From a virus, in IMG/VR virus record IMGVR_UViG_3300033571_026375, positions 1 to 64,000 of that record: DNA of 64,000 nt, one strand, 5' to 3'. The position numbers and the translations under genes were made by a program. Position 1 is the stretch's first letter, and the number at the start of each line of letters is the position of its first letter. This document shows positions 1 through 64,000 of this stretch, piece by piece. Below the pieces are notes generated by a model. The model made no database searches, was not told the origin of the DNA, and was given only the letters and a program-made list of their open reading frames with translations.

Positions 1-52
1 CAAAAACGATTGTCCCAATGGTGTTTGTCCTATTAAAAAAACCACAAGGTAA
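1..52 (+). CDS. 3' end of a truncated gene (unknown)
   Basis: The window opens inside an open frame that ends with TAA at 50-52. The visible tail has two cysteines in a Cys-Pro-Asn-Gly-Val-Cys pattern and a basic end. The next gene starts 7 bases downstream on the same strand, so this is probably the end of a real upstream gene. No function can be given from 16 residues. Confidence 0.4.
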   Translation, partial: KNDCPNGVCPIKKTTR

Positions 53-58
53 ATAATA

Positions 59-457
59 ATGGATAATAAAGAACAACTTAAAAATATTGCATTAAAAGTA
101 TTAGAGAAGTCTAATCTTCCTAAGAATGATAATCATAGTTTCGACCCTTTTACCATCTTGATGATAATTAGTGTTATACTAACTTTAATAAGAATACTTC
201 AAGAATGCAATAAAAATAAACTTAATAAAGATTGCTCACTAAGCGACAAATGCTCATTATATGGACAACAAGTAAAAGAGTATAGTGTGCGCCAAGGATG
301 GTTTACCAAAATGAGAATCAAAAAAATCTTACGTCGTGAAATGAAACCTGACGATTATAATAAATATTCTTTGTCGATAGTTAACAGTCTTTTAGATAAT
401 GGAGAAACCCTCACGGATGAAGAATTACAAACCCTAGTGGAGACAGCAAATGTTTAG
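59..457 (+). CDS. Small membrane protein, unknown
   Basis: This 132-residue protein has one clear hydrophobic segment at about residues 29-48, flanked by polar and charged sequence, so it is likely a single-pass membrane protein. The part after the membrane segment is basic and contains four cysteines near residues 50-68. The C-terminus is an acidic helix. Its stop overlaps the start of the GlsB-like gene by 8 bases, so the two are probably translated together. A role in the cell envelope or in lysis is possible, but there is no family signature to support one. The gene is real on length, overlap and codon pattern; the function is unknown. Confidence 0.65.
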   Translation: MDNKEQLKNIALKVLEKSNLPKNDNHSFDPFTILMIISVILTLIRILQECNKNKLNKDCSLSDKCSLYGQQVKEYSVRQGWFTKMRIKKILRREMKPDDYNKYSLSIVNSLLDNGETLTDEELQTLVETANV

Positions 458-701
458 TTTATTAGTATGGTGCGTATATGGTTTATTTGTGGGTAGTATC
501 GCTAAAAGTATTGTTCCTGGCGATGAAAATTTTGGTTTTGTCAAAACTGTAGCATTAGGTGTAGCCGGATCTTACATGGGTGGCGCTATTCTATATCTAA
601 TCGGTTCATATGAATCACTGTCTCCTACCGGATTGTTTGCGGGTACTGTCGGAGCAGTACTTAGTTTGGTACTATATAACAAGCTGTCACAAACAAAATA
701 G
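450..701 (+). CDS. GlsB/YeaQ/YmgE-type (transglycosylase-associated) membrane protein
   Basis: This 83-residue protein is almost entirely hydrophobic, with three likely membrane segments (about 2-19, 30-50 and 60-78) and Gly-rich turns. A GSIAK-type motif follows the first segment and a Pro-Gly pair precedes the second, as in the small GlsB/YeaQ/YmgE family (Pfam Transgly_assoc). Length matches the family. In bacteria these inner-membrane proteins are linked to envelope stress, but their molecular activity is not well defined. It overlaps the upstream membrane-protein gene by 8 bases. In a phage it could modify the host envelope; that is inference. Confidence 0.75.
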   Translation: MFSLLVWCVYGLFVGSIAKSIVPGDENFGFVKTVALGVAGSYMGGAILYLIGSYESLSPTGLFAGTVGAVLSLVLYNKLSQTK

Positions 702-737
702 CCGCTTAAACAAGATTCAAATCATATACCTCTCATT

Positions 738-767
738 TTGATTCAAAGGTGTATAAGTAAGTATACT
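738..767 (+). promoter_or_regulatory. Putative sigma-70 promoter for the tail-fibre genes
   Basis: A -35-like TTGATT (738-743) is followed after 18 bases by a -10-like TATACT (762-767). The -10 is part of an inverted repeat, GTATA (751-755) and TATAC (762-766), which could be an operator. The octamer GATTCAAA occurs at 714-721 and again at 740-747, touching the -35. The element lies in the 104-base gap before the gene at 806, the only sizeable gap in this part. That gene also has a good ribosome binding site, AAAGGA (794-799). Confidence 0.5.
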
Positions 768-805
768 GAACATAATGACCGTTTTTCTTTCAGAAAGGAC
801 ACACG

Positions 806-1606
806 ATGGCCGACCGTAAAATTTCAGAACTAAATGAAGCTGGCAGAGTTTTTGATAAAGATTATCTAGTAGTTGTAACAGGAGTAGGGCAGTATAGGAA
901 TCCTAGTGATCCTAGTCAGGGCTTTGTTGATTTAGTTACTTCTAGAATGCCAGTATCCGGTCTAGCAGCATGGTCTTTTAGGGTTAATGAAATGGTGAGT
1001 GGCTGCACAGGTATTCAGATTATACCTCATATAAATACTGGACTATTTCCACCATCGATGAATAAAATTAGTATTTGTACAACAGGGGTTTCTTATACTG
1101 GACATAAGCATACATCAGCAGATATTACTGATTTTGGTAATGCTGTTAGCGGCCTTATCGAGCAACAGATTAAAATCTTAGGCACGCCAGTATCGTATAC
1201 AGGCGCCCCTACTGCATTAAACGAACTAAGCATAAATTTAAAACCCAATACCAAATATCTTTGTGAAGTTGGATTAATATTGAATCAAACAACTAGCTCA
1301 ACACGAATATCTGGTCAAATTAGTTCTACTGGTATATTAGCTACTAACAATAATCTATTAAATATATATGGTACTTGGAATACCAACGATCTTGTTAATC
1401 AATCTACTTATAATACCTCGTCATCAATGAGCGGCTGGTCAACTATAGCTGATGGTGTAAATAATAGTCTAACCACTTCTATAAATAAGTTTACTGTATC
1501 CACCTATGCTACCGAGTCTGATAGAATATTGGTTAGATTTGCAGCAAACAATGTAGATGGAGCGGTATTAGCTGGTAGTTGGCTAAAAACAGAAAAGATC
1601 GTATAA
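806..1606 (+). CDS. Tail-fibre/adhesin-like protein with shared N-terminal domain
   Basis: This 266-residue protein starts with a module of the form D-x-K-I-S-x-L ... D-x-D-x-L-V-V-V-T-G (about residues 3-26), which recurs at the start of the next gene and is typical of phage fibre proteins that attach through a common N-terminus. The rest is rich in Ser, Thr, Asn and Gly. Residues 130-266 look like a beta-sandwich with regularly spaced hydrophobic strands, resembling C-terminal receptor-binding or collar-like domains. The start has AAAGGA 6 bases upstream. It is the first gene behind the candidate promoter. The fibre call rests on composition and the shared N-terminus, not on a recognised family. 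Confidence 0.6.
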   Translation: MADRKISELNEAGRVFDKDYLVVVTGVGQYRNPSDPSQGFVDLVTSRMPVSGLAAWSFRVNEMVSGCTGIQIIPHINTGLFPPSMNKISICTTGVSYTGHKHTSADITDFGNAVSGLIEQQIKILGTPVSYTGAPTALNELSINLKPNTKYLCEVGLILNQTTSSTRISGQISSTGILATNNNLLNIYGTWNTNDLVNQSTYNTSSSMSGWSTIADGVNNSLTTSINKFTVSTYATESDRILVRFAANNVDGAVLAGSWLKTEKIV

Positions 1607-1625
1607 AACTTAGTAGATACTAATT

Positions 1626-3158
1626 ATGCCTGATTCAAAAATATCTCAATTAGAATCAGCAGATAAAATTTATGACCACGATCTTATGGTTGTGGTAACG
1701 GGCTATAATTCTCCGGGCTCATATCCAGAAAATAAGAAAATCAGCCTTGACAGAATTCGTAAAGATATAGTTCGATTAAATGAAATGATTTTTTTTATAT
1801 CCGGTTTTTCTGGATACTATAATACTGGAGAAAATTTATTTTATATCACTACTCATCAAAGTATTGGTAATTTAATTCGTTTAGATTATCCCGAGGTTTA
1901 TCCCCATAGTCCACAAGTAATATCTACTACGGGCCTCAATGCCAAAAATGGCAATAATATAGATATACAATTTAATAGTGGTACTATAGCAGCTAACAGA
2001 TACGGCGGGGTTGGTTCGCCATATTACAGCGGCATCATTTCTACGACAGGATTAAATACTCGTACAGAAAATCTGATTGTTAAAGAACATGAGACCATAT
2101 GGCCTTATAGTGGTGTGTTATATCAGTCCGGATTAAATGCTAGACCAGGAAATAATATCGAAGTACAATTTCAATCAGGCTCCCCGGCTAGTAATAAGTA
2201 TGGAGGAACAGAAGGTAAATATTGGAGTGGTATTATTTCAACCACAGGATTGAATACCAAAACAGACAATCTCATATCAGTAGAATTCGAAAATACATGG
2301 CCGTATAGTGGTATTATATATACTACTGGTTTAAATGCTAGAGCTGGTAATAATATAGAAATATCTTTTAGTTCGTCATCATCTGCTGGCTCTGTATATG
2401 GTGGACTAGGAGGTAAATTTAATAGCGGCATGATCTCTACCACCGGTTTAAATGCAAACCCAGGATCTGGTATTTATTTGAAACCCACAAACAGTTGGCC
2501 ATACCCATATGAGATAGGTTTGCTTAAAAAAGTACATATCCCCAGTAATATCTCTCCTAATAATCTATTAGCTGCTATATCTAATATAGATCAACAATTT
2601 ATCTTTCCATTGTTTTTACCAAATAATATTAAACGATTAAACTATAATAAAGTTAAATGTGAAGGATATTATAAAGAAATATACATTACATCCACTCTTC
2701 CGCTGGTCTATCCATCTATGACAGGACCTAATGGAGAACCCATCAATTGGACAGGATATTCTGTTAATAGTGGGAATATTACTCAAGGGGTGGTGTCTCT
2801 TAACATGGCTAGACTAAAACCCCACCCTGTGATTACTTCCTATCTTATGCTCGATTCTGCTCCAGACTATGACTACACTGATCAAATTATAACCACAAAC
2901 CACACAAGTATAGGGTCTGTTACGGTTTTTCAAAAAAAAATCCATTTTTTAGCATTTTATCATAATATAGAAAATGCTTATGGGTCGATTATAGCCAGCT
3001 GCACCTACCCCAGTTGTATAATCGGATGGGCTGGTTATTATTATAACGCTGGATCCATGTCAAATGTTTCCGTGAGTACAACAACAATTTCTGCTGGCAA
3101 TATAGATGCAGTAGTAGCAAATGGACACAGACATATGGAAGTAGATCCAATAGATTAA
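1626..3158 (+). CDS. Repeat-containing tail-fibre-like protein
   Basis: This 510-residue protein shares its N-terminal module (residues 3-26) with the upstream gene, so the two probably attach to the same virion part or are alternative fibres. Residues about 98-283 consist of an internal repeat whose units carry a (T/S)TGLN motif, alternating long units with YGG and short units with WPYSG. The C-terminal 220 residues are unrelated to the repeat, rich in Tyr, Ile and Ser, and end near a His-rich GHRHM motif, possibly a receptor-binding tip. It lies 19 bases after the previous gene. It is very likely a structural, host-contacting protein; the exact location is unknown. Confidence 0.6.
   Translation: MPDSKISQLESADKIYDHDLMVVVTGYNSPGSYPENKKISLDRIRKDIVRLNEMIFFISGFSGYYNTGENLFYITTHQSIGNLIRLDYPEVYPHSPQVISTTGLNAKNGNNIDIQFNSGTIAANRYGGVGSPYYSGIISTTGLNTRTENLIVKEHETIWPYSGVLYQSGLNARPGNNIEVQFQSGSPASNKYGGTEGKYWSGIISTTGLNTKTDNLISVEFENTWPYSGIIYTTGLNARAGNNIEISFSSSSSAGSVYGGLGGKFNSGMISTTGLNANPGSGIYLKPTNSWPYPYEIGLLKKVHIPSNISPNNLLAAISNIDQQFIFPLFLPNNIKRLNYNKVKCEGYYKEIYITSTLPLVYPSMTGPNGEPINWTGYSVNSGNITQGVVSLNMARLKPHPVITSYLMLDSAPDYDYTDQIITTNHTSIGSVTVFQKKIHFLAFYHNIENAYGSIIASCTYPSCIIGWAGYYYNAGSMSNVSVSTTTISAGNIDAVVANGHRHMEVDPID
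1917..2475 (+). repeat. In-gene tandem repeat of about 66 codons
   Basis: Within the fibre-like gene, TTGLN-type motifs recur at residues about 101, 140, 168, 207, 233 and 272. The spacing alternates near 39 and 27 residues, giving a compound period of about 66 residues (about 198 bases) present almost three times. The copies are diverged at nucleotide level, so the repeat is old or maintained by selection on the protein fold. Confidence 0.75.
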
Positions 3159-3172
3159 TAAATAGTATTTTT

Positions 3173-5056
3173 ATGTTAACACCACAAGAACTATACGAAT
3201 CTGCTTCTGTTCAGCCATGTGAAGATGTTAATGACACACTAAGAGGTGATGGACCTAACGGTAAAGTCACACCATGGCATTCTAGAAGATTAGTGCAATT
3301 TCTAAAACATGTTAAATATCCATGCATAGGAGATACTCCGGATTATGCTTTAATCAAAGATACAGGATTAGGCAAAATAGGACTACCCTTTAAATTTTTA
3401 CAAAGTTTAGATATAGAAGCTTTTACAGAAAGTGCTGCCGCTTTAAAAAGCACAACATCTCATTCTGTTCGTAATGCGTGCGATATAGCAAGATCTTGTA
3501 AATTAACCGCTGATGATACTAAAAATCTATGGTTTCACCGAATGGGCTCAGAATATCTAGAGCATTTTGGTGAGAATTCATTGCCTGATTGTTTAATGGT
3601 AGCCGGGCCGGATTTGGTACCAGAAAGTGTGGCTGATGTTGGACGAGCGCCGTCTACAAATGAAACGTCTGATTCACAATTATATAAAGGAATGGGTTGT
3701 TTACCAGGAGACGGATGGGGTGTGGCTGGAGGTATAAGAAGTTGTATGATACCGCCGGGACAAACTAGTGGTCGTCCAGAGCCTCAGTGTCGTAGTTGTG
3801 GATTTTGTGATGAAAATTCTCCTCCAGATGATCCGTGTTGTGCGGGAGGGTTAGTGCGCTTAAACATATGTTGTAAAGCTCCGATGACCACGAGACTAGA
3901 TTTTGGATATTTGATGCCTGTTGATGAGGACACTATTGGCATAAATATTAGGCCCACAAAAATTATAGATTTCAGGGATGTTGATAACTTTGCTGTTCTT
4001 AAAGATCTCAATACAAATTCAACAACATTAACTGCTGATAGAAAAAATAAAATACAAGAAATCATAGGCGCATCTCCGGCAAAGATTACTAATGGGACAG
4101 GATTAGCTTTTAAAGATAATACTACTTGGATATATATTGGTTATAGTAATTTTGCTACTGATAAAACAGATGTTAGTAAATATGTAGCTTATTCATATAA
4201 ATTAAGACACATTGGTCTTTTAGAAAGAAAGTTATATGGAGGATATATTAATTTAATTGATAATAGTGGATCTAATCATTACGCCATAATGGATGATACT
4301 TTGCTGGAATATTTTCAAGGAAAAAATTTATGGAATTATGAAGAAAACGAATATATAGATCCGATAGAAAATAATATTACTGATTATATCCTGAGAGCTA
4401 GAACTATTTCTTTATTGTTATATGCTACGGCATCTTCAGGCAGATCTCCTGTTTCTGATACTCAAAAAATGGCGAATGAAATAAAAGACTTATTATGGAA
4501 CGGATATGGAGTTATACTATTCTCAAATGTAGGATTTCCTAATACCAGAGACTCTAGTGGCTTATCATACCCCGATAGAATCTCTTATAATACTTATACT
4601 ATTATAGGGTACGACGATACAAAATTAGAGTTTAATGAATGCGTCTATGTATTGTCCTGTCCGTGGGGTAAATGGATCAATGGGGGACATCCGTCTTGGG
4701 GACCATTGCCGGATGGGTGTTTTTTAGTTACAGAATCTCACTTGAAGTGTATGTTAACATACTATCCGGATAGAGAGTATCTTGGTTGCAAAAACCAAGG
4801 TCCGTGTAATCCTTTATTTGACGATTGCCAAGACCCAGATGTTATCCTAGAATTAGCTGGTTGTGGAGGACATACAGAAGAATATAAGTGTGAACCATAT
4901 AGATGTAATCCTCAACAAAGAACTATGGGATATGTTATGGCGGTTTCCTTATCTGAAGGCTTTCCAAAACAAGAGCTAGAACATCAAAAATATTATCCTG
5001 TAATGAGAATAAAAGAACTGATGCAAGAACAAACTATGTATTTTCAATATGATTAA
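3173..5056 (+). CDS. Cys-rich structural protein with degenerate papain-like domain
   Basis: This protein has 627 residues. The region 430-530 follows the C-terminal half of papain-fold (C1) peptidases: a helix and an expected hydrophobic strand (about 434-450), then a YTIIGYDD motif (474-482) where peptidases have HAV-x-I-x-GYDD, then a SCPWG motif (495-499) where they have NSWG. The catalytic His position is Asn473 and the Asn position is Ser or Cys, so it is probably not an active protease of this class. A Cys-rich segment (206-234, with CRSCGFC and two CC pairs) precedes it. It lies between fibre-like genes and overlaps the next gene by 8 bases. A virion-associated role is inferred; the fold call is from motifs only. 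Confidence 0.5.
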   Translation: MLTPQELYESASVQPCEDVNDTLRGDGPNGKVTPWHSRRLVQFLKHVKYPCIGDTPDYALIKDTGLGKIGLPFKFLQSLDIEAFTESAAALKSTTSHSVRNACDIARSCKLTADDTKNLWFHRMGSEYLEHFGENSLPDCLMVAGPDLVPESVADVGRAPSTNETSDSQLYKGMGCLPGDGWGVAGGIRSCMIPPGQTSGRPEPQCRSCGFCDENSPPDDPCCAGGLVRLNICCKAPMTTRLDFGYLMPVDEDTIGINIRPTKIIDFRDVDNFAVLKDLNTNSTTLTADRKNKIQEIIGASPAKITNGTGLAFKDNTTWIYIGYSNFATDKTDVSKYVAYSYKLRHIGLLERKLYGGYINLIDNSGSNHYAIMDDTLLEYFQGKNLWNYEENEYIDPIENNITDYILRARTISLLLYATASSGRSPVSDTQKMANEIKDLLWNGYGVILFSNVGFPNTRDSSGLSYPDRISYNTYTIIGYDDTKLEFNECVYVLSCPWGKWINGGHPSWGPLPDGCFLVTESHLKCMLTYYPDREYLGCKNQGPCNPLFDDCQDPDVILELAGCGGHTEEYKCEPYRCNPQQRTMGYVMAVSLSEGFPKQELEHQKYYPVMRIKELMQEQTMYFQYD

Positions 5057-7499
5057 TTTATGTAATACTAATAAATATTCATTAGATCCAGACGGATCTA
5101 TTCCGAGCAAAAGAGTACCTAGACCTATTGAGGACATAGAAATTATAGGTGTTATTAAGAACGATGAAACTATTAATATGGTTAATGCGGGAAGTTGTGG
5201 TCTTAGCGGGATAGGCTCTATTACTACAACTTTTGATAAACAAGATAGAATTTTAACCATACAAGGTTCTAGTAAAGGGGTTTTTACAGCTGAAGGGGAT
5301 AATAATCCTAGACACCCTACTGGAGAAGCCCTTAGCGGTATCATGGCCAATAATCCTTTACGAGCAACCCATGGATGGTATACTATAGATCCTACATATA
5401 GTATAGGCTATCTGTCTTCCAATAGTCAAATCAAAATAGATAATATAGGCTTGAATAATAAAGAATTAAATGCATATAATACTAAAGTTAATAATGCAAC
5501 CTATGCAGACGGAGTGGTATCCACCAACAATTTAGAAATTACCGATGCTTACCTCTATAATATCAATATTACATGCTCTGATATAGATATAAAAAATAAT
5601 ACAAAAATAGATAGTATTGCAGCTAATACAGAATATATAAAAATAGAAAATAGTTCTATTGCTGAGTGTGCGCTGGAAACCATAGTTTTTGACTGTTCCA
5701 ATACTCCACTTATTGATTGTAGTATTTTTTGTGAATTAGGCACTTTAACAGACTGCGACATAAAGAGTACTATTTCTCAAGAAGGTAGTAATAATAAACT
5801 ATTATCAATATCAAATAGTCGTATACTGGCCGGATCTAGTATATCTGCGGACACCCTTGATTTACAGAACAGTGTGACAATTAATGGAAATATTGTATCA
5901 CAAACATTAGAATCTCAAAATCAAGACAATATGATCCTAGCTAGTGGTACAATAAATACAACACATTTCTTGGGTTCTATTAGTAATAGCGGAGTATTAT
6001 CTTTATCATCTGTATCTGGATTATCTAAGCCACATATTACTAATTATGGTCGTTTGACTGTAAGTGCTTCTGGAGCTTTAAAATTAACTAATAATGCATT
6101 CTGCTTAGTTGACAATAATGCTTCTTTTGTATCTAGTCTTAATAAAGAAAAAGGAATCATAGAAGGATCATTTAGTTTTGAAAACTCTATAAATTCTGGT
6201 TCTATTAAAGGTAATAATATTAGCTTTAATCAACAGTCTATAAATTATGGCTCCGGTAGCGAAATTTATTTTGATGGCTCATATAACTATGGTTTAGTAA
6301 ATAAGGGTCATTATTTATGTGGTAGTCTCAATTATGGCTTCGGAGGTGCTGCGGAATTTTATTGTAATTCTCAGAATATGGGTCAACCGACGACTTGTTT
6401 ATTTTTTGACCAATCTCAAAATAACGGCACTATATCTAATGGTATATTTAAGAATGAGAGTATTAATAAAGTTGCCGGAACAGGCCACTTATTCTACGAT
6501 AAATCCACAAACATTGGGCCGCTCTGGGAAGCATCTTTTTATAATAGCGGCATGTCCTCGAATGCTAGTTTAATAAATACTAATTTTTATGATACTAGTA
6601 GTATAGTTGGTGCTACATTACCAAGTGGCTTTTTGAATTGTTACTCTAATACTAAGAGTAGCGGTACTATTACTATTAATAGCGGCATCTGTAGCATGTA
6701 CGATACTAGTTATGCTAAAGAAATAACGATGACCAGCTATAGTGGATCACTTCAATTGTATGACAATAGCTGGGTGGAGACAATCAAAGGATCAGGCAAT
6801 ATTAAGTTATATGACAATTCTAAAGTCGAAAATTTAGATACAATGGGCACTTTGTATGACTCATCCATATGCTTAAACAGCAAGGGATTAATAACTCTTA
6901 GAGATCAAAGTTCTGCTGGTAATGGTGTTCATACTATGATTGATGCTTATGACAATGCTAAAGTTTCTGGTGCAGTAACTAAAGTAAGTTTGAGTGATAA
7001 TAGTCAATTCTTTTCTAAATCTTTCATACAAGGATTGATTATGGGCAATGCCAAGTTGGTTTATGCTGTTGTCTCACAGTCCGCATTATTCGTCGATGGT
7101 GCCTCAACCCCAAGTGGACAATCTTATATTAATTCTGTTGGTTTTTTTGGTGGAAGCACATGTAAAAAAAATACGCAATTATTTGCTAACAATGTTTCAT
7201 TATATGATTCTAATAATGAAGGTAAAATCACTGCTGATAATATTTCATATTGTGAAAATAGCAATAATATAGGCACAGGTATTGGCGTAGCTTCATTTGG
7301 GTCCGGATCAGTAAACTACGGATTTATTTTTGGAGAGGCTAGATTTTATATCGGTTCGTCTAATCTGGGTAGCGTTACCAAAGGATATTACCATCCTAGT
7401 GTGACTCAAACAGGCATTAGTCTAGAAGAAGGAACATGGGATCCGTCATTGGATCAGTTGATATGCGGGCCTCCATCATTTAGCTTTTTGGCTCCTTGA
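5049..7499 (+). CDS. Large Ser/Asn/Gly-rich beta-helix-like adhesin
   Basis: This 816-residue protein consists of short irregular repeats rich in Asn, Ser, Gly, Tyr and Ile. Many units resemble LYDNS-x-V-x-x-I and SxNxGxIxxxxF, the pattern of right-handed beta-helix fibres in which each coil is 18-25 residues. Residues 1-110 are different (more charged, ending at a THGWY motif near 112-116) and may be the attachment domain. There is no obvious enzyme motif. The start overlaps the previous stop by 8 bases and lacks a strong ribosome binding site, so translational coupling is likely. It probably acts as a tail fibre or spike; it could also carry depolymerase activity, which sequence reading cannot decide. 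Confidence 0.55.
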   Translation: MINLCNTNKYSLDPDGSIPSKRVPRPIEDIEIIGVIKNDETINMVNAGSCGLSGIGSITTTFDKQDRILTIQGSSKGVFTAEGDNNPRHPTGEALSGIMANNPLRATHGWYTIDPTYSIGYLSSNSQIKIDNIGLNNKELNAYNTKVNNATYADGVVSTNNLEITDAYLYNINITCSDIDIKNNTKIDSIAANTEYIKIENSSIAECALETIVFDCSNTPLIDCSIFCELGTLTDCDIKSTISQEGSNNKLLSISNSRILAGSSISADTLDLQNSVTINGNIVSQTLESQNQDNMILASGTINTTHFLGSISNSGVLSLSSVSGLSKPHITNYGRLTVSASGALKLTNNAFCLVDNNASFVSSLNKEKGIIEGSFSFENSINSGSIKGNNISFNQQSINYGSGSEIYFDGSYNYGLVNKGHYLCGSLNYGFGGAAEFYCNSQNMGQPTTCLFFDQSQNNGTISNGIFKNESINKVAGTGHLFYDKSTNIGPLWEASFYNSGMSSNASLINTNFYDTSSIVGATLPSGFLNCYSNTKSSGTITINSGICSMYDTSYAKEITMTSYSGSLQLYDNSWVETIKGSGNIKLYDNSKVENLDTMGTLYDSSICLNSKGLITLRDQSSAGNGVHTMIDAYDNAKVSGAVTKVSLSDNSQFFSKSFIQGLIMGNAKLVYAVVSQSALFVDGASTPSGQSYINSVGFFGGSTCKKNTQLFANNVSLYDSNNEGKITADNISYCENSNNIGTGIGVASFGSGSVNYGFIFGEARFYIGSSNLGSVTKGYYHPSVTQTGISLEEGTWDPSLDQLICGPPSFSFLAP

Positions 7500-7524
7500 C
7501 GTTATCACGTATCCAATCTATAAT
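7496..7524 (+). promoter_or_regulatory. Strong sigma-70 promoter for the sugar cassette
   Basis: TTGACG (7496-7501) and a perfect TATAAT (7519-7524) are separated by 17 bases, the optimal spacing. The -35 box overlaps the TGA stop of the preceding adhesin gene (7497-7499). The first downstream gene starts at 7554 with GGAG at 7541-7544. The promoter sits just before an uninterrupted run of genes that overlap start to stop, so it probably drives the carbohydrate cassette. Confidence 0.75.
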
Positions 7525-7553
7525 ATTAAATCTATTACACGGAGATGTTATGT

Positions 7554-7925
7554 ATGCATAAATTTGTAGATAAAGTTTGGGGATATGAAATATGGATAGA
7601 AAATAATGACCTATATTGTGGCAAACATCTTCATGTAAAACCAAATAAATGGTGCTCTGCCCATTTTCACAAAAATAAAAAAGAGACTTTTTATGTGATC
7701 GACGGAGAATTGCTTCTCAAGTATTCGCAGAACATGAATGAGGATATATGGAATTTGGACTTAGTAGATACGATTATACTAAAAAAGGGGGAATCTTTCA
7801 CTATAGAACCATATACTGTACATAGGTTTTCTAGTAATAATACGGATACTCCTTGCGATTTTATAGAGATTTCTACTCATCATGATGATAATGATTCATA
7901 TAGGATCATACCTAGTATACCATGA
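7554..7925 (+). CDS. Cupin-family sugar isomerase or epimerase-like protein
   Basis: This 123-residue single-domain cupin has a metal-site motif of the form HFH-x(4)-E (within about residues 38-47) followed by VIDGEL, and a second motif, G-E-S-F-x-I-x-P-x-x-V-H-R-F, near 80-94. This is the type found in the C-terminal part of bifunctional mannose-6-phosphate isomerases and in small D-lyxose isomerase-like cupins. An upstream ATG at 7545 is in frame but abuts the GGAG at 7541-7544. The ATG at 7554 lies 9 bases after GGAG and is preferred. It overlaps the next gene by ATGA. A role in making a sugar phosphate for the cassette is inferred; the substrate is unknown. Confidence 0.75.
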   Translation: MHKFVDKVWGYEIWIENNDLYCGKHLHVKPNKWCSAHFHKNKKETFYVIDGELLLKYSQNMNEDIWNLDLVDTIILKKGESFTIEPYTVHRFSSNNTDTPCDFIEISTHHDDNDSYRIIPSIP

Positions 7926-8215
7926 TATACGCAGTAGATATAGACAATACCATATGCTTAACATCCGGTAGTGATTATGTTAATTCGCAACCAATAAAAA
8001 CGCGTATAGAAAAAATTAACTTGTTATATAATAGTGGTCATACTATAGTATACTGGACCGCAAGAGGATCAAAAAGTGGCATTGATTGGCAATCACTAAC
8101 TATTCAGCAGCTTAATAGCTGGGGTTGTTTATATCATTCATTATTATTTCATAAACCAGTTTATGATCTTTATATTGATGACAAGTCTATAAACTCAGAA
8201 ATATTTTTCTCATGA
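7922..8215 (+). CDS. Small HAD-superfamily phosphatase, capsule/LPS type
   Basis: This 97-residue HAD protein has no cap domain. All four HAD motifs are visible: D-I-D-N-T (residues 6-10, nucleophile Asp6), the Thr of a YWTARG motif (about 44-49), a Lys in HKP near residue 79, and the acidic pair of YIDDKS near 85-90. The DWQSLT...QL..WG segment is characteristic of small HAD proteins found in capsule and LPS loci. Placed next to a heptose kinase and a heptose nucleotidyltransferase, it could supply the phosphatase step that GmhB performs between them, although GmhB itself is about twice as long. Starts and stops overlap both neighbours by ATGA. Confidence 0.75.
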   Translation: MIYAVDIDNTICLTSGSDYVNSQPIKTRIEKINLLYNSGHTIVYWTARGSKSGIDWQSLTIQQLNSWGCLYHSLLFHKPVYDLYIDDKSINSEIFFS

Positions 8216-8970
8216 TCAGAATAGCTGTAATAGGAGAATCTTGTACCGATCAGTATGTGTATGGCACATGCGACAGGGTGTGTCCAGAAGCGGCAGCCTT
8301 GTGTTTCAAGCACAATGAAGATATAACATTCAATCCTGGTATGGCTGGTAATGTTTACCAAAATTTATTAGCTTTGAATACAAATCATAATATAGAATTA
8401 ATCACTACCAGATCTAATATAATTAAAAAACGATTTGTAGATAAAAAATATAATACTATTGTTTTTAGAGAAGATATTAATGATGTTTGTGAGCCCATAG
8501 ATATTGACGGGTATGATTTTAGTAATTATGATGTGATAGTTTTTTCGGACTATTGTAAAGGTTTCTTAAGCTCAGATGATATTAGTAAAATTTGTTCGCA
8601 AAAAAAAGAATCCTGCGTGACCTTTTTAGATACCAAAAAGTCTGTCTGTTCAATCTTAACCCAAGCTGTAGATTACATTAAAATTAACTCCAATGAATTT
8701 AAACAAAATGTAACGGATGCTACGAGCATTAAACACTGCTCGTTAATAGTCACAGAAGGAGAAGACGGAGCATCATTATATCAAAATGGGTCCAAAAGAC
8801 AATTTCCTACCGACAAAGTAATATTAAGAGATGTTTGTGGTGCTGGAGATACTTTTTTAGCAGCATTAGTTATAGCCTATGTACAACATGCTAATATTGA
8901 AAACGCTATTATGTTTGCTAATCAATGTGCTTCTAAGGTCGTAGGTCAGTTTGGAGTAGTAACACCATGA
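8212..8970 (+). CDS. hldA: PfkB-family kinase, D-heptose-7-phosphate kinase-like (HldA / HldE N-domain)
   Basis: This 252-residue ribokinase-fold enzyme ends in the PfkB signature with D-V-C-G-A-G-D-T (207-214), where Asp213 is the expected catalytic base. An N-terminal substrate-loop motif GMAGNV (43-48) corresponds to the GGAANVA of HldE. The family phosphorylates D-glycero-D-manno-heptose 7-phosphate at C1 using ATP. It is shorter than a typical HldE kinase domain (about 315 residues), so loops are trimmed. The next gene encodes the matching nucleotidyltransferase, so together they equal a split HldE. The pairing makes the heptose call stronger than the kinase sequence alone. Another sugar kinase specificity remains possible. 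Confidence 0.75.
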   Translation: MIRIAVIGESCTDQYVYGTCDRVCPEAAALCFKHNEDITFNPGMAGNVYQNLLALNTNHNIELITTRSNIIKKRFVDKKYNTIVFREDINDVCEPIDIDGYDFSNYDVIVFSDYCKGFLSSDDISKICSQKKESCVTFLDTKKSVCSILTQAVDYIKINSNEFKQNVTDATSIKHCSLIVTEGEDGASLYQNGSKRQFPTDKVILRDVCGAGDTFLAALVIAYVQHANIENAIMFANQCASKVVGQFGVVTP

Positions 8971-9380
8971 GTCGTACGATTTGGACAAATGGATGTTTTG
9001 ATATATTACACATAGGACATATCAAACTCTTTGAATATGCTAAATCACTAGGAGATAAACTCATTGTTGGTATAGACGGAGACGAGAGAGTAAAACTACT
9101 CAAAGGTTCCAATAGACCAATTAATAATGAACAAAATAGAAAAATGTTATTAGAGTCTATAAAGTATATAGATAGTGTCTATATTTTTAATAGCGACGAT
9201 GCACTAAGAGGCTTGATTAAAAATAATGATGTTGATACTATAGTGGTTGGAGATGATTATAGAGATAAGACCGTGATTGGATCAGAACATAGTAGAGCAA
9301 CTATTTTGTTCCCCAAAATATCATCGGTATCTACATCTAGCATACTTTTATCCATAAAAGCAAATATATGTCCTATATAG
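8967..9380 (+). CDS. hldC: Heptose-1-phosphate nucleotidyltransferase-like (HldC / HldE C-domain)
   Basis: This 137-residue cytidylyltransferase-fold protein has the N-G-C-F-D-x-L-H-x-G-H signature at residues 8-18 (HIGH at 15-18), VGIDGDERV after the first strand, and an ISSVSTSSI element near residues 116-124 that corresponds to the ISTT motif of this superfamily. In HldE the equivalent domain joins heptose 1-phosphate to ATP, giving ADP-heptose. GlmU-like and TagD/GCT enzymes share the fold, but the direct coupling (ATGA) to an HldA-like kinase argues for the heptose pathway. No GmhA isomerase or HldD epimerase is present here, so a host supply or an outside gene is needed. Confidence 0.75.
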   Translation: MSRTIWTNGCFDILHIGHIKLFEYAKSLGDKLIVGIDGDERVKLLKGSNRPINNEQNRKMLLESIKYIDSVYIFNSDDALRGLIKNNDVDTIVVGDDYRDKTVIGSEHSRATILFPKISSVSTSSILLSIKANICPI

Positions 9381-9985
9381 AATCAGCATTTAGTCAGAAG
9401 CCCGATAATTCTTTGCTGGGTCCAAAAATGTCTGTTTTGGAGGGGGCCTCCGTTAATATTCTTAAAAAAAATCTTCCTGGTGACATAGCTGAATGCGGAG
9501 TATATAAAGGGGGTAGCGCTAGATTATTAGCTACTATTTTTCCTAATAAAAAAATATTTTTGTTTGATTCTTTTGACGGTATTCATGAAAACGATGTTCT
9601 GCCCAGTGACCATAGAAAAGGTGATTTCTCTGATACCTCCTTACTACAAGTTAAAGATTATCTGGACGACAAACCCAACTGTCTTTTTTTCCCCGGATGG
9701 CTCCCCGAATCTGCATCATTTTTAACCGATGAAAAATTTAGCTTGGTTCATATAGATTTAGATTTATATGAATCCACAAAAGCAGCCATCAATTTATTTT
9801 GGCCCAGATTAGTAGAGGGAGGCGTTATGGTTTTCAATCATTATAAACGACATCATGGTTTGGGAGTAGAAAAAGCAATTTTAGAATATTTCGACAATAG
9901 CGATATTCTTTACGAAAAAATAGTCATTGATCGCCTATTTTATTGTATCATTCACAAATTTCCTATATCACGACAGTCTGTTTGA
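9368..9985 (+). CDS. TylF/MycF-type SAM-dependent O-methyltransferase
   Basis: This 205-residue class I methyltransferase has motif I as G-D-I-A-E-C-G-V-Y-K-G-G-S (38-50) and an acidic metal-binding patch, H-I-D-L-D-L-Y (about 133-139), both typical of the TylF/MycF (macrocin O-methyltransferase) family. These metal-dependent enzymes methylate sugar hydroxyls, and relatives are frequent in polysaccharide clusters. It overlaps the upstream gene by 13 bases and sits between heptose-activating and glycosyl-transfer genes, so methylation of a cassette sugar is likely. The substrate cannot be deduced. Confidence 0.8.
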   Translation: MSYIESAFSQKPDNSLLGPKMSVLEGASVNILKKNLPGDIAECGVYKGGSARLLATIFPNKKIFLFDSFDGIHENDVLPSDHRKGDFSDTSLLQVKDYLDDKPNCLFFPGWLPESASFLTDEKFSLVHIDLDLYESTKAAINLFWPRLVEGGVMVFNHYKRHHGLGVEKAILEYFDNSDILYEKIVIDRLFYCIIHKFPISRQSV

Positions 9986-9993
9986 TAAATACC

Positions 9994-10380
9994 ATGATAT
10001 CAAAAGAACAAGAACAAATAGATATTATTAATAGTCTTGTAGACACCACCGATAAATTAAATATACTACTCATTTTACCGGAAAGTGCTGGTGATATTTT
10101 CTTATCTACTAGCTTATTGGAGTCATTCAAAGAGCTATATCCTGAATCATACATTTATTATGCTTGCAAACCTGAATATTTTCGTATTTTAGAGGATAAT
10201 CCTCATATATACAAAGTGATCAAATACTATCCCATCATGGAGAACCAGATAGCGATGGAGGGGTCGGGATTATGGAAAGGTCTTTTTGATATAAGCATTA
10301 TTTTATCTATTTTTACTCAAAGACACTTAAACTATTTGAATAATGGTCAAACAAAAATAGCCTTTAATATAAAGAAATAA
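9994..10380 (+). CDS. GT9 heptosyltransferase-like protein, N-terminal half
   Basis: This 128-residue protein carries the first Rossmann domain of the heptosyltransferase family (GT9): N-I-L-L-I-L-P followed by an A-G-D-I-F-L-S-T loop (about 34-41), then a helix and the strand YIYYACKPEY. An in-frame upstream ATG at 9943 lies inside the methyltransferase gene; the ATG at 9994 is taken because it falls after that gene's stop. The frame ends at TAA (10378-10380) exactly where family members continue into the C-terminal domain, which is encoded by the next frame. The two together make a full-length GT9. Either the enzyme is a natural two-piece protein or a one-base change has split it. Confidence 0.65.
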   Translation: MISKEQEQIDIINSLVDTTDKLNILLILPESAGDIFLSTSLLESFKELYPESYIYYACKPEYFRILEDNPHIYKVIKYYPIMENQIAMEGSGLWKGLFDISIILSIFTQRHLNYLNNGQTKIAFNIKK

Positions 10381-10381
10381 A

Positions 10382-10939
10382 ATGCATTTATTAGAAACAT
10401 ACGCCGTGTCTTGTGGTGCTCAAATTGGTAAATGTTTTATCAAAGAAGAAAGCATGCCTCTGCCAAAAAATAAGTACATAACTTTTCATGGCTTCAATCC
10501 TAAGGGTTCGTCCAGACAATACGAACATTGGCAAATAGTTATCGACACACTATTGCAGCATAAAGAATTTGATCATGAGATTGTACAAGTCGGCGGACTG
10601 ATCGACCATAGATTTAATGGTATTAACACAGAGTATCTTGGAGCTACTTCTTATAATAATTTGGCGTATTTGATAAAACACTCAGAATTACATTTAGGTT
10701 TTGATAGTTTGCCTGTGCATCTTGCATCTCACTATAATAAAAAGATAGTAGCCATATACTGTCATTATAGTTCTATCTCTGGCCCCTATTTTTCATCATA
10801 CAAAGATATTAGAATATTACAGCCAGATTTTAGCCAAATTAAGCCAACTTATGGGTACAATGACCCGAATAATCTAATACAAAAAATTGATCCATTAGAG
10901 ATAAGTGAAGCAGTACTTTCTTTACTGTGTGGTAAATAA
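10382..10939 (+). CDS. GT9 heptosyltransferase-like protein, C-terminal half
   Basis: This 185-residue protein aligns by motif with the nucleotide-sugar-binding half of GT9: the strand Y-I-T-F-H-G-F-N-P-K-G (about 31-41), then H-L-G-F-D-S-L-P-V-H-L-A-S-H (about 105-118), the D-S/G-P-x-H-x-A motif of heptosyltransferases. The start ATG is separated from the upstream stop by one base (TAA-A-ATG), suitable for termination-reinitiation. Its first residues continue the preceding frame as expected for an uninterrupted family member, so the two frames most likely form one enzyme. ADP-heptose is the family's common donor. Confidence 0.65.
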   Translation: MHLLETYAVSCGAQIGKCFIKEESMPLPKNKYITFHGFNPKGSSRQYEHWQIVIDTLLQHKEFDHEIVQVGGLIDHRFNGINTEYLGATSYNNLAYLIKHSELHLGFDSLPVHLASHYNKKIVAIYCHYSSISGPYFSSYKDIRILQPDFSQIKPTYGYNDPNNLIQKIDPLEISEAVLSLLCGK

Positions 10940-10943
10940 TATA

Positions 10944-11867
10944 ATGATAAAAAAAATAGCATTAAGATTAGAAGGAGGCATAGGAGATCACCTATGCGCT
11001 ATAAGATTTTTACCCGCTATTAAAGAGTTATATGCTGATTGTGAATTTTATGGATTTTCTGACACAGAGAATAACTATGCTGCAAAAAATTTGATAGAAA
11101 CTTTGTGGCCCACGCTTTTTGAAAACATAGAAGTAATACCTACAAAAAAAAATAAAAACTATATTATTACTCATCAATTTGGCACAGAAAAATATATAGC
11201 ATCTTTTGATAATATTCCAGATGAATATAGATACAAAATGTTAAATGATTATGACACATTGTATGATCTACATATAGATGGTCTGAAATGGATGAATTAT
11301 GATTTTAATTGGAATAAATATTTTTATCGATTCTTACCTATTGAAATAAATTTGGGGCCAAAAAAAGTAATAAAAAATCAAATAGCTATCAACTTATATT
11401 CGGACTCTAACGCAGCCAATAGGCTTGATACAGAGTATGTACAAAATCTAATCAAACAATTAGCACAAAAATATTCACTAGTAATATTAGCTACGGATGC
11501 CAATAAACACTTTTATGATTCATGTGCTCAGTATGCAGCCGTAGTGGTGAATAATATAACCAATGTGGCCAAAATTATACAAAATTCAGAACTATTTTTA
11601 ACATTAGATAGTGGCTTGAAATTTTTAGGATATTCGGTTAATACTCCCACTATTAATTTCTTGTCTCAAATCACAGAGTACGGAAATCTACCGGTTCATC
11701 AGTATATAAGATGGAATCCTTTTATATGGAGCGTAATGCCATTACATTATCCAATTTCAAATGTGCAACAACTGATTGAAGTATGTTCTAAATACAACAC
11801 AAACTTGATTCCCGGTGCTCCTTTGGATATTATAGATAATATCTTAGTAAAAAGAAATATCCAATGA
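10944..11867 (+). CDS. GT9-like glycosyltransferase (heptosyltransferase fold)
   Basis: This 307-residue protein begins with an I-A-L-R-L-E-G-G-I-G-D-H-L-C-A motif (about 4-18), the N-terminal loop of heptosyltransferase-like GT-B enzymes. Later it has S-E-L-F-L-T-L-D-S-G-L-K-F-L-G (about 216-230), the donor-binding D-S-G/P motif, with Lys where the classic family has His. The ATG at 10944 follows the previous stop by 4 bases and is preferred to an upstream in-frame ATG at 10905, which lies inside that gene. It is a second GT9-type gene in the cassette, so at least two sugars may be added. The next start overlaps by ATGA. Confidence 0.7.
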   Translation: MIKKIALRLEGGIGDHLCAIRFLPAIKELYADCEFYGFSDTENNYAAKNLIETLWPTLFENIEVIPTKKNKNYIITHQFGTEKYIASFDNIPDEYRYKMLNDYDTLYDLHIDGLKWMNYDFNWNKYFYRFLPIEINLGPKKVIKNQIAINLYSDSNAANRLDTEYVQNLIKQLAQKYSLVILATDANKHFYDSCAQYAAVVVNNITNVAKIIQNSELFLTLDSGLKFLGYSVNTPTINFLSQITEYGNLPVHQYIRWNPFIWSVMPLHYPISNVQQLIEVCSKYNTNLIPGAPLDIIDNILVKRNIQ

Positions 11868-12883
11868 AAATCTATATAGATACGCCAGAAGCCCCGGGGT
11901 CCAAGGGGTCTTATAGAATAGTATCAGATAATATCAATATGGCCTTGGAACGACGAGGCTTATTGGCTTCAACAGATAATGAACTGACTCATTATGGAGT
12001 ATGTTCTTCTACTAATGTTGCTCACAAACATCCTGATAAAACTAAAAAGAATTTTTACTATTGTGCATGGGAAGTTTCTACAGTACCCGATTATCTTGTA
12101 CAGTGGATCGGAAAAGATATGATGATCGGAACAGCAAAATGGGTAGAGGACTGCTGGAACAGATCTGGATATAACAATACTTCTTCAGTTCTATTGGGCT
12201 GCGATGTTGATTTTTGGAAACCTTTAGACAATATAAATAAGTTCGATAAATTCACTATTTTGTGCCACACAACATCCAACAGTAGATCTGGTTTAGATAC
12301 TCTTATTCCAGTGTTTGGAAAATATTTTCAAAATAAGAATATCCGATTATATATTAAAGATAGACCAAATTCTAAATTGGCTCCTTTTATAGAAAATATT
12401 AATAAACAATATAATAGTGATATTATTTATGACACATCAGATGCAACAGATGAAGAACTGAGAATTCTTTATAATAGGTGTCATGCTCATATATATCCTA
12501 TTTTATGTACGGGTTTTGGGATGACTATAACACAAACTTTGTCTTGTGGAATACCCAATATTGTTACTAACTATTCAGCTCCGCCAGAAATTGTTTCGGA
12601 GAAAGTTGGATATCTGATTCAAGGAAAAGAGGTGCCTTTTACCCAAGCTATGGTTGATAGAATGCAGACAATAGGTATAGATAATTATATACCCATGACT
12701 CATTATAAATATCAACCATATATATTTGAACTAGATGAGGTTAGTATAGCGAAACAAATAGAAGCTATATTAACAAACTATAAAACATTTAAACCAGATA
12801 CTATTCATCAATATATAAGAGAGAATTTTAGCTGGGATAATACATGCGATAATCTTATAAAAGTATTACAGGAGCTGAGATAA
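11864..12883 (+). CDS. GT4 family glycosyltransferase
   Basis: This 339-residue GT-B glycosyltransferase has a short N-terminal domain (MKIYIDTPEAPGSKG loop), a central switch with LLGCDVDFW (about 106-114), and a donor-binding segment containing C-T-G-F-G-M-T-I-T-Q-T-L-S-C-G-I-P (about 210-226), which matches the E-G-F/G-L-x-x-x-E-A-x-x-C-G-x-P motif of GT4. Thr-Gly replaces the first acidic residue of the motif and Gln replaces the second Glu, so retaining activity is plausible but not certain. It lies between the GT9-like gene (ATGA overlap) and the DegT gene (1-base TAATG overlap). Confidence 0.75.
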   Translation: MKIYIDTPEAPGSKGSYRIVSDNINMALERRGLLASTDNELTHYGVCSSTNVAHKHPDKTKKNFYYCAWEVSTVPDYLVQWIGKDMMIGTAKWVEDCWNRSGYNNTSSVLLGCDVDFWKPLDNINKFDKFTILCHTTSNSRSGLDTLIPVFGKYFQNKNIRLYIKDRPNSKLAPFIENINKQYNSDIIYDTSDATDEELRILYNRCHAHIYPILCTGFGMTITQTLSCGIPNIVTNYSAPPEIVSEKVGYLIQGKEVPFTQAMVDRMQTIGIDNYIPMTHYKYQPYIFELDEVSIAKQIEAILTNYKTFKPDTIHQYIRENFSWDNTCDNLIKVLQELR

Positions 12884-14061
12884 TGATTAGTTGGCCATTA
12901 AATACAAATAATTTTACATTATCCGACAGAGAGCAAATTGCTAATTTTATACTTGATCAAAAAAATAGATGGACACAATCTGTCAAAGTTCAAGATATTG
13001 AAGACAAAATGTCAAAATTTATTGGAATTAAATACGCTTTATTTGTATCAAGCGGCTCGGCAGCCAATACTCTACTGGTACAATACTTCAAAGATCGGCA
13101 CGAAACAGATAAAAAATTTATTGTGCTTCCATCTACCACATGGCAAACCTCTTGCTCTCCATGGATAAGAGAAGGGTATGAGCCTCTTTTTGTGGATATT
13201 CAACTCAAAGATTTTTGCATCAATGAAGATATGCTGATGAGTCTACTAGACAAATATAGCGATAGTATAGCTGCTATCTTTCCCACATCTCTTATAGGTT
13301 TTGTTCCTAATATTACCTTTTATCAAAATATTCATAAACAATACGGAATCCCCGTAATGATGGATAACTGTGAAAATACTTTAGGACTATTTGATAATAG
13401 GAACATTTCGTCATATTTTACATCTACTACATCCACCTATTTTGGACATCAAATACAATCCATCGAAGGGGGCTTTGTGTTCACTTCTAGTCTAAAAGAA
13501 TACGAGTATTTTTTGATGTTGCGCAATCATGGAATGACCAGAAGCCTAGACTCATATGGTATAAATAAAGACCAATTTATAAATGATGATGTAGATGAAT
13601 CTTTTGATTTTTATTGTTTTGGTTCTAACTATAGAAATAGTGATCTTAATGCTTTTATAGGAATGTTAGATCTGGATAGAGCCACATATTATCAAAAAAG
13701 ACGTATAGAACTATATGCATTATACAAAACTTTATTGGATAAGAATAAATTTTATTTGCCAGATCCAAGATTACTGTGTACAGACGTTCCGTTCTGTTTA
13801 CCTATCGTTTCACAGGATCTTGAGATTACTAAAAAAGCCATGAAATTTTGCAACGATTCTGGCATAGAGTATAGACCTATCATATCTGGATTTTTAGGTA
13901 AGCAAACATGTTATAAAAACATATTTAATCAAACACATAACATAGATAGAGAGTATTCGAATTCACAGTTTTTACACACTAATGGTTTCTATGTGGGGTT
14001 ATATCCAGCTCTAAAAGAAGAACAAATAGAGTGGCTCTGCAAAGCATTAAATGTCCTTTAG
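12883..14061 (+). CDS. DegT/DnrJ/EryC1-family PLP enzyme with His in place of Lys (ColD/RfbH-like 3-dehydratase)
   Basis: This 392-residue fold type I PLP enzyme has the family features SSGSAAN (56-62), MMDNCENTLG (159-168, Asp161 contacting the PLP pyridine) and S-T-Y-F-G-H-Q-I-Q-S-I-E-G-G (184-197). In aminotransferases of this family the residue at position 189 is the Schiff-base Lys; here it is His. His at this site is the hallmark of sugar 3-dehydratases such as ColD (GDP-colitose pathway) and RfbH, which remove the C3 hydroxyl. It is therefore predicted to make a 3-deoxysugar precursor rather than an aminosugar. It is the last gene of the cassette. The upstream dehydratase (GDP-mannose or CDP-glucose) and the partner reductase are not in the window. 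Confidence 0.8.
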   Translation: MISWPLNTNNFTLSDREQIANFILDQKNRWTQSVKVQDIEDKMSKFIGIKYALFVSSGSAANTLLVQYFKDRHETDKKFIVLPSTTWQTSCSPWIREGYEPLFVDIQLKDFCINEDMLMSLLDKYSDSIAAIFPTSLIGFVPNITFYQNIHKQYGIPVMMDNCENTLGLFDNRNISSYFTSTTSTYFGHQIQSIEGGFVFTSSLKEYEYFLMLRNHGMTRSLDSYGINKDQFINDDVDESFDFYCFGSNYRNSDLNAFIGMLDLDRATYYQKRRIELYALYKTLLDKNKFYLPDPRLLCTDVPFCLPIVSQDLEITKKAMKFCNDSGIEYRPIISGFLGKQTCYKNIFNQTHNIDREYSNSQFLHTNGFYVGLYPALKEEQIEWLCKALNVL

Positions 14062-14119
14062 TGGGTTTTCAAAGTAAAAAGCCTCCTTGAGGATAGAGGA
14101 CCTCTCTGTATCATATGAC

Positions 14120-14587
14120 ATGAGACCAACCTGGACAGATTATTTTTTAGGATTAGCCAAAGTCGTGGCAGAACGAAGTCATGATATTCATACCAAGCAT
14201 GGTTGTATAATTACTGATCAAAGTCACAGGATTCTTGGAGTAGGATATAATGGTTTTCCGAAAGGATTAAAAGATAGTGAATTGCCAACCTCTAGACCGG
14301 AAAAATATTATTGGATGGTACATAGCGAAAGAAATGCTTTATCTAATTGTATTGTCAGACCAGACAATGGAATAGCATATGTTACCGGTCAATGCTGCAA
14401 TGATTGCACAATAGCTTTGTGGCAAGAGGGGATTTCCACTATTTATATGATAGATGATCATGGTACACATTTATTTGACCAGGAGGCTCAAAAAAGATTC
14501 GATACTTTTGTGGAAATGAGCGGTATAAAAATATTTAAAATAGATCCGGATCTTTCGTGGCTGAGACAATTAGCTGGTGTAATATGA
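14120..14587 (+). CDS. dCMP deaminase (deoxycytidylate deaminase)
   Basis: This 155-residue zinc deaminase has the active-site motif H-S-E (68-70: His68 zinc ligand, Glu70 proton shuttle) and the second zinc motif C93-x-x-C96. The start R-P-T-W-T-D-Y-F and the K-H-G-C-I-I segment match phage and bacterial dCMP deaminases, which convert dCMP to dUMP for thymidylate synthesis. ATG 14120 is chosen on family alignment; a TTG at 14087 would add 11 residues. The GAGG near 14096 is about 20 bases away, so the initiation signal is weak or the leader is structured (AGAGG-A-CCTCT at 14095-14105). It overlaps the next small gene by ATGA. Confidence 0.85.
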   Translation: MRPTWTDYFLGLAKVVAERSHDIHTKHGCIITDQSHRILGVGYNGFPKGLKDSELPTSRPEKYYWMVHSERNALSNCIVRPDNGIAYVTGQCCNDCTIALWQEGISTIYMIDDHGTHLFDQEAQKRFDTFVEMSGIKIFKIDPDLSWLRQLAGVI

Positions 14588-14733
14588 TGCACACGCTGTT
14601 TTATATATTCGCTATTGGTTACTATTATCAGTTGTACATGACTAACAATTTTAACCCTGTCGGTAGAGAGTTTGCGAATTTGGTTATATTCGGCTTGCTA
14701 ACACTACTAATGAAAAATGGAGATAAAACATGA
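14584..14733 (+). CDS. 49-residue membrane protein, unknown
   Basis: This short frame runs from ATG 14584, which overlaps the dCMP deaminase stop (ATGA), to TGA 14731-14733, which overlaps the NrdB start (ATGA). It thus fills the gap between two certain genes with coupled junctions at both ends, strong evidence that it is translated. The protein has two hydrophobic segments (about 4-18 and 31-43) joined by a polar loop, suggesting a small two-pass membrane protein. It ends with an NGDKT tail. No family is recognised. GGAG within its last codons is the ribosome binding site for nrdB. Confidence 0.65.
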   Translation: MMHTLFYIFAIGYYYQLYMTNNFNPVGREFANLVIFGLLTLLMKNGDKT

Positions 14734-15704
14734 TATTTGATGAACAAATTAGTCGCAAGCCAGACAATTATCCTTGGACCCAAGAGTTCATAGAGGCTAT
14801 GCATAATGGCTTTTGGACGCACAGAGAATTTAATTTTAGTAGCGATATTCAAGATTTTCGTGTTAATCTTTCAGAACAAGAACAACAAATCGTTACTAGA
14901 GCCCTTTCTACTATCGGTCAACTAGAGATTAGTGTCAAAAAGTTTTGGGCCAAACTTGGTGATAATCTTCCTCATCCAAGTCTTAATGATATGGGATATG
15001 TAATGGCTAATGTTGAAGTTGTTCATGGTGATGCTTATGAAAGACTTCTGGAAGTGCTTGGTATAGACGATGCTTTTGATAATATATTAGAACTTGATAT
15101 TATAAAGGGCCGTGTAAACTATCTTAGAAAACACTTACATAAATTTCATGACAACAACAAGAAGCAGTTTGTTTATTCATTGATACTCTTTACATTATTT
15201 GTAGAAAATATAGCTTTATTTTCTCAGTTTTATACTATTAGCTTTTTTGGTCGGTATAAAAATGTTCTTAAAGATACAAATAAACAAGTAGAATATACAT
15301 CACGCGAAGAAAACTTACACGCTATGATCGGTATCAAAATCATTAATACTATCAAACAAGAGTATCCAGAATTATTTGATGATGAACTACAAGCCAAAAT
15401 AGAACACGAAGCCCGAGATGCTGTCAAGTATGAATGTCAGATTATAGAATGGATTGTAAATGGTTATGATCATGAAAAATTAAGTTCTCCACTATTAAAA
15501 GAATTTATTAAGAATAGAATGAACGAATCTTTAATAAAGATAGGCTATAACGGCATATTTGACACCGACCAAGATATTATTTCCAAGACGTCTTGGTTTG
15601 ATGAGCAAGTATTAGGAAACAATATGACCGACTTCTTTCATAGTCGTCCTGTTGAATATGCTAAATGTTCACAAAGTTTTGATGTGGACGATCTGTTTAG
15701 CTGA
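14730..15704 (+). CDS. nrdB: Ribonucleoside-diphosphate reductase, class I small (beta) subunit
   Basis: This 324-residue ferritin-like protein carries E96-x-x-H99-x-x-x-Y103, matching the Glu115/His118/Tyr122 set of E. coli NrdB, so the tyrosyl radical site is intact. A second metal-ligand helix holds R-E-E-N-L-H (about 192-197). The segment F-W-x-x-R-E-F-N-F-S near the start is the usual N-terminal motif. It supplies the radical to NrdA for reduction of ribonucleotides to deoxyribonucleotides. Its start overlaps the stop of the 49-residue gene. The C-terminal peptide ends in D-V-D-D-L-F-S, acidic as in NrdB tails that bind NrdA. Confidence 0.93.
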   Translation: MIFDEQISRKPDNYPWTQEFIEAMHNGFWTHREFNFSSDIQDFRVNLSEQEQQIVTRALSTIGQLEISVKKFWAKLGDNLPHPSLNDMGYVMANVEVVHGDAYERLLEVLGIDDAFDNILELDIIKGRVNYLRKHLHKFHDNNKKQFVYSLILFTLFVENIALFSQFYTISFFGRYKNVLKDTNKQVEYTSREENLHAMIGIKIINTIKQEYPELFDDELQAKIEHEARDAVKYECQIIEWIVNGYDHEKLSSPLLKEFIKNRMNESLIKIGYNGIFDTDQDIISKTSWFDEQVLGNNMTDFFHSRPVEYAKCSQSFDVDDLFS

Positions 15705-15745
15705 TACTATTATTAGAAACATATCAGACAAGTAAAAGGGAAAGC

Positions 15746-17398
15746 ATGACAAGTAAAAAGTATTATTGGCTAAATTCTCATAGTCGCATATTTTTAGAGA
15801 GAGGATACCTAAAAGAAGGCATAACTCCAGAAGTTAGAATACGCCAAATAGCAGAAACCGCTCAGGCTATTCTAAATATAGATGGTTTTGCAGACAAGTT
15901 TGAGGACTATATGGCTAGAGGATTCTATTCCTTAGCCACGCCTGTCTGGACAAACTTTGGTAACGATAGAGGTTTGCCGGTGTCCTGCTTTAATTCTTAT
16001 ATTCCTGATACAATGGACGATATTTTAAATAAAGTCGCTGAGGTCGGAATGATGAGCAAGCTAGGGGGTGGTACTAGCGGTTACTTTGGTGACCTTAGAC
16101 CCCGTGGTGCAAAAATAAGTGTTGGTGGAGAAAGTAGCGGCCCTGTCCACTTTATGGAGTTATTTGATAAGGTTGCAGAAGTAGTTTCTCAGGGATCGGC
16201 TAGACGAGGATCATTTGCTGCTTATTTACCAGTAGAACATCCAGACATAGAAGAATTCTTACAAATAAGATCAGAAGGACATCCTATTCAAAATATGAGT
16301 ATAGGAATTACTATATCTGACGATTGGATGAAAGATATGGTGTCTGGAGATAAAGATAAAAGAAAAATTTGGGCAAAAATTATTCAAAAAAGATTTCAGA
16401 CTGGTTATCCGTATTTGATGTTTAGTGACAATGTGAATAATAACGCCCCTCAAGCATATAAAGACAAACGATTAAAAATAAGAAGTAGTAATTTATGTAG
16501 TGAAATAGAACTTTACTCTGATAAGGATAATAGTTTTGTTTGTGTATTATCCTCTTTAAATTTATTACATTGGAACGAGATCAAGGAAACAGATGCTATA
16601 GAAATATTAATTTATTTCCTAGACACTGTTAATGAAGAATTTATTCGTAAAACTAGTAATAGTAAATTTATGTCGGCGGCTCATAACTTTGCCAAGAATC
16701 AACGAGCATTAGGAATGGGAGTATTAGGCTGGCATTCTTTGCTACAATCTAAAATGATATCTTTTGAATCTATGATGGCTAAAAGTTTAAATGTAGAGAT
16801 ATGGAAAACAATAAGATCACGAGCAGATAAGGCTTCTATAGAATTAGCTAAACTGTTTGGAGAACCAGAATTATTAAAAGGATATAATCGTCGTAATGTT
16901 ACAACGCTTGCAGTAGCACCAACCACTAGTAGCTCATTTATACTTGGCCAGGTTAGTCCTAGCATAGAGCCTCTGAATAGTAATTATTTTGTTAAGAAAT
17001 TAGCTAAAGGCAGTTTCACATATAAAAACCCTTATCTAAAAAAGATACTGAAAGATAAAAATCATGATACTGAACAGGTATGGAAAGATATCTTGGTTCG
17101 TGGAGGAAGTGTACAGCATTTGGAATGTCTAACACAGGAAGAAAAGGATATTTTCAAAACATTTGGAGAAATAAGTCAAAAAGAAATTGTCATTCAGAAT
17201 ATCCAGCGACAAAAATATATCGACCAAGCGGTGTCTTTGAATCTTATGATACCTCCTAATTGTGCAGCTAAAGACGTGAGTGACTTATTGATATATGGCT
17301 GGGAAAATGGCATAAAGACTTTTTATTACCAAAGAAGCTCAAACCCCGCTCAAGAGTTGGCTCGTAGTATTTTAACATGTAGTAGTTGTGAATCTTAA
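15746..17398 (+). CDS. nrdA: Ribonucleoside-diphosphate reductase, class I large (alpha) subunit
   Basis: This 550-residue protein has the active-site set of class I enzymes: Cys81 (E. coli C225), Asn249, Cys251 and Glu253 in N-L-C-S-E (N437/C439/E441), and Cys266 (C462). The radical-transfer Tyr pair is in K-T-F-Y-Y near residue 528. The C-terminus ends with C545-S-S-C548, the redox pair that re-reduces the active site through thioredoxin or glutaredoxin. It is shorter than cellular NrdA (about 750) because the N-terminal ATP cone is absent, as is common in phage enzymes; it is thus probably insensitive to dATP inhibition at that site. AAGGGAAAG precedes the start. Confidence 0.93.
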   Translation: MTSKKYYWLNSHSRIFLERGYLKEGITPEVRIRQIAETAQAILNIDGFADKFEDYMARGFYSLATPVWTNFGNDRGLPVSCFNSYIPDTMDDILNKVAEVGMMSKLGGGTSGYFGDLRPRGAKISVGGESSGPVHFMELFDKVAEVVSQGSARRGSFAAYLPVEHPDIEEFLQIRSEGHPIQNMSIGITISDDWMKDMVSGDKDKRKIWAKIIQKRFQTGYPYLMFSDNVNNNAPQAYKDKRLKIRSSNLCSEIELYSDKDNSFVCVLSSLNLLHWNEIKETDAIEILIYFLDTVNEEFIRKTSNSKFMSAAHNFAKNQRALGMGVLGWHSLLQSKMISFESMMAKSLNVEIWKTIRSRADKASIELAKLFGEPELLKGYNRRNVTTLAVAPTTSSSFILGQVSPSIEPLNSNYFVKKLAKGSFTYKNPYLKKILKDKNHDTEQVWKDILVRGGSVQHLECLTQEEKDIFKTFGEISQKEIVIQNIQRQKYIDQAVSLNLMIPPNCAAKDVSDLLIYGWENGIKTFYYQRSSNPAQELARSILTCSSCES

Positions 17399-17414
17399 TA
17401 AGGAAATATAATAT

Positions 17415-17780
17415 ATGGGAAATGTTTTTCAAGATCAGACAAAATTTATGGTTGCTTGTGATCAAACAGTTTGTGAATGGAATGAATCTCAATTAAATAT
17501 GTATCATAATCTAATTAAGGAAGAAGCTCAAGAACTCCAAGAAGCTTTTGACAATAATGATAGAATAGAAATTCTAGATGCTCTTATAGATATTTTGGTT
17601 GTTACCGCAGGTGCTATTAATAGTATGGGAGCTGATGGAGAAGCCGCATGGGATGAGGTTATGAGAACAAACTTTGCAAAAATTGATTCAGAAACTGGTA
17701 AGGTTAAAAAACGAGCAGATGGAAAAGTTTTAAAGCCAGATAATTGGGAATCTCCAAATCTGAAACCCTATGTTATATAG
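17415..17780 (+). CDS. MazG-like/all-alpha NTP pyrophosphohydrolase
   Basis: This 121-residue protein has the all-alpha NTP-PPase signature: E36-E-x-x-E40 in the first helix and E52-x-x-D55-x-x-x-D59 in the next, which bind Mg. The tail with K-x-K-K-R-A-D-G-K-V-x-K-P is characteristic of phage homologues in the PRA-PH/MazG group. Such enzymes hydrolyse nucleoside triphosphates to monophosphates. Next to ribonucleotide reductase and dCMP deaminase it probably tunes nucleotide pools or, as proposed for phage MazG, alters host signalling nucleotides. The gene is followed by a structured leader before the phoH-like gene. Confidence 0.85.
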   Translation: MGNVFQDQTKFMVACDQTVCEWNESQLNMYHNLIKEEAQELQEAFDNNDRIEILDALIDILVVTAGAINSMGADGEAAWDEVMRTNFAKIDSETGKVKKRADGKVLKPDNWESPNLKPYVI

Positions 17781-17826
17781 AGTATGGTGTATATATCAAT
17801 GTAAAATTGGTATACATAACTCTATA
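17776..17826 (+). promoter_or_regulatory. Long imperfect RNA hairpin in the leader of the PhoH-like gene
   Basis: TATAGAGT (17776-17783) pairs with ACTCTATA (17819-17826), TGTATA (17788-17793) with TATACA (17811-17816), and CAAT (17797-17800) with ATTG (17806-17809) around the loop GTAAA. Small internal loops separate the three stems. It fills almost the whole 61-base gap between the MazG-like and PhoH-like genes and stops 4 bases before the AAGGG ribosome binding site (17831-17835). There is no U-tract, so a processing site or translational regulator is more likely than a terminator. Confidence 0.5.
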
Positions 17827-17841
17827 GGTAAAGGGTAACAA

Positions 17842-18561
17842 TTGAGAAAAAATAATAAGAAGAAGAAGGTTATAGATGCTACAAAAGAATTACAAGTTCC
17901 TCAATTATACAGAAATCAATTAAAACCCAGGAGTGAAAATCAAAAAGAGTATATCAGAACAGTAGCCGAAAACACCATAACATTTTGTCAAGGTGTTGCA
18001 GGATCAGGGAAGAGTCATATAGCTATAGGCATGGCACTAGAATACTTATTGGATAATAAAGTTAAGAAAATTATTATCACTAGACCAGTAGTAGAGTCGG
18101 GTGAAAAAATTGGATATTTACCAGGAACAGCAGAAGAAAAATTACACCCTTACTTATTACCATTATTAGATGAAATTAATCATTTTATCTCTATGGCTGA
18201 GTATACATCATTGAAGACTAATAATAGAGTTGAAATTGTACCATTAGGCTTAATGAGAGGTCGTAATTTCCATAATGCTTTTATAGTCGCGGACGAATGT
18301 CAAAACGCTTCATACGATCAATTAAAAATGCTATTAACTAGAATAGGTAATCATAGTAAAATGATTTTAACTGGAGATACTAGTCAATCTGATCTACATA
18401 GACATATGCAGGGAGGATTTTATAATATGATTGATGCTCTTCATGGAGTTGAAGGCATAGGCTTGGCTGTACTGAATAATAGCGATATTGTTAGAAATCC
18501 AATTATAGGCAAAATTATAAATAGATTAGATTCTTACGAAAATGAAAGCAGAACACACTAG
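17842..18561 (+). CDS. phoH: PhoH-family ATPase
   Basis: This 239-residue P-loop protein has Walker A G-V-A-G-S-G-K-S (51-58), I-I-T-R-P-V-V-E-S-G-E-K-I-G-Y-L-P-G (about 79-96), Walker B-like F-I-V-A-D-E-C-Q-N (about 148-156), and the L-T-G-D-T-S-Q-S-D-L motif (about 173-182), all diagnostic of PhoH. The basic N-terminus (K-rich, residues 2-9) may bind nucleic acid. The start is TTG at 17842, 6 bases after AAGGG (17831-17835); no in-frame ATG fits before the first conserved block. PhoH genes are frequent in environmental phages, but their function there is unsettled (RNA or DNA helicase-like ATPase). It overlaps the HNH gene by 20 bases. Confidence 0.9.
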   Translation: MRKNNKKKKVIDATKELQVPQLYRNQLKPRSENQKEYIRTVAENTITFCQGVAGSGKSHIAIGMALEYLLDNKVKKIIITRPVVESGEKIGYLPGTAEEKLHPYLLPLLDEINHFISMAEYTSLKTNNRVEIVPLGLMRGRNFHNAFIVADECQNASYDQLKMLLTRIGNHSKMILTGDTSQSDLHRHMQGGFYNMIDALHGVEGIGLAVLNNSDIVRNPIIGKIINRLDSYENESRTH

Positions 18562-19102
18562 ATGCTTAGTGCTCAACGGGGACTATTCTCCATTGGGTAT
18601 TATAGATTGGAAGAAAGCTATTACTTTAACATTTAAAGATAATAGTATTTCTAAAAATATAGAAGTTTTAAATTTTTATGAGAATGATTTTATTCAAGGC
18701 ATTAATAATAAAAAAATATTAATTCCTTCTGTGATTAAAACAATAAAATATTTTAAATTAAATCAAAAAGTTAATTTCTCTAGAAATAATTTATTTATTA
18801 GAGATAACTATACGTGCCAATACTGTGCTCGTAAACTATATCTGAATGAATTAACATATGATCATGTTATACCTAAATCACAATGGTTGAATCAAACTAC
18901 GCCCACGTGCTGGACCAACATAGTCACATCTTGTAGAAAATGTAATGCTATAAAGGGAAATAAAACTCCGTCGCAAGCCCGCATGAAATTAATGAATCAG
19001 CCACATATTCCTAGAAGATCATCTAAGTACTTGCCTCTGCACCGACAAGTGATTAATATAAACAACAGCGTTCCTAAGGATTGGTTAGTATATCTCGGAT
19101 AA
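18542..19102 (+). CDS. HNH endonuclease
   Basis: This 186-residue protein has a C-terminal-half HNH domain: C-Q-Y-C and C-R-K-C zinc knuckles (about 97-100 and 138-141) bracket the L-T-Y-D-H-V-I-P-K-S core (about 107-116) with the catalytic His and a later Asn in C-W-T-N. The N-terminal 85 residues (C-L-V-L-N-x-D-Y-x-P-L) resemble the start of McrA-like phage HNH nucleases, a stand-alone group common in cyanophage and other environmental phage genomes. It could act in DNA packaging, in recombination or as a homing-type nuclease. It overlaps phoH by 20 bases and is followed 3 bases later by the next gene. Confidence 0.85.
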   Translation: MKAEHTRCLVLNGDYSPLGIIDWKKAITLTFKDNSISKNIEVLNFYENDFIQGINNKKILIPSVIKTIKYFKLNQKVNFSRNNLFIRDNYTCQYCARKLYLNELTYDHVIPKSQWLNQTTPTCWTNIVTSCRKCNAIKGNKTPSQARMKLMNQPHIPRRSSKYLPLHRQVININNSVPKDWLVYLG

Positions 19103-19105
19103 CTT

Positions 19106-19453
19106 ATGCCAACATATTCATATATATGTACAAAATGCAATAATCATTTTGAGCTTTTTTTCTCTATTAGAGACTATGATAGTAGTCCGAGATGTCCACA
19201 ATGTAATACTTCCAAAACTTGTCGTAATTATATTGATGATGTTTCAACTATAAATGCTTCGATAAAGAAGAATGATTCGGAACTTAGTACTTTGGGAGAT
19301 CTAGCAAATAGAAATAGAGATAAGCTATCAGAAGATCAAAAACAAGCATTGCACCAAAAACACAATTCTTACAAGGCAGAAGAATCTACAAAAGAACTGC
19401 CTAAAGGTATGTCTCGTATGAAAAAACCGCAATATAAACCCAGATGGAGATAA
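19106..19453 (+). CDS. FmdB-family zinc-ribbon protein
   Basis: This 115-residue protein starts M-P-T-Y-S-Y-I-C-T-K-C, then H-F-E-L-F-F-S-I-R-D, then C-P-Q-C, the exact layout of the FmdB/CxxC_CxxC_SSSS zinc ribbon (residues 1-45). The rest is polar, helical and basic, ending in a K-P-Q-Y-K-P-R-W-R tail. The family is proposed to be regulatory in bacteria, without firm biochemical evidence. In phages it often sits among replication genes, as here, suggesting nucleic-acid or protein binding. It lies 3 bases after the HNH gene and 4 before the next. Confidence 0.8.
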   Translation: MPTYSYICTKCNNHFELFFSIRDYDSSPRCPQCNTSKTCRNYIDDVSTINASIKKNDSELSTLGDLANRNRDKLSEDQKQALHQKHNSYKAEESTKELPKGMSRMKKPQYKPRWR

Positions 19454-19457
19454 TTGT

Positions 19458-19844
19458 ATGTCAATTTTTAATCCAAGCAATATTTTTACTCAAAATACAA
19501 ACTCTCACGAAGAACAAGCAGAATTTTATGTACCAGCTGGACACGAAGACTATACGGAAAATTCTCTAACCAAAAGCTATGAAGACAACGACTATGTATG
19601 TGCAAAAAAAATTGTCAGAAATAATGGCACAGCTAAATATATGATTAAAATAGATAGAGCGTCCAAGTTTTTTAATCCTTTTTCTATCTATGATTCAGAG
19701 AATGTCACGACTTTCTTAGAAAGCGTATGTAGGTCTGATAAAAAATTCAAAGAAGTAAATGAAAAATCTTTTATGCTTTATGTCAAATTTTTAGCCAGTA
19801 AAAACATGGCTTTGCTAAATAATTCCGAAAGAGAGGACTTCTAA
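19458..19844 (+). CDS. Conserved-looking protein of unknown function
   Basis: This 128-residue acidic and polar soluble protein has a mixed strand and helix pattern. Residues 40-75 read as a small beta-meander (Y-V-C-A-K-K-I-V-R-N-N-G-T-A-K-Y-M) followed by a helical C-terminus. It has no signal peptide, membrane segment or enzyme motif. The start at 19458 has GGAG at 19446-19449. It belongs to the tightly packed row before the recombinase gene, so a replication or recombination accessory role is possible. I do not recognise it. Confidence 0.6.
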   Translation: MSIFNPSNIFTQNTNSHEEQAEFYVPAGHEDYTENSLTKSYEDNDYVCAKKIVRNNGTAKYMIKIDRASKFFNPFSIYDSENVTTFLESVCRSDKKFKEVNEKSFMLYVKFLASKNMALLNNSEREDF

Positions 19845-19845
19845 T

Positions 19846-20172
19846 ATGTCTAAAAAATTAAATAATATTCAAAAATATGCCGTGATGTGGCTTAATTTTC
19901 AATCCTTGTCTGCTGAGAACATAAGTAAAGAAACAAAATTACCATTAGAGCAGGTGGTTAATCTTATACAAGAGCATACTGAGTCTAATATAAAAAAGGA
20001 ATCTCATGGTCCTGTCAATTCTCACATGAAACAAATGATGATTACTGAGAGCACAGCAAAAAGACAAAAAGTAGCTATTATGACCAAAGAAGCATCTCAA
20101 ATTAGTGATGAGCATAAGAAAAAGCATACTCCTGTTTCTACCGATAAGCCATATATTTTTAAGCAGCCATAA
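19846..20172 (+). CDS. Small protein with N-terminal HTH-like helices, unknown
   Basis: This 108-residue protein has two or three helices in residues 4-45, ending in S-A-E-N-I-S-K-E-T-K-L-P-L-E-Q-V, which resembles a helix-turn-helix (I-A-x-x-x-x-L-x-x-x-x-V). The remainder is Lys- and His-rich, polar and probably flexible. It could be a small DNA-binding regulator or replication accessory; the evidence is only the helix pattern. It starts 1 base after the previous stop and is followed by a 14-base gap. Confidence 0.55.
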   Translation: MSKKLNNIQKYAVMWLNFQSLSAENISKETKLPLEQVVNLIQEHTESNIKKESHGPVNSHMKQMMITESTAKRQKVAIMTKEASQISDEHKKKHTPVSTDKPYIFKQP

Positions 20173-20186
20173 GGATATAACGAACT

Positions 20187-20588
20187 ATGCATATTGACAT
20201 CAAGAGTATTCTCGATGATGAAGAACAAAAATTTTTGGATAAGATTCAAACTAAATATCAAGATCATATAAGTAAAATATATGAAGACAATATAGACAAA
20301 TTAAATACAGATATTAATAAGAATAACTCATCCGAACCCTATAATGTGGCAGAACCCAGCAGACATATAACAGATTATCAGAGGGAAATATTAATTAGAA
20401 CACTGGCTGAGATTTCCACAATAGACGATAATGGAAGATTAAAAGACATAGACGTATGCTTTGAAAACTTGTATCATATACCAGTGCCTCCTGATACAGA
20501 CTATAGACCTTTATTAGATCAATTCTTGTCTGTTTTTGAAAAAGATATAGGCCAGTGCGCAAAGAAAATTACCGAGAGTAATCAATAG
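20187..20588 (+). CDS. Helical protein of unknown function
   Basis: This 133-residue acidic protein is predicted mainly helical. Residues 1-45 form a charged helix with heptad-like spacing (I-K-S-I-L-D-D-E-E-Q-K-F-L-D-K-I), possibly a coiled coil. A second helical part (62-130) contains a P-V-P-P-D-T-D-Y motif. There is AAGGA before the start. No family is recognised. Its place 5 bases before another unknown gene and close to uvsX suggests a role in DNA metabolism. Confidence 0.55.
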   Translation: MHIDIKSILDDEEQKFLDKIQTKYQDHISKIYEDNIDKLNTDINKNNSSEPYNVAEPSRHITDYQREILIRTLAEISTIDDNGRLKDIDVCFENLYHIPVPPDTDYRPLLDQFLSVFEKDIGQCAKKITESNQ

Positions 20589-20593
20589 ATATA

Positions 20594-21022
20594 ATGAAAT
20601 ACATATCTCGATACTCTAATAATAAAGAGGTATCAGCAGCACAATATATTACAGAAATTATATGTGAACAAAAAGCTAAAAAAGATAAAGTAGATTTACA
20701 TTATAGATTTTGGACCAATAAAAAATGGAGTCTATTTTACAGAAACCAGATAGGCACCGCAAATAAGCTGTTGCAAACATATAGTGCTAAAGCTATTATC
20801 AAGGCTCTGCTGAGTACAGAGGGTCAAAAAATTTTTTCTTTGCGAGCTCCTCACTTACCAGCTATGATACAAACAGCCGAGGTTCAGATTTCACAAGAGA
20901 ACCACACCCTCACTAAACAGATAGAAAGAAAAGATAGTATTGTATTCAAAGACTGTTCGAATTCGATTCATCATAAAAAAAATATTATATCTAGATTAGA
21001 GGACATAGACAATGACACTTAA
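20594..21022 (+). CDS. Basic protein of unknown function
   Basis: This 142-residue basic protein contains H-Y-R-F-W-T-N-K-K-W near residues 36-45 and a helical segment with S-A-K-A-I-I-K-A-L (65-73). The net positive charge fits nucleic-acid binding. It overlaps the UvsX start by 11 bases, so the two are probably co-translated; it may be a recombination accessory, for example a loader or anchor. That is inferred from position only. Confidence 0.55.
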   Translation: MKYISRYSNNKEVSAAQYITEIICEQKAKKDKVDLHYRFWTNKKWSLFYRNQIGTANKLLQTYSAKAIIKALLSTEGQKIFSLRAPHLPAMIQTAEVQISQENHTLTKQIERKDSIVFKDCSNSIHHKKNIISRLEDIDNDT

Positions 21023-22031
21023 AGAGGATGTTAAGAAAAATTTTGGTTCGGATATTATGCTATCTGCTACTTCGATAGTTGATAGAGAATTAATAACCAT
21101 CCCAGTCAGTCCTGCACTAGATATAGTACTCAATGGGGGCATACCAGAAGGTAGTTTTGTTATTTTTACTGGACAACCAAAGTGCGGAAAAACCACTACT
21201 TCTCTCGATTTTGCCGCAACGGCTCAAAAAGAGCAGTATCGTGGGGATCTTAAAAAGGCCAGACATGTCTATTACCTGAATATAGAAGGCCGTCTTAAGA
21301 AAAGAGACTTAGAAGGTATACCCGGCTTAGATTTGGAAAGATTTGATGTAATAGGTTCTCAACAAGGTAAAATTTTACATGCAGAAGAATATCTTCAAAT
21401 AGCAGAAAGAATTATTAATGAAGAACCAGGATCTATTATCATTATCGATTCATATTCAGCATTGTGTACAGAAGCAGAAATTACTTCTGATATGGACAAA
21501 ATGCAACGAGCTGATGGTGCAAAATTATTAGCAAAGTTTTGTAGAAAAGTTGCTAATGTTATACCAGTAAATAAAAATATCGTAATAGGTATAACCCATC
21601 TAATGGGTAATCCCGGATACGGCAATGTAGAGTGGAAGGAAAAATCTGGACAGGCAATTGCATACCAAACCGACGTAAAATTAAAAGCTAAAATGTTTAC
21701 TGCTTGGCGAGCAACCGCTGATGGTCCGCAAATAGGACAAGAAATAGATTGGCAAGTACTTTGTTCGGCTCTTGGGCCACCAGGAGGAACTATCAAAAGC
21801 TACCTCAGGTACGGTTCTGGTATTGACAAGGCAATGGAACTGATTATGCTCTGTATAGATCTGGGCATAATAGCAAAGGGAGGAGCATGGTACACCGTAA
21901 CATCTGCAGAAGATAAGCCTAAATTTCAAGGCACAGAAAAATTACGTCAATTTGTGATAGATAATCCTACTGTTTATGATGCTCTTACCACAGAATTATA
22001 CCAAACAATGGGCATAAAATGCAGCAAGTAA
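21012..22031 (+). CDS. uvsX: UvsX/RecA-like recombinase
   Basis: This 339-residue RecA-fold ATPase has Walker A G-Q-P-K-C-G-K-T (54-61), Walker B S-I-I-I-I-D-S (141-147), and the I-G-I-T-H-L loop (about 195-200) in the place of the RecA Gln switch motif. Y-L-R-Y-G-S-G-I-D (about 258-266) and D-L-G-I-I-A-K-G-G-A-W-Y (about 277-288) correspond to RecA's C-terminal core block. It forms filaments on single-stranded DNA for strand exchange, recombination-dependent replication and repair. In this genome it works beside SSB, the DnaB helicase and the primase. It overlaps its neighbours on both sides (11 and 13 bases). Confidence 0.88.
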   Translation: MTLKEDVKKNFGSDIMLSATSIVDRELITIPVSPALDIVLNGGIPEGSFVIFTGQPKCGKTTTSLDFAATAQKEQYRGDLKKARHVYYLNIEGRLKKRDLEGIPGLDLERFDVIGSQQGKILHAEEYLQIAERIINEEPGSIIIIDSYSALCTEAEITSDMDKMQRADGAKLLAKFCRKVANVIPVNKNIVIGITHLMGNPGYGNVEWKEKSGQAIAYQTDVKLKAKMFTAWRATADGPQIGQEIDWQVLCSALGPPGGTIKSYLRYGSGIDKAMELIMLCIDLGIIAKGGAWYTVTSAEDKPKFQGTEKLRQFVIDNPTVYDALTTELYQTMGIKCSK

Positions 22032-22432
22032 TAGATCTTGATGGTAATATACAAAATTGGAGCTTGTCTGGAGGCATATCTCATGGTCATACTTATAATA
22101 ATAAATCAGACTTGCATTTAACCGCTAGGACCCTAGTAAAAGAATGTTATCCTACTTTGCAAATTCTCGAAGAGGTTCCGATATCAATCAGAAGATCAGA
22201 AACTTTATATCTAGATTTTTACTTACCGCTAACTAAAAAATGTATAGAAGTACACGGAGAACAACATTACAAGTTTGTGGGCTTTTTCCATGTTAACCAA
22301 ATGGGCTTTGCTAAGCATAAAAAAAGAGACGCTGAAAAAAAAGAATGGTGCGAAATCAATAATATCAGATATATAGAACTACCGTATAATGAAACTCCAG
22401 ACGAATGGAAACAAAGGCTATTGAATGAATAA
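22019..22432 (+). CDS. Small PD-(D/E)XK endonuclease (VSR/homing-type)
   Basis: This 137-residue protein has the core of a very-short-patch-repair-like nuclease: D-F-Y-L-P (Asp66), then I-E-V-H-G-E-Q-H-Y (Glu77 to His83), then a Lys/Asp-rich helix (R-D-A-E-K-K, 103-108), then I-R-Y-I-E-L-P-Y. The second acidic residue of the usual E-V-D-G is His79, an unusual change. It overlaps the recombinase stop by 13 bases, so it may be a recombination nuclease rather than a free-standing homing enzyme. A second nuclease with the same core is at 38429-39214. Confidence 0.7.
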   Translation: MQQVIDLDGNIQNWSLSGGISHGHTYNNKSDLHLTARTLVKECYPTLQILEEVPISIRRSETLYLDFYLPLTKKCIEVHGEQHYKFVGFFHVNQMGFAKHKKRDAEKKEWCEINNIRYIELPYNETPDEWKQRLLNE

Positions 22433-22916
22433 AACATCAAAAGAAGAAGTATCAGAATGGGATAAGATTCTGGATGAATATGAATCTAGTATAGGTCTGA
22501 ACAAATATATTAGTGATACTTTACCAGAAACAGAGCTAAACCAATATCTCACAATGTCACGAGATATCTTAGAAAAGTTAACCACAGAAGATTGTGGACA
22601 AATAGCATATCGGCTTGGACAATTTGCTTTTCATGTGCAGCGAACATTGAACCGAGAAATAGCTAGAATTAATTGGGCAGAAGAAACGCTCAAAGAGGTT
22701 ATAGCCGATGATATCAATAATTATAAAGGCTATGGCTATGTAGAAAAATCTTCGCAGGCTATCAAACATAATGACAGAGCATCTTCTCTAAACAAAATTA
22801 AAAAATTTGCCAAACAACGAGCAGATAGGCTCACATATTTAGCCACATCTATAAAAAATTTATCCGACATTTTGATATCAATACAAAAAAGTAAAGGGAT
22901 GAAATATAATGGATAA
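22425..22916 (+). CDS. All-helical protein of unknown function
   Basis: This 163-residue strongly helical, charged protein contains Y-R-L-G-Q-F-A-F-H-V-Q-R-T-L-N-R-E (about 62-78) and A-K-Q-R-A-D-R-L-T-Y-L (about 128-138), giving amphipathic helices with coiled-coil potential. Similar helical proteins occur beside recombination genes in large phages, but no function is established that I can name. It overlaps both neighbours by 8 bases, inside the recombinase-helicase operon. Confidence 0.6.
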   Translation: MNKTSKEEVSEWDKILDEYESSIGLNKYISDTLPETELNQYLTMSRDILEKLTTEDCGQIAYRLGQFAFHVQRTLNREIARINWAEETLKEVIADDINNYKGYGYVEKSSQAIKHNDRASSLNKIKKFAKQRADRLTYLATSIKNLSDILISIQKSKGMKYNG

Positions 22917-23292
22917 TTTAACGCCAGAACAAATTACTCAAATGATTGCGATGTTGCAGTCTATGTTGCCTCAACAAAAGGAACCAGTTTCTTCTGGTGA
23001 CCATGAATTAGAAACAATTGATGCTAGTCCTATCAAAACAAAAACCAATAGACGGACGCCCGGAAATTTTGCCAATAAATTTGACAGTATGATGGAGGCA
23101 CAACTACATAAAGCAGATACTGCAATCGATAAGGCACTATCTGTATATGGCCCAACTCCTAGATCAAGAAAATTCGAACCTGTATCCGTTAAGTGCAGGG
23201 TTTGTGGCAGAACAGAGGAAATAAATCCAAATCTTTTATCGGAAGCGAAAGAGAGATACAAGTGTAATGCTTGTGCCAGGAGTCCAGGATGA
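22909..23292 (+). CDS. Zinc-ribbon protein, unknown
   Basis: This 127-residue protein has a helical start with Gln- and Met-rich sequence (1-24), a disordered Lys/Thr-rich middle, a helix with the motif F-A-N-K-F-D-S-M-M (48-56), and a C-terminal four-Cys zinc ribbon, C-R-V-C-G-R (about 98-103) with C-N-A-C (about 120-123). It probably binds nucleic acid or bridges replication proteins. The stop overlaps the DnaB start by ATGA and the helicase ribosome binding site lies within its last codons, so the two are coupled. Confidence 0.65.
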   Translation: MDNLTPEQITQMIAMLQSMLPQQKEPVSSGDHELETIDASPIKTKTNRRTPGNFANKFDSMMEAQLHKADTAIDKALSVYGPTPRSRKFEPVSVKCRVCGRTEEINPNLLSEAKERYKCNACARSPG

Positions 23293-24755
23293 TACTTTGT
23301 GATACAGCAGCAGAGAGAGCTGTTTTGGCGGGAATATCTGTATATGGGGATGAAAGCTATTTAGAGATAGCCGACCTGATACAAGAAAGCACTTTTACTG
23401 TAGATAGCAATAAGATTATCTATAGATGCTTAAAACATATTTTTGATCAAGAACATCGTCCTAAGATCGACGTTGCCACTATTTTATCTGCTTCTTCGGA
23501 ACTGGGTTTATCTCACTTTTTTAACAAAAAAGAAGAAACACAACACCTTAAAGCTATTCTAGATTTTCCTGTCAATAGTGAAAATATTAGAAAATTTGCA
23601 GCAAAAATTAGAAAGCTAGAAATCGCTAGGCTTCTAAGAAACCAGCTAGAAAAAGCGCAGGATAAAATCTTAGATGTTACAGGAACGGAGAGTGTAGGTT
23701 CGATACTTGGCATAGCAGAGGATGCCATTTTTGATTTTTCGTCGTTGCTAAATGATTCTGATTCTGGACCGGAAAGCATAGCCTCTAATTTAGACGAATA
23801 TATAGATCAACTCATAAATAATCCCATAGATCAAGTGGGTATCCCGACAGGGTTTCCTGCATATGATAATGCAATAGGTGGTGGTCTTAGAAAAAGCACC
23901 ATAAACGTTATTGCTGCACGACCCAAAACAGGTAAAACCTTGTTGTCTGATAATATAGGATTTTATATTGCCAATAAACTAAAAATTCCTGTGCTCAATA
24001 TGGATACAGAAATGACCAAGGAAGATCATGTTAATCGTGTTATTGCTATGATGACAGAGATGGAAATAAACCATATAGAAACCGGAAAATTTGCCGAGTC
24101 TGCCAGCAAGTTAGAAAAAATCAAGGTCGCAACGGCTGATCTTAAACAAACTCCTTTGTATTACAAATCTATTGCAGGCAAGCCCTTTGAGGATCAACTA
24201 GCCATAATGAGACGATGGATAGTCAAAGAGGTTGGCCTTAATCCAGATGGCTCCGCTAAAGATTGTGTAATTTTTTATGATTATCTTAAATTGATGGACA
24301 CCCAAGGTATGTCACAAGACTTAAAAGAATACCAGGTTCTTGGTTTTATGATGACATCATTGCATAATTTTGCCAGTAAATATAAAATTCCTATTGTTGC
24401 TTTTGTTCAATTAAATAGAGATGGTATCTCTAAAGAAAGCACAGATACCGCATCTGGCTCGGATAGAATTATATGGTTGTGTAGCAATTTCAGTATATTC
24501 AAAAGAAAAACACCAGAGGAAATCGCAGAAGATGGTCCGGATAATGGAAATAGGAAGCTCGTACCGCTTGTGAGCCGACATGGTGGCGGACTCGACGACA
24601 ACGATTATATTAATTGTCACATGAAGGGCTGGTGCGCCAAGATCACTGAAGGTCAAACCAAACTTGAACTAATGAAGAACAGCGGATCCCGCTCTAACGG
24701 ATTTATTATCGATGAAAACAATGAAAAAAACGAATCAGAAATCCCATTTGAATGA
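23289..24755 (+). CDS. dnaB: DnaB-family replicative helicase
   Basis: This 488-residue protein has an N-terminal helical DnaB-type domain (about 5-105, starting A-A-E-R-A-V-L-A-G-I), a linker helix (about 105-150), then a RecA-like motor with Walker A A-R-P-K-T-G-K-T (210-217) and N-M-D-T-E-M in the H1a position (about 237-242). C-V-I-F-Y-D-Y (Walker B, about 330-336) and V-A-F-V-Q-L-N-R (about 371-378) follow. It unwinds DNA at the fork and is expected to pair with the primase next door. Start 23289 has AGGAG 6 bases upstream (23278-23282); an in-frame TTG at 23271 lacks support. It overlaps the primase start by 44 bases. Confidence 0.9.
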   Translation: MILCDTAAERAVLAGISVYGDESYLEIADLIQESTFTVDSNKIIYRCLKHIFDQEHRPKIDVATILSASSELGLSHFFNKKEETQHLKAILDFPVNSENIRKFAAKIRKLEIARLLRNQLEKAQDKILDVTGTESVGSILGIAEDAIFDFSSLLNDSDSGPESIASNLDEYIDQLINNPIDQVGIPTGFPAYDNAIGGGLRKSTINVIAARPKTGKTLLSDNIGFYIANKLKIPVLNMDTEMTKEDHVNRVIAMMTEMEINHIETGKFAESASKLEKIKVATADLKQTPLYYKSIAGKPFEDQLAIMRRWIVKEVGLNPDGSAKDCVIFYDYLKLMDTQGMSQDLKEYQVLGFMMTSLHNFASKYKIPIVAFVQLNRDGISKESTDTASGSDRIIWLCSNFSIFKRKTPEEIAEDGPDNGNRKLVPLVSRHGGGLDDNDYINCHMKGWCAKITEGQTKLELMKNSGSRSNGFIIDENNEKNESEIPFE

Positions 24756-25875
24756 TCAAGCAAAACTTAAAATTTTGTGCGATAATCTTTGTGATAATAT
24801 AGAAGAACTACTAAATCATTTTTCTTTAGAATACAAAACATCCTCTAAAATGATTTCTATGGCTTGTCCTATACATGGAGGAGATAATATAAGTGCCATA
24901 AATCTTTATGTGCAAGGAGATTCTTATAGGGGTAATTGGAAGTGCAGAACTCATAATTGTGAACAAATTTTTAAAGGTTCTATACTAGGTTTTGTGAGAG
25001 GCATTTTATCTCATTCCAAATATGATTGGTCAAAAGATGGTGATGAAGCATGCTCTTTTAAAGAAACTATAGATTTTGTTTCTAAATTTCTCAATAAAAA
25101 TTTAGCAGATATTAAAATCTCTACTACTCATAGAAATAAGCAACAGTTTACATCCATTATTAACCAGATGTCGAATCCTCGCATGTCTGAAAAAACCAAT
25201 CATCCCAATAGAGATACTGTCAGAAAAAATTTGATTATTCCATCCGAGTATTTTATTAATAGAGGATTTTCTAAAGAGATTTTAGATAAATATGATATAG
25301 GCTTATGTAATAAGCCAAATAAAGAAATGTATAATAGAGTGGTTGCTCCTATATATGATAATAAGCATGAGTATATGATTGGATGCTCAGGCAGAAGTAT
25401 ATATGAGAAGTGTAACGACTGCCATCTGTTTCACGATCCTATACTAGCGTGTCCCAAAGAAGAATACAAATATATGTATTCTAAATGGAAACACAGCTTA
25501 AATTTTAAAAGTCAAAATCACTTATATAACTATTGGTTTGCAAAAGATCATATACACAAAGATCAATATGTTATTATTGTAGAGAGTCCGGGTAATGTAT
25601 GGAGACTAGAAGAAGCCGGTATTCATCACAGCGTTGCCATTTTCGGCTCATCTATTAGTGATCGTCAAAAAATGATTCTTGATGGATCAGGAGCGATGAG
25701 CGTGTTCGTTTTGGCCGATAATGATGAAGCAGGAAAAAAAGCAGCAGAACAAATTAGATCAAAATGTCAAAATACATACAAAGTTATTATACCCGATAAT
25801 ATCCGAAAAAATGATATAGGAGAAATGACAATAGAAGAGATTAAACAAGATATTCTCCCTCTATTGCCTAACTAA
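24712..25875 (+). CDS. DnaG-type/T7 gp4-type DNA primase
   Basis: This 387-residue protein has an N-terminal zinc-binding domain with C52-P-I-H55 and C78-R-T-H-N-C83, and a Toprim domain at about 286-350 with E291 in I-V-E-S-P-G-N and D336-N-D338 in V-L-A-D-N-D-E-A-G. An H-x-D/N-like pair of Cys clusters (C234, C237) lies between, perhaps a second metal site. It makes RNA primers on the lagging strand. There is no C-terminal helicase, consistent with the separate DnaB gene that it overlaps. Two in-frame ATGs (24712 and 24721) are possible starts. Confidence 0.85.
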   Translation: MKTMKKTNQKSHLNDQAKLKILCDNLCDNIEELLNHFSLEYKTSSKMISMACPIHGGDNISAINLYVQGDSYRGNWKCRTHNCEQIFKGSILGFVRGILSHSKYDWSKDGDEACSFKETIDFVSKFLNKNLADIKISTTHRNKQQFTSIINQMSNPRMSEKTNHPNRDTVRKNLIIPSEYFINRGFSKEILDKYDIGLCNKPNKEMYNRVVAPIYDNKHEYMIGCSGRSIYEKCNDCHLFHDPILACPKEEYKYMYSKWKHSLNFKSQNHLYNYWFAKDHIHKDQYVIIVESPGNVWRLEEAGIHHSVAIFGSSISDRQKMILDGSGAMSVFVLADNDEAGKKAAEQIRSKCQNTYKVIIPDNIRKNDIGEMTIEEIKQDILPLLPN

Positions 25876-25880
25876 TTTTT

Positions 25881-26462
25881 ATGACACATATTATAGCTTT
25901 CGCCGGTAAAAAACAATCTGGTAAAACAACATCCGCTGAGTTTGTGGTATCTTTATATCCCGATCTCAAATGTTGTATCTATAATTTCGCTGATCCACTC
26001 AAAAAAAATATTTGTATGGATATTTTAGGATTGACATATGATCAATGCTACGGTTCTGATGCTCAAAAAAATGAGCTAGTCGATTGTTACTGGCAAAAAC
26101 AACAAATGACCTCACGAGAAGTTATGCAGTTTGTTGGCACCGATATTTTTCGAAATATACAAACTGATGTATGGGCCAATGCTACTATTAATAAAATTCA
26201 TAGAGATAACGTGGATTTGGCCATTATCGCAGATTGTCGATTTCCCAACGAGGTGTCCGCTATAAAAAAGGCTGGTGGTTGCATTATCAAATTAAATAGA
26301 AACCCTTATAGCTCAAACCATGAGAGTGAGATAGCGCTCGACGCCCCTGGATACGATCATTCTGTATTTGATTTGGTAATAGAGAACCACGATATTAAAA
26401 TACCAGAGCAAAATACAATTATAGCTCAATTTTTGACCCAATTACTAAAGGACAAAATATGA
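25881..26462 (+). CDS. Deoxynucleoside monophosphate kinase (T4 gp1-like)
   Basis: This 193-residue P-loop kinase has G-K-K-Q-S-G-K-T (9-16), F-A-D-P-L-K in the early monophosphate-binding part (about 36-41), a Q-F-V-G-T-D-I-F-R motif (about 87-95) and D-C-R-F-P-N-E (about 114-120), the pattern of phage dNMP kinases. These phosphorylate dNMPs to dNDPs and complete the pool-building set with RNR and dCMP deaminase. The start lies 5 bases after the primase stop, and the stop overlaps the following nuclease start by ATGA. Confidence 0.85.
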   Translation: MTHIIAFAGKKQSGKTTSAEFVVSLYPDLKCCIYNFADPLKKNICMDILGLTYDQCYGSDAQKNELVDCYWQKQQMTSREVMQFVGTDIFRNIQTDVWANATINKIHRDNVDLAIIADCRFPNEVSAIKKAGGCIIKLNRNPYSSNHESEIALDAPGYDHSVFDLVIENHDIKIPEQNTIIAQFLTQLLKDKI

Positions 26463-27502
26463 TTGTTACATATATACGCAGTTCCAGTTATGGAACTCAT
26501 TCTTTTTGTCCTATGCAATATTTTATAGAATATAACCTAGGTATAAAATCGCCATCCAATAAAAAAGCAGATAAGGGCACAATATGCCATAAGGTTTTTG
26601 AAATTTTGGCAGAAATCAAGATGTGTACACAACAAGGCAGACCATATTTTTATGATGATATTGTTAATCAAGTAGATGTCAAGAACTATAATTTAGACAC
26701 TATTATAGAACAGGTTTACCAATATTATACTAGTTTATTTACTCATCATGCATGGTCTAGCACGGACTATAAAGATTGTTATAAGTGGGTATATAAAGCT
26801 TTAGAACATAATAATGGAATGTTCGATCCTAGACAACGAGATATAGTTCAACCCGAACAACATTTCGATATAGAAATAAAAAAAGATTGGGCAAAATATG
26901 ACTATCTCACCAAAGAAGGGCGACTCACAGGTAATTTGGCTATCAAAGGAACTATCGATCTTATTACCAAAGTTAACGACGATACACTAGAAGTGATCGA
27001 CTGGAAAACAGGGAAAAGATTAGATTGGGCAACCGGAGAGGAAAAAACTCTAGATAAATTACATAGAGACGCTCAATTAATGTTATATTATTATGCCATT
27101 AAGCAGTTGTATCCTGCTATTAAGCATGTGATTGTATCTATTAATTTTATAAATGATGGCGGAATGTTTTCTGTTTGTTTTGACGACTCTCATCTTCATC
27201 AAGTAGAAATGATGCTAAAAAATAAATTTGATAGTATCAGAAATACTACAAATCCACAACTCAATAAAAGTTGGAAATGCACTAAATTATGTCATTTTGG
27301 TAAAAATACATTCGAGAATAGTGAGCATTTACCGATCATAGAATACAGATCGAAGCAAGTTACTCCGATTGACAAACATATGACACAGTGTGAACAAATA
27401 AAACATGAAATAGACTTACACGGAATGGAATATGCCATTGACACATACCAGCGCGAAGGCTATAATATCGGTCAATACAAAGCGCCCGGTTCTGCCGAAT
27501 AA
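26459..27502 (+). CDS. PD-(D/E)XK exonuclease, RecB/Cas4-like
   Basis: This 347-residue protein has the RecB-nuclease motif order: a G-T-x-x-H helix (40-44, His44), G-T-I-D-L-I (Asp167), I-D-W-K-T-G (Asp181 and Lys183) and Q-L-M-L-Y-Y-Y (Gln206). Cys17 near the start and Cys274/Cys278 near the end echo the iron-sulfur cysteines of Cas4/AddB-type nucleases, but the usual fourth Cys is not obvious, so a cluster is uncertain. It probably resects DNA ends for recombination. It is translationally coupled on both sides: ATGA upstream and TAATG with the polymerase downstream. Confidence 0.85.
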   Translation: MIVTYIRSSSYGTHSFCPMQYFIEYNLGIKSPSNKKADKGTICHKVFEILAEIKMCTQQGRPYFYDDIVNQVDVKNYNLDTIIEQVYQYYTSLFTHHAWSSTDYKDCYKWVYKALEHNNGMFDPRQRDIVQPEQHFDIEIKKDWAKYDYLTKEGRLTGNLAIKGTIDLITKVNDDTLEVIDWKTGKRLDWATGEEKTLDKLHRDAQLMLYYYAIKQLYPAIKHVIVSINFINDGGMFSVCFDDSHLHQVEMMLKNKFDSIRNTTNPQLNKSWKCTKLCHFGKNTFENSEHLPIIEYRSKQVTPIDKHMTQCEQIKHEIDLHGMEYAIDTYQREGYNIGQYKAPGSAE

Positions 27503-29376
27503 TGAAGAAATACATTCCTCTCCATGTGCATTCAATGTACAGCCTATTGGATGGACTATCCAAACCGTCTCAGATCGCTTCTCGCTGTTTGGAGATAGGT
27601 GCCAAATCCTGTGCTCTTACCGATCATGGTAATATAGCTGGCGCTATTAAATTTTATACAGAAATGAGACGAAATGGCATCAAGCCGATTTTGGGCTGTG
27701 AATTATACATTTCGTCACAAGATGCTGCCATACAGGACAAATCGAATAAAAAATTAAGCCATCTTTTAGTATTAGCAAAAAACTATGATGGATGGAAAAA
27801 CTTGATACAGATAGTGTCAGAATCAAACAAGCCAGACCTATATTACCACAGACCTAGGCTAGATCTTGATAGATTAGGGCATTTAGTTAATGGCAATCTG
27901 ATAGCTATATGCGGACACTTAGGCTCTGTTTTGTCTGATAAATTGATAGATAGTGATAAAATCATATCCGACTGGAAAAATATTGGATCTCAAAATATAC
28001 ATAAGTTGCAAGATGTATTTGGTAAGGAAAATGTTTTCTTGGAAAGTCAATTGATGGATAAGCATAATTTGACTATTCAAGTACATTTGACGGAGTGTAT
28101 TAGGGAATTATCTAAGATTACAAATACCAAAGTGGTCTGCACACCAGATGCCCATTATTGTAGAAAAGAAGATGCGGTAGATCAAAGAATCCTATTATGC
28201 AATAATTTAAAAACAACATTTCCAGAGATCAATAAAAAATTATCAAATTCCGAGGATATAGGTTTATCAGCCTTTTTCCTATCTGATAATTTTCATATAC
28301 TATCACAAGATGAAATACGAACCCTTCATACCGAAGAAGAAATAGAGAATACGAATTATATAGATTCTTTATGTGAAGAATACAATATCTTGAGCAAGCC
28401 TAATTTACCTCCGTTCTCTTGTCCTCAGGGTTATGATGATGCAGAATATCTCAGAGAGTTGTGTAGAAAAGGATGGAAAGAAAAAATAGTTCCACTAGTA
28501 GATAAAGAACAACATGGCGCATATGTAGATAGAATCAAATACGAACTAGAAGTTCTACAAGGTGCTGACCTATCTAGCTATTTTCTAATAGTGCAGGATA
28601 TAGTGAACTATGTAAGAAGCAATAACTGGCTTCCCGGGCCGGGCAGAGGAAGTGCTGCTGGTTGTTTGGTCTCCTATTTAATAGGTATTACCAATATAGA
28701 TCCAATTAAGTATAATCTAATGTTTGATAGATTTTATAATGCTGGTAGAAATACTGCAGAACATATCTCTATGCCAGATATAGATGTTGATGTTCCTATC
28801 AATCAAAGAGAAAATATTATCGAATATATTAAAAAGAAATATGGACATGATAAAGTTTCTCAGATGATTACGTTTAATACAATCAAAGGAAGAGGAGCCT
28901 TGAAAGATGTATTGCGTGTTTATGGTAATATTTCTTTCGATGAAATGAACAATATCACCAAGCACATACCAGATGAAGCTAAAATAGCTGACGATCTACA
29001 AGAAATGAAAGAAGAAACGGGAGAAGCGTCTATTATACGCTGGGCATTAGAAAATAATGGAGATAAATTAAAAGATTGGTGCTATTTAGATGAGAATCAA
29101 CAATTACAAGGACCACTTGCCAAAAGGTTCGAACAGGCTATAAGATTAGAGGGCACGAAATCTAATCAATCCAAGCATGCCGCCGGCATAGCCATCAGCT
29201 CCCATGCTTTAAAAGATATATGTCCTATGGTGTACGATGTAAAAAATGAGCAAACGATAGCCGGTATGGAGATGCAAGATTTAGAATCTTTGGGTATAAT
29301 AAAGTTTGACATATTGGGAGTTGCTATGTTAGATAAAATTATGACTATACAAGATATTTTAAAAAAGGGAGAATAA
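27502..29376 (+). CDS. dnaE: DNA polymerase III alpha subunit, N-terminal piece (PHP + palm)
   Basis: This 624-residue protein is the first half of a C-family (DnaE-type) polymerase. The PHP domain (1-235) has the metal ligands H8-x-H10, D41-H42, E67 and D216-x-H218, so it may be an active phosphoesterase. The palm has P-G-R-G-S-A-A-G (380-387), the catalytic P-D426-I-D428 and the third Asp603 in K-F-D-I-L-G. The protein stops 21 residues later, where DnaE normally continues into the fingers, and those are encoded at 30260-31885. No intein motif (initial Cys, block B) is visible at the break, so the halves probably assemble without splicing. It is coupled to the upstream nuclease gene by TAATG. 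Confidence 0.88.
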   Translation: MKKYIPLHVHSMYSLLDGLSKPSQIASRCLEIGAKSCALTDHGNIAGAIKFYTEMRRNGIKPILGCELYISSQDAAIQDKSNKKLSHLLVLAKNYDGWKNLIQIVSESNKPDLYYHRPRLDLDRLGHLVNGNLIAICGHLGSVLSDKLIDSDKIISDWKNIGSQNIHKLQDVFGKENVFLESQLMDKHNLTIQVHLTECIRELSKITNTKVVCTPDAHYCRKEDAVDQRILLCNNLKTTFPEINKKLSNSEDIGLSAFFLSDNFHILSQDEIRTLHTEEEIENTNYIDSLCEEYNILSKPNLPPFSCPQGYDDAEYLRELCRKGWKEKIVPLVDKEQHGAYVDRIKYELEVLQGADLSSYFLIVQDIVNYVRSNNWLPGPGRGSAAGCLVSYLIGITNIDPIKYNLMFDRFYNAGRNTAEHISMPDIDVDVPINQRENIIEYIKKKYGHDKVSQMITFNTIKGRGALKDVLRVYGNISFDEMNNITKHIPDEAKIADDLQEMKEETGEASIIRWALENNGDKLKDWCYLDENQQLQGPLAKRFEQAIRLEGTKSNQSKHAAGIAISSHALKDICPMVYDVKNEQTIAGMEMQDLESLGIIKFDILGVAMLDKIMTIQDILKKGE

Positions 29377-29377
29377 A

Positions 29378-29563
29378 ATGACAAGAATGGCAGATTTAAA
29401 AAATGGTGATAAATTTTTATACAATCAACAAGAATACCTGAGAATACCAGACGAAAGATTGAGTTGCTGCAAAGTATTTAATGCTCAGTCTGTTGCTACG
29501 GGAGAAAAGATACAAGTTGTGCCCATTACAGAGGTGGAAGTAATTCAATCTAATAACTCATGA
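29378..29563 (+). CDS. 61-residue protein inserted in the polymerase operon, unknown
   Basis: This small soluble protein reads as a compact beta-barrel-like unit: M-A-D-L-K-N-G-D-K-F-L-Y-N-Q-Q-E-Y-L-R-I, a loop with C-C-K-V-F-N-A, then I-Q-V-V-P-I-T-E-V-E-V-I. That strand pattern suits an SH3- or OB-like fold. It starts 1 base after the dnaE-N stop and overlaps the exonuclease start by ATGA. Its fixed place between the polymerase halves and the exonuclease makes a replisome accessory or clamp-adaptor role attractive, but that is only inference. Confidence 0.6.
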   Translation: MTRMADLKNGDKFLYNQQEYLRIPDERLSCCKVFNAQSVATGEKIQVVPITEVEVIQSNNS

Positions 29564-30267
29564 TAAACTACAATAAAATATGTGTCTTTGATTTTGAGAC
29601 GGACGGCTCCGATCCTACTCAATGTAGTCCTGTTCAGATAGCCTCGGTGATAATTGATCCAATATCTCTAGAGATTATTCCAGATTCAGAATTTAATATT
29701 TACTTCAAGCCCGAAGTTTTGGAAAAAAATCCTGAGTATGTATATGAAACTGATATCTTGGATTTTCATGCCAAAGTTAAGGGTTCTTCCAAAAAAGAAG
29801 TACTGGACGAATGGCTCAAGTATCCTCCTCAAGAACAATCCTGGAAAATGTTTACAGAATATTTAACAAAATACCATAGTAGAAGTTCTAAGAAAAATCA
29901 ATTTTCTGCGCCGCTACCAGCTGGATACAATATTAATCGCTTTGATCTAAAAATTATTGATAGATTAAGTCAGAAATATGGGGATACCAATAAAGAAGGT
30001 AATAGCAATATTTTCTTTCAAAGAGATGTTATAGATATTATGAACTTAGTATTTTATTGGTTTGAACAAAATAACGATCTTAAAAGCTATTCTATGGATA
30101 ATCTTAGAGATTATCTAGGCATAGATAAAAAAGGTGCTCATGATGCTCTTAAAGATGTTAAGGACTGTGCAGAGATACTGATGAGATTTCTAAAACTTCA
30201 TCGTAATGTATCTCAAAAGGTTAAGTTCAAAGATTCATTTGTATCGTCGTCAAATAAACATGCCTAA
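29560..30267 (+). CDS. DnaQ-like (DEDDh) 3'-5' exonuclease
   Basis: This 235-residue exonuclease has all four acidic sites plus His: Exo I D11-F-E13-T, Exo II in N-I-N-R-F-D129, and Exo III H194-D-A-L-K-D199, a DEDDh active site. It is longer than the E. coli epsilon domain because of an insert (about 50-115). It likely proofreads for the split C-family polymerase whose halves flank it, and could also be recruited by the C-terminal basic tail (K-V-K-F-K-D...). Its start overlaps the 61-residue gene (ATGA), and its stop overlaps the second polymerase piece by 8 bases. Confidence 0.85.
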   Translation: MINYNKICVFDFETDGSDPTQCSPVQIASVIIDPISLEIIPDSEFNIYFKPEVLEKNPEYVYETDILDFHAKVKGSSKKEVLDEWLKYPPQEQSWKMFTEYLTKYHSRSSKKNQFSAPLPAGYNINRFDLKIIDRLSQKYGDTNKEGNSNIFFQRDVIDIMNLVFYWFEQNNDLKSYSMDNLRDYLGIDKKGAHDALKDVKDCAEILMRFLKLHRNVSQKVKFKDSFVSSSNKHA

Positions 30268-31885
30268 AACTTTTAATTACGATTGTGGATGCTCATTCGA
30301 TATTATTCCATCAGAAAACAACCAGTTATTGGTGGAGTTTGATCCAATTAGACATAGTTTAAATCTAGACTGTTCTAAAACCTGGGACCTAATATCTGAC
30401 GGCAATACTAAAGGATGCTTTCAATTGGAGTCTAGGCTTGGACGGTCTATGGCTAAAAAACTAAAGCCTCGAAATATAGAACATCTATCTGCTTTGATCA
30501 GCATATTAAGGCCTGGGTGCTTGGAGGCAATTAGAGATGGAAAAACAGTATCTAACCACTATATAGATAAAAAAAATGGGCAAGAGTCTATCGACTATTA
30601 TCATCCGTGTCTAGAAAATATTCTTAAGACCACATACGGAGAGATGATTTATCAAGAACAAGCAATGGAAATTGCTAAATATATAGCAGGATTTGATTTA
30701 CAGGAAGCAGATAATTTGAGAAAGGCTATTGGTAAAAAAAAGCCAGAAGAAATGTCCAAACTTAAAAGTAAATTTTTACAAGGGTCCGAAAAACTGGGTT
30801 TAGTTAGCGCCTCGCAAGCAGAAGAAATATTCGGATGGATAGAAAAGAGCCAAAGATATTCTTTTAATAAAAGTCATGCTATATCTTATGCTATCAATGC
30901 TTATTTATCTGCATATACAAAAGCTCATTTCCCTAAGATTTTTTTTGCTTCTTATTTAAGGTTCGCCAAAGATAAAATAGATCCAAAAGCAGAAATTAAA
31001 GAGCTTGTGCAGAATGCCACCGAAATGGATATTCAGGTCTGTATACCTGATCTAAGAAATCTGAATAAATTATTCATACTGAAAGATAGTTGTATCTATT
31101 TTGGTTTAACGGACATTAAAGGCTTTGGAGAATCAGTATTTAATAAACTAGGTGGTCTTATCACTAATAAACATTTAGATATCAAATCCATGAAATGGGA
31201 TCAAATACTACTTCAAATATTAATAAATATTAATTCTACGTCTGCTAAAGCATTAATAAAAAGTGGAGCTTTAAATTATGACAAAAAAACTCGAACTAGT
31301 ATGCTATTCGAATATAGTATAGCTTGTGAACTAACAAAAAAAGAAATAGAATTTATAATCAGCAAAGTTGATATAGGAGAGTCTTTCTTGAGTTCTATGA
31401 AAAGCATGACCTCCCAATATAAGCTTACAGAAAAAAGAAAACAAATTATTTATAGTTTAATAGACAATTTAAATCGTCCTCCATATTCTATGGATGATAA
31501 CGCTGAATGGATATCGGATATAGAGGAGGAGGTGCTAGGTTGTAGTGTCACCTGTTCAAAAGTAGACATGTATGATATCAGTATGACTAATTGCAATTGT
31601 AAAGAATTCAAAACATTGCTAATGAAAGAAAATATCATTCTATGTGGAGAAATAGATAACATAGGAATTACAAAAACAAAAACAGGAAAGACCCCAGGCT
31701 CAGAAATGGCTTTCGTAACCCTATCCGATAGTTATGGATCAATAGATAGTGTCATTTTTTTCCCTGATACTTATAAACAGTATAGAAATATATTATTCGA
31801 AAATAATGTAATTATTATTAAGGGTAAAAAAAATAATACTGGAGATAGTTTCATAGTGGAGAAGGCTTATATTCCAAAAACTTGA
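30260..31885 (+). CDS. dnaE: DNA polymerase III alpha subunit, C-terminal piece (fingers to OB)
   Basis: This 541-residue protein continues DnaE where the first piece stops. It has G-C-F-Q-L-E-S (fingers start), L-R-P-G-C-L, Y-Q-E-Q-A-M, R-K-A-I-G-K-K-K-P-E-E-M, and Y-S-F-N-K-S-H-A with the DnaE pattern G/S-F-N-K-S-H. After these come the HhH-type region and a C-terminal OB fold (about 450-541, N-I-I-L-C-G-E-I-D-N-I). Residues 1-45 (Y-D-C-G-C-S-F...) do not match DnaE and may be a docking segment. ATG 30260 is preferred to an upstream in-frame start at 30206 that lies within the exonuclease gene. The F-N-K-S-H site, where cyanobacterial DnaE inteins sit, is intact here. It should bind the N-piece to form one polymerase. 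Confidence 0.85.
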   Translation: MPKTFNYDCGCSFDIIPSENNQLLVEFDPIRHSLNLDCSKTWDLISDGNTKGCFQLESRLGRSMAKKLKPRNIEHLSALISILRPGCLEAIRDGKTVSNHYIDKKNGQESIDYYHPCLENILKTTYGEMIYQEQAMEIAKYIAGFDLQEADNLRKAIGKKKPEEMSKLKSKFLQGSEKLGLVSASQAEEIFGWIEKSQRYSFNKSHAISYAINAYLSAYTKAHFPKIFFASYLRFAKDKIDPKAEIKELVQNATEMDIQVCIPDLRNLNKLFILKDSCIYFGLTDIKGFGESVFNKLGGLITNKHLDIKSMKWDQILLQILININSTSAKALIKSGALNYDKKTRTSMLFEYSIACELTKKEIEFIISKVDIGESFLSSMKSMTSQYKLTEKRKQIIYSLIDNLNRPPYSMDDNAEWISDIEEEVLGCSVTCSKVDMYDISMTNCNCKEFKTLLMKENIILCGEIDNIGITKTKTGKTPGSEMAFVTLSDSYGSIDSVIFFPDTYKQYRNILFENNVIIIKGKKNNTGDSFIVEKAYIPKT

Positions 31886-31909
31886 CCGTGAGTCGGCCAT
31901 TTCTATAAT
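31882..31909 (+). promoter_or_regulatory. Strong sigma-70 promoter for ssb
   Basis: TTGACC (31882-31887) and a perfect TATAAT (31904-31909) are separated by 16 bases. As in the sugar-cassette promoter, the -35 box overlaps the TGA stop of the upstream gene (31883-31885). A transcript starting near 31916 would carry the strong AAGGAG ribosome binding site (31940-31945), 6 bases from the ssb ATG. Confidence 0.75.
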
Positions 31910-31951
31910 AAACGTTGGTTTTGGTTTTATTTAATTTTCAAGGAGATATTT

Positions 31952-32320
31952 ATGAATATCAATATGTTACGAGGTAATTTAGCAAGAGATCCAGAGTTAA
32001 GGAGTGTATCAACCAATGGTAAAACAACATCGGTTGTAAATTTTACTATTGCTGTGTCTCGTGAATACACAAAGTCTAACGGAGACAAGGATAAGATTAC
32101 CACATTTGTTCCTTGTGAGGCGTGGGATTCTGGGGCAGAAATTATAGGGAAGTCCTTCAAGAAGGGGGATCTCGTAATGATTGAAGGATCACTTAGAAAT
32201 GATTCTTGGGAGAAGGATGGAGTGAAGCATAATTCACTCAAGGTAAGAGTAAATAATTTTTCGAAGATTGCTAGACTATCTAGCGCCAAGACAGAAGAAG
32301 CTCAACCTGTAGCCTTCTAA
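31952..32320 (+). CDS. ssb: Single-stranded DNA-binding protein (SSB)
   Basis: This 122-residue bacterial-type SSB has an OB fold over residues 1-105 with L-x-G-N-L-A-R-D-P-E-L-R (6-17), a V-V-N-F-T-I-A-V segment near 28-35, and E-G-S-L-R-N-D-S-W (about 80-88), the usual order. The C-terminal tail is very short (A-Q-P-V-A-F) and lacks the acidic D-D-D-I-P-F tip that recruits partners in bacteria, although it keeps the final Phe. It coats DNA for the UvsX, DnaB and PolIII machinery. It has its own promoter and a downstream hairpin, so it is probably expressed at a higher level than its neighbours. Confidence 0.92.
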   Translation: MNINMLRGNLARDPELRSVSTNGKTTSVVNFTIAVSREYTKSNGDKDKITTFVPCEAWDSGAEIIGKSFKKGDLVMIEGSLRNDSWEKDGVKHNSLKVRVNNFSKIARLSSAKTEEAQPVAF

Positions 32321-32346
32321 GTAAGATTTCGGTGGCTAACCTTAGG

Positions 32347-32382
32347 AATGTATAAGATTCTCTTCGGAGAATCTTATGCATT
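32347..32382 (+). terminator. UUCG-loop hairpin after ssb, probable terminator
   Basis: An 11-base perfect stem, ATAAGATTCTC (32352-32362) with GAGAATCTTAT (32367-32377), closes the tetraloop TTCG (32363-32366). Further pairs, including one T-G wobble, extend it to about 32347-32382, 16 bp in all. The following 20 bases are T-rich (TTACCTTATTACTCTATTTT) but without a clean T-tract. A C(UUCG)G loop is exceptionally stable. It may terminate the ssb transcript or protect its 3' end. Confidence 0.65.
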
Positions 32383-32416
32383 ACCTTATTACTCTATTTT
32401 ACTAGATAAGATATAA

Positions 32417-34096
32417 ATGTCAAATAAAAAACTCAAAGTTCTGATGGTATCAGAGGCTAGCTTTCTTAGTTCTGGTTTTGGTACATATGCCAAAGAAATA
32501 TTATCTCGTCTACATGCCTCTCAAAAATATGAAATTGCAGAATTTGCCTGCTATGGAAAAGTCAATGATCCCAAAGATTCGGAAATCAAATGGAAGTATT
32601 ATGCCAATGCTGTAGACGGTGGAGATCCAAGAAGCCAAGAATATAATAGCTCTATGGAGAATCAATTCGGAAGATGGAGATTTGAACGCGTTTTGTTAGA
32701 TTTTCAGCCGGATGTGGTCGTAGATGTAAGAGACTATTGGATGAATTCTTATCAGCAATTTACTCCATATAGACCTTATTTTCACTGGATCTTAATGCCA
32801 ACCGTAGACTCCGCTCCACAACAAGATGATTGGATAGATACGTTCTGTCATGCAGATGCGGTATTTACGTACTCAGATTTCGGCAGAGATACTCTAAAGG
32901 AACAGAGTAATGGAGCCATAAAATATGTAGACACCACATCTCCGGGTGTCAATCTAGACGTATTTCAATATTATTCGGACAATCAAAGAAGCCAATTAAA
33001 ACAAGCGTTTGGTCTCGATCCGGATGCTTTCATTATCGGTTCGGTGATGAGAAATCAAAAGAGAAAATTGATACCAGAATTATTTTCAGCTGTTAGAAAC
33101 TTTATAGACAAACTCAAAACAGATAACAACCCGGCAGCTGAAAAAGTATATTTATATCTGCATACCAGTTACCCTGATGCTGGATGGGACCTTCCTCGCT
33201 TATTAAAAGAATATGCAATAGGAAATAGGGTGCTATTCACCTATTCCTGTAAAAATTGTGGCTTTTACAAGCCATCTCTATATCAGCACCCATCTGCACA
33301 TTGTCCTAGGTGTGGACAAAAAGCTTTTTCCATGCCTAATGTTAGTAATGGCATATCTCAGCAAGATCTAAATACTATATATAATATATTTGATATTTAT
33401 GTACAATATGCTATTTGTGAAGGATTCGGAATGCCCCAGGTTGAAGCAGGAGCAGCGGGAGTTCCGATAGCATCAGTAGACTATAGCGCAATGAACGACG
33501 TTATACAAAAGTTAAAGGCATATCCTGTAAAAGTGAATCAATATTTTAAAGAACTAGAAACCAAGGCCGTAAGAGTATATCCTGATAATCAATCTTTGAT
33601 CAATATATTATATGAACACATTAATATGCCCAGTCTTATCAGAGAACAAAAGCGTTTCGAAACCAGAAAACTTACAGAAAAATATTATTGTTGGGATATT
33701 ATTGCTAAAAAATGGGAAAAATACTTAGATAATTTGAACCTAACAGGACTACAAGGAAAATGGGATATAGTATTACCTAAAATTCCTAATATAGAATCGA
33801 AAGATATTGTGTCCAATGACACCCCACACAATGCCATTATGAAAATAGTATCTCAAAAACTATCGAACCACCAAATCACCTCTTCTATGATCTTATTAAA
33901 TATGATCAGTGACTTAACATACGGCTTTATTATAAATGGACTTCAAACCCAACCCTATAATATTGATCAATCAGTATCTACAATAAATAATCTTATATCT
34001 AATCATAATATGGCTATGGAAGCACTAGCTAACAAAGATAGGTTGGGACGAGAAGATTTTATAGACTATGCCATAATGAAGGACTCTGTGAAATGA
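32417..34096 (+). CDS. GT4 glycosyltransferase with an inserted zinc ribbon
   Basis: This 559-residue GT-B enzyme has an N-terminal G-F-G-T-Y-A-K-E loop (20-27), the sugar-donor motif E335-G-F-G-M-P-Q-V-E343-A-G-A-A-G-V-P, and T-T-S-P-G-V-N-L-D-V-F (about 173-183) at the interdomain turn, all typical of GT4. Between the second Rossmann strand and the donor motif there is a four-cysteine zinc ribbon (C278, C281, C296, C299), unusual for this family. Residues 430-559 form an extra helical extension. It is the first gene after the ssb hairpin and is coupled to the next (ATGA). The start has only a weak ribosome binding site. Acceptor and sugar are unknown. Confidence 0.8.
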   Translation: MSNKKLKVLMVSEASFLSSGFGTYAKEILSRLHASQKYEIAEFACYGKVNDPKDSEIKWKYYANAVDGGDPRSQEYNSSMENQFGRWRFERVLLDFQPDVVVDVRDYWMNSYQQFTPYRPYFHWILMPTVDSAPQQDDWIDTFCHADAVFTYSDFGRDTLKEQSNGAIKYVDTTSPGVNLDVFQYYSDNQRSQLKQAFGLDPDAFIIGSVMRNQKRKLIPELFSAVRNFIDKLKTDNNPAAEKVYLYLHTSYPDAGWDLPRLLKEYAIGNRVLFTYSCKNCGFYKPSLYQHPSAHCPRCGQKAFSMPNVSNGISQQDLNTIYNIFDIYVQYAICEGFGMPQVEAGAAGVPIASVDYSAMNDVIQKLKAYPVKVNQYFKELETKAVRVYPDNQSLINILYEHINMPSLIREQKRFETRKLTEKYYCWDIIAKKWEKYLDNLNLTGLQGKWDIVLPKIPNIESKDIVSNDTPHNAIMKIVSQKLSNHQITSSMILLNMISDLTYGFIINGLQTQPYNIDQSVSTINNLISNHNMAMEALANKDRLGREDFIDYAIMKDSVK

Positions 34097-35226
34097 ATGC
34101 ACTATTTATAGGCCCATATCGGCAAAATGATGACTGGGGCTTTGCATCGATAGATTATATACGAGCACTACTTAGTAATCCTGATATTAAATTAACAACT
34201 AGACCTTATTATTATATTAATAATGTCAATACTAGTATATCTCCAAATATATTAGAGTGCGAAAATACAGCATATAATGAATATGATATAATTATACAGA
34301 AATTATTGCCTCATTCTTTATATACATCAAATAAAGGATCGTCTCCTAGAAATTATGGTATTATTAATGTAGAGACAGGAGGATGGATAAATACAAGAGC
34401 TGTTATTATCTTAAATAAACTAGATGGTATTTTTGTCACCACAACATATGAAAAAAAATGGCTGGAACAATCCGGAGTTACTACTTCAGTATATGTAGTA
34501 CCTAGACCTGTAGATGTGGATTTTATAATAGCAAATAGTACAAATAAAATACAATTACCGTCTTGTATAGATCATACATTTAAATTTTATTGTTATGCGG
34601 ATTATTCTGATAGGCCTCACCTAGATATTATCATTAGGGCTTTTAATATAGCTTTTACAGAAACAGATAGGGTCAGCCTAATTATTAAAACATCTAATAC
34701 AGATAAAGGCCCATCAGATCTTAGAAATCGCATACAAAATGATATATCCAAAATTAAAGAGCAATTAGAAATCAATAAAACCTATAAAAATGAGCTAATT
34801 ATTACAGAATATTTTGATGAAAAAAATATGATAGGATTGCATAACGCTGCGGATTGTTTTATCAGTATAGCATCTGGTAATAATTTTTGTAAACAAACAT
34901 TAATTGCAAGATCGCTTGGTAAAACTCCTATAGTGATGGATAATACCGGTCTCTGTGATTTCGTAGATAATACATCAGGATTTGTGATCAAATCCGAGAA
35001 AGTACCAGTCATCATGACTAAAAAACCATTGCCATCAGAATATGAAATTTTTTCTGCTGACAGATTTTGGTATACTCCAAAAATTTATAGTTTAGTAGAA
35101 ACAATGAAAAAAGCTTTCGATATGTATAAAAATAATCATAAGAATTATACAAATAAAAGTTTAAACGCAGAACAAGTACTTCATAATTATTCGTACGCTA
35201 AGATAGGTAAAAAATTATGCATCTAA
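34093..35226 (+). CDS. GT4-like glycosyltransferase
   Basis: This 377-residue protein has a GT-B layout with no zinc insert. Conserved cues are V-V-P-R-P-V-D-V-D-F (about 135-144) at the hinge, F-K-F-Y-C-Y-A-D-Y-S-D-R (about 163-174) opening the second domain, and D-C-F-I-S-I-A-S-G-N-N-F-C-K-Q-T-L-I-A (about 254-272) in the donor-binding position, where Gly/Asn/Phe replace the usual E-G-F/G. The catalytic second Glu is not evident, so the donor site is altered. It is coupled on both sides. It is probably a partner of the upstream GT4 in building a glycan. Confidence 0.6.
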   Translation: MNALFIGPYRQNDDWGFASIDYIRALLSNPDIKLTTRPYYYINNVNTSISPNILECENTAYNEYDIIIQKLLPHSLYTSNKGSSPRNYGIINVETGGWINTRAVIILNKLDGIFVTTTYEKKWLEQSGVTTSVYVVPRPVDVDFIIANSTNKIQLPSCIDHTFKFYCYADYSDRPHLDIIIRAFNIAFTETDRVSLIIKTSNTDKGPSDLRNRIQNDISKIKEQLEINKTYKNELIITEYFDEKNMIGLHNAADCFISIASGNNFCKQTLIARSLGKTPIVMDNTGLCDFVDNTSGFVIKSEKVPVIMTKKPLPSEYEIFSADRFWYTPKIYSLVETMKKAFDMYKNNHKNYTNKSLNAEQVLHNYSYAKIGKKLCI

Positions 35227-36107
35227 GCTATATAGCAGAAAATCTTATTGTCAACACCCTTGATGCACAATCAAAGTCTTGTCGTATCCTATATGAGCCA
35301 CATAATAGTATTTTAGATAATATCCTAATGTCTTCTGTTGAAGATCAATTCTATGTTGTAGAAGATGCCGCAAAATTAAAATTATATGATCGTCTTTTTC
35401 AGATTCCTGCTAGATGCGCCACTATGTATAATTATAGCTTATTCATGAATTTTTCATTAGAGAAATATATTAATACAAGTTATGTCCCGTTTATATATCA
35501 TATTCCATCTGTGGTATTTATAGATAAGGTATATGAATACAAGAAAGAAGACAGGTATCTAATAAACGAAAAAACTAAAGATATTACAAAAATTTTCCTA
35601 TCAGAGCACTCCTATGATGCATTAGGTAGGCCAGATAAATCTTTTGTGATAGATATAGGAATGCCCCTAGTGCAGACAGACCAACCATACATAAAAACAA
35701 AAAATATAGCTATTATAAATAGTAGTATCATAGCGCAACAAATTCATCATATTGTGTCATCCACCGCTGGATTAGCTTGTGATCTGATAGAGATAAACGA
35801 CATTGATATTGTTAAAAACTACAAATTTTGTATAGATATTTCTAGTAACTATAGATACAATTTATTGTATGCATTATCTGCTGGATGTATACCGATAACA
35901 CTGAAACAAAATCCAGCTTTTACATCTTATATATATCATGTGAATACTCCGGAAGAAATAATTACTATTATCAACACTGCATCCGATACAACTCTGAATA
36001 CTACGAATATTAATGAATACTTAGCTATAAATCATAATTATAGTAAATTTGCTAAATCAATCAATGAAATTGTATGTAATGTTAAAAGAGAGGTATATAT
36101 CAAATAA
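35217..36107 (+). CDS. GT-B-like protein, shortened, unknown activity
   Basis: This 296-residue protein has a C-terminal half with a glycosyltransferase-like pattern: L-L-Y-A-L-S-A-G-C-I-P-I-T-L (about 217-230), then a loop and a V-N-T-P-E-E-I-I-T-I-I helix, as in GT4/GT1 C-terminal domains. The N-terminal half lacks clear motifs and is shorter than usual. It may be a degenerate or specialised glycosyltransferase. It overlaps its neighbours by 10 bases and 1 base within the same operon. The assignment is from fold-like pattern only. Confidence 0.5.
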   Translation: MHLSYIAENLIVNTLDAQSKSCRILYEPHNSILDNILMSSVEDQFYVVEDAAKLKLYDRLFQIPARCATMYNYSLFMNFSLEKYINTSYVPFIYHIPSVVFIDKVYEYKKEDRYLINEKTKDITKIFLSEHSYDALGRPDKSFVIDIGMPLVQTDQPYIKTKNIAIINSSIIAQQIHHIVSSTAGLACDLIEINDIDIVKNYKFCIDISSNYRYNLLYALSAGCIPITLKQNPAFTSYIYHVNTPEEIITIINTASDTTLNTTNINEYLAINHNYSKFAKSINEIVCNVKREVYIK

Positions 36108-36520
36108 TGAATGCTATTAATTTTACTATGGGCGACAGCGAAACTATTTCAGGATATACGAATATAGATATTAATACAGGACTATCTTCTGTAGTTAATG
36201 GTTCCACAAAAAATATTCTATGTGAATGTCTCGATAGAATACCAATACAAGCTAGAAATATGGCATTGCAACAAATAACAAATAAACTGGCTTTTGACGG
36301 AGAAGCCATATTTAAGTTTTTAAATGCCACTGTATTAGCGGAACGGATTATAAAAAACGAATTAGATTGTATCAAGGTCTCATCAATCATATCTAATATA
36401 GTTTCGATATGGACAGAATACTATATTCTAGAAATTTTTAATAGTATTCCAAATATTATAGTAAAAAAGACCTATATAGATAATATTTATTCTGTTATTA
36501 CAATTACTAAAAAAATATGA
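36107..36520 (+). CDS. Reduced methyltransferase-like protein, unknown
   Basis: This 137-residue protein has a first half reading I-N-F-T-M-G-D-S-E-T-I-S-G-Y-T-N-I-D-I, then a conserved-looking C-L-D-R-I-P (about 40-45), then A-F-D-G-E-A-I-F-K-F-L (62-72). That resembles the middle of small SAM-methyltransferases in polysaccharide loci, from the G-(W/Y)-x-N-x-D strand to the P-G-G strand. Motif I is missing, so it cannot be assumed to bind SAM. Start and stop overlap the neighbours (TAATG and ATGA). Confidence 0.4.
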   Translation: MNAINFTMGDSETISGYTNIDINTGLSSVVNGSTKNILCECLDRIPIQARNMALQQITNKLAFDGEAIFKFLNATVLAERIIKNELDCIKVSSIISNIVSIWTEYYILEIFNSIPNIIVKKTYIDNIYSVITITKKI

Positions 36521-37203
36521 AACAAATATCTTATTGTATTTTTTCATATCAAATTACTAAAGGAATGAAATCTTACGGTTCTTTGAGCCTACTAAAACAC
36601 AATAACGGCAAAGAACTCATATTACAGCTGATAGGTGCTTTACAGCATAAAACTAAGCATAGAAATTTATATGTTGTTTTGGGATTTGATGAAGATAAAA
36701 TTAAAAAAAGATTTATAGAGAATAGTATCCGGTGCGATTATTTATCTAACAATAAGTATGATATTTTTGCTAATGGATATGCATTTAAAATAACATTAGA
36801 TAGTATAATAAAAGATATAGACAATATTGACGGGGTATTGTTTGTAAATAATAATTTGTTAATAAAAAATTTACCAAAATATCCTACTAATACATCTTGG
36901 ATTATGACACAAAAGGTACGACACAAAAAAAACAAATCATATACTGGTTGCAGAGGCAACAATTGTTTGGAATATCTATTTTATGATATTGGAGATAATG
37001 AATGGACAGGAATATTTTTTTTGACTTCACAGGATCTAAGAACAATTTATAATAATAAAGATTTATATTACGATAATATGTTTGATTTTGAAATTATAAA
37101 CACCGCTATAGAAAAACAAAATATATCATTTGACATTATTCATTGCGATCATAAAGATATCATCACCATTAACGGTATAAAGGATAAGGCTAAATTAAAA
37201 TAA
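36517..37203 (+). CDS. GT-A/nucleotidyltransferase-like protein, diverged
   Basis: This 228-residue protein follows the order of GT-A-fold sugar nucleotidyltransferases: L-Y-V-V-L-G-F-D-E-D-K-I (about 50-61), a variable strand with C-D-Y-L-S-N-N-K-Y (about 73-81), G-V-L-F-V-N-N-N-L-L-I (about 105-115, where an acidic metal motif is usual), W-T-G-I-F-F-L-T (166-173), and Y-D-N-M-F-D-F-E-I-I-N (about 186-196). The N-terminal signature G-x-G-T/S-R is absent and the acidic motif is replaced by Asn, so catalysis is doubtful. It may be a degenerate transferase. The start overlaps the upstream stop by ATGA. Confidence 0.4.
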   Translation: MKQISYCIFSYQITKGMKSYGSLSLLKHNNGKELILQLIGALQHKTKHRNLYVVLGFDEDKIKKRFIENSIRCDYLSNNKYDIFANGYAFKITLDSIIKDIDNIDGVLFVNNNLLIKNLPKYPTNTSWIMTQKVRHKKNKSYTGCRGNNCLEYLFYDIGDNEWTGIFFLTSQDLRTIYNNKDLYYDNMFDFEIINTAIEKQNISFDIIHCDHKDIITINGIKDKAKLK

Positions 37204-37204
37204 T

Positions 37205-37984
37205 ATGACTAAAATTATAGCACATATGGGGGGATCTAGATTGTATAGATCTATTATTCGCCATCTCAAAAAACAAACAGATTGCCTAGTAGCTCAGATG
37301 CATGATCATTTATATGATACTATATATACGACAAAAGCAAATATTGTTATATATCCTATAAGTGAATATACCCAAGAAGCACATAATTATATTACAGATC
37401 GGGATCATAAAAACGTGTCCTTTGTACTCTATATAGACAGAGAGGTAGAACAAAAAGAGCTATTAGATTTTTTAACAAAGAATACGACGACAAAATATAT
37501 TTCATCTAATAATTTTAGCTACAATTTTACACCAGATAAATCTATAATACATCAGCATATTTATGATAATCATATTTATTCTAAGTTAGATCCAATAGAA
37601 TCCAGAAATAATAAAGTAGTGGTATTGCTGTCTAGTGACGATGATAAAAATCATAGGTATTTGGCTGGTCAGTTATTACCCAATAAAAATAAATATCCTA
37701 TAGTATTATTAAACAATCCTAATTTTAAACACGATCAAAATATTGGGGTGTGTAATGAAATAGATCTGAATTTCATACTCAATAAGTACAGTTATTTGGT
37801 TGATCTAGATAAAGAATTCTTAATCGAGGCACAAATTTGTAGTATGCCTACAGTTGATATCTCGTTCTCTATTCAAGACAGCATAGATCAAATGAAATTT
37901 ATTCCTGTTATAGATAATATGACAGACTGTGAGACGTTTGTCAAAAATCAAATGGTTCCATTTTTAGAAGGCTCATCCCTATGA
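37205..37984 (+). CDS. Unknown protein of the glycosyltransferase run
   Basis: This 259-residue protein has alternating strand and helix pattern at both ends (I-I-A-H-M-G-G-S-R-L-Y-R-S at 4-16, K-V-V-V-L-L-S-S-D-D-D-K at about 134-145), like two small Rossmann-type halves. G-G-S-R near the start may form a phosphate-binding turn. No diagnostic motif is present. It is coupled to the next gene (ATGA) and lies 1 base after the previous one, so it belongs to the same unit. It could be another GT-B-derived protein. Confidence 0.5.
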   Translation: MTKIIAHMGGSRLYRSIIRHLKKQTDCLVAQMHDHLYDTIYTTKANIVIYPISEYTQEAHNYITDRDHKNVSFVLYIDREVEQKELLDFLTKNTTTKYISSNNFSYNFTPDKSIIHQHIYDNHIYSKLDPIESRNNKVVVLLSSDDDKNHRYLAGQLLPNKNKYPIVLLNNPNFKHDQNIGVCNEIDLNFILNKYSYLVDLDKEFLIEAQICSMPTVDISFSIQDSIDQMKFIPVIDNMTDCETFVKNQMVPFLEGSSL

Positions 37985-38448
37985 ATATTGCATTTTATTT
38001 ACTCGATATTGAGCAAAATAATATTCGGCATCAAGAAATATTAAAAACTATCAATAATTTGTGCTCACTAAGACCATATGATAATATCGTGTTATTTAAT
38101 AACAATTTTAATACTATAGATAGTAATCAAAAATATTACCTATTACCAATTAATCATGCAAAATATTTTAGAGGACTTTTATTTTTATTTGATACAGAAC
38201 ATGCGTTGTTAACCAAAACTTTTCCAGGGCCGGATAAACAGTTTATTTGCATGGACAAACCAACATGGGCAGAGAATACTAATATTCCGTTTAGCGTATG
38301 GTATTCTGTGTATATGGATCACAAATTCGAATTACTGGTTGATTCTGAATATTTATATGACTTGGTTGATACATGCTGGAAAAAACCATTTAATAAATCA
38401 TTTAACCTTACTGCAGAAAATATAGACAATGTTATACGACAACTATAA
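37981..38448 (+). CDS. Unknown small protein, last of the glycosyltransferase run
   Basis: This 155-residue protein begins N-I-A-F-Y-L-L-D-I-E and contains D-N-I-V-L-F-N-N-N-F (about 35-44), a Rossmann-like beta-alpha pattern that would fit the N-terminal half of a GT-B domain. W-A-E-N-T-N-I-P-F-S-V-W-Y (about 96-108) is a notable aromatic patch. No catalytic motif is seen. It overlaps the homing-type nuclease gene by 20 bases. The function is not recognised. Confidence 0.5.
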   Translation: MNIAFYLLDIEQNNIRHQEILKTINNLCSLRPYDNIVLFNNNFNTIDSNQKYYLLPINHAKYFRGLLFLFDTEHALLTKTFPGPDKQFICMDKPTWAENTNIPFSVWYSVYMDHKFELLVDSEYLYDLVDTCWKKPFNKSFNLTAENIDNVIRQL

Positions 38449-39214
38449 TAACGACAAAGAGAAGGCAAGTATTATACACGAGATGTATGTTGTTAAGCGT
38501 ATGAGCTTTTATGATATAGCCAATGAATTAGGCACATATGCCAATAGAATAAGAAGAGATGCTAAAAAATTTAATATACCTATTAGAGATAAGAGTTCAG
38601 CCCAAAAAAATGCTTTGACAACAGGCAAGCATAGTCATCCTACAAAAGGTAAACAAAGACCAAATGACACAAAAACAAAAATCGGCAAAGGAGTAATGGA
38701 AAATTGGGAGAATCTATCGGAAAAAGAAAAACAAAAAAGAAAAATTGTATCTAAGCAATTATGGGAAAATCTAAGCGATGATGAAAAAGAAGCCAGGCTC
38801 AAAGCTGCAAATATAGCAGTTCGAAAAACAAGCAAAGTAGGATCAAAATTAGAACACTTCCTATTAGAAAATCTTACTCAAGACGGATACAAAGTAGAAT
38901 TTCATAAAGAACAAAACTTATCAAATACAAAGTTGCAGATTGACCTGTATCTACCTACTATGAGTATAGCAATCGAGGTTGATGGTCCTTCTCATTTTGA
39001 GCCAGTTTGGGGCGATGATTCTTTGCAAAAAAATAAAAAATCTGATAAGAAAAAATCGGGCCTTATTATAGGAAAAGGGCTGAAGTTGATCAGGCTCAGA
39101 CAAACCCATGATTTCTCAAAAACCAGAGCAAATCTATTATACGAAAAGCTACAACAAATTATTAAAGATAAAACTAGTTTTGATAATACAAAAATTATAA
39201 CTATAGAGGATTAA
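38429..39214 (+). CDS. HTH + PD-(D/E)XK homing-type endonuclease
   Basis: This 261-residue protein has an N-terminal helix-turn-helix (S-F-Y-D-I-A-N-E-L-G-T-Y-A-N-R-I-R-R, about 26-43), a NUMOD-like G-K-H-S-H-P-T-K-G-K segment (about 66-75), a long charged helical linker, then a VSR-like nuclease core with I-D-L-Y-L-P (Asp near 171) and I-E-V-D-G-P-S-H (about 181-188), and a C-terminal L-K-L-I-R-L. This modular layout is typical of stand-alone homing-type phage nucleases. The start is uncertain (38429 overlaps the previous gene by 20 bases; 38483 is an alternative). It sits at a module border. Confidence 0.7.
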   Translation: MLYDNYNNDKEKASIIHEMYVVKRMSFYDIANELGTYANRIRRDAKKFNIPIRDKSSAQKNALTTGKHSHPTKGKQRPNDTKTKIGKGVMENWENLSEKEKQKRKIVSKQLWENLSDDEKEARLKAANIAVRKTSKVGSKLEHFLLENLTQDGYKVEFHKEQNLSNTKLQIDLYLPTMSIAIEVDGPSHFEPVWGDDSLQKNKKSDKKKSGLIIGKGLKLIRLRQTHDFSKTRANLLYEKLQQIIKDKTSFDNTKIITIED

Positions 39215-39216
39215 AT

Positions 39217-39930
39217 ATGGCCAAAGTTACCAGCTCTCAGGACACCGAAACAGAAAAGCAGACAACTGTATCATCCAATGATCCCGGATGGACAGACTAT
39301 GTTCTCGGATTATTGTCCGATGATGAAAAAATTAACGGTAATCCGACAACAGATGGTTTGCGTCGAATTTTTGAAATAGCTTTGGATTGTGTGGTAATTA
39401 GTGCTGAAAGTGATGTGGTTCAAACTCCTGACCCATCTAATGAAAAAAGAGCCACTGTCGTACACACCATAGCGTACGTTATAAAAAATCTTCCAAAGAC
39501 ACAGGAAGACTTTAAATACAGGTCTGTCAGCGGCTCTGCGGACGTTTACTGGGGTAATTGTGACAAGATCTTTAGAAATCATCCGGTGGCCGTAGCCGAA
39601 ACCAGAGCAGAGGGACGAGCCCTAAGAAGGGCCTTAAAGCTACGAAAAGTGGTTGCGGCAGAAGAAATAGCCGAGAATATAGAAGATAATGTAGATGGAT
39701 TAACCGCTTCAAAGATTAGTATCAATCAAATCAATTTTATTGATGTATTAGCTAAGAGGCTCAATATTGATGTAGTAGGCTTATTTTCTTCTCTTGACAT
39801 ATCGTATGACACAATATATAATATGAGTCATGATGATGCCGTATCATCTATTAGAGCTTTAAACCAGTATCAACAAAATTTAGCTTCTATACCGAGTAAG
39901 ATTGCTGGTTATAACAGTAACTGGAAATAA
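39217..39930 (+). CDS. Putative ssDNA-annealing/recombination protein
   Basis: This 237-residue protein has P-T-T-D-G-L-R-R-I-F-E (about 43-53), V-V-H-T-I-A-Y (about 80-86), G-S-A-D-V-Y-W-G (about 104-111) and the striking A-E-T-R-A-E-G-R-A-L-R-R-A-L motif (about 125-138), followed by V-A-A-E-E-I. That helix resembles the Glu/Arg-rich K-E-A-x-T-D-A-x-K-R-A-L helix of Rad52/Erf-type annealing proteins, and proteins with this motif are frequent in phages. The annealing role is inference from pattern and context. It is followed 1 base later by a zinc-ribbon gene. Confidence 0.5.
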   Translation: MAKVTSSQDTETEKQTTVSSNDPGWTDYVLGLLSDDEKINGNPTTDGLRRIFEIALDCVVISAESDVVQTPDPSNEKRATVVHTIAYVIKNLPKTQEDFKYRSVSGSADVYWGNCDKIFRNHPVAVAETRAEGRALRRALKLRKVVAAEEIAENIEDNVDGLTASKISINQINFIDVLAKRLNIDVVGLFSSLDISYDTIYNMSHDDAVSSIRALNQYQQNLASIPSKIAGYNSNWK

Positions 39931-39931
39931 T

Positions 39932-40276
39932 ATGAAAGTAAAATACAAAGTGGGGGATAAGTTAGAATTTGAGCTAGAAGGAGCTGGTCAAAAAGAGATA
40001 TTTAAAGAATTAGCCACAATTCAAGAAATTTTTGCCGAAGAAAAATGTGGCCTATGTGGTAGTGCTAATCTACGATTTGTGGTACGTAATGTAGATGGTA
40101 ATGACTACTACGAATTACGATGCTCTGATTGTGGAGCTATTTTAGCATTTGGTCAACACAAAAAAGGTGGTACTTTGTTTCCAAAAAGGAAAGATGATAA
40201 TAATAATTGGTTACCTAATGGGGGTTGGCACAAATGGAATCCTTCCGACGCAACAGACAAAAAGAAGCAATCATAG
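39932..40276 (+). CDS. Zinc-ribbon protein, possible partner of the annealing protein
   Basis: This 114-residue protein starts K-V-K-Y-K-V-G-D-K-L-E-F-E and holds a four-Cys ribbon, C-G-L-C-G (about 42-46) and C-S-D-C-G (about 70-74), with F-G-Q-H-K and a Trp-rich basic tail. ATG 39932 is chosen over an in-frame start at 39902 inside the previous gene. The small zinc domain suggests nucleic-acid binding. Gene pairs of an annealing-type protein with a zinc-ribbon protein would be consistent, but the link is only by adjacency. Confidence 0.6.
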   Translation: MKVKYKVGDKLEFELEGAGQKEIFKELATIQEIFAEEKCGLCGSANLRFVVRNVDGNDYYELRCSDCGAILAFGQHKKGGTLFPKRKDDNNNWLPNGGWHKWNPSDATDKKKQS

Positions 40277-41178
40277 ATTTAGAGTTCGATAACGACTGTA
40301 AATCTTTTTTAGTAAGTTTGGTCATACATATTATTGTACTTTTATGTATCGCCTCATTTTCTATTCCTGCTCCATCTAAGCATATAACTTTAACTCTTCG
40401 TTTTGACGAGATTTCTACGGTCGAAATCAACGAAGATGAATCTCAGGGCCTAGAAGCACTAGAGATTAGTTCTGCAGAAGTTGTCTCTGATAGGCAGCAA
40501 CAGTCAGAGACTATTCCTGATTTAGACGAGACAGACGTTTCGTTAGAAGTTTCTTTGGAAGAAACATCAGAACTATCCAAACAGGCTACTCTGTTACAAG
40601 AAATTGATATAGAAGATGTGTCACAGATAATTGCGCCTAATAATATAGACATAGTAAATAATCATAGTACTGATAATACCATCAACGAAATCATATCATC
40701 TATATCCGGAGGAATTGTTGCTAACCAGACCTCGTCCCAGGCATTAGGTGAAAATCTAGGAATATCTGGTAGACTTAAAGCTGCTGGGGCAAAAGAAGGA
40801 GATGTTCAAATATCTATGGCATGGAATACCGCAGACGATATAGATCTACATGTATGCTTTACTGCGGGTAATGGTCTTGTCGATACTATAAATTGGATGA
40901 ATAGAATAGGACAGATATCTACTGGTATGCTAGATATAGACATGAACGCCAATTCGGGATTCCTACAACCTCATCCTGTTGAGAATATTTTCTGGCCACA
41001 TGGATCATCTCCCAGAGGATCATTTTCAGTTTATGTTCACTTCTATAGAACATGGACAGGCAATAATAAAGTGCCCGTTATTGTGCGTATAAAAAATAGA
41101 GATCAAACAATGACATATAACATAGTAGCTGTGTTATACAGTTCTCCTCAACTGGTACATCGCTTTAATTCTGAATAG
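40234..41178 (+). CDS. Membrane-anchored protein with YfaP/DUF2135-like domain
   Basis: This 314-residue protein has a single membrane segment at about 24-44 (L-V-S-L-V-I-H-I-I-V-L-L), a long acidic Ser/Glu-rich linker (about 60-170), then a beta-rich domain with I-S-M-A-W-N-T-A-D-D-I-D-L-H-V (about 194-208), L-D-I-D-M-N-A-N, and V-E-N-I-F-W-P-H-G. These motifs match the YfaP/DUF2135 group, common in Planctomycetota and other bacteria. The start is ATG 40234, 9 bases after GGGG; an in-frame TTG at 40225 is less likely. A cell-envelope or virion-associated role is inferred. It overlaps the convergent minus-strand gene by 14 bases. Confidence 0.65.
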   Translation: MESFRRNRQKEAIIDLEFDNDCKSFLVSLVIHIIVLLCIASFSIPAPSKHITLTLRFDEISTVEINEDESQGLEALEISSAEVVSDRQQQSETIPDLDETDVSLEVSLEETSELSKQATLLQEIDIEDVSQIIAPNNIDIVNNHSTDNTINEIISSISGGIVANQTSSQALGENLGISGRLKAAGAKEGDVQISMAWNTADDIDLHVCFTAGNGLVDTINWMNRIGQISTGMLDIDMNANSGFLQPHPVENIFWPHGSSPRGSFSVYVHFYRTWTGNNKVPVIVRIKNRDQTMTYNIVAVLYSSPQLVHRFNSE

Positions 41179-41659
41179 GACCCCACTTGCCAACAGGGCA
41201 ACTGCCATTTTTATGCGCTAATTTATTATTGAAATTCATTTCTCTCACAATAGTACAGCCGCATAGCATACAAGCGTCATTTTGATAATGCTCGCAAGCT
41301 TGACAGATAGCTAGTCTTTGATCTATATCTTCCTTAGAACATAAATTACTAGGATGATCTTCAACTGGCATTAGAACAGGATCCTCGGATGTGGTCTCAG
41401 ATATTTTTTTATTTATATCCTTGGCTAAAAATTCTTGTAATGCTAATTCATCTCCGCTATCCAAAAATTGACTATTAATTTGTTGGTCTGCTGGTCTATT
41501 TTGATTATCTATTTTATCGAAGATTTCATTATGTCGTTTAAAACATATGATATTAGCCTCTGGATCTTCTAAGGCTAAAGTCATACCACAATATTTACAC
41601 TTATATACTTTTTTATTATTAAATACCTGATCTATATATTCGAACTCACAAAAAAACAT
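41165..41659 (-). CDS. Cys-rich zinc-binding protein, unknown
   Basis: This 164-residue protein has an N-terminal C-K-Y-C-G (about 21-25) with a later C and H, and a C-terminal block with R-L-A-I-C-Q-A-C-E-H-Y, D-A-C-M-L-C-G-C and C-P-V-G-K-W, a pattern seen in uncharacterised phage and environmental-bacterial proteins. It is probably a double zinc ribbon linked by an acidic hinge. AAAGGA precedes the start. It is the last gene of the minus-strand tail module, 17 bases after the 2772-residue giant. It may be a tail-assembly or zinc-binding accessory; the function is not known. Confidence 0.6.
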   Translation of the reverse strand: MFFCEFEYIDQVFNNKKVYKCKYCGMTLALEDPEANIICFKRHNEIFDKIDNQNRPADQQINSQFLDSGDELALQEFLAKDINKKISETTSEDPVLMPVEDHPSNLCSKEDIDQRLAICQACEHYQNDACMLCGCTIVREMNFNNKLAHKNGSCPVGKWGPIQN

Positions 41660-41676
41660 AACTAATCATCCTTTCT

Positions 41677-44600
41677 TTAAAATCGAGGACTCGTCCAAAA
41701 TTGTGGGCCTCTAACGGGGGCACCATCCCAGCCAAGTGCTTTATACCAGTCGTCTATATATTGTATCCATGGTGGATATATGTTCAAGGTAGAGCATGTT
41801 GCAGAGCTGCCTTTATCACAAAGAGGTGCTCCAGTACTACTGCAATTTGGATCTCCAGTATTATCTATAACTTCTAAATCAGCAAGACAACAAATGTTTT
41901 GTGCTTGCGGACAGATATAAACATTATATTTATGAGAACAATATAAACTATTATTACAATTAGTATTTTGATTATATAACGGAGATGTGACCGTATAAGT
42001 TGATCCTTCTATGGCTCCTGGTGTAGATGAATCTCCACTGTAGTAAAAATATCTACGGGCTGTGCCTAAGCCCGAGGCATCTCCTAGATTATCTCTATAA
42101 CTAGGTGGGAAGCCCACATAAGGACAACCACCATATAATTGTTGGGCTGCTATAGAAGCATCTTGCCCGCCTTTGCCTATAGTAGCTAAAGACCGTTGAA
42201 TATTTTCTTTATATTCTCTACCAGCCACACATATAAGTGAGCTATCATCTCGTAAAATATCTTGTAGAGTAGCCGGTCTGATATAGTCATATTCATAATA
42301 TGCTATATAAGCTGTCACAACATTATCCACTATTCCGCCACCACGAGTTATTTTTTGTCCGCCCACATTATAAGATTCTATCTGTAATTCACTAACACTA
42401 CCGGGCACTATTCCGTCAATAATATCCTCTTCAGGAATATGGTTTGCTCCTTGGGATAAGTATTGGTATCTTTTTCTTAAAAATTGAGATAATTCCCATT
42501 TCCACTCATCTACTTCTAAACTAGCCAAGGATGCCGAACCCGAACCCCAGTAATCCGTAGTAATTGGCCTATCGCATTCTATTCCCATAGGCATAAATAG
42601 ATCCGACCACCCTCCCATAGTACTTCCAAATTCCCAACAACCATATTCTATAGGACCACCGCCACATTGAGTTCTCCAACTATTACTACCCAATGGATAG
42701 TCTCCTCTATATTCGTAATATATCTGACCTCCACCAACAATGCCTCTACTATTAACATTAGCAAAGTATTTAACTCCTAACACACACTTTCTTTTTTCTT
42801 TTCTGACAAGAAAATTTTGTTTTTGATCAGATACGGACAACTGACCTATTTCTTGAGTACAGTTTTCGCATCTGCTGTCTACAGTATCATCTACATACAA
42901 TTGATCCATAGATGATGAGATATTAATAGTTGGACACGTACTCAAAGATACTGGAAAACAGTATTCTTTTTCTCTAATACGAAATGTTAAAGATTTGCTA
43001 GTATAATTGATTTGAACTAATGGCGTGGCGCACAACGGATTATATTGATCCTCTATCTTTTTTTCGGTCATGAGATAAATATCTCTATAATATGCAACAC
43101 TTCTATCCCCGTATGAGTTCACTCCGCATACATCCTCTCTATCTGCACAAGGATCATATTGTTCTCCGGGTTGCTGTGGCCAATATCCTCCTCCTATACT
43201 TATACCATCATCTTCCGGACTAGCTTGAATATAATCTCCTCTGAAACATGAAGCACAGCCAGGATCGCAGTCCGGCGGACAAATACAACAGGTAGTAGGA
43301 GCACAACACCTGCCACACATTTCAGGTGGTTCTGAGCATCTGCTCACTCCGTAACTTGCGCAACTACAATACTGTGCATCAGGACCCGGACTAAAGAAGG
43401 AATTGCATATGCTCCCAACAACCCAGTCTTGATATTCTTGTACAGAATATGTTGGATATGTCTCTGGTACTCTTCTTAGAGTAGGTAGAGGCCTGAGGTT
43501 TTCCCTATAGGCATGCCCATATAAATTAAATCGAGTTCGACAAAATTGAAATTCATACTTAACATTAATTTCATCTACATTCTCAACAACCTCATCACAT
43601 AAATCGCATTGTTTCTTTCTACAATATCCTACTTCAAAATCAGCACAATTATCTGTTCCTGTAGTATTATAGCCATATGCACAACGATAGGGAATTGCCT
43701 CTTTTCTCATAGTTCCAAAACTTATTGGCCCCCAAACAGGCTTTCCACAAACCCACTGTCTAAACGGAAGGAATTCTCCATTCATAGGAATATTAGTAAT
43801 ATTAGACCAGCAGGATATTGCTCCAGGAAAACCTCTGCTCCATCTAGCTTCCGCATTAGTAAATCCTGCTTGCACACTTCCTCCACTAGCAAGGTTAGAT
43901 GTATCTAGTGTTCGTTTGCATGGATAGCTACTGGTATCAGATATAACACCTGACCTAGCTTGGCCGCTACAAAAAGAAGCGTTTGTAGCGGTAAATAGCG
44001 TAAATACTCTTCTAGCATGAACATTACATTGTCCTTGGAAAACAATCGTTGTATTTTCATCGGCTGAAGTTGGCGGAGCTGGTTTGCTCCATGTATTCCC
44101 CCTATTTGTCCCATCAATCCATAAACCAGGACCATATTGCTGAATTAAATATCTTTTACGCGTTAATACTTCTGCATAAATTAGTATATCGATATTTTTG
44201 TCCCCGATAGTACCTCTAATATAAATTTTATTATTTTCTTTAACAATCTGTAAGTTAGCGGTGATATCATTGATAACTATAGTTGTATTTGATCTAACAC
44301 TCATTACGCCATTAACAATAAGGCTGCCATTAATATTAAGATTATCCATTGGAGCATTTTTATCAAAATTATATAAAATTTGGTTATAAATATCTTTAGC
44401 TTCTACTTTTGGGTCTGAATATTGTATTAAATCATATTTAGAAAGTATCTTATTATTTATACTTAACATTTTTTTATTAATAATTTGTGCTTCTCCATAT
44501 AATATACGGAATAGCATTTCGTTGGCCACCAAGTCTGTATTTGTTACTATAAGATCATGTGTAATATCGGGCGTATTATCCAAAGTTTTTTGATAAATAG

Positions 44601-47600
44601 GATTAATAACAGAAGATTTATAATTAGCAGGAAAAATTTTATCATTATCACATGAAAAAGAATCAAATTCTATCTCATTATTTGGTTCTAACTCAAATCT
44701 TTTAATAGTTATAGGACTGGTATTCCCAACAGTATTATAGATTCCTGCGTCATAGCTTAAAATAAATGGTATTGATGATGTTGTTATATTCTTGATTTCT
44801 TCAACGCCTACTCTATAATTAGAAATCAGTTCTTTCCAGCCCACCTGCATCATACCAGCATTAAGATCTGTATTACATCCTGAATTAGCACATGTGTCGT
44901 CATCTGTATCGCAATGTATCGGATATCTAAAATATGGTGTCTGTCTAGTTAGCGTGGTACTTTTGAAAGATGAAGAATTATCAAATTTAGTAGTAGTAGC
45001 TATATAAGAATTGATTCTTTGAGGTTCAAACCTCTCTCTACAAGTATATCTAGAATCAGTAGATATATTTCGATTTTTTACCGTAGTACTTGATAACCAG
45101 TATGGTGGATCATCAAACCTAAGAGTAGGACTATAAATAGTTTGTGTCGGCACAAAAGCTGACTTCACCAAATTCTCTCCTTGTGTGAAATTGATCCAGA
45201 AATATGGATCCGGAGCAGTATCGGGATTGATAAAACTATTATCAAAATTTGATAAGTTTTTTAGTAGACCGTTCATGCTAATCGTTCCGGTCATTGCTGT
45301 GTTATTCTTTATGCTATCGGCGGCGGCTTCTTTTATCTTTTGATCTATACTAGAGGCTTCTTCTGAGCTTAATAAATTAATATCTATAAATGGTAAATAA
45401 TTATGATATTTTTGTGTTTGTATCGAATATGCTCCATTGTCTCCTATATTATAGGGTTGTAATATATTATAATAGACTAAGTCTTCATGGCTTATATTTA
45501 TAAGTTCTCCATTAATTTCTATTTGATAATTATGTTTTAATTTATCATGATTATTAACAATTATTTTATAGAAATCATTATTGTATGTAGAAGATGGGTA
45601 AAAGTCTTCAGGGTTTACAAAAGCGTCTGTATAAGGATCTAAAATAGTGCCATCATAATTAATAACATCTCCCCACTTACTAGGAATATACTTATTTAAT
45701 AATTTAGAGTCATTTTCGGCTAGTGGAGCGGTAATTGACGTGGTGGTGAACGAATGAAAATTTTTATTATCTCCCGGATTATTAGCCGATCCTAATAAAT
45801 CTATAAAAGTATATTTACTATTTCTGATAGGTAATGTAATAGTAAAAACTGTATATGGTATCATATAGACATCTTCTGTTCTCAAATTTCTAATAGGGCT
45901 TCCATCTTTCTTTACGAATTTAACCAAAACTTTTTTACTTATAATTTTATTAGCGGTATCCCATTTTTTATCATATGGATTGTATGTAGAAAAAGAAAAG
46001 TCGCATGGCTTTTTAGTATTATATACATAACCTTGCTTAGAAATTTTATTAAAATCAATATGCATATCACTAAAAACATGATATAGATAATCATAATCTG
46101 TCCAAATATAAGATGTTCGTACTGATGGAGCTTCTGGTTTAAGACATAGCCAATGAGAACCATCGGCAAATCTAATCATCTGAGCATAATCTAGGGGACT
46201 ACTGGGGTTAAAGTTGGCTATGTCATCCATAGAGCCTAATTCGGTGTCTATAGATGGATCTATTTCTGGAACCATAAAATAATGACGAGTACCCAGTATG
46301 GTAATCTCTTTGGTGCTATTATTATATGAAAAAGCATTAGACAATAATGGAAATTCTGGTAGTGCTTGTTTACTATATTTATAGTGATTATATAAGTAAT
46401 TATATTTTATATGTTTTTTAGGAGCTGCCGGTAACAAAATAGGAAGTCCTTTACTTGATTCTAACTTAGAAATATACTCAAAAATATTAGGACTTCCAAT
46501 ATATTGTTGATTATTTAATAAATATCCTCCTCTATTGGGATGCTGAAACTCATACCAGCGATCATTAACTGATAAATATAGTCTAAGTTTTCTGTGCTTA
46601 TCAAAATTATTAACGTCTCGTATTACATTGAGAACTTGTTGTGTTAAAGAACCATATAAACAGAAACCTTCATCGTACTCTACATTATCAGATATGGGCT
46701 TATCATAAAATAGCTTGTTGTTTTTGATCGGTGTTTTATCCGTTATAGAACTGGTAAGGCCACTATTAGGATGGAAAAAACCCTTTTGTAATATCCCCAT
46801 AGACTGAGCGGGTGGTACTACAAAATTTAAAATTTGTTTTCTAGGAGTTTGATTAATAGACAATGTAACTATAGAAGTTTCGTTGCCCCTAAGAGGAGGA
46901 CTCCAGCGACTATTAGGATTAAAAATAAAATCATGTAACAACTTACCAGATGGTGGATATAAGACGGTGTCTTTTTTTGCACCCCTGGTCGTCATCAATG
47001 CTTCCAAAAAAGGATTCTGTAAATGAGCAGTGATAGTTTTTGGAACACTATCATCTTTGTTTAGGATAACAGACGACTGATTGGCATATAAATCTGTAGA
47101 TCCTCCACCATATTCCAAAGATACTTTAGTAGTAAATCTACGATAATTTTTATTAGGAATATATTCTAAGCCCTCTTCTCGTCCTCCAAATCGAATCAGA
47201 ATGCTCCATTGCGGAGCAAAAAGATCAACATTCTCGGTAACCCTCGCGCGAATATCCGCATGATTTGTAGAAAAATTATTTAAATCGATATTCCAGAAAG
47301 TGTTGGTATAGTTGCGCAAAGTAATCGATGCATTTGAGCCACAGCCATAGGGATTCAACGGATCTATTTTTTTTGATAGTGTGGGCAGAGTGGTGTTTTC
47401 TGCGATTAAAGTTCCAGCATTAAAAATTTTGTCTAAATATATTTGATTATATCCACCATATTTTTTTAATTTAGGAGCATATTTGGTAGATACATTCGGC
47501 GTATATAGATTGGAACTAGAAAATGTGGATGGATTTGGATCGTCGCAAGATATAGGATGGGTGGGAGAAACTGATACGGGCATACATTTGCAAGTGGTTT

Positions 47601-49995
47601 TAACGGGGAATCTTTTGCATTTGGCAGAGGAATCGGATGATGTTTGAAGATATTCGGCTTCTAATTTATATAATTTAATACCAACATCTTTAGTAGCAAA
47701 TTTAATTTGAATTTGATCAATATTAATTTCAGACAAGGAAGAAGTTTTCTCAAAAAATGTCTGATTATCTATGCCAAGAGGAACGCTATTAAAAAATATA
47801 CCTCCTTCTTGATGGAAAGCAACTAAATCGATATGAGGATTAAAAAATAAAGATTTGTATCCTCTTTTCCATCGTATAGTACCATCGGCTACGGTTCTTT
47901 CTGTGCGAGTGCCGCTAGGACTAGGATCTCCTGGAAATTGCGGCGGAGAATTATTGAATCTTCTAGCTAGTGTTTTGTAACAAAAACTATCGTTGCCAGC
48001 TTTAGATCCACATTCTGCACTCTCTACATTTTCTATTAGATAATAGGAGCTGTTTTTATCACAATTATCGCAAAATATACTAGTATCAGTGCCAGCGATT
48101 CTTGGATAAATATCTTCAAAAAATATACAGCCACTAGAAGTAAAAACTGATTTGATTTTTGAACTATTAATATAAACACTAGAAAATAAGCTAAAATTTT
48201 TCCCAATAACCGAACCATCTCCGGTGTTGCAAGTGGGGGCGTACCTCACATCATCCCTAGTTTCTGTTTTAAGCATAGCATCGGAAAAGCCTATCTCTTG
48301 ACTATAACTGAAATTTTTTGTTACCGATCTTTCCGCACACGATTTCATAGGATTACATGTACTAGATCTCCATAGAGAATCTGTTCGTTTAATAACCATA
48401 TCAAAATCTATATCTAAAGCAAATGACGAAGATATTGATTTATCAAAAGTAATTGTAGATTCTGTATTTGGAGGCACCCACAGATATGCTCCATATTTTT
48501 GGCTCAAAGTGGTCAATAATTCTTTTTTATCAGAAATATAGTTTAAATGAGACACAGAATCATATGATGTGCCACTCTGCATATCTCTATTAAGAATATC
48601 TATTTGCTTATAAATATTACGAGGATAATCAAATATGATATTTGTTTTTAAAAGATCTACAGTAATTTTATCATACTGCGGAGAAGTGGCTAGTACAGCG
48701 GCAACTTTGAAGGCATCTATATATGTAACGTCTTGAGTTTGATTTATAACATTATATGCAGTATAAAATTTTTCATATAGATTATTAGATATATAACAAA
48801 ATTGAGATCCACTAGGCACTATGCCAGTAACTTCACCATTATTTATCAACTTTAAACCAGAAGGACAACTTTGTATTTGAGACCTAGGATTTACAGATAA
48901 TGGATTTACTGGATCGGTTGCTGGTTCAGGGCCATCGTTGGTAGCAAAAAAAACATCACCGGGAGGGATGTATAAATCGACGCCGGGTACAGGTCTCGGA
49001 TCATCGCTTGGACTTACTCCTATATTATAGTATCTATACCAACATAAAATACCAGAGCTATAATTCCATTTCCAATATGATCCTATTTTTTGATTTTTAA
49101 TAAAAATGTTTTTATATGATTCTTGATCTATCCCATAGGGTATATTTTTAAATTGATCAGGATTCGGAAGTATATTAATAGGGGTGTCATTGAGAACTTT
49201 TGTTCCTATTAGGCCCCTCAATATCGGATACTGTTCTTGATACCAGTTTTTACTAGGTTCTTCTGTTTCTGGGAGAGACAACATAATAAAATTACCACAA
49301 GTATCACTTAGCATTTGGCTTTTTTTATATGACTTATTATGCAAATATTCTGAATCATGTTGACTATAAAGGGAGTCATATGGAATTTCTGAAATAGTTT
49401 CCTTTAGTCTCCAGTCTATGCACAAGTCCGGACCTAAAATTTTATTGCGCCGACTAGCCGGAATTTTGATAAATCTTTCTTTACCCAGCCCCTGATTATT
49501 ACACGCTGGGAATTGACCATGATATTTAGAGTCTAATAATCCTGTTATATAAGATTGATTAAGCACGGGTATTTTCTGTATAAAATCATCGTTTTTAAAT
49601 CTTGTATCACAAGCACCATTACAACAATCAAAAGTATATGATCGCGGAGACCTTTGTTTTCTATTATCTATAAGACTTGAAGATGTCGAATAAGTTCCAC
49701 AATAATTGCAGCGGTTGTAATCCGTCACTTGATCTTCTATGTCCTGTGGATTTATGCTGCCATCGGTACAATTACAAGGATTAAATGTGGGTGATGGGCC
49801 GGTGCGAGGCTTAATTAATGGCTCTACATATTCTATACTAGAATTAGTACCAGCAACCCATATAGGTTGCCATACGCCACTTAATCCGGGTTTATATCCT
49901 GGTATCATAGAAGATAGCCAAGATATATCAAAATCTTTAATATTTATATCTTTGATATCAGCAATTAACGATTTGCGAAAAATAGAGCACGACAT
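41677..49995 (-). CDS. Giant Cys-rich tail-associated protein (2772 residues)
   Basis: This single uninterrupted frame of 8.3 kb is Ser, Asn, Tyr, Pro and Cys rich with no obvious enzyme motif. The N-terminal 150 residues hold several Cys pairs (C-N-C, C-N-Y-C-G). A dense Cys cluster at about 2215-2260 (C-C-A-P-T-T-C-C-I-C-P-P-D-C-D...) is very unusual for phage proteins and suggests zinc sites or disulfides. AGGAAATAAAT precedes the ATG. It lies between the hub-like protein and the small Cys-rich protein in the tail module, so it is probably a baseplate, central-fibre or host-contacting protein. The open frame over this length shows strong selection. Confidence 0.65.
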   Translation of the reverse strand: MSCSIFRKSLIADIKDINIKDFDISWLSSMIPGYKPGLSGVWQPIWVAGTNSSIEYVEPLIKPRTGPSPTFNPCNCTDGSINPQDIEDQVTDYNRCNYCGTYSTSSSLIDNRKQRSPRSYTFDCCNGACDTRFKNDDFIQKIPVLNQSYITGLLDSKYHGQFPACNNQGLGKERFIKIPASRRNKILGPDLCIDWRLKETISEIPYDSLYSQHDSEYLHNKSYKKSQMLSDTCGNFIMLSLPETEEPSKNWYQEQYPILRGLIGTKVLNDTPINILPNPDQFKNIPYGIDQESYKNIFIKNQKIGSYWKWNYSSGILCWYRYYNIGVSPSDDPRPVPGVDLYIPPGDVFFATNDGPEPATDPVNPLSVNPRSQIQSCPSGLKLINNGEVTGIVPSGSQFCYISNNLYEKFYTAYNVINQTQDVTYIDAFKVAAVLATSPQYDKITVDLLKTNIIFDYPRNIYKQIDILNRDMQSGTSYDSVSHLNYISDKKELLTTLSQKYGAYLWVPPNTESTITFDKSISSSFALDIDFDMVIKRTDSLWRSSTCNPMKSCAERSVTKNFSYSQEIGFSDAMLKTETRDDVRYAPTCNTGDGSVIGKNFSLFSSVYINSSKIKSVFTSSGCIFFEDIYPRIAGTDTSIFCDNCDKNSSYYLIENVESAECGSKAGNDSFCYKTLARRFNNSPPQFPGDPSPSGTRTERTVADGTIRWKRGYKSLFFNPHIDLVAFHQEGGIFFNSVPLGIDNQTFFEKTSSLSEINIDQIQIKFATKDVGIKLYKLEAEYLQTSSDSSAKCKRFPVKTTCKCMPVSVSPTHPISCDDPNPSTFSSSNLYTPNVSTKYAPKLKKYGGYNQIYLDKIFNAGTLIAENTTLPTLSKKIDPLNPYGCGSNASITLRNYTNTFWNIDLNNFSTNHADIRARVTENVDLFAPQWSILIRFGGREEGLEYIPNKNYRRFTTKVSLEYGGGSTDLYANQSSVILNKDDSVPKTITAHLQNPFLEALMTTRGAKKDTVLYPPSGKLLHDFIFNPNSRWSPPLRGNETSIVTLSINQTPRKQILNFVVPPAQSMGILQKGFFHPNSGLTSSITDKTPIKNNKLFYDKPISDNVEYDEGFCLYGSLTQQVLNVIRDVNNFDKHRKLRLYLSVNDRWYEFQHPNRGGYLLNNQQYIGSPNIFEYISKLESSKGLPILLPAAPKKHIKYNYLYNHYKYSKQALPEFPLLSNAFSYNNSTKEITILGTRHYFMVPEIDPSIDTELGSMDDIANFNPSSPLDYAQMIRFADGSHWLCLKPEAPSVRTSYIWTDYDYLYHVFSDMHIDFNKISKQGYVYNTKKPCDFSFSTYNPYDKKWDTANKIISKKVLVKFVKKDGSPIRNLRTEDVYMIPYTVFTITLPIRNSKYTFIDLLGSANNPGDNKNFHSFTTTSITAPLAENDSKLLNKYIPSKWGDVINYDGTILDPYTDAFVNPEDFYPSSTYNNDFYKIIVNNHDKLKHNYQIEINGELINISHEDLVYYNILQPYNIGDNGAYSIQTQKYHNYLPFIDINLLSSEEASSIDQKIKEAAADSIKNNTAMTGTISMNGLLKNLSNFDNSFINPDTAPDPYFWINFTQGENLVKSAFVPTQTIYSPTLRFDDPPYWLSSTTVKNRNISTDSRYTCRERFEPQRINSYIATTTKFDNSSSFKSTTLTRQTPYFRYPIHCDTDDDTCANSGCNTDLNAGMMQVGWKELISNYRVGVEEIKNITTSSIPFILSYDAGIYNTVGNTSPITIKRFELEPNNEIEFDSFSCDNDKIFPANYKSSVINPIYQKTLDNTPDITHDLIVTNTDLVANEMLFRILYGEAQIINKKMLSINNKILSKYDLIQYSDPKVEAKDIYNQILYNFDKNAPMDNLNINGSLIVNGVMSVRSNTTIVINDITANLQIVKENNKIYIRGTIGDKNIDILIYAEVLTRKRYLIQQYGPGLWIDGTNRGNTWSKPAPPTSADENTTIVFQGQCNVHARRVFTLFTATNASFCSGQARSGVISDTSSYPCKRTLDTSNLASGGSVQAGFTNAEARWSRGFPGAISCWSNITNIPMNGEFLPFRQWVCGKPVWGPISFGTMRKEAIPYRCAYGYNTTGTDNCADFEVGYCRKKQCDLCDEVVENVDEINVKYEFQFCRTRFNLYGHAYRENLRPLPTLRRVPETYPTYSVQEYQDWVVGSICNSFFSPGPDAQYCSCASYGVSRCSEPPEMCGRCCAPTTCCICPPDCDPGCASCFRGDYIQASPEDDGISIGGGYWPQQPGEQYDPCADREDVCGVNSYGDRSVAYYRDIYLMTEKKIEDQYNPLCATPLVQINYTSKSLTFRIREKEYCFPVSLSTCPTINISSSMDQLYVDDTVDSRCENCTQEIGQLSVSDQKQNFLVRKEKRKCVLGVKYFANVNSRGIVGGGQIYYEYRGDYPLGSNSWRTQCGGGPIEYGCWEFGSTMGGWSDLFMPMGIECDRPITTDYWGSGSASLASLEVDEWKWELSQFLRKRYQYLSQGANHIPEEDIIDGIVPGSVSELQIESYNVGGQKITRGGGIVDNVVTAYIAYYEYDYIRPATLQDILRDDSSLICVAGREYKENIQRSLATIGKGGQDASIAAQQLYGGCPYVGFPPSYRDNLGDASGLGTARRYFYYSGDSSTPGAIEGSTYTVTSPLYNQNTNCNNSLYCSHKYNVYICPQAQNICCLADLEVIDNTGDPNCSSTGAPLCDKGSSATCSTLNIYPPWIQYIDDWYKALGWDGAPVRGPQFWTSPRF

Positions 49996-50009
49996 ATTTA
50001 TTTCCTATA

Positions 50010-53000
50010 TTACATCTTTGTGGACATTAGTATCCATTGGCCATTTAGAAATGTAAATAATCCAACACTATTAGTATCTGCATCTAAATCTAATGGATTA
50101 CTATATGTGGTATTATATGATAAAACTTCTTCTGTATTAAGATCTAGTAGACTTGCAGGAACGTAAGCCTTATATATCGATACTGTATTGGGTCCATTGA
50201 TGGTTCCGGATGTAAGTAACGGCCTATTATATATTGGTTCATAAAACCCATTTTGAGAGTCATATCTGCAATATAATGCTGCTCCACGAGGAGCAGAAAA
50301 CATACCCGCCGTATCTTTCACAAATACTAATTTGCGTAAACCAGAAGGTAGAGGACTATTGCTGTATGATGATTCTATGATTGCTCCTCTTACAGGATTA
50401 TCATCTAGTAGATCGTTTTCTATAGCAACCCACACTGGTTTATAATTGGCTCCAATGGTCCATACATTGGCTCCGCTGTCCCAACGTAAATCTATGGGTC
50501 CTACGGGCCATGTGGATGGTAATTGTCCCCATCCTTTAAAAAATGTATTGTCTTTATATGGTGCCGAATATTTTCCATCTGCTTGTTGTACTTGATTTTT
50601 GAATACGGGATTACCTTCGTTATCTCTTTTGATATCTCCGTTGGCTTGAAGTTGATATTCTCCGGAAGAATTCGGTATAGGATAGCCCTCTAAGTCATAT
50701 CCCCAAGAGTGTAACATTAATGGTCCTCTTAATCCAAAAAATCTAACATTTTGTAGAGGTGTCTGAAACGATGCATCTGCTTCTATTAAATTAATATCAT
50801 AATCATTGTAATTTTTATTAATTGTTGGAGATAAAGAGGCTCTTAATCCATCATTGAATTTTGGCAAAGTATTACCGAAAGAAACAATGTCTATGCTATG
50901 ACCGCAACGATCCGTTTTTTGTTTGTTCATATAACAACTATAATCGCTACCAGTAGCAGACATAATCATAGGATTTAATGTATAATTATTAATAATACAA
51001 GAATTATATTGAAAGCTAGTATCTCTATCTGAGATGATCTGTAAATCTGTTCCGCTAGCCAATAAGAAAGGAGGTGTTGTTTCATTGGGTTGGGCACTGG
51101 TCTTTTTATTGATTTTGTCATCCGGAACACAAAAGTCGCAGGATTTAGTTTTTTCAGTAAAACTGTTTTTAATAGTAGTAGTAGTCGCATCAGAACTATT
51201 AGTATTAGTAGGATCTAATAATGTAGATGCCTGAGTAAATTCTTTGTAGGTATAAGTTCCTTGTCCTTTACAATGAGGACATTTGCTTCTAGGATAATAT
51301 GAGATAGAATAAGTAGTACCATATTTAGTAGGATAAAAAGAAATTGGAGAAAATAATCCATCTAAACTCATAATTGCGCGAGACTCGTAGTCTCTAGGAG
51401 AACCACCCAACACCCCATCGAGTTCTTGAGGATCATATATCTGAGATACTGTTTGCTGTCTCAGCATATTTTTAGGATCAGATGGTAAATTTGTTGGAAT
51501 AATAGGTCTTAAGTGCCAATCCGGATTAAATTTAAGTTGAGTATAAGCATCTGTAAGAGAACTATCAGAATGAATCATTGGATATGATCCGCCAACTAAT
51601 ACATTCACAGGACTATATGCCATGCCTTTTGGTAGTCTGCCAGCTCTATCTGCGGCTGGATCTCTAAGCTGCATAGTTCTAGTCAGTTGGCTTCGGATGC
51701 TGTCTACTAATTCTTTTCTATTCGTCAAAGCTTGTTTACCAAATTTTTGCATTAAATCTGATTGATTTTTATTAAAATAACCTAGCTTTCTGCTGTAAGT
51801 TCTAAAGTGGTATGTTGTTTGATAGCCATCTGTTCCGATGGCCACCTGTATACTGTTACATACTGGTCCGTAATTATTGATCAATGTGCTTCCTATGTGC
51901 GTATCTCTCAACATAATGCCTGCCACTGTTAAACTTCCGGCCTCTAATACTTGTTGATATTTATTATTATCTGCTAATTTAGTTAATATTGCTGTATCCA
52001 TTAAGTCCATGCCGCCATATTCCCACGGAACATAAGAATCTGATATATCAACATCGACACCTCCAACTATATTATTTGTCATAGCATTAGCACCAGCCTG
52101 GCTCAGATCAGGGAAAATAATGTTCGAAATTAATCCTGGATGACTGATCCATGGTCCATATATAGATAGATTATCTCTAATCGGAATAGCAGCAAAACAA
52201 GGAGTAGGACATTTCGCAGCTATGGGCAGATGTTGCTCACTACCTCCCAAAGAAATAGAGGGAGGAAAAGCGCTAGTATTAAAAACATGGTCTAATAACC
52301 CTAAAATTACTAAGAAAGTGTTTGGATTAATACAATTACCCCTGCGTATTCTAGATTGTATCATACCGGGTTCTATGGCCTGCTCGATACCCTCTACAAC
52401 CGAAGTATACAAATCTTCATACATAGTTTTTACAAGACTATTATGAGATGCATGATGAATTTTGGAAGTATTAGATACAACACAATATTGAGCATTTTCA
52501 CTAAATATTATATTTTTATTGACTTTATTCTCTGGGGCGGTTTCTAAAATACTACCAGTTACATACATTTTATATTTTTTATCATCTGGTATAGATCTAC
52601 CATACGAATCATTGAGTGTAGGAGGGTTAGTATTAAATCCTGGTCGTAGGGTCCCGTTCAAAAGAGTGCTTTCATACGGCATTATAACAACCTTATCCGG
52701 ATCAAGATCGTGTACTAAAGGAAAATACCATTTATCTCCACTAAATTCAGCATATTTTGATCTCATACTCATTAGTGTTCTGCCCCAAGGGCTCATAGAA
52801 TCTAAATCAAAATAAGTAGCATTATCCCATTCAGCAGAAGCGTTGAATCCTAAAATGGGTGGGAATTTACCATTTTCTGTTGCTAAAGCGGTAGCGGCAG
52901 CTGTTCCTATTTGCATAGTATCATCCAAGAAATTACCCTGTTCTTCCCAGCCCGAGTCACATACCTGATACGAATAGTATGCAACACCATCAGGGCCAAT

Positions 53001-55337
53001 CCTTCTTTGTATATTTGGTAGTCTCACCAAGAAATTTTTGCCATAGTGTTCGCCAAGATTTGATGCTATAAATTGATGTAATTTTTTTAGTGTATCAAAT
53101 ATGCCTTCTAGATATGGAATAGAATTACCTGGAGATATTCTGTTACCCGTATGTCCAGCTACAGGTAGCGCGCTCATTTTGGTTTGTCCTTTCAGTATGC
53201 CTAATCCACCCAATATGATTTGATTCGCTATCTGCTGACCATGTTTATCAGCTATAAATTTTTGAATTAACGAAGTTGAAGGTAAAGAAAATCCAAATTT
53301 AACAGGTTCAAGGACGTAGGAAAGCCAGGAATCGAATCCTGCGATAGCAGCTCTAATTTCATTTTCATAAAATGTGATGAAACCTCCCCATCCTCCGGTG
53401 CCCTGAACTGGAAAAAATGGCTGCAAGTCAGACAAACTTACATTAACCTGTAATTGTCTAAGTTTTCGATCATAAAAAACCTTTCTAATACTACCATCTG
53501 TATTTCGTCCAAAATAAGGGCTGATGAGATCATAGGATATGGGATAAGCATATCCAGAGTATCCTTCACAAGCTCGTCCAGGAGATGGGAAAGACGGAAT
53601 TTCTTCGTCTTTTAACGAAGGGGCAGTTGTTGTATAATTACCTTTTGTAACAGTAGTATTACTGAATCCTAATGTCTCGGAGGATAGAAAATCATTATCT
53701 GTTTGTGCAGTGGCCGCTCCTCCGTACGTTCGATATGGTAAGCCAAAACTAGAATCATATGCCCTAGTGGAACTTGGTCTGGGCCAACGAATAGTATTAC
53801 GAGAATCTCCTGTAGATAATGTCGTATCAGTCATATCGTTTCCGATAGGCATAAAATTCCCGGTTGCTATATCAAAGACCCGAATATTACGATATCTGGA
53901 TAATGTATGGTTCATTACCTGAAATAATCTTTCTTGCTTACCTCCTATTACAATTTTTCTTACTTGCTCATCACTATATTCTTCGCCCGCATTGAAAGAA
54001 ATAACTCTATCCGCAGCTCCAAATGTAGAAACAAGATTTTTTAAAACCTTAGGTGGAGGCTGAATATTTCTATTATATGTATTGATAACTATACGACCAG
54101 TAAAATCGCTGCCGCTTAAATCAGGAATAATCTCGGTATTCCAGTCCATTCCCGCTCCGTCGCAACAAAAAGTAATGAATTGATCTAGCTCTATAACATT
54201 AGTCAGATCCATATAGATATTTGGATCTGGTCGTGGAACTTGACTAAGATCCAATCTAAACAATGGTCTAAAAACCTGGTCTACAGCCACTTTATGATTC
54301 ATTAGCCCTAGGTGTGTTAAATTAATAGTCTTACCACCATACATAAGAGATGCATTTTCGGGATTAACTATTCCTACATTATTATTGTTTGTGTATTCTA
54401 TTAAGCTTTTAGCTACTATTGCACCGTATGGAGAAAATTGATTTGTTTGAATACCATTACTATTATTTAATAATAAGTTGAGAGTATCATATATTTGAGA
54501 AGCATTAACTCCATATTGGGATATTAGAGTAGAACCATATCCTATGTTTTGTAGGAATCCGAAAATATTAATAACATTGGGAATGTTGCCCTGAATAATC
54601 GTATTAGTATACGAGTTGATACTAGTGTCGCCATAAGGAATAGCGAGACTATTACCTCCTGGTAAAGCACCAGCAGTACTACTAATTAATGTGGATATAG
54701 AGCCATAGTATTCATTAACAATTAATTTAACGCCCTTCAGCATGCTACCAGGCCCCATTAATTCTACACTGTATGTTCCGCCTTCATAAGCCCATTTGTT
54801 AATTAGTCCTCCAAACATTACAGTATCAAATCTAAAGTAACAAGGAACTCCAGCCACACCGAAAAGTCTTCTCCCCATAAACGAATTGTCTCCTACAAAA
54901 CCGGGATCGGGACCAACCCAATCTATAGGATTTGCAGCTAAGTTGTGTGGATTCCAGCATTTTTTACCTAGATCTTTTAAACTAGCTTGAGGAATATTGG
55001 TAATATCATCTACAAGTCTGGTAACTTCTATATTTTTTTCTTGTTGAGCAATATTTTTTCGCAAAGTATGAGACAGATCTGCGCCATCAATAGTAGGATC
55101 AAATAATGTATTGGTCACTGTATCCGCAGTAGATGTTATAGTATCTGCATATGTAGTCGATGGTAAAAACGCCGGGTCGGATGGATGAGAAGATAAGTCT
55201 TTGATCAATTTTATAGTGCATGTTGATGGTTCGGACCCCCATGCTAGATTTTGACCTATATTAGCAACGCTACAACCTAAAAATAATGTTTGAGCAAAAG
55301 GCCCGCATTCTTTATAGCTAAAATTACATATGGGCAT
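50010..55337 (-). CDS. Large baseplate-hub-like tail protein (1775 residues)
   Basis: Near residues 162-212 the protein reads F-R-F-D-T-V-M-F-G-G-L-I-N-K-W then G-T-Y-S-V-E-L-M-G-P-G-S-M-L-K-G-V-K-L-I-V-N-E-Y-Y-G, a pattern resembling baseplate hub (gp27/late-control D-like) proteins. A Cys pair, C-P-H-C-K-G-Q-G at about 1350 with C-D-F-C near 1399, could bind zinc. The rest is Ser/Asn/Gly/Pro-rich with many G-x-x-x-Y turns. The protein is far longer than ordinary hubs (300-1000). AGGA precedes the start by 11 bases. It is 15 bases upstream of the giant gene and follows two paralogous tail proteins. The tail role is well supported by context, the hub identity only by motif. Confidence 0.6.
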   Translation of the reverse strand: MPICNFSYKECGPFAQTLFLGCSVANIGQNLAWGSEPSTCTIKLIKDLSSHPSDPAFLPSTTYADTITSTADTVTNTLFDPTIDGADLSHTLRKNIAQQEKNIEVTRLVDDITNIPQASLKDLGKKCWNPHNLAANPIDWVGPDPGFVGDNSFMGRRLFGVAGVPCYFRFDTVMFGGLINKWAYEGGTYSVELMGPGSMLKGVKLIVNEYYGSISTLISSTAGALPGGNSLAIPYGDTSINSYTNTIIQGNIPNVINIFGFLQNIGYGSTLISQYGVNASQIYDTLNLLLNNSNGIQTNQFSPYGAIVAKSLIEYTNNNNVGIVNPENASLMYGGKTINLTHLGLMNHKVAVDQVFRPLFRLDLSQVPRPDPNIYMDLTNVIELDQFITFCCDGAGMDWNTEIIPDLSGSDFTGRIVINTYNRNIQPPPKVLKNLVSTFGAADRVISFNAGEEYSDEQVRKIVIGGKQERLFQVMNHTLSRYRNIRVFDIATGNFMPIGNDMTDTTLSTGDSRNTIRWPRPSSTRAYDSSFGLPYRTYGGAATAQTDNDFLSSETLGFSNTTVTKGNYTTTAPSLKDEEIPSFPSPGRACEGYSGYAYPISYDLISPYFGRNTDGSIRKVFYDRKLRQLQVNVSLSDLQPFFPVQGTGGWGGFITFYENEIRAAIAGFDSWLSYVLEPVKFGFSLPSTSLIQKFIADKHGQQIANQIILGGLGILKGQTKMSALPVAGHTGNRISPGNSIPYLEGIFDTLKKLHQFIASNLGEHYGKNFLVRLPNIQRRIGPDGVAYYSYQVCDSGWEEQGNFLDDTMQIGTAAATALATENGKFPPILGFNASAEWDNATYFDLDSMSPWGRTLMSMRSKYAEFSGDKWYFPLVHDLDPDKVVIMPYESTLLNGTLRPGFNTNPPTLNDSYGRSIPDDKKYKMYVTGSILETAPENKVNKNIIFSENAQYCVVSNTSKIHHASHNSLVKTMYEDLYTSVVEGIEQAIEPGMIQSRIRRGNCINPNTFLVILGLLDHVFNTSAFPPSISLGGSEQHLPIAAKCPTPCFAAIPIRDNLSIYGPWISHPGLISNIIFPDLSQAGANAMTNNIVGGVDVDISDSYVPWEYGGMDLMDTAILTKLADNNKYQQVLEAGSLTVAGIMLRDTHIGSTLINNYGPVCNSIQVAIGTDGYQTTYHFRTYSRKLGYFNKNQSDLMQKFGKQALTNRKELVDSIRSQLTRTMQLRDPAADRAGRLPKGMAYSPVNVLVGGSYPMIHSDSSLTDAYTQLKFNPDWHLRPIIPTNLPSDPKNMLRQQTVSQIYDPQELDGVLGGSPRDYESRAIMSLDGLFSPISFYPTKYGTTYSISYYPRSKCPHCKGQGTYTYKEFTQASTLLDPTNTNSSDATTTTIKNSFTEKTKSCDFCVPDDKINKKTSAQPNETTPPFLLASGTDLQIISDRDTSFQYNSCIINNYTLNPMIMSATGSDYSCYMNKQKTDRCGHSIDIVSFGNTLPKFNDGLRASLSPTINKNYNDYDINLIEADASFQTPLQNVRFFGLRGPLMLHSWGYDLEGYPIPNSSGEYQLQANGDIKRDNEGNPVFKNQVQQADGKYSAPYKDNTFFKGWGQLPSTWPVGPIDLRWDSGANVWTIGANYKPVWVAIENDLLDDNPVRGAIIESSYSNSPLPSGLRKLVFVKDTAGMFSAPRGAALYCRYDSQNGFYEPIYNRPLLTSGTINGPNTVSIYKAYVPASLLDLNTEEVLSYNTTYSNPLDLDADTNSVGLFTFLNGQWILMSTKM

Positions 55338-55351
55338 AAATATTATTCCTA

Positions 55352-56863
55352 TTAACCATTAGCACATTTGGTATATTGCCACGTAACTGACTTTCTAATT
55401 CTATTTTCATTCATATTAATATTATTAGTATCAGATGTTACCAAGCCTGTATATGGTGGCTTTGGAGCAAAACCCGAGATATAGGCACTAATACTATTTA
55501 ATATATTATTATCCACTTTAAACTTCCTAAGTCCAGTGGGAGGTTTAAAAACTCCCTCATAAGTAGCAGTCCTTTCGCCAATGCCGGATGACGATATATA
55601 AAAATACACCACCGGACCCAAACGACGACCAAGTACAGGAATATTAGATATTCTTGGTAATGGCCCATTGTCGGTTACATTAATCATTTCGGATAATGCG
55701 CCACTAATAATAGATCCAGAAGAGCGATTATTAAATACGTATGTATATTCTATAGTTCCATTAGTAGGATTAAATCCTTCAGTAATAGATATGGGAATAT
55801 TATGTAGGAATGCGTTCTGTGTGATTCCCGGAATATTAGAAACAGGATTTGTCTGTGATCCATTATATTCCATAGCTCTAAAAAACATCAATCCGGTCAA
55901 GGAGAGGTATCCGCTTAGTGCATTAGTATATTTCATATTGCCTGTGTGTACTATTCCACTTAATAATGGAGTAAGAATACCGCCTCCACTGGCAATGGTA
56001 GATAAATTACCAGTAATAGAATTTAGACTAGTAATTTTATGCAATCCTTTGATCGTGCCATTAATTTTAATCTCTTTAGTAAAATCCTCACTCATACTAG
56101 TGGATACTGTATAGGTGTCTATCCATGGTTGTCCATTTTTGTGTATAAAATCATCACTAAAATTTATAGACCCCCTACTTTCATCTATGTCTATTGATCT
56201 ATTATAGTCGTATAATGAACCAGTATCCGGTATGAGACCTGTCAGATATGATTGTCTGCTATTGATCCACTCTACTGCTTCCGATAAAGCTCCGTTCTGT
56301 CCTGCTTTATTAGCCGTTGCTGATAATCTTCTAGATATTTTATATGTTGGATATATAATACCGGTCTCTATATATAATTCATTCCAATTGGTTTCAATCT
56401 CGACACTTTCTTGTACGGATCTAAGGTTTCGAGGCTTGGAATTCAGAGATCCACTAGACATTCCATCAAATAATTCTATTTCTATAGTATAATCTATCTT
56501 ATTAACTGCTCTATCCTGATTAGTATCAAAATTAATACTGCTGATATAACCAGAGCCACTTACAAATGGTTGAGATCCTGCTTTGATTATACATAATGAT
56601 GGCTCTCTTTGAGATAATAAAGTATTTTTTAGATCGATGGCTTTTTTTAATAGTCCCGATGATGGAGCAGATGAGAATGAAGAACCATAATGACTACCCA
56701 ACTTATGTAAATAAATGATACCCTCTAAACTTATGGTTTGAGTAGAAGATAAATATTGTTCGGAGGATGTTCTATTATTTTTGTTATCTATTGTAACCCT
56801 GGGAGTTGGGTATCCACTAATAGAGTCAAAAATAAAATTTCCATAAGCTACGCTTAATAACAT
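55352..56863 (-). CDS. Tail structural protein, paralogue 2
   Basis: This 503-residue protein is homologous to the next gene upstream: both start (M-x-x-x-V/I-x-Y-G-x-F-x-F), have S-x-x-x-x-Q-T/D-K-I-x-L-x-G-I, a middle W-I-D-T-Y/F-T-V/I and K-G-L-x-x, and a late R-T-V/A-T-Y-E segment. ATG 56863 is preferred over an in-frame upstream start at 56932 because it has AAGGA 10 bases upstream, comes 1 base after the upstream stop, and begins where the paralogue begins. It is rich in Ser/Asn/Gly beta structure. It probably forms part of the tail tip or baseplate. Confidence 0.65.
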   Translation of the reverse strand: MLLSVAYGNFIFDSISGYPTPRVTIDNKNNRTSSEQYLSSTQTISLEGIIYLHKLGSHYGSSFSSAPSSGLLKKAIDLKNTLLSQREPSLCIIKAGSQPFVSGSGYISSINFDTNQDRAVNKIDYTIEIELFDGMSSGSLNSKPRNLRSVQESVEIETNWNELYIETGIIYPTYKISRRLSATANKAGQNGALSEAVEWINSRQSYLTGLIPDTGSLYDYNRSIDIDESRGSINFSDDFIHKNGQPWIDTYTVSTSMSEDFTKEIKINGTIKGLHKITSLNSITGNLSTIASGGGILTPLLSGIVHTGNMKYTNALSGYLSLTGLMFFRAMEYNGSQTNPVSNIPGITQNAFLHNIPISITEGFNPTNGTIEYTYVFNNRSSGSIISGALSEMINVTDNGPLPRISNIPVLGRRLGPVVYFYISSSGIGERTATYEGVFKPPTGLRKFKVDNNILNSISAYISGFAPKPPYTGLVTSDTNNINMNENRIRKSVTWQYTKCANG

Positions 56864-56864
56864 A

Positions 56865-58445
56865 TTAATAGAATCCTTGAGGAAAATATGCTTTTTGATA
56901 CTGCCAAGCATATTTAATACTATATTTGCCATTCATAATATCATATGACTCTTCATTGGCTGTTACCCAACTAAAATATCCTGGTCCAAACTGAGCAGAG
57001 GAACTTATCGGAGTTAATTTATTAGGATTAAATTGTTCTATAATACCAGTAATTTGTGATTTAGCCAAAGGAGGTATGGCTGCTCCTGTGAGAGGTTTAA
57101 TAAATGTGGCTTCATAAGTAACGGTGCGAGAAGGAATTGACCTGGTACCTATATCTTGAGGTAGTGGCATGCGATAATAAACATCTTGCATGTTATATGT
57201 ACGAGTAGAAAAACTATCTTCAAAGTTTAAAGATTCTGTGATAGCTCCTGTAACTAAACATAATGGTCTAGAATTATATGTGTATGAATAACCAATACTG
57301 CCTTCTACAATATTATGATCAACATTAGCTGATATAGGTATTGGATTCAATCCTGTATTCAAGCTATATTGATTCGCTAAGCCGCTCAAACTGCCAGTAG
57401 GAAATATTGTACTTAAAATTCTAGAAAAAATATTGGGTTTTACATGACCATAGTATCCTCCGCTAGCATTCTTGAACTGAGTTCCACTAAAATTAGACAT
57501 ATATTGATTATTTAAAACGTTATTATACATAACTGGTGAAACAGTAAGATCGTTAAGTCCTTTTACTGTGCCTTGGATGCTCACAGTCCTTAATAATTGG
57601 TCGTTTACTTCGTTATTGATAGTAAATGTGTCTATCCATCCAGAAGCTCCGAGTCCACTCATGGCTATAAAACTATCTTTGATGCTATACTGTCCATCTA
57701 TCTCGCTAGCGGATATCACAATAGATCTATCTAATAATGTTAGATTATTAATAATGTTATTAATTTGAGGATTAGTATTTAGTATGCCTGAAACAAAGTT
57801 TTTTGCATTGTTTAATGCAGAGTTGGCGCTTCCACTGGTATATATTCCTACAGCAGAAACATCTCGTGTTATATTATAGACAGGTAGTCGTTGTGTCTGT
57901 ACAGAGTTAGGATAATGTGGGGTAGTAGTAGAAACCGGATGATAATAATAATGATTATCTTGAGCTATTTGGATACTATAATTATCGCTAAAGTCTGATA
58001 TATAAAATCCAGTATCTGGAATATAATTAGAGTGTCCACTATTGGCTACAGATAAATTAATAGTATAATCTACTATTTGATTCCAGTTATCATCCGTACT
58101 ATTATTAATATTAACACTCTCAATAATAGTAGATAAAGGATTAGATTTATATATTTCTGTACTACCACATTTAATTGTTAAGGAAGAATAATCTTTTAGT
58201 CCTGTGGATAAAAATCCGATACCACTCGCTAGGGTTGTCCATGCATTAGAAGTCGCGGGATCATTAGCATTCTTCGCATCGTTGAGTCTGCCTGAACCAA
58301 AAATAATTCCATTTAATCTAATTTTGTCAGTAGTTCCTATGATATATCCTGCTTCTGATCTGTTGATTTGAGTATCGAAAGATACCAAGGGGTCATTACC
58401 CAAACCACTAAATGCAAAGCTTCCATATGAAATCGCTATGCTCAT
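56865..58445 (-). CDS. Tail structural protein, paralogue 1
   Basis: This 526-residue protein starts M-S-I-A-I-S-Y-G-S-F-A-F and shares its layout with the downstream gene, including the S-x-x-x-G-W-I-D-T-F-T-I segment (about 275-290) and a R-T-V-T-Y-E-A motif (about 435-450). It consists mainly of predicted beta-strands with Ser/Asn/Tyr-rich loops. AAGGA lies 7 bases before the ATG. The tandem arrangement and overall similarity indicate duplication. Location in the module, between the YadA-like adhesin and the hub-like gene, suggests a baseplate or tail-tip wedge component. Confidence 0.65.
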   Translation of the reverse strand: MSIAISYGSFAFSGLGNDPLVSFDTQINRSEAGYIIGTTDKIRLNGIIFGSGRLNDAKNANDPATSNAWTTLASGIGFLSTGLKDYSSLTIKCGSTEIYKSNPLSTIIESVNINNSTDDNWNQIVDYTINLSVANSGHSNYIPDTGFYISDFSDNYSIQIAQDNHYYYHPVSTTTPHYPNSVQTQRLPVYNITRDVSAVGIYTSGSANSALNNAKNFVSGILNTNPQINNIINNLTLLDRSIVISASEIDGQYSIKDSFIAMSGLGASGWIDTFTINNEVNDQLLRTVSIQGTVKGLNDLTVSPVMYNNVLNNQYMSNFSGTQFKNASGGYYGHVKPNIFSRILSTIFPTGSLSGLANQYSLNTGLNPIPISANVDHNIVEGSIGYSYTYNSRPLCLVTGAITESLNFEDSFSTRTYNMQDVYYRMPLPQDIGTRSIPSRTVTYEATFIKPLTGAAIPPLAKSQITGIIEQFNPNKLTPISSSAQFGPGYFSWVTANEESYDIMNGKYSIKYAWQYQKAYFPQGFY

Positions 58446-58454
58446 ATCTAATCC

Positions 58455-61400
58455 TTAAAATGATGCCGATAAATTTATTCCGCTGGGGTGATTGAGCTGT
58501 TGAATATCTACTGTAGTATTCCATAGAATACGATAATCTGCCAGTCCTCTTGTTACGAACGCTAGTCTCTGTGCATTCCCATCTGTGACTCCAGTAGCAT
58601 AGATAGGATCCTCTGATCCCCAATTTAATAAAGAACTTTTATATACTGTGATGTTTGGTGTTCCTAAAATAACAGCCTGTCGGGTATTCTGATTGTCACG
58701 ATACGTAAGGAATGCTCCTTCTAAAGTTCCAGCTACAGCCCGTGGATTATTTTCTTGTTCAGCGCCGGCAACAATACTATATGCTAAACCACAAAATTGT
58801 GCTTTATATAACCAAACTGACTTACCATTCCATTCGATAAGGTTCGAGCTAGATGGAGTATATAGATATCTAGTGCTAATAGTATTAGTGGGAGACGGAA
58901 GAGGTGATACATCTTTGGTAAAATCAGAAACTAATTCAGTATTTGAGTTATTGCTTGTTCTACCTTTGAGATAAAACCTAGACAACTGACTAGATCCTCT
59001 ATATTGTGGATCTATATTAGTATCTAAGAAGGGAGTCCCAGCAAATACATGGGTATTATTACATGAATTTTTTCTGCCTCCAGGACCAATCAATAGTCCC
59101 GGAATAAGATTATCGTTAGTGCTACTGCTGTCCGGCTGATAAAATCTTGCTCCTCTCAAATCAGTATTCCATTTTACTCCGTCCCAAACCAAGTTAAGAC
59201 CATTATCATCTGTTGATAAATTAGTATTATTGCCGGGTCTGCGATTTAGAATGCCTATATCTATATTCGCACTACCTTGTGTTCTAGGTTGAGCATATAT
59301 CGGGAATATGCCACTGAATTGAGGAGATATGTCTAAGGCCGAAAAACTTACTACTCCATCATCATTGACTCTGAGGTATCTTTGACCTATGGGAGGAAAT
59401 TGATTACCATTTAATATAATTTGAAGCCCTTCCGTATATATACGACCCGGGACTACTAACTTATTTGCTGTGATGTTCTGCCATTGTGTGGCGCCACCTC
59501 CAGCAGTCTGTCTAATTGTAGCATCAGGAGCTATATTGACGCCTAGTATCCCATTAGCTGTATTATAATGTAATCCATATCTCGCATTGGGAAAATTGGC
59601 TCCGGAATTCATAACACTAAAAGGTTGACCATAGCCAGCATTATTAATAACTGTACCAAAAGATGAGGTAGAGCCTAGTATAATATTACTAGTGGTATCT
59701 GTAAAACCAGCAAAATTTAAAGTTTGAACATCAGATAGCACACCTGTAGAACCGATAGTTAGAACTTTATCATTGCTAAAAAACTTTATATCATTACTAC
59801 CAGAAGCTAACGAATTTCTATTAGAGAATAACACGGTATTACCTGGCATATTTCTTACCTGTAATGCTCCATCAGTATTAGAAACATTCAATAATGTGCC
59901 AGTTAAATTAAGAGGTAAAAATACTTGGTCTGTAATAGAATATCTATAGAAATGACCAGATACTCCCGTTATATTGTAGAACTGAATAGCATTATATTTA
60001 GGTAGAGTTTTGAGTAGATTAACACGAAGATCATAGCCTTCTACTCCTTCTATCAGTCCGACACCGGACCCCTTCACTGTAATATTGTATGAGCTATTAT
60101 CATCGACCGTATCATTAATAAATAAGCCAGATGGAGTAAGTATGAATGCGTCTTCAAAATCGCCAATATTAGTAGCAGACGGTTTGAGATATGTTAAAAA
60201 TTTACTAACCGGATTAAATACTAGTTCACTAATTCCGCTAGCAACCTTATTATTAATGCGATATAAAATACCATTATTAATACCAGATAAATTAACAGGG
60301 AACTGCCATGTGGCGTTTCCACTAGCATCAGAGGTCAGAGTATATCCTGGAATACCGCTTAGGCCTACTCGTAGAGTATTGGTTGTTAATGTTCCACTAA
60401 CATCCAAGGTAGATCGTGGTACGCTAGTATTAATACCAACTCTATTCTGAGCTAGATTTGCTAATAGAGTAGTGCCAGCTAATCTACTATTAAGTATTAC
60501 TGTGCTTTGAGAAAGACCAGTATTAAAAACGATAGTATCATCATCAAAATAAATTTTATTAGCATTATTACTACCAATTTGCACACTATTATTAGTATAA
60601 TTAGTAATACCATAACCAATAACTATATTATTCACTCCTGTCACACTATTAGATCTGCCCAATATTAATCCACTAGTATTGGGATACCTATTACTATCTC
60701 CTATAACAATATTACTATCGCCATATAACGGATCTCCAACAGGATCTGTCAAATCATTTCCATTTTGATATGGCATTACCCAACCACTAACTGTAACAGA
60801 CGGTGATGGTAACGATCCGTCGAAAGTAGACTGAACTCCATAATCAACACCTACTGGAGCAATACCTTCGCTTAAATTAATAAGAGTAAGGCCATCTACA
60901 TTCTGATATGATACTGAATCTACTAGTCTTATATAGATATTATCGGTAGCAGCAGGATTTACAATAGATACTAATACCCTATCTCCATTTTTGTAGTTAG
61001 CTGTCACATCTCCGTTGATGATGACAGTTGCAGCATCTACAATACAAGGATTTCTAGATCTTCCAATAAAATTATTTTTCCCATAAACAATATTATTTAA
61101 ACCCAATAGATCATTATTGTCTCCTATACATAAGCCACTAACTACAATCTCATTATTTCCAAATAAAATATTGCCATCTCCAAAAGAATATACTGGTCTT
61201 TTAGAGGGATTATTAATAATAGAAGATGAGCCAATCGATGTTACTCTGCCACCTAATATATTAGTAAAGTCGCCCAAAATAAAGTTGTTGTTGCCGATAT
61301 TCTGTGTGTTACTAGTATTTTTTATGTTGTTGAAAGAACCAATAGAATTAAAATTACTACCATTGAGATAATTTTTATTTCCTACTATAGTAGTATTAGT

Positions 61401-62921
61401 GGTACTATAGCCTATATTATTAATGCCTAACATCAAACTATTAGTCACGGTGCTACTACTACGAGAAGGAGAGCCCGAGATATTTCCGTCAGATGTAACT
61501 CTCATACCACTATTATTATTTAATGCTCCAATAATAATATTATTATTACTAGTTAAAGCACTAAAATTATTAGGACCTAATACAATATTATTTTTAGCAG
61601 TACCGCTTATATTATTATTATTACCCATCACCAGAGTATTAGTGATAGTGGATGATTTATTGTTTTGTCCTACAATTACTAAATCATTGGCTTCTCCGCT
61701 CGACGTATCATTAGTTAAACCTATGATAGTACTATTATTTAAGATATTATCAATCTGATTACCAAGACCCATAACAACGGATCTGCTACTATCAGATACA
61801 TCAATATCATTACCTATGAATAAACCACTAGAAACTCCGACAGGATTAATACTATTTCCTATAGATACTATATTAAAGCCGCTTATGCTAGATGAACCAC
61901 CATAAACTAAATTATTATTTCCACTAATAGAAGTATTGGTGCCTATAGCGGAGTTATTGGCTCCTGTTATAGTAACATTATTACCAATAAATACATTATT
62001 TATGCCAGTAGCTCTAACATCAGATCCCATACCTACGCCTGATGAACCGCCTATATTTGCATTATTAAATAAACCAATAATTTTATTTGTATTTATAGAT
62101 AATGTATTATTATTGCCTAATAATATATTCTCTGACCCAGAAACTGTTGAATTATTTGCTACTACAACATTGGTATATCCACTTACAAATGTATTATTGC
62201 CTAGCAACAAGATATTAATCCCAGATAACCCGGCAGTATTAGATACGCAAATAGCATTAGATGCGTTGATATCAATATTATTTCCTAATAATAAACCAGA
62301 ATAAACAGTACCAGCGTTATTAGAACCTAGATCTATATATAGTAAACCAGATAGAGTATTATTTGACCCCAGAACATTATATGAGTATCCATTAATAATA
62401 TTTAATCCACCAAGAACAGTATTGGCAGTATTAGCTCTAAAAACTGTACTCAAAGTACCAGTATGATCAACATTAAAGATAATTTCGCCGCTAGTAGCTG
62501 ATGTAGTCGGATTTAAAACTTTTGATCGTATCTGAGCATAATTTATAGTTTGACTATTAGTATCATGACCAGCTAAATCTATAGTAGAAGGATAGCTGCC
62601 GGATTCTGGAGAAATACCGGGATTGTGCAAGAGCAGCAGTCTTACACCAGTAGGACAGTTTGTGGTTCCTTCTATTTTGAGGCCGTCATATGCACAAGGA
62701 GCTATAACGTGCAAAGCAGCATCGGGATTTTTATCTCCCAACCCTAAGCGACCGGTCGAAGCATCATAATATAAAAAGCTGTTTGTGCCAGATACGGCGA
62801 AATCTATATTTTGTCCGTTTCTGTTAAAAACAGTATTAACACCGGAAGTATCTGATATAATATTATCATATCCTGTACCAGAGCCTAGATATAATATTCC
62901 GGAAATTATATTGTCTGACAT
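58455..62921 (-). CDS. Large YadA-head-like tail fibre/adhesin (1488 residues)
   Basis: Residues about 168-620 and 745-790 are a left-handed beta-roll-like repeat (L-G-N-N-x-x-I/V-S-G-x-x-x-x-x-I/V-G), the signature of YadA/Hep-Hag heads of trimeric adhesins. Before it is an R-L-G-L-G-D-K-N-P-D-A-A-L-H-V motif (about 58-72), common in phage fibres. V-G-I-N-T-S-V-P-R-S-T-L-D-V-S-G near 825-845 marks a second module of the same kind. It follows the tape-measure gene and is 9 bases from the paralogous tail proteins. It probably forms a trimeric side fibre or central tail fibre that binds the host. The nucleotide sequence is low-complexity, which creates long spurious open frames on the other strand. 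Confidence 0.75.
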   Translation of the reverse strand: MSDNIISGILYLGSGTGYDNIISDTSGVNTVFNRNGQNIDFAVSGTNSFLYYDASTGRLGLGDKNPDAALHVIAPCAYDGLKIEGTTNCPTGVRLLLLHNPGISPESGSYPSTIDLAGHDTNSQTINYAQIRSKVLNPTTSATSGEIIFNVDHTGTLSTVFRANTANTVLGGLNIINGYSYNVLGSNNTLSGLLYIDLGSNNAGTVYSGLLLGNNIDINASNAICVSNTAGLSGINILLLGNNTFVSGYTNVVVANNSTVSGSENILLGNNNTLSINTNKIIGLFNNANIGGSSGVGMGSDVRATGINNVFIGNNVTITGANNSAIGTNTSISGNNNLVYGGSSSISGFNIVSIGNSINPVGVSSGLFIGNDIDVSDSSRSVVMGLGNQIDNILNNSTIIGLTNDTSSGEANDLVIVGQNNKSSTITNTLVMGNNNNISGTAKNNIVLGPNNFSALTSNNNIIIGALNNNSGMRVTSDGNISGSPSRSSSTVTNSLMLGINNIGYSTTNTTIVGNKNYLNGSNFNSIGSFNNIKNTSNTQNIGNNNFILGDFTNILGGRVTSIGSSSIINNPSKRPVYSFGDGNILFGNNEIVVSGLCIGDNNDLLGLNNIVYGKNNFIGRSRNPCIVDAATVIINGDVTANYKNGDRVLVSIVNPAATDNIYIRLVDSVSYQNVDGLTLINLSEGIAPVGVDYGVQSTFDGSLPSPSVTVSGWVMPYQNGNDLTDPVGDPLYGDSNIVIGDSNRYPNTSGLILGRSNSVTGVNNIVIGYGITNYTNNSVQIGSNNANKIYFDDDTIVFNTGLSQSTVILNSRLAGTTLLANLAQNRVGINTSVPRSTLDVSGTLTTNTLRVGLSGIPGYTLTSDASGNATWQFPVNLSGINNGILYRINNKVASGISELVFNPVSKFLTYLKPSATNIGDFEDAFILTPSGLFINDTVDDNSSYNITVKGSGVGLIEGVEGYDLRVNLLKTLPKYNAIQFYNITGVSGHFYRYSITDQVFLPLNLTGTLLNVSNTDGALQVRNMPGNTVLFSNRNSLASGSNDIKFFSNDKVLTIGSTGVLSDVQTLNFAGFTDTTSNIILGSTSSFGTVINNAGYGQPFSVMNSGANFPNARYGLHYNTANGILGVNIAPDATIRQTAGGGATQWQNITANKLVVPGRIYTEGLQIILNGNQFPPIGQRYLRVNDDGVVSFSALDISPQFSGIFPIYAQPRTQGSANIDIGILNRRPGNNTNLSTDDNGLNLVWDGVKWNTDLRGARFYQPDSSSTNDNLIPGLLIGPGGRKNSCNNTHVFAGTPFLDTNIDPQYRGSSQLSRFYLKGRTSNNSNTELVSDFTKDVSPLPSPTNTISTRYLYTPSSSNLIEWNGKSVWLYKAQFCGLAYSIVAGAEQENNPRAVAGTLEGAFLTYRDNQNTRQAVILGTPNITVYKSSLLNWGSEDPIYATGVTDGNAQRLAFVTRGLADYRILWNTTVDIQQLNHPSGINLSASF

Positions 62922-62933
62922 TTTTAACTTTCT

Positions 62934-64000
62934 TTATTGTGGTGGTTCTTCGTTACCTACGCGATTTTGATTAAGTGCTGTATTGACATTTCCTCTTACA
63001 ATATCTCCTAATGGACCTTCCAATAGTTTTTGTAGTGCTTCTGCTCCGTTAACATTAATCTCCAATGGCTTCTGTTGTGTTAGAGTTAAATTAATTTGTG
63101 GTGGAATATTAAGTTTTTGTAATTGGCCAATAAATCTATCAAAGGTGGCGGTAAATTGGGCTAATTTATCAAAATCAGGTCCGCCACTATTAGATACACC
63201 ACTAGTGCCTCCGCCAGATTCATCCGTCATTCCGCCATATTGCCTATACATAATAGGACCGCCCGCTTGCTTATATACTACAGGACCACCATTATTAAAT
63301 CTATTACTATTAATATCTTGTAATAAAGCAAGATTATTCCTGGTAGCATTTCTATTAACTACAAATTCACCAGGAGTGAGCATAGCAGGCACAGTATCAG
63401 TTCCTTTGGGCTGATAAGGAATTAACATGCCATTATTAGCATAAATTAATCCTCCGTACTGTTTACCAACAGGCGGATTCGCTCCTCCTGCTCCTGGTGC
63501 TGGTAAACCTACCGCTGTTGAGCCCGGTAAAGATACTGAGCCCACTTCTTTATTTAATTCTAACCATCCTTCGTATAGCGCTTTTCCTTCTGCCTGGCCA
63601 TGCTTTATTTGAGCATCTAGAATATCATAGTAAGTAAATCCAGGATTTTGTACCGACTCATAATTTCTAGCATTACCTGTTAGAGATTGTATAGCTACAG
63701 AAGATCTTTGAACGACACCTAATAAATACTGAAAGCGTTGTTGAGCCGTTGCTCTTTCTGCATTTATGAGAGCAGCCTTTTGATCGGACGATGCTTTTGC
63801 TATTTTATCTTCAACCATAGTTATAACTTGATCTTTAGTTAGATCTTCGTTAATAGCGTTTGCATCAAGTGCATCAAACAGATTACGAGCTTGCTTTATC
63901 TGATTATCTATTTCAAAAAATAATGGCGCTCTATTTCCAAATTTTTTATATCCGCTTAATATTTGAGTTTGTTCTTGACGTTCTTCGTGTCTTTGTCTCG
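62934..64000 (-). CDS. Tail tape-measure protein, C-terminal part (continues beyond window)
   Basis: The frame is open from the right edge to its stop near 62934 (355 residues visible). An internal ATG at 63818 is not the true start, because the frame reads on with coherent charged helical sequence (E-E-R-Q-E-Q-T-Q near the edge). The C-terminal portion has the hallmark G-T-D-T-V-P-A-M-L-T-P-G-E-F-V-V-N-R motif found at the ends of many tape-measure proteins, flanked by Gly-rich Y-G-G repeats. It sets tail length and is ejected with DNA. It is the upstream gene of the minus-strand tail module. Confidence 0.75.
   Translation of the reverse strand, partial: RQRHEERQEQTQILSGYKKFGNRAPLFFEIDNQIKQARNLFDALDANAINEDLTKDQVITMVEDKIAKASSDQKAALINAERATAQQRFQYLLGVVQRSSVAIQSLTGNARNYESVQNPGFTYYDILDAQIKHGQAEGKALYEGWLELNKEVGSVSLPGSTAVGLPAPGAGGANPPVGKQYGGLIYANNGMLIPYQPKGTDTVPAMLTPGEFVVNRNATRNNLALLQDINSNRFNNGGPVVYKQAGGPIMYRQYGGMTDESGGGTSGVSNSGGPDFDKLAQFTATFDRFIGQLQKLNIPPQINLTLTQQKPLEINVNGAEALQKLLEGPLGDIVRGNVNTALNQNRVGNEEPPQ

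Follow-up and report, generated by a model that had tools for sequence, protein, structure and literature searches.

The 64-kb window is the first part of a 119.8-kb viral contig, and a 223-kb contig of the viral collection is 100% identical to it across the compared region. Its plus strand carries a replication block that is collinear in its entirety among relatives. The block opens with a DnaB-like replicative helicase (23271-24755) and a DnaG-like Toprim primase (24712-25875), both recognized by Pfam and PHROG matches, followed by a small gene, putatively deoxynucleotide kinase-like by eye (25881-26462), that is collinear across all relatives. A PD-(D/E)XK nuclease gene (26459-27502) then overlaps, stop on start, the gene for a 624-residue DnaE fragment (N-piece, 27502-29376) with a PHP domain and the PolIII-alpha palm and thumb. 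Downstream lie a 61-residue protein, S61 (29378-29563); a 235-residue DEDDh 3'-5' exonuclease of epsilon/DnaQ type (EXO, 29560-30267), whose start overlaps the S61 stop as ATGA; and a second DnaE fragment of 541 residues (C-piece, 30260-31885), in which a CGC-containing N-terminal beta extension, about 30 residues long, precedes the fingers, HhH and OB fold. The C-piece ORF is open from 30206, and we set its start at the ATG at 30260, where the alignment of relatives begins. The SSB gene (31952-32320), with its own AAGGAGA ribosome-binding site, is the last of the block.

The spacing of these genes shows translational coupling from the PD-(D/E)XK gene through the C-piece: the median distances between successive genes (PD-(D/E)XK to N-piece, N-piece to S61, S61 to EXO, EXO to C-piece) are -4, +2, -4 and -4 nt, while the median gap before SSB is +68 nt (about 66 nt in the window). 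The coupled cluster would thus end before SSB.

The two DnaE fragments together carry the domains of a PolIII alpha. The N-piece matches the Pfam families PHP (PF02811, 4.6e-36) and DNA_pol3_alpha (PF07733, 5.6e-73), and the C-piece matches DNA_pol3_finger (PF17657, 1.9e-45), HHH_6 (PF14579) and OB (PF01336). D426 and D428 of the N-piece align with D463 and D465 of Taq PolIII-alpha and are invariant in 91 of 91 relatives; D603, within a KFDILG motif, is invariant in 89, the remaining two rows being truncated. The sequence-only reading had named these three residues as catalytic, and the alignments bear this out. The PHP ligands D17, H42, E67, H87, D216 and H218 are likewise invariant in the alignment of relatives, and H8 and H10, also present in the window N-piece, are conserved. 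On the C-piece, the fingers motifs FQLES, RPG, IYQEQ, LRKAIGKK and FNxSH are invariant or nearly so, and the AlphaFold model of this chain aligns over about 520 columns with solved PolIII-alpha chains. Both pieces are intact and conserved in relatives (54-82% identity), with all catalytic residues retained. With PHP domain, palm aspartates, fingers, HhH and OB fold all present, the pair is by sequence a C-family DNA polymerase (PolIII alpha, DnaE-type) encoded in two ORFs; the one departure from such an enzyme is that it is not a single polypeptide, two ORFs being found at all 205 loci that contain N-piece, EXO and C-piece. Bacterial PolIII alpha (DnaE; Taq 2hpi/3e0d, E. coli 2hnh/5fku) has the same domain order, from PHP through a palm with three Asp, fingers and HhH to OB, at about 25-35% identity to the window pieces, but is one chain, whereas here a break between palm and fingers yields two, with two genes in between.

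The break can be placed precisely. In the full-length phage DnaE family phrog_405, the N-piece covers positions 41-616 and the C-piece positions 624-1076, so that the cut corresponds to an 8-residue gap in the alignment. In Taq PolIII-alpha, the N-piece covers the sequence up to about residue 635-639 and the C-piece picks it up again at 647, with a linker of about 10 residues in between; the corresponding positions in E. coli PolIII alpha are 566 and 589. The N-piece terminates 21 residues past D603, as expected from the earlier suggestion that the gene breaks just after the third catalytic Asp. These alignments put the cut in the linker that joins the last palm helix to the fingers. In place of the linker of about 10 residues stands the CGC-bearing extension of about 30 residues on the C-piece, which AlphaFold models as three short strands with a pLDDT of around 83. 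Nearly all relatives have the C-piece with its own conserved start and extension. The CGC part is missing in loci L036, L039, L048, L136 and L141 and is therefore not essential.

We searched the break for elements that could rejoin the pieces. Neither the N-piece nor the C-piece of the window matches a Pfam intein family at either end, while the same search detects Intein_splicing in insertions of relatives. No Rfam intron match was found in 27300-32400 up to E=1. An intein and an intron at the break were therefore both rejected, the former as the sequence-only reading had anticipated. The window break also has no homing endonuclease, S61 and EXO being the sole genes between the pieces.

EXO matches RNase_T (PF00929, 2.9e-13) and the polymerase exonuclease subunit family phrog_192 (1.3e-23), and all 78 aligned relatives keep its D11, E13, D129, H194 and D199. 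With these DEDDh residues and its RNase_T membership, it is a predicted DnaQ/epsilon-type proofreading exonuclease. In two loci, cargo genes are inserted between EXO and the C-piece (L045, 10769-11784; L223, 2358-5850), those of L223 including by eye thymidylate-synthase-like and methyltransferase-like genes.

S61 lies between N-piece and EXO in every relative examined, and all 59 matches of its profile in the viral collection fall in this operon (the search used a 7-row subset of a 41-row alignment, the full set being too diverse). Its sequence has no match in Pfam, PDB sequences or cultured phages. PHROG returned weak matches only, and phrog_2183, in the single contig that it matched, lands on the S61 gene itself. 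Residues F13, C30, C31 and V53 are invariant. S61 is thus a real, operon-specific part, and an adaptor role is plausible. One alternative goes further and makes it a dedicated adaptor that holds N-piece, C-piece and exonuclease together, a possibility we regard as tentative. Its constant presence in this operon, the invariant CC and F motifs, the SH3-like barrel predicted by AlphaFold (pLDDT 95) and the overlap coupling to EXO speak for such a role. Against it, the model also resembles, weakly, EF-P/eIF5A domains and, in its fold, many uncharacterized small phage proteins outside such operons. S61 also retains only 25-57% identity to the window protein in relatives, and on this basis evolves much faster than either polymerase piece; a role in nucleic-acid binding or in regulation would be just as possible. 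A zinc site shared by the C-piece CGC and the S61 CC was considered and dropped: the five loci without the CGC retain the CC.

We further investigated how widely this arrangement is conserved. An N-piece scan of viral contigs recovered 80 relatives, 66-100% identical, with the same gene order in every one that spans the region. With further scans, 222 loci were gathered, of which 205 contain N-piece, EXO and C-piece; N precedes EXO and EXO precedes C in all 205, which represent 117 distinct sequences. The earlier proposal that related phages share the order thus holds throughout. No fusion of N with C, or of EXO with either, was found among 267 N and 212 C ORFs, and the conservation of the four-gene order is far more than expected by chance. 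The order is nonetheless weak evidence for a complex with EXO or S61, because the whole replication block is equally collinear. The phage family is large and aquatic in source. Among bacterial genome contigs, the sole match is one of 9.4 kb (L230, NZWA01000066.1) from a Flavobacteriales MAG bin, 78% identical, a weak hint of either a host link or bin contamination.

The split enzyme is probably also the only polymerase that these phages encode. In eight related contigs of 157-244 kb, including the 223-kb contig identical to the window in the compared region, searches recovered a single fingers domain each and neither PolA, PolB nor another DnaE, and the split DnaE is therefore probably the replicative enzyme of the family. 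A rival full-length polymerase, named beforehand as a finding that would make the split one inactive, is absent from all eight. Our searches found no sliding clamp of the bacterial beta or T4 gp45 type. They also found no unsplit sister: the best hits among cultured phages are full-length polymerases that share only about 30-35% identity, leaving no sister by which to date the fission. Several human-faecal "phage" records among these full-length matches resemble bacterial dnaE contigs.

In relatives, the genes for N-piece and C-piece carry insertions. At GPGRG in the N-piece, L167 (3180-4380) and L194 (3190-4400), with which L195 is grouped, have split inteins whose halves are separated by an endonuclease-like gene; a small split intein at the same site is found without such a gene in L140 (3795-4150). 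In the C-piece, L029 (10738-13089) has a contiguous intein with an HNH-like part at ILRPG/C, and L150 (8723-11373) apparently has a split intein at FNKS. A LAGLIDADG gene interrupts the DIDVD motif of the N-piece in L215 (3400-4530). By sequence, the N and C genes are a favorite target for mobile elements. As relatives carry inteins and other insertions in these genes, fission by mobile elements is a likely origin of the split; that an element since lost from the palm-fingers linker caused the fixed break would be a natural but unproven extension.

A different kind of interruption affects the N-gene of about 40 distinct relatives, not that of the window. In these, a good ribosome-binding site, an ATG, about nine codons and PLHVHS, with the metal motif HVHS, are followed by TAA or TAG, and the remainder of the PHP domain ([H/M][Y/F]SLLDG...) resumes after an extra 8, 9, 10 or 11 nt, in all three frames. 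In 39 distinct elements, the stop follows a TCT or TCC codon. A hairpin encloses the stop and gap site with an outer stem of 8 bp (GTCCATTC/GGATGGAC), and its inner stem covaries, with the pairs UAGUGA/UCACUA, UAACGA/UCGUUA, UAGAGA/UCUCUA, UAGCGA/UCGCUA, AGCGAAU/AUUCGCU and AAGUGAAU/AUUCACUU. The inner stem was tabulated sequence by sequence, as the automatic RNA consensus, owing to differing loop lengths, recovered only the outer stem. A second hairpin of variable strength lies upstream of the stop-hairpin. A pattern scan returned 55 stretches, and all distinct elements lie in the N-gene. Candidates are found at L061 (7963-8044), L140 (2632-2710), L013 (7945-8023), L194 (2016-2096) and L224 (3199-3269), besides about 35 other distinct elements.

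With a stop after the take-off codon, a take-off hairpin and an upstream hairpin, the 39 distinct elements have the features of T4-like ribosomal bypassing. Since the gaps of 8-11 nt span all three frames, a common simple frameshift or stop read-through was rejected, and the gap pattern fits a hop that would restore the ancestral length. If that length is assumed, the landing codon is a serine TCN in 24 of the 39, ACT in nine and GCT in six. We lean towards ribosomal bypassing in these N-genes and offer it as a hypothesis, since only 24 of the 39 would land on a codon of the take-off serine family. The N-terminal His pair is presumably still made, because the PHP metal ligands further downstream show no change. 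Mapped on the N-piece tree, the interruption requires 12 changes, at least 8 of them on well-supported branches. An HNH-type homing endonuclease gene lies directly upstream of the interrupted N-gene in L140 (1917-2645), and a homologous endonuclease occupies the same place in L194 (1310-2029). L141 (3040-3200), although 96-97% identical to L140, has neither endonuclease nor interruption and reads HAHSHDSLLDG straight through. Endonuclease and interruption together look like a mobile cassette, in parallel with T4 mobA and the bypass of gene 60.

Split phage polymerases are already known, and what is new here is the unusual palm-fingers cut site together with its strict conservation. We found this split in no cultured phage, and no paper in the open-access literature that describes a C-family polymerase divided between palm and fingers. 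In the cultured Krampusvirus (Microbacterium phage JDawG, gp55/gp56), a C-family polymerase occupies two adjacent genes, but the split separates PHP from the rest and leaves palm and fingers on one chain. In the Bacillus phages Jayan (L082, 3980-7387) and vB_BauM_KLEB27-3 (L084, 3914-8284), dnaE is annotated as two ORFs, separated by a small ORF or an HNH gene; unlike in the window, the exonuclease gene is not between the halves, and the breaks lie within motifs (MP/DIDTD; FQIE/S), pointing to insertion elements at those sites and not to fission at a domain boundary. These interruptions are likely intron or endonuclease insertions, although no Rfam intron was found in either interrupted dnaE.

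Three further systems invite comparison. The "fractured genes" of cyanobacterial split DnaE inteins likewise place dnaE in two genes, and relatives of the window phage have comparable split inteins (L167, L194 and L140 at GPGRG in N; apparently L150 at FNKS in C). The palm-fingers break differs in having neither intein halves nor an endonuclease, and no covalent ligation is therefore expected. Phage N4 RNAPII (gp15-gp16) offers a normally single-chain phage polymerase that works as a heterodimer of two gene products (PMC4496689); it is a T7-like RNA polymerase and differs from the window DnaE in fold and split site. In T4, the homing endonuclease mobA split the topoisomerase gene 39/60, and one part carries a 50-nt bypassed insert (PMC5009743). 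Relatives of the window phage similarly show a homing endonuclease gene and a hop-like insert in the N-gene, but the gene is a different one and no endonuclease is left at the actual N/C break.

We consider it highly probable that the locus encodes a permanently split, two-chain C-family replicase, held together non-covalently and made from a coupled operon with its proofreader, S61 maybe helping in docking. The replicase would be a DnaE-type polymerase in two polypeptides, cut in the exposed palm-fingers linker: the N-piece would supply the PHP nuclease domain together with all three catalytic aspartates, and the C-piece the HhH, the OB and the fingers, where the incoming nucleotide is held. 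Made side by side from the translationally coupled operon, the chains would join non-covalently into one active polymerase, with which EXO would associate, functionally as an alpha-epsilon core. The C-piece would have gained its small N-terminal beta module, and the SH3-like S61 may aid docking. The split itself probably arose once, in the ancestor of the phage family, by gene fission driven by mobile elements, as still seen in relatives; a simple fission with insertion of the S61-EXO pair would be an alternative. The split, its site and conservation and the intact catalytic residues are what we observe, as is the lack of inteins and of any second polymerase; from these we infer assembly, the role of S61 and origin; an assembly of N-piece, C-piece and EXO, with or without S61, is plausible. 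The ORFs, Pfam matches and phrog_405 place the genes where the sequence-only reading had put a split C-family polymerase with an exonuclease and a 61-residue gene inside it, and its proposal of a two-subunit enzyme is supported, at the level of sequence, by the shared order and by the lack of an intein, an intron family or a second polymerase.

A bolder version, which we hold to be possible yet doubtful, makes the family's only replicase an obligate enzyme of four parts, N-piece, S61, EXO and C-piece, in which S61 as a dedicated subunit would replace the covalent palm-fingers link. The gene would have been fractured by mobile endonucleases in the manner of T4 39/60, and in relatives the mobile, endonuclease-linked element would let ribosomes hop past a stop codon within the PHP domain.

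Could the pieces instead be joined covalently, by protein trans-splicing, RNA splicing or recoding, into an ordinary one-chain polymerase? The true split inteins of L167, L194 and L140 and the contiguous intein of L029 show that splicing elements do enter these genes, and the N-gene of some relatives seems to require recoding near its start. At the break itself, however, the C-end of the N-piece and the N-end of the C-piece have no Pfam intein, 27300-32400 has no Rfam intron, two complete conserved genes intervene, and the C-piece keeps its own start and extension in nearly all relatives. We judge covalent joining very improbable.

That the pieces are a decaying relic of a phage relying on the host replicase, as split genes are often pseudogenes and no phage clamp was found, is scarcely credible given the strong purifying conservation of both halves and of all catalytic residues in more than 60 distinct relatives each, with no half truncated or missing in loci spanning the region. 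Equally far-fetched is that the halves act apart, N as a PHP nuclease, for which its metal ligands are retained, and C as a DNA-binding protein, with no polymerase formed: N keeps invariant polymerase aspartates and C keeps nucleotide-binding fingers motifs that are invariant or nearly so, a retention on both chains that makes sense only if the halves meet, and the eight long contigs hold no other polymerase.

If the two-chain replicase is correct, it breaks a polymerase where this would be least expected, as palm and fingers jointly form the active site, yet the break is fixed in a large phage family. It would offer a natural system to study how separate chains assemble, regulate and couple a C-family polymerase to a proofreader, and the palm-fingers break would give polymerase engineers a ready place to split the enzyme. 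In the relatives, it becomes visible how inteins, homing endonucleases and recoding elements break essential genes, and the bypass element, if true, would add another rare example of mobile ribosomal bypassing in phages.

Elsewhere in the window, an HNH/homing endonuclease gene lies at 38429-39214 (phrog_559, phrog_9084). The large subunit of ribonucleotide reductase (15746-17398), at 550 residues, is short for NrdA and adjoins NrdB at 14730-15704.
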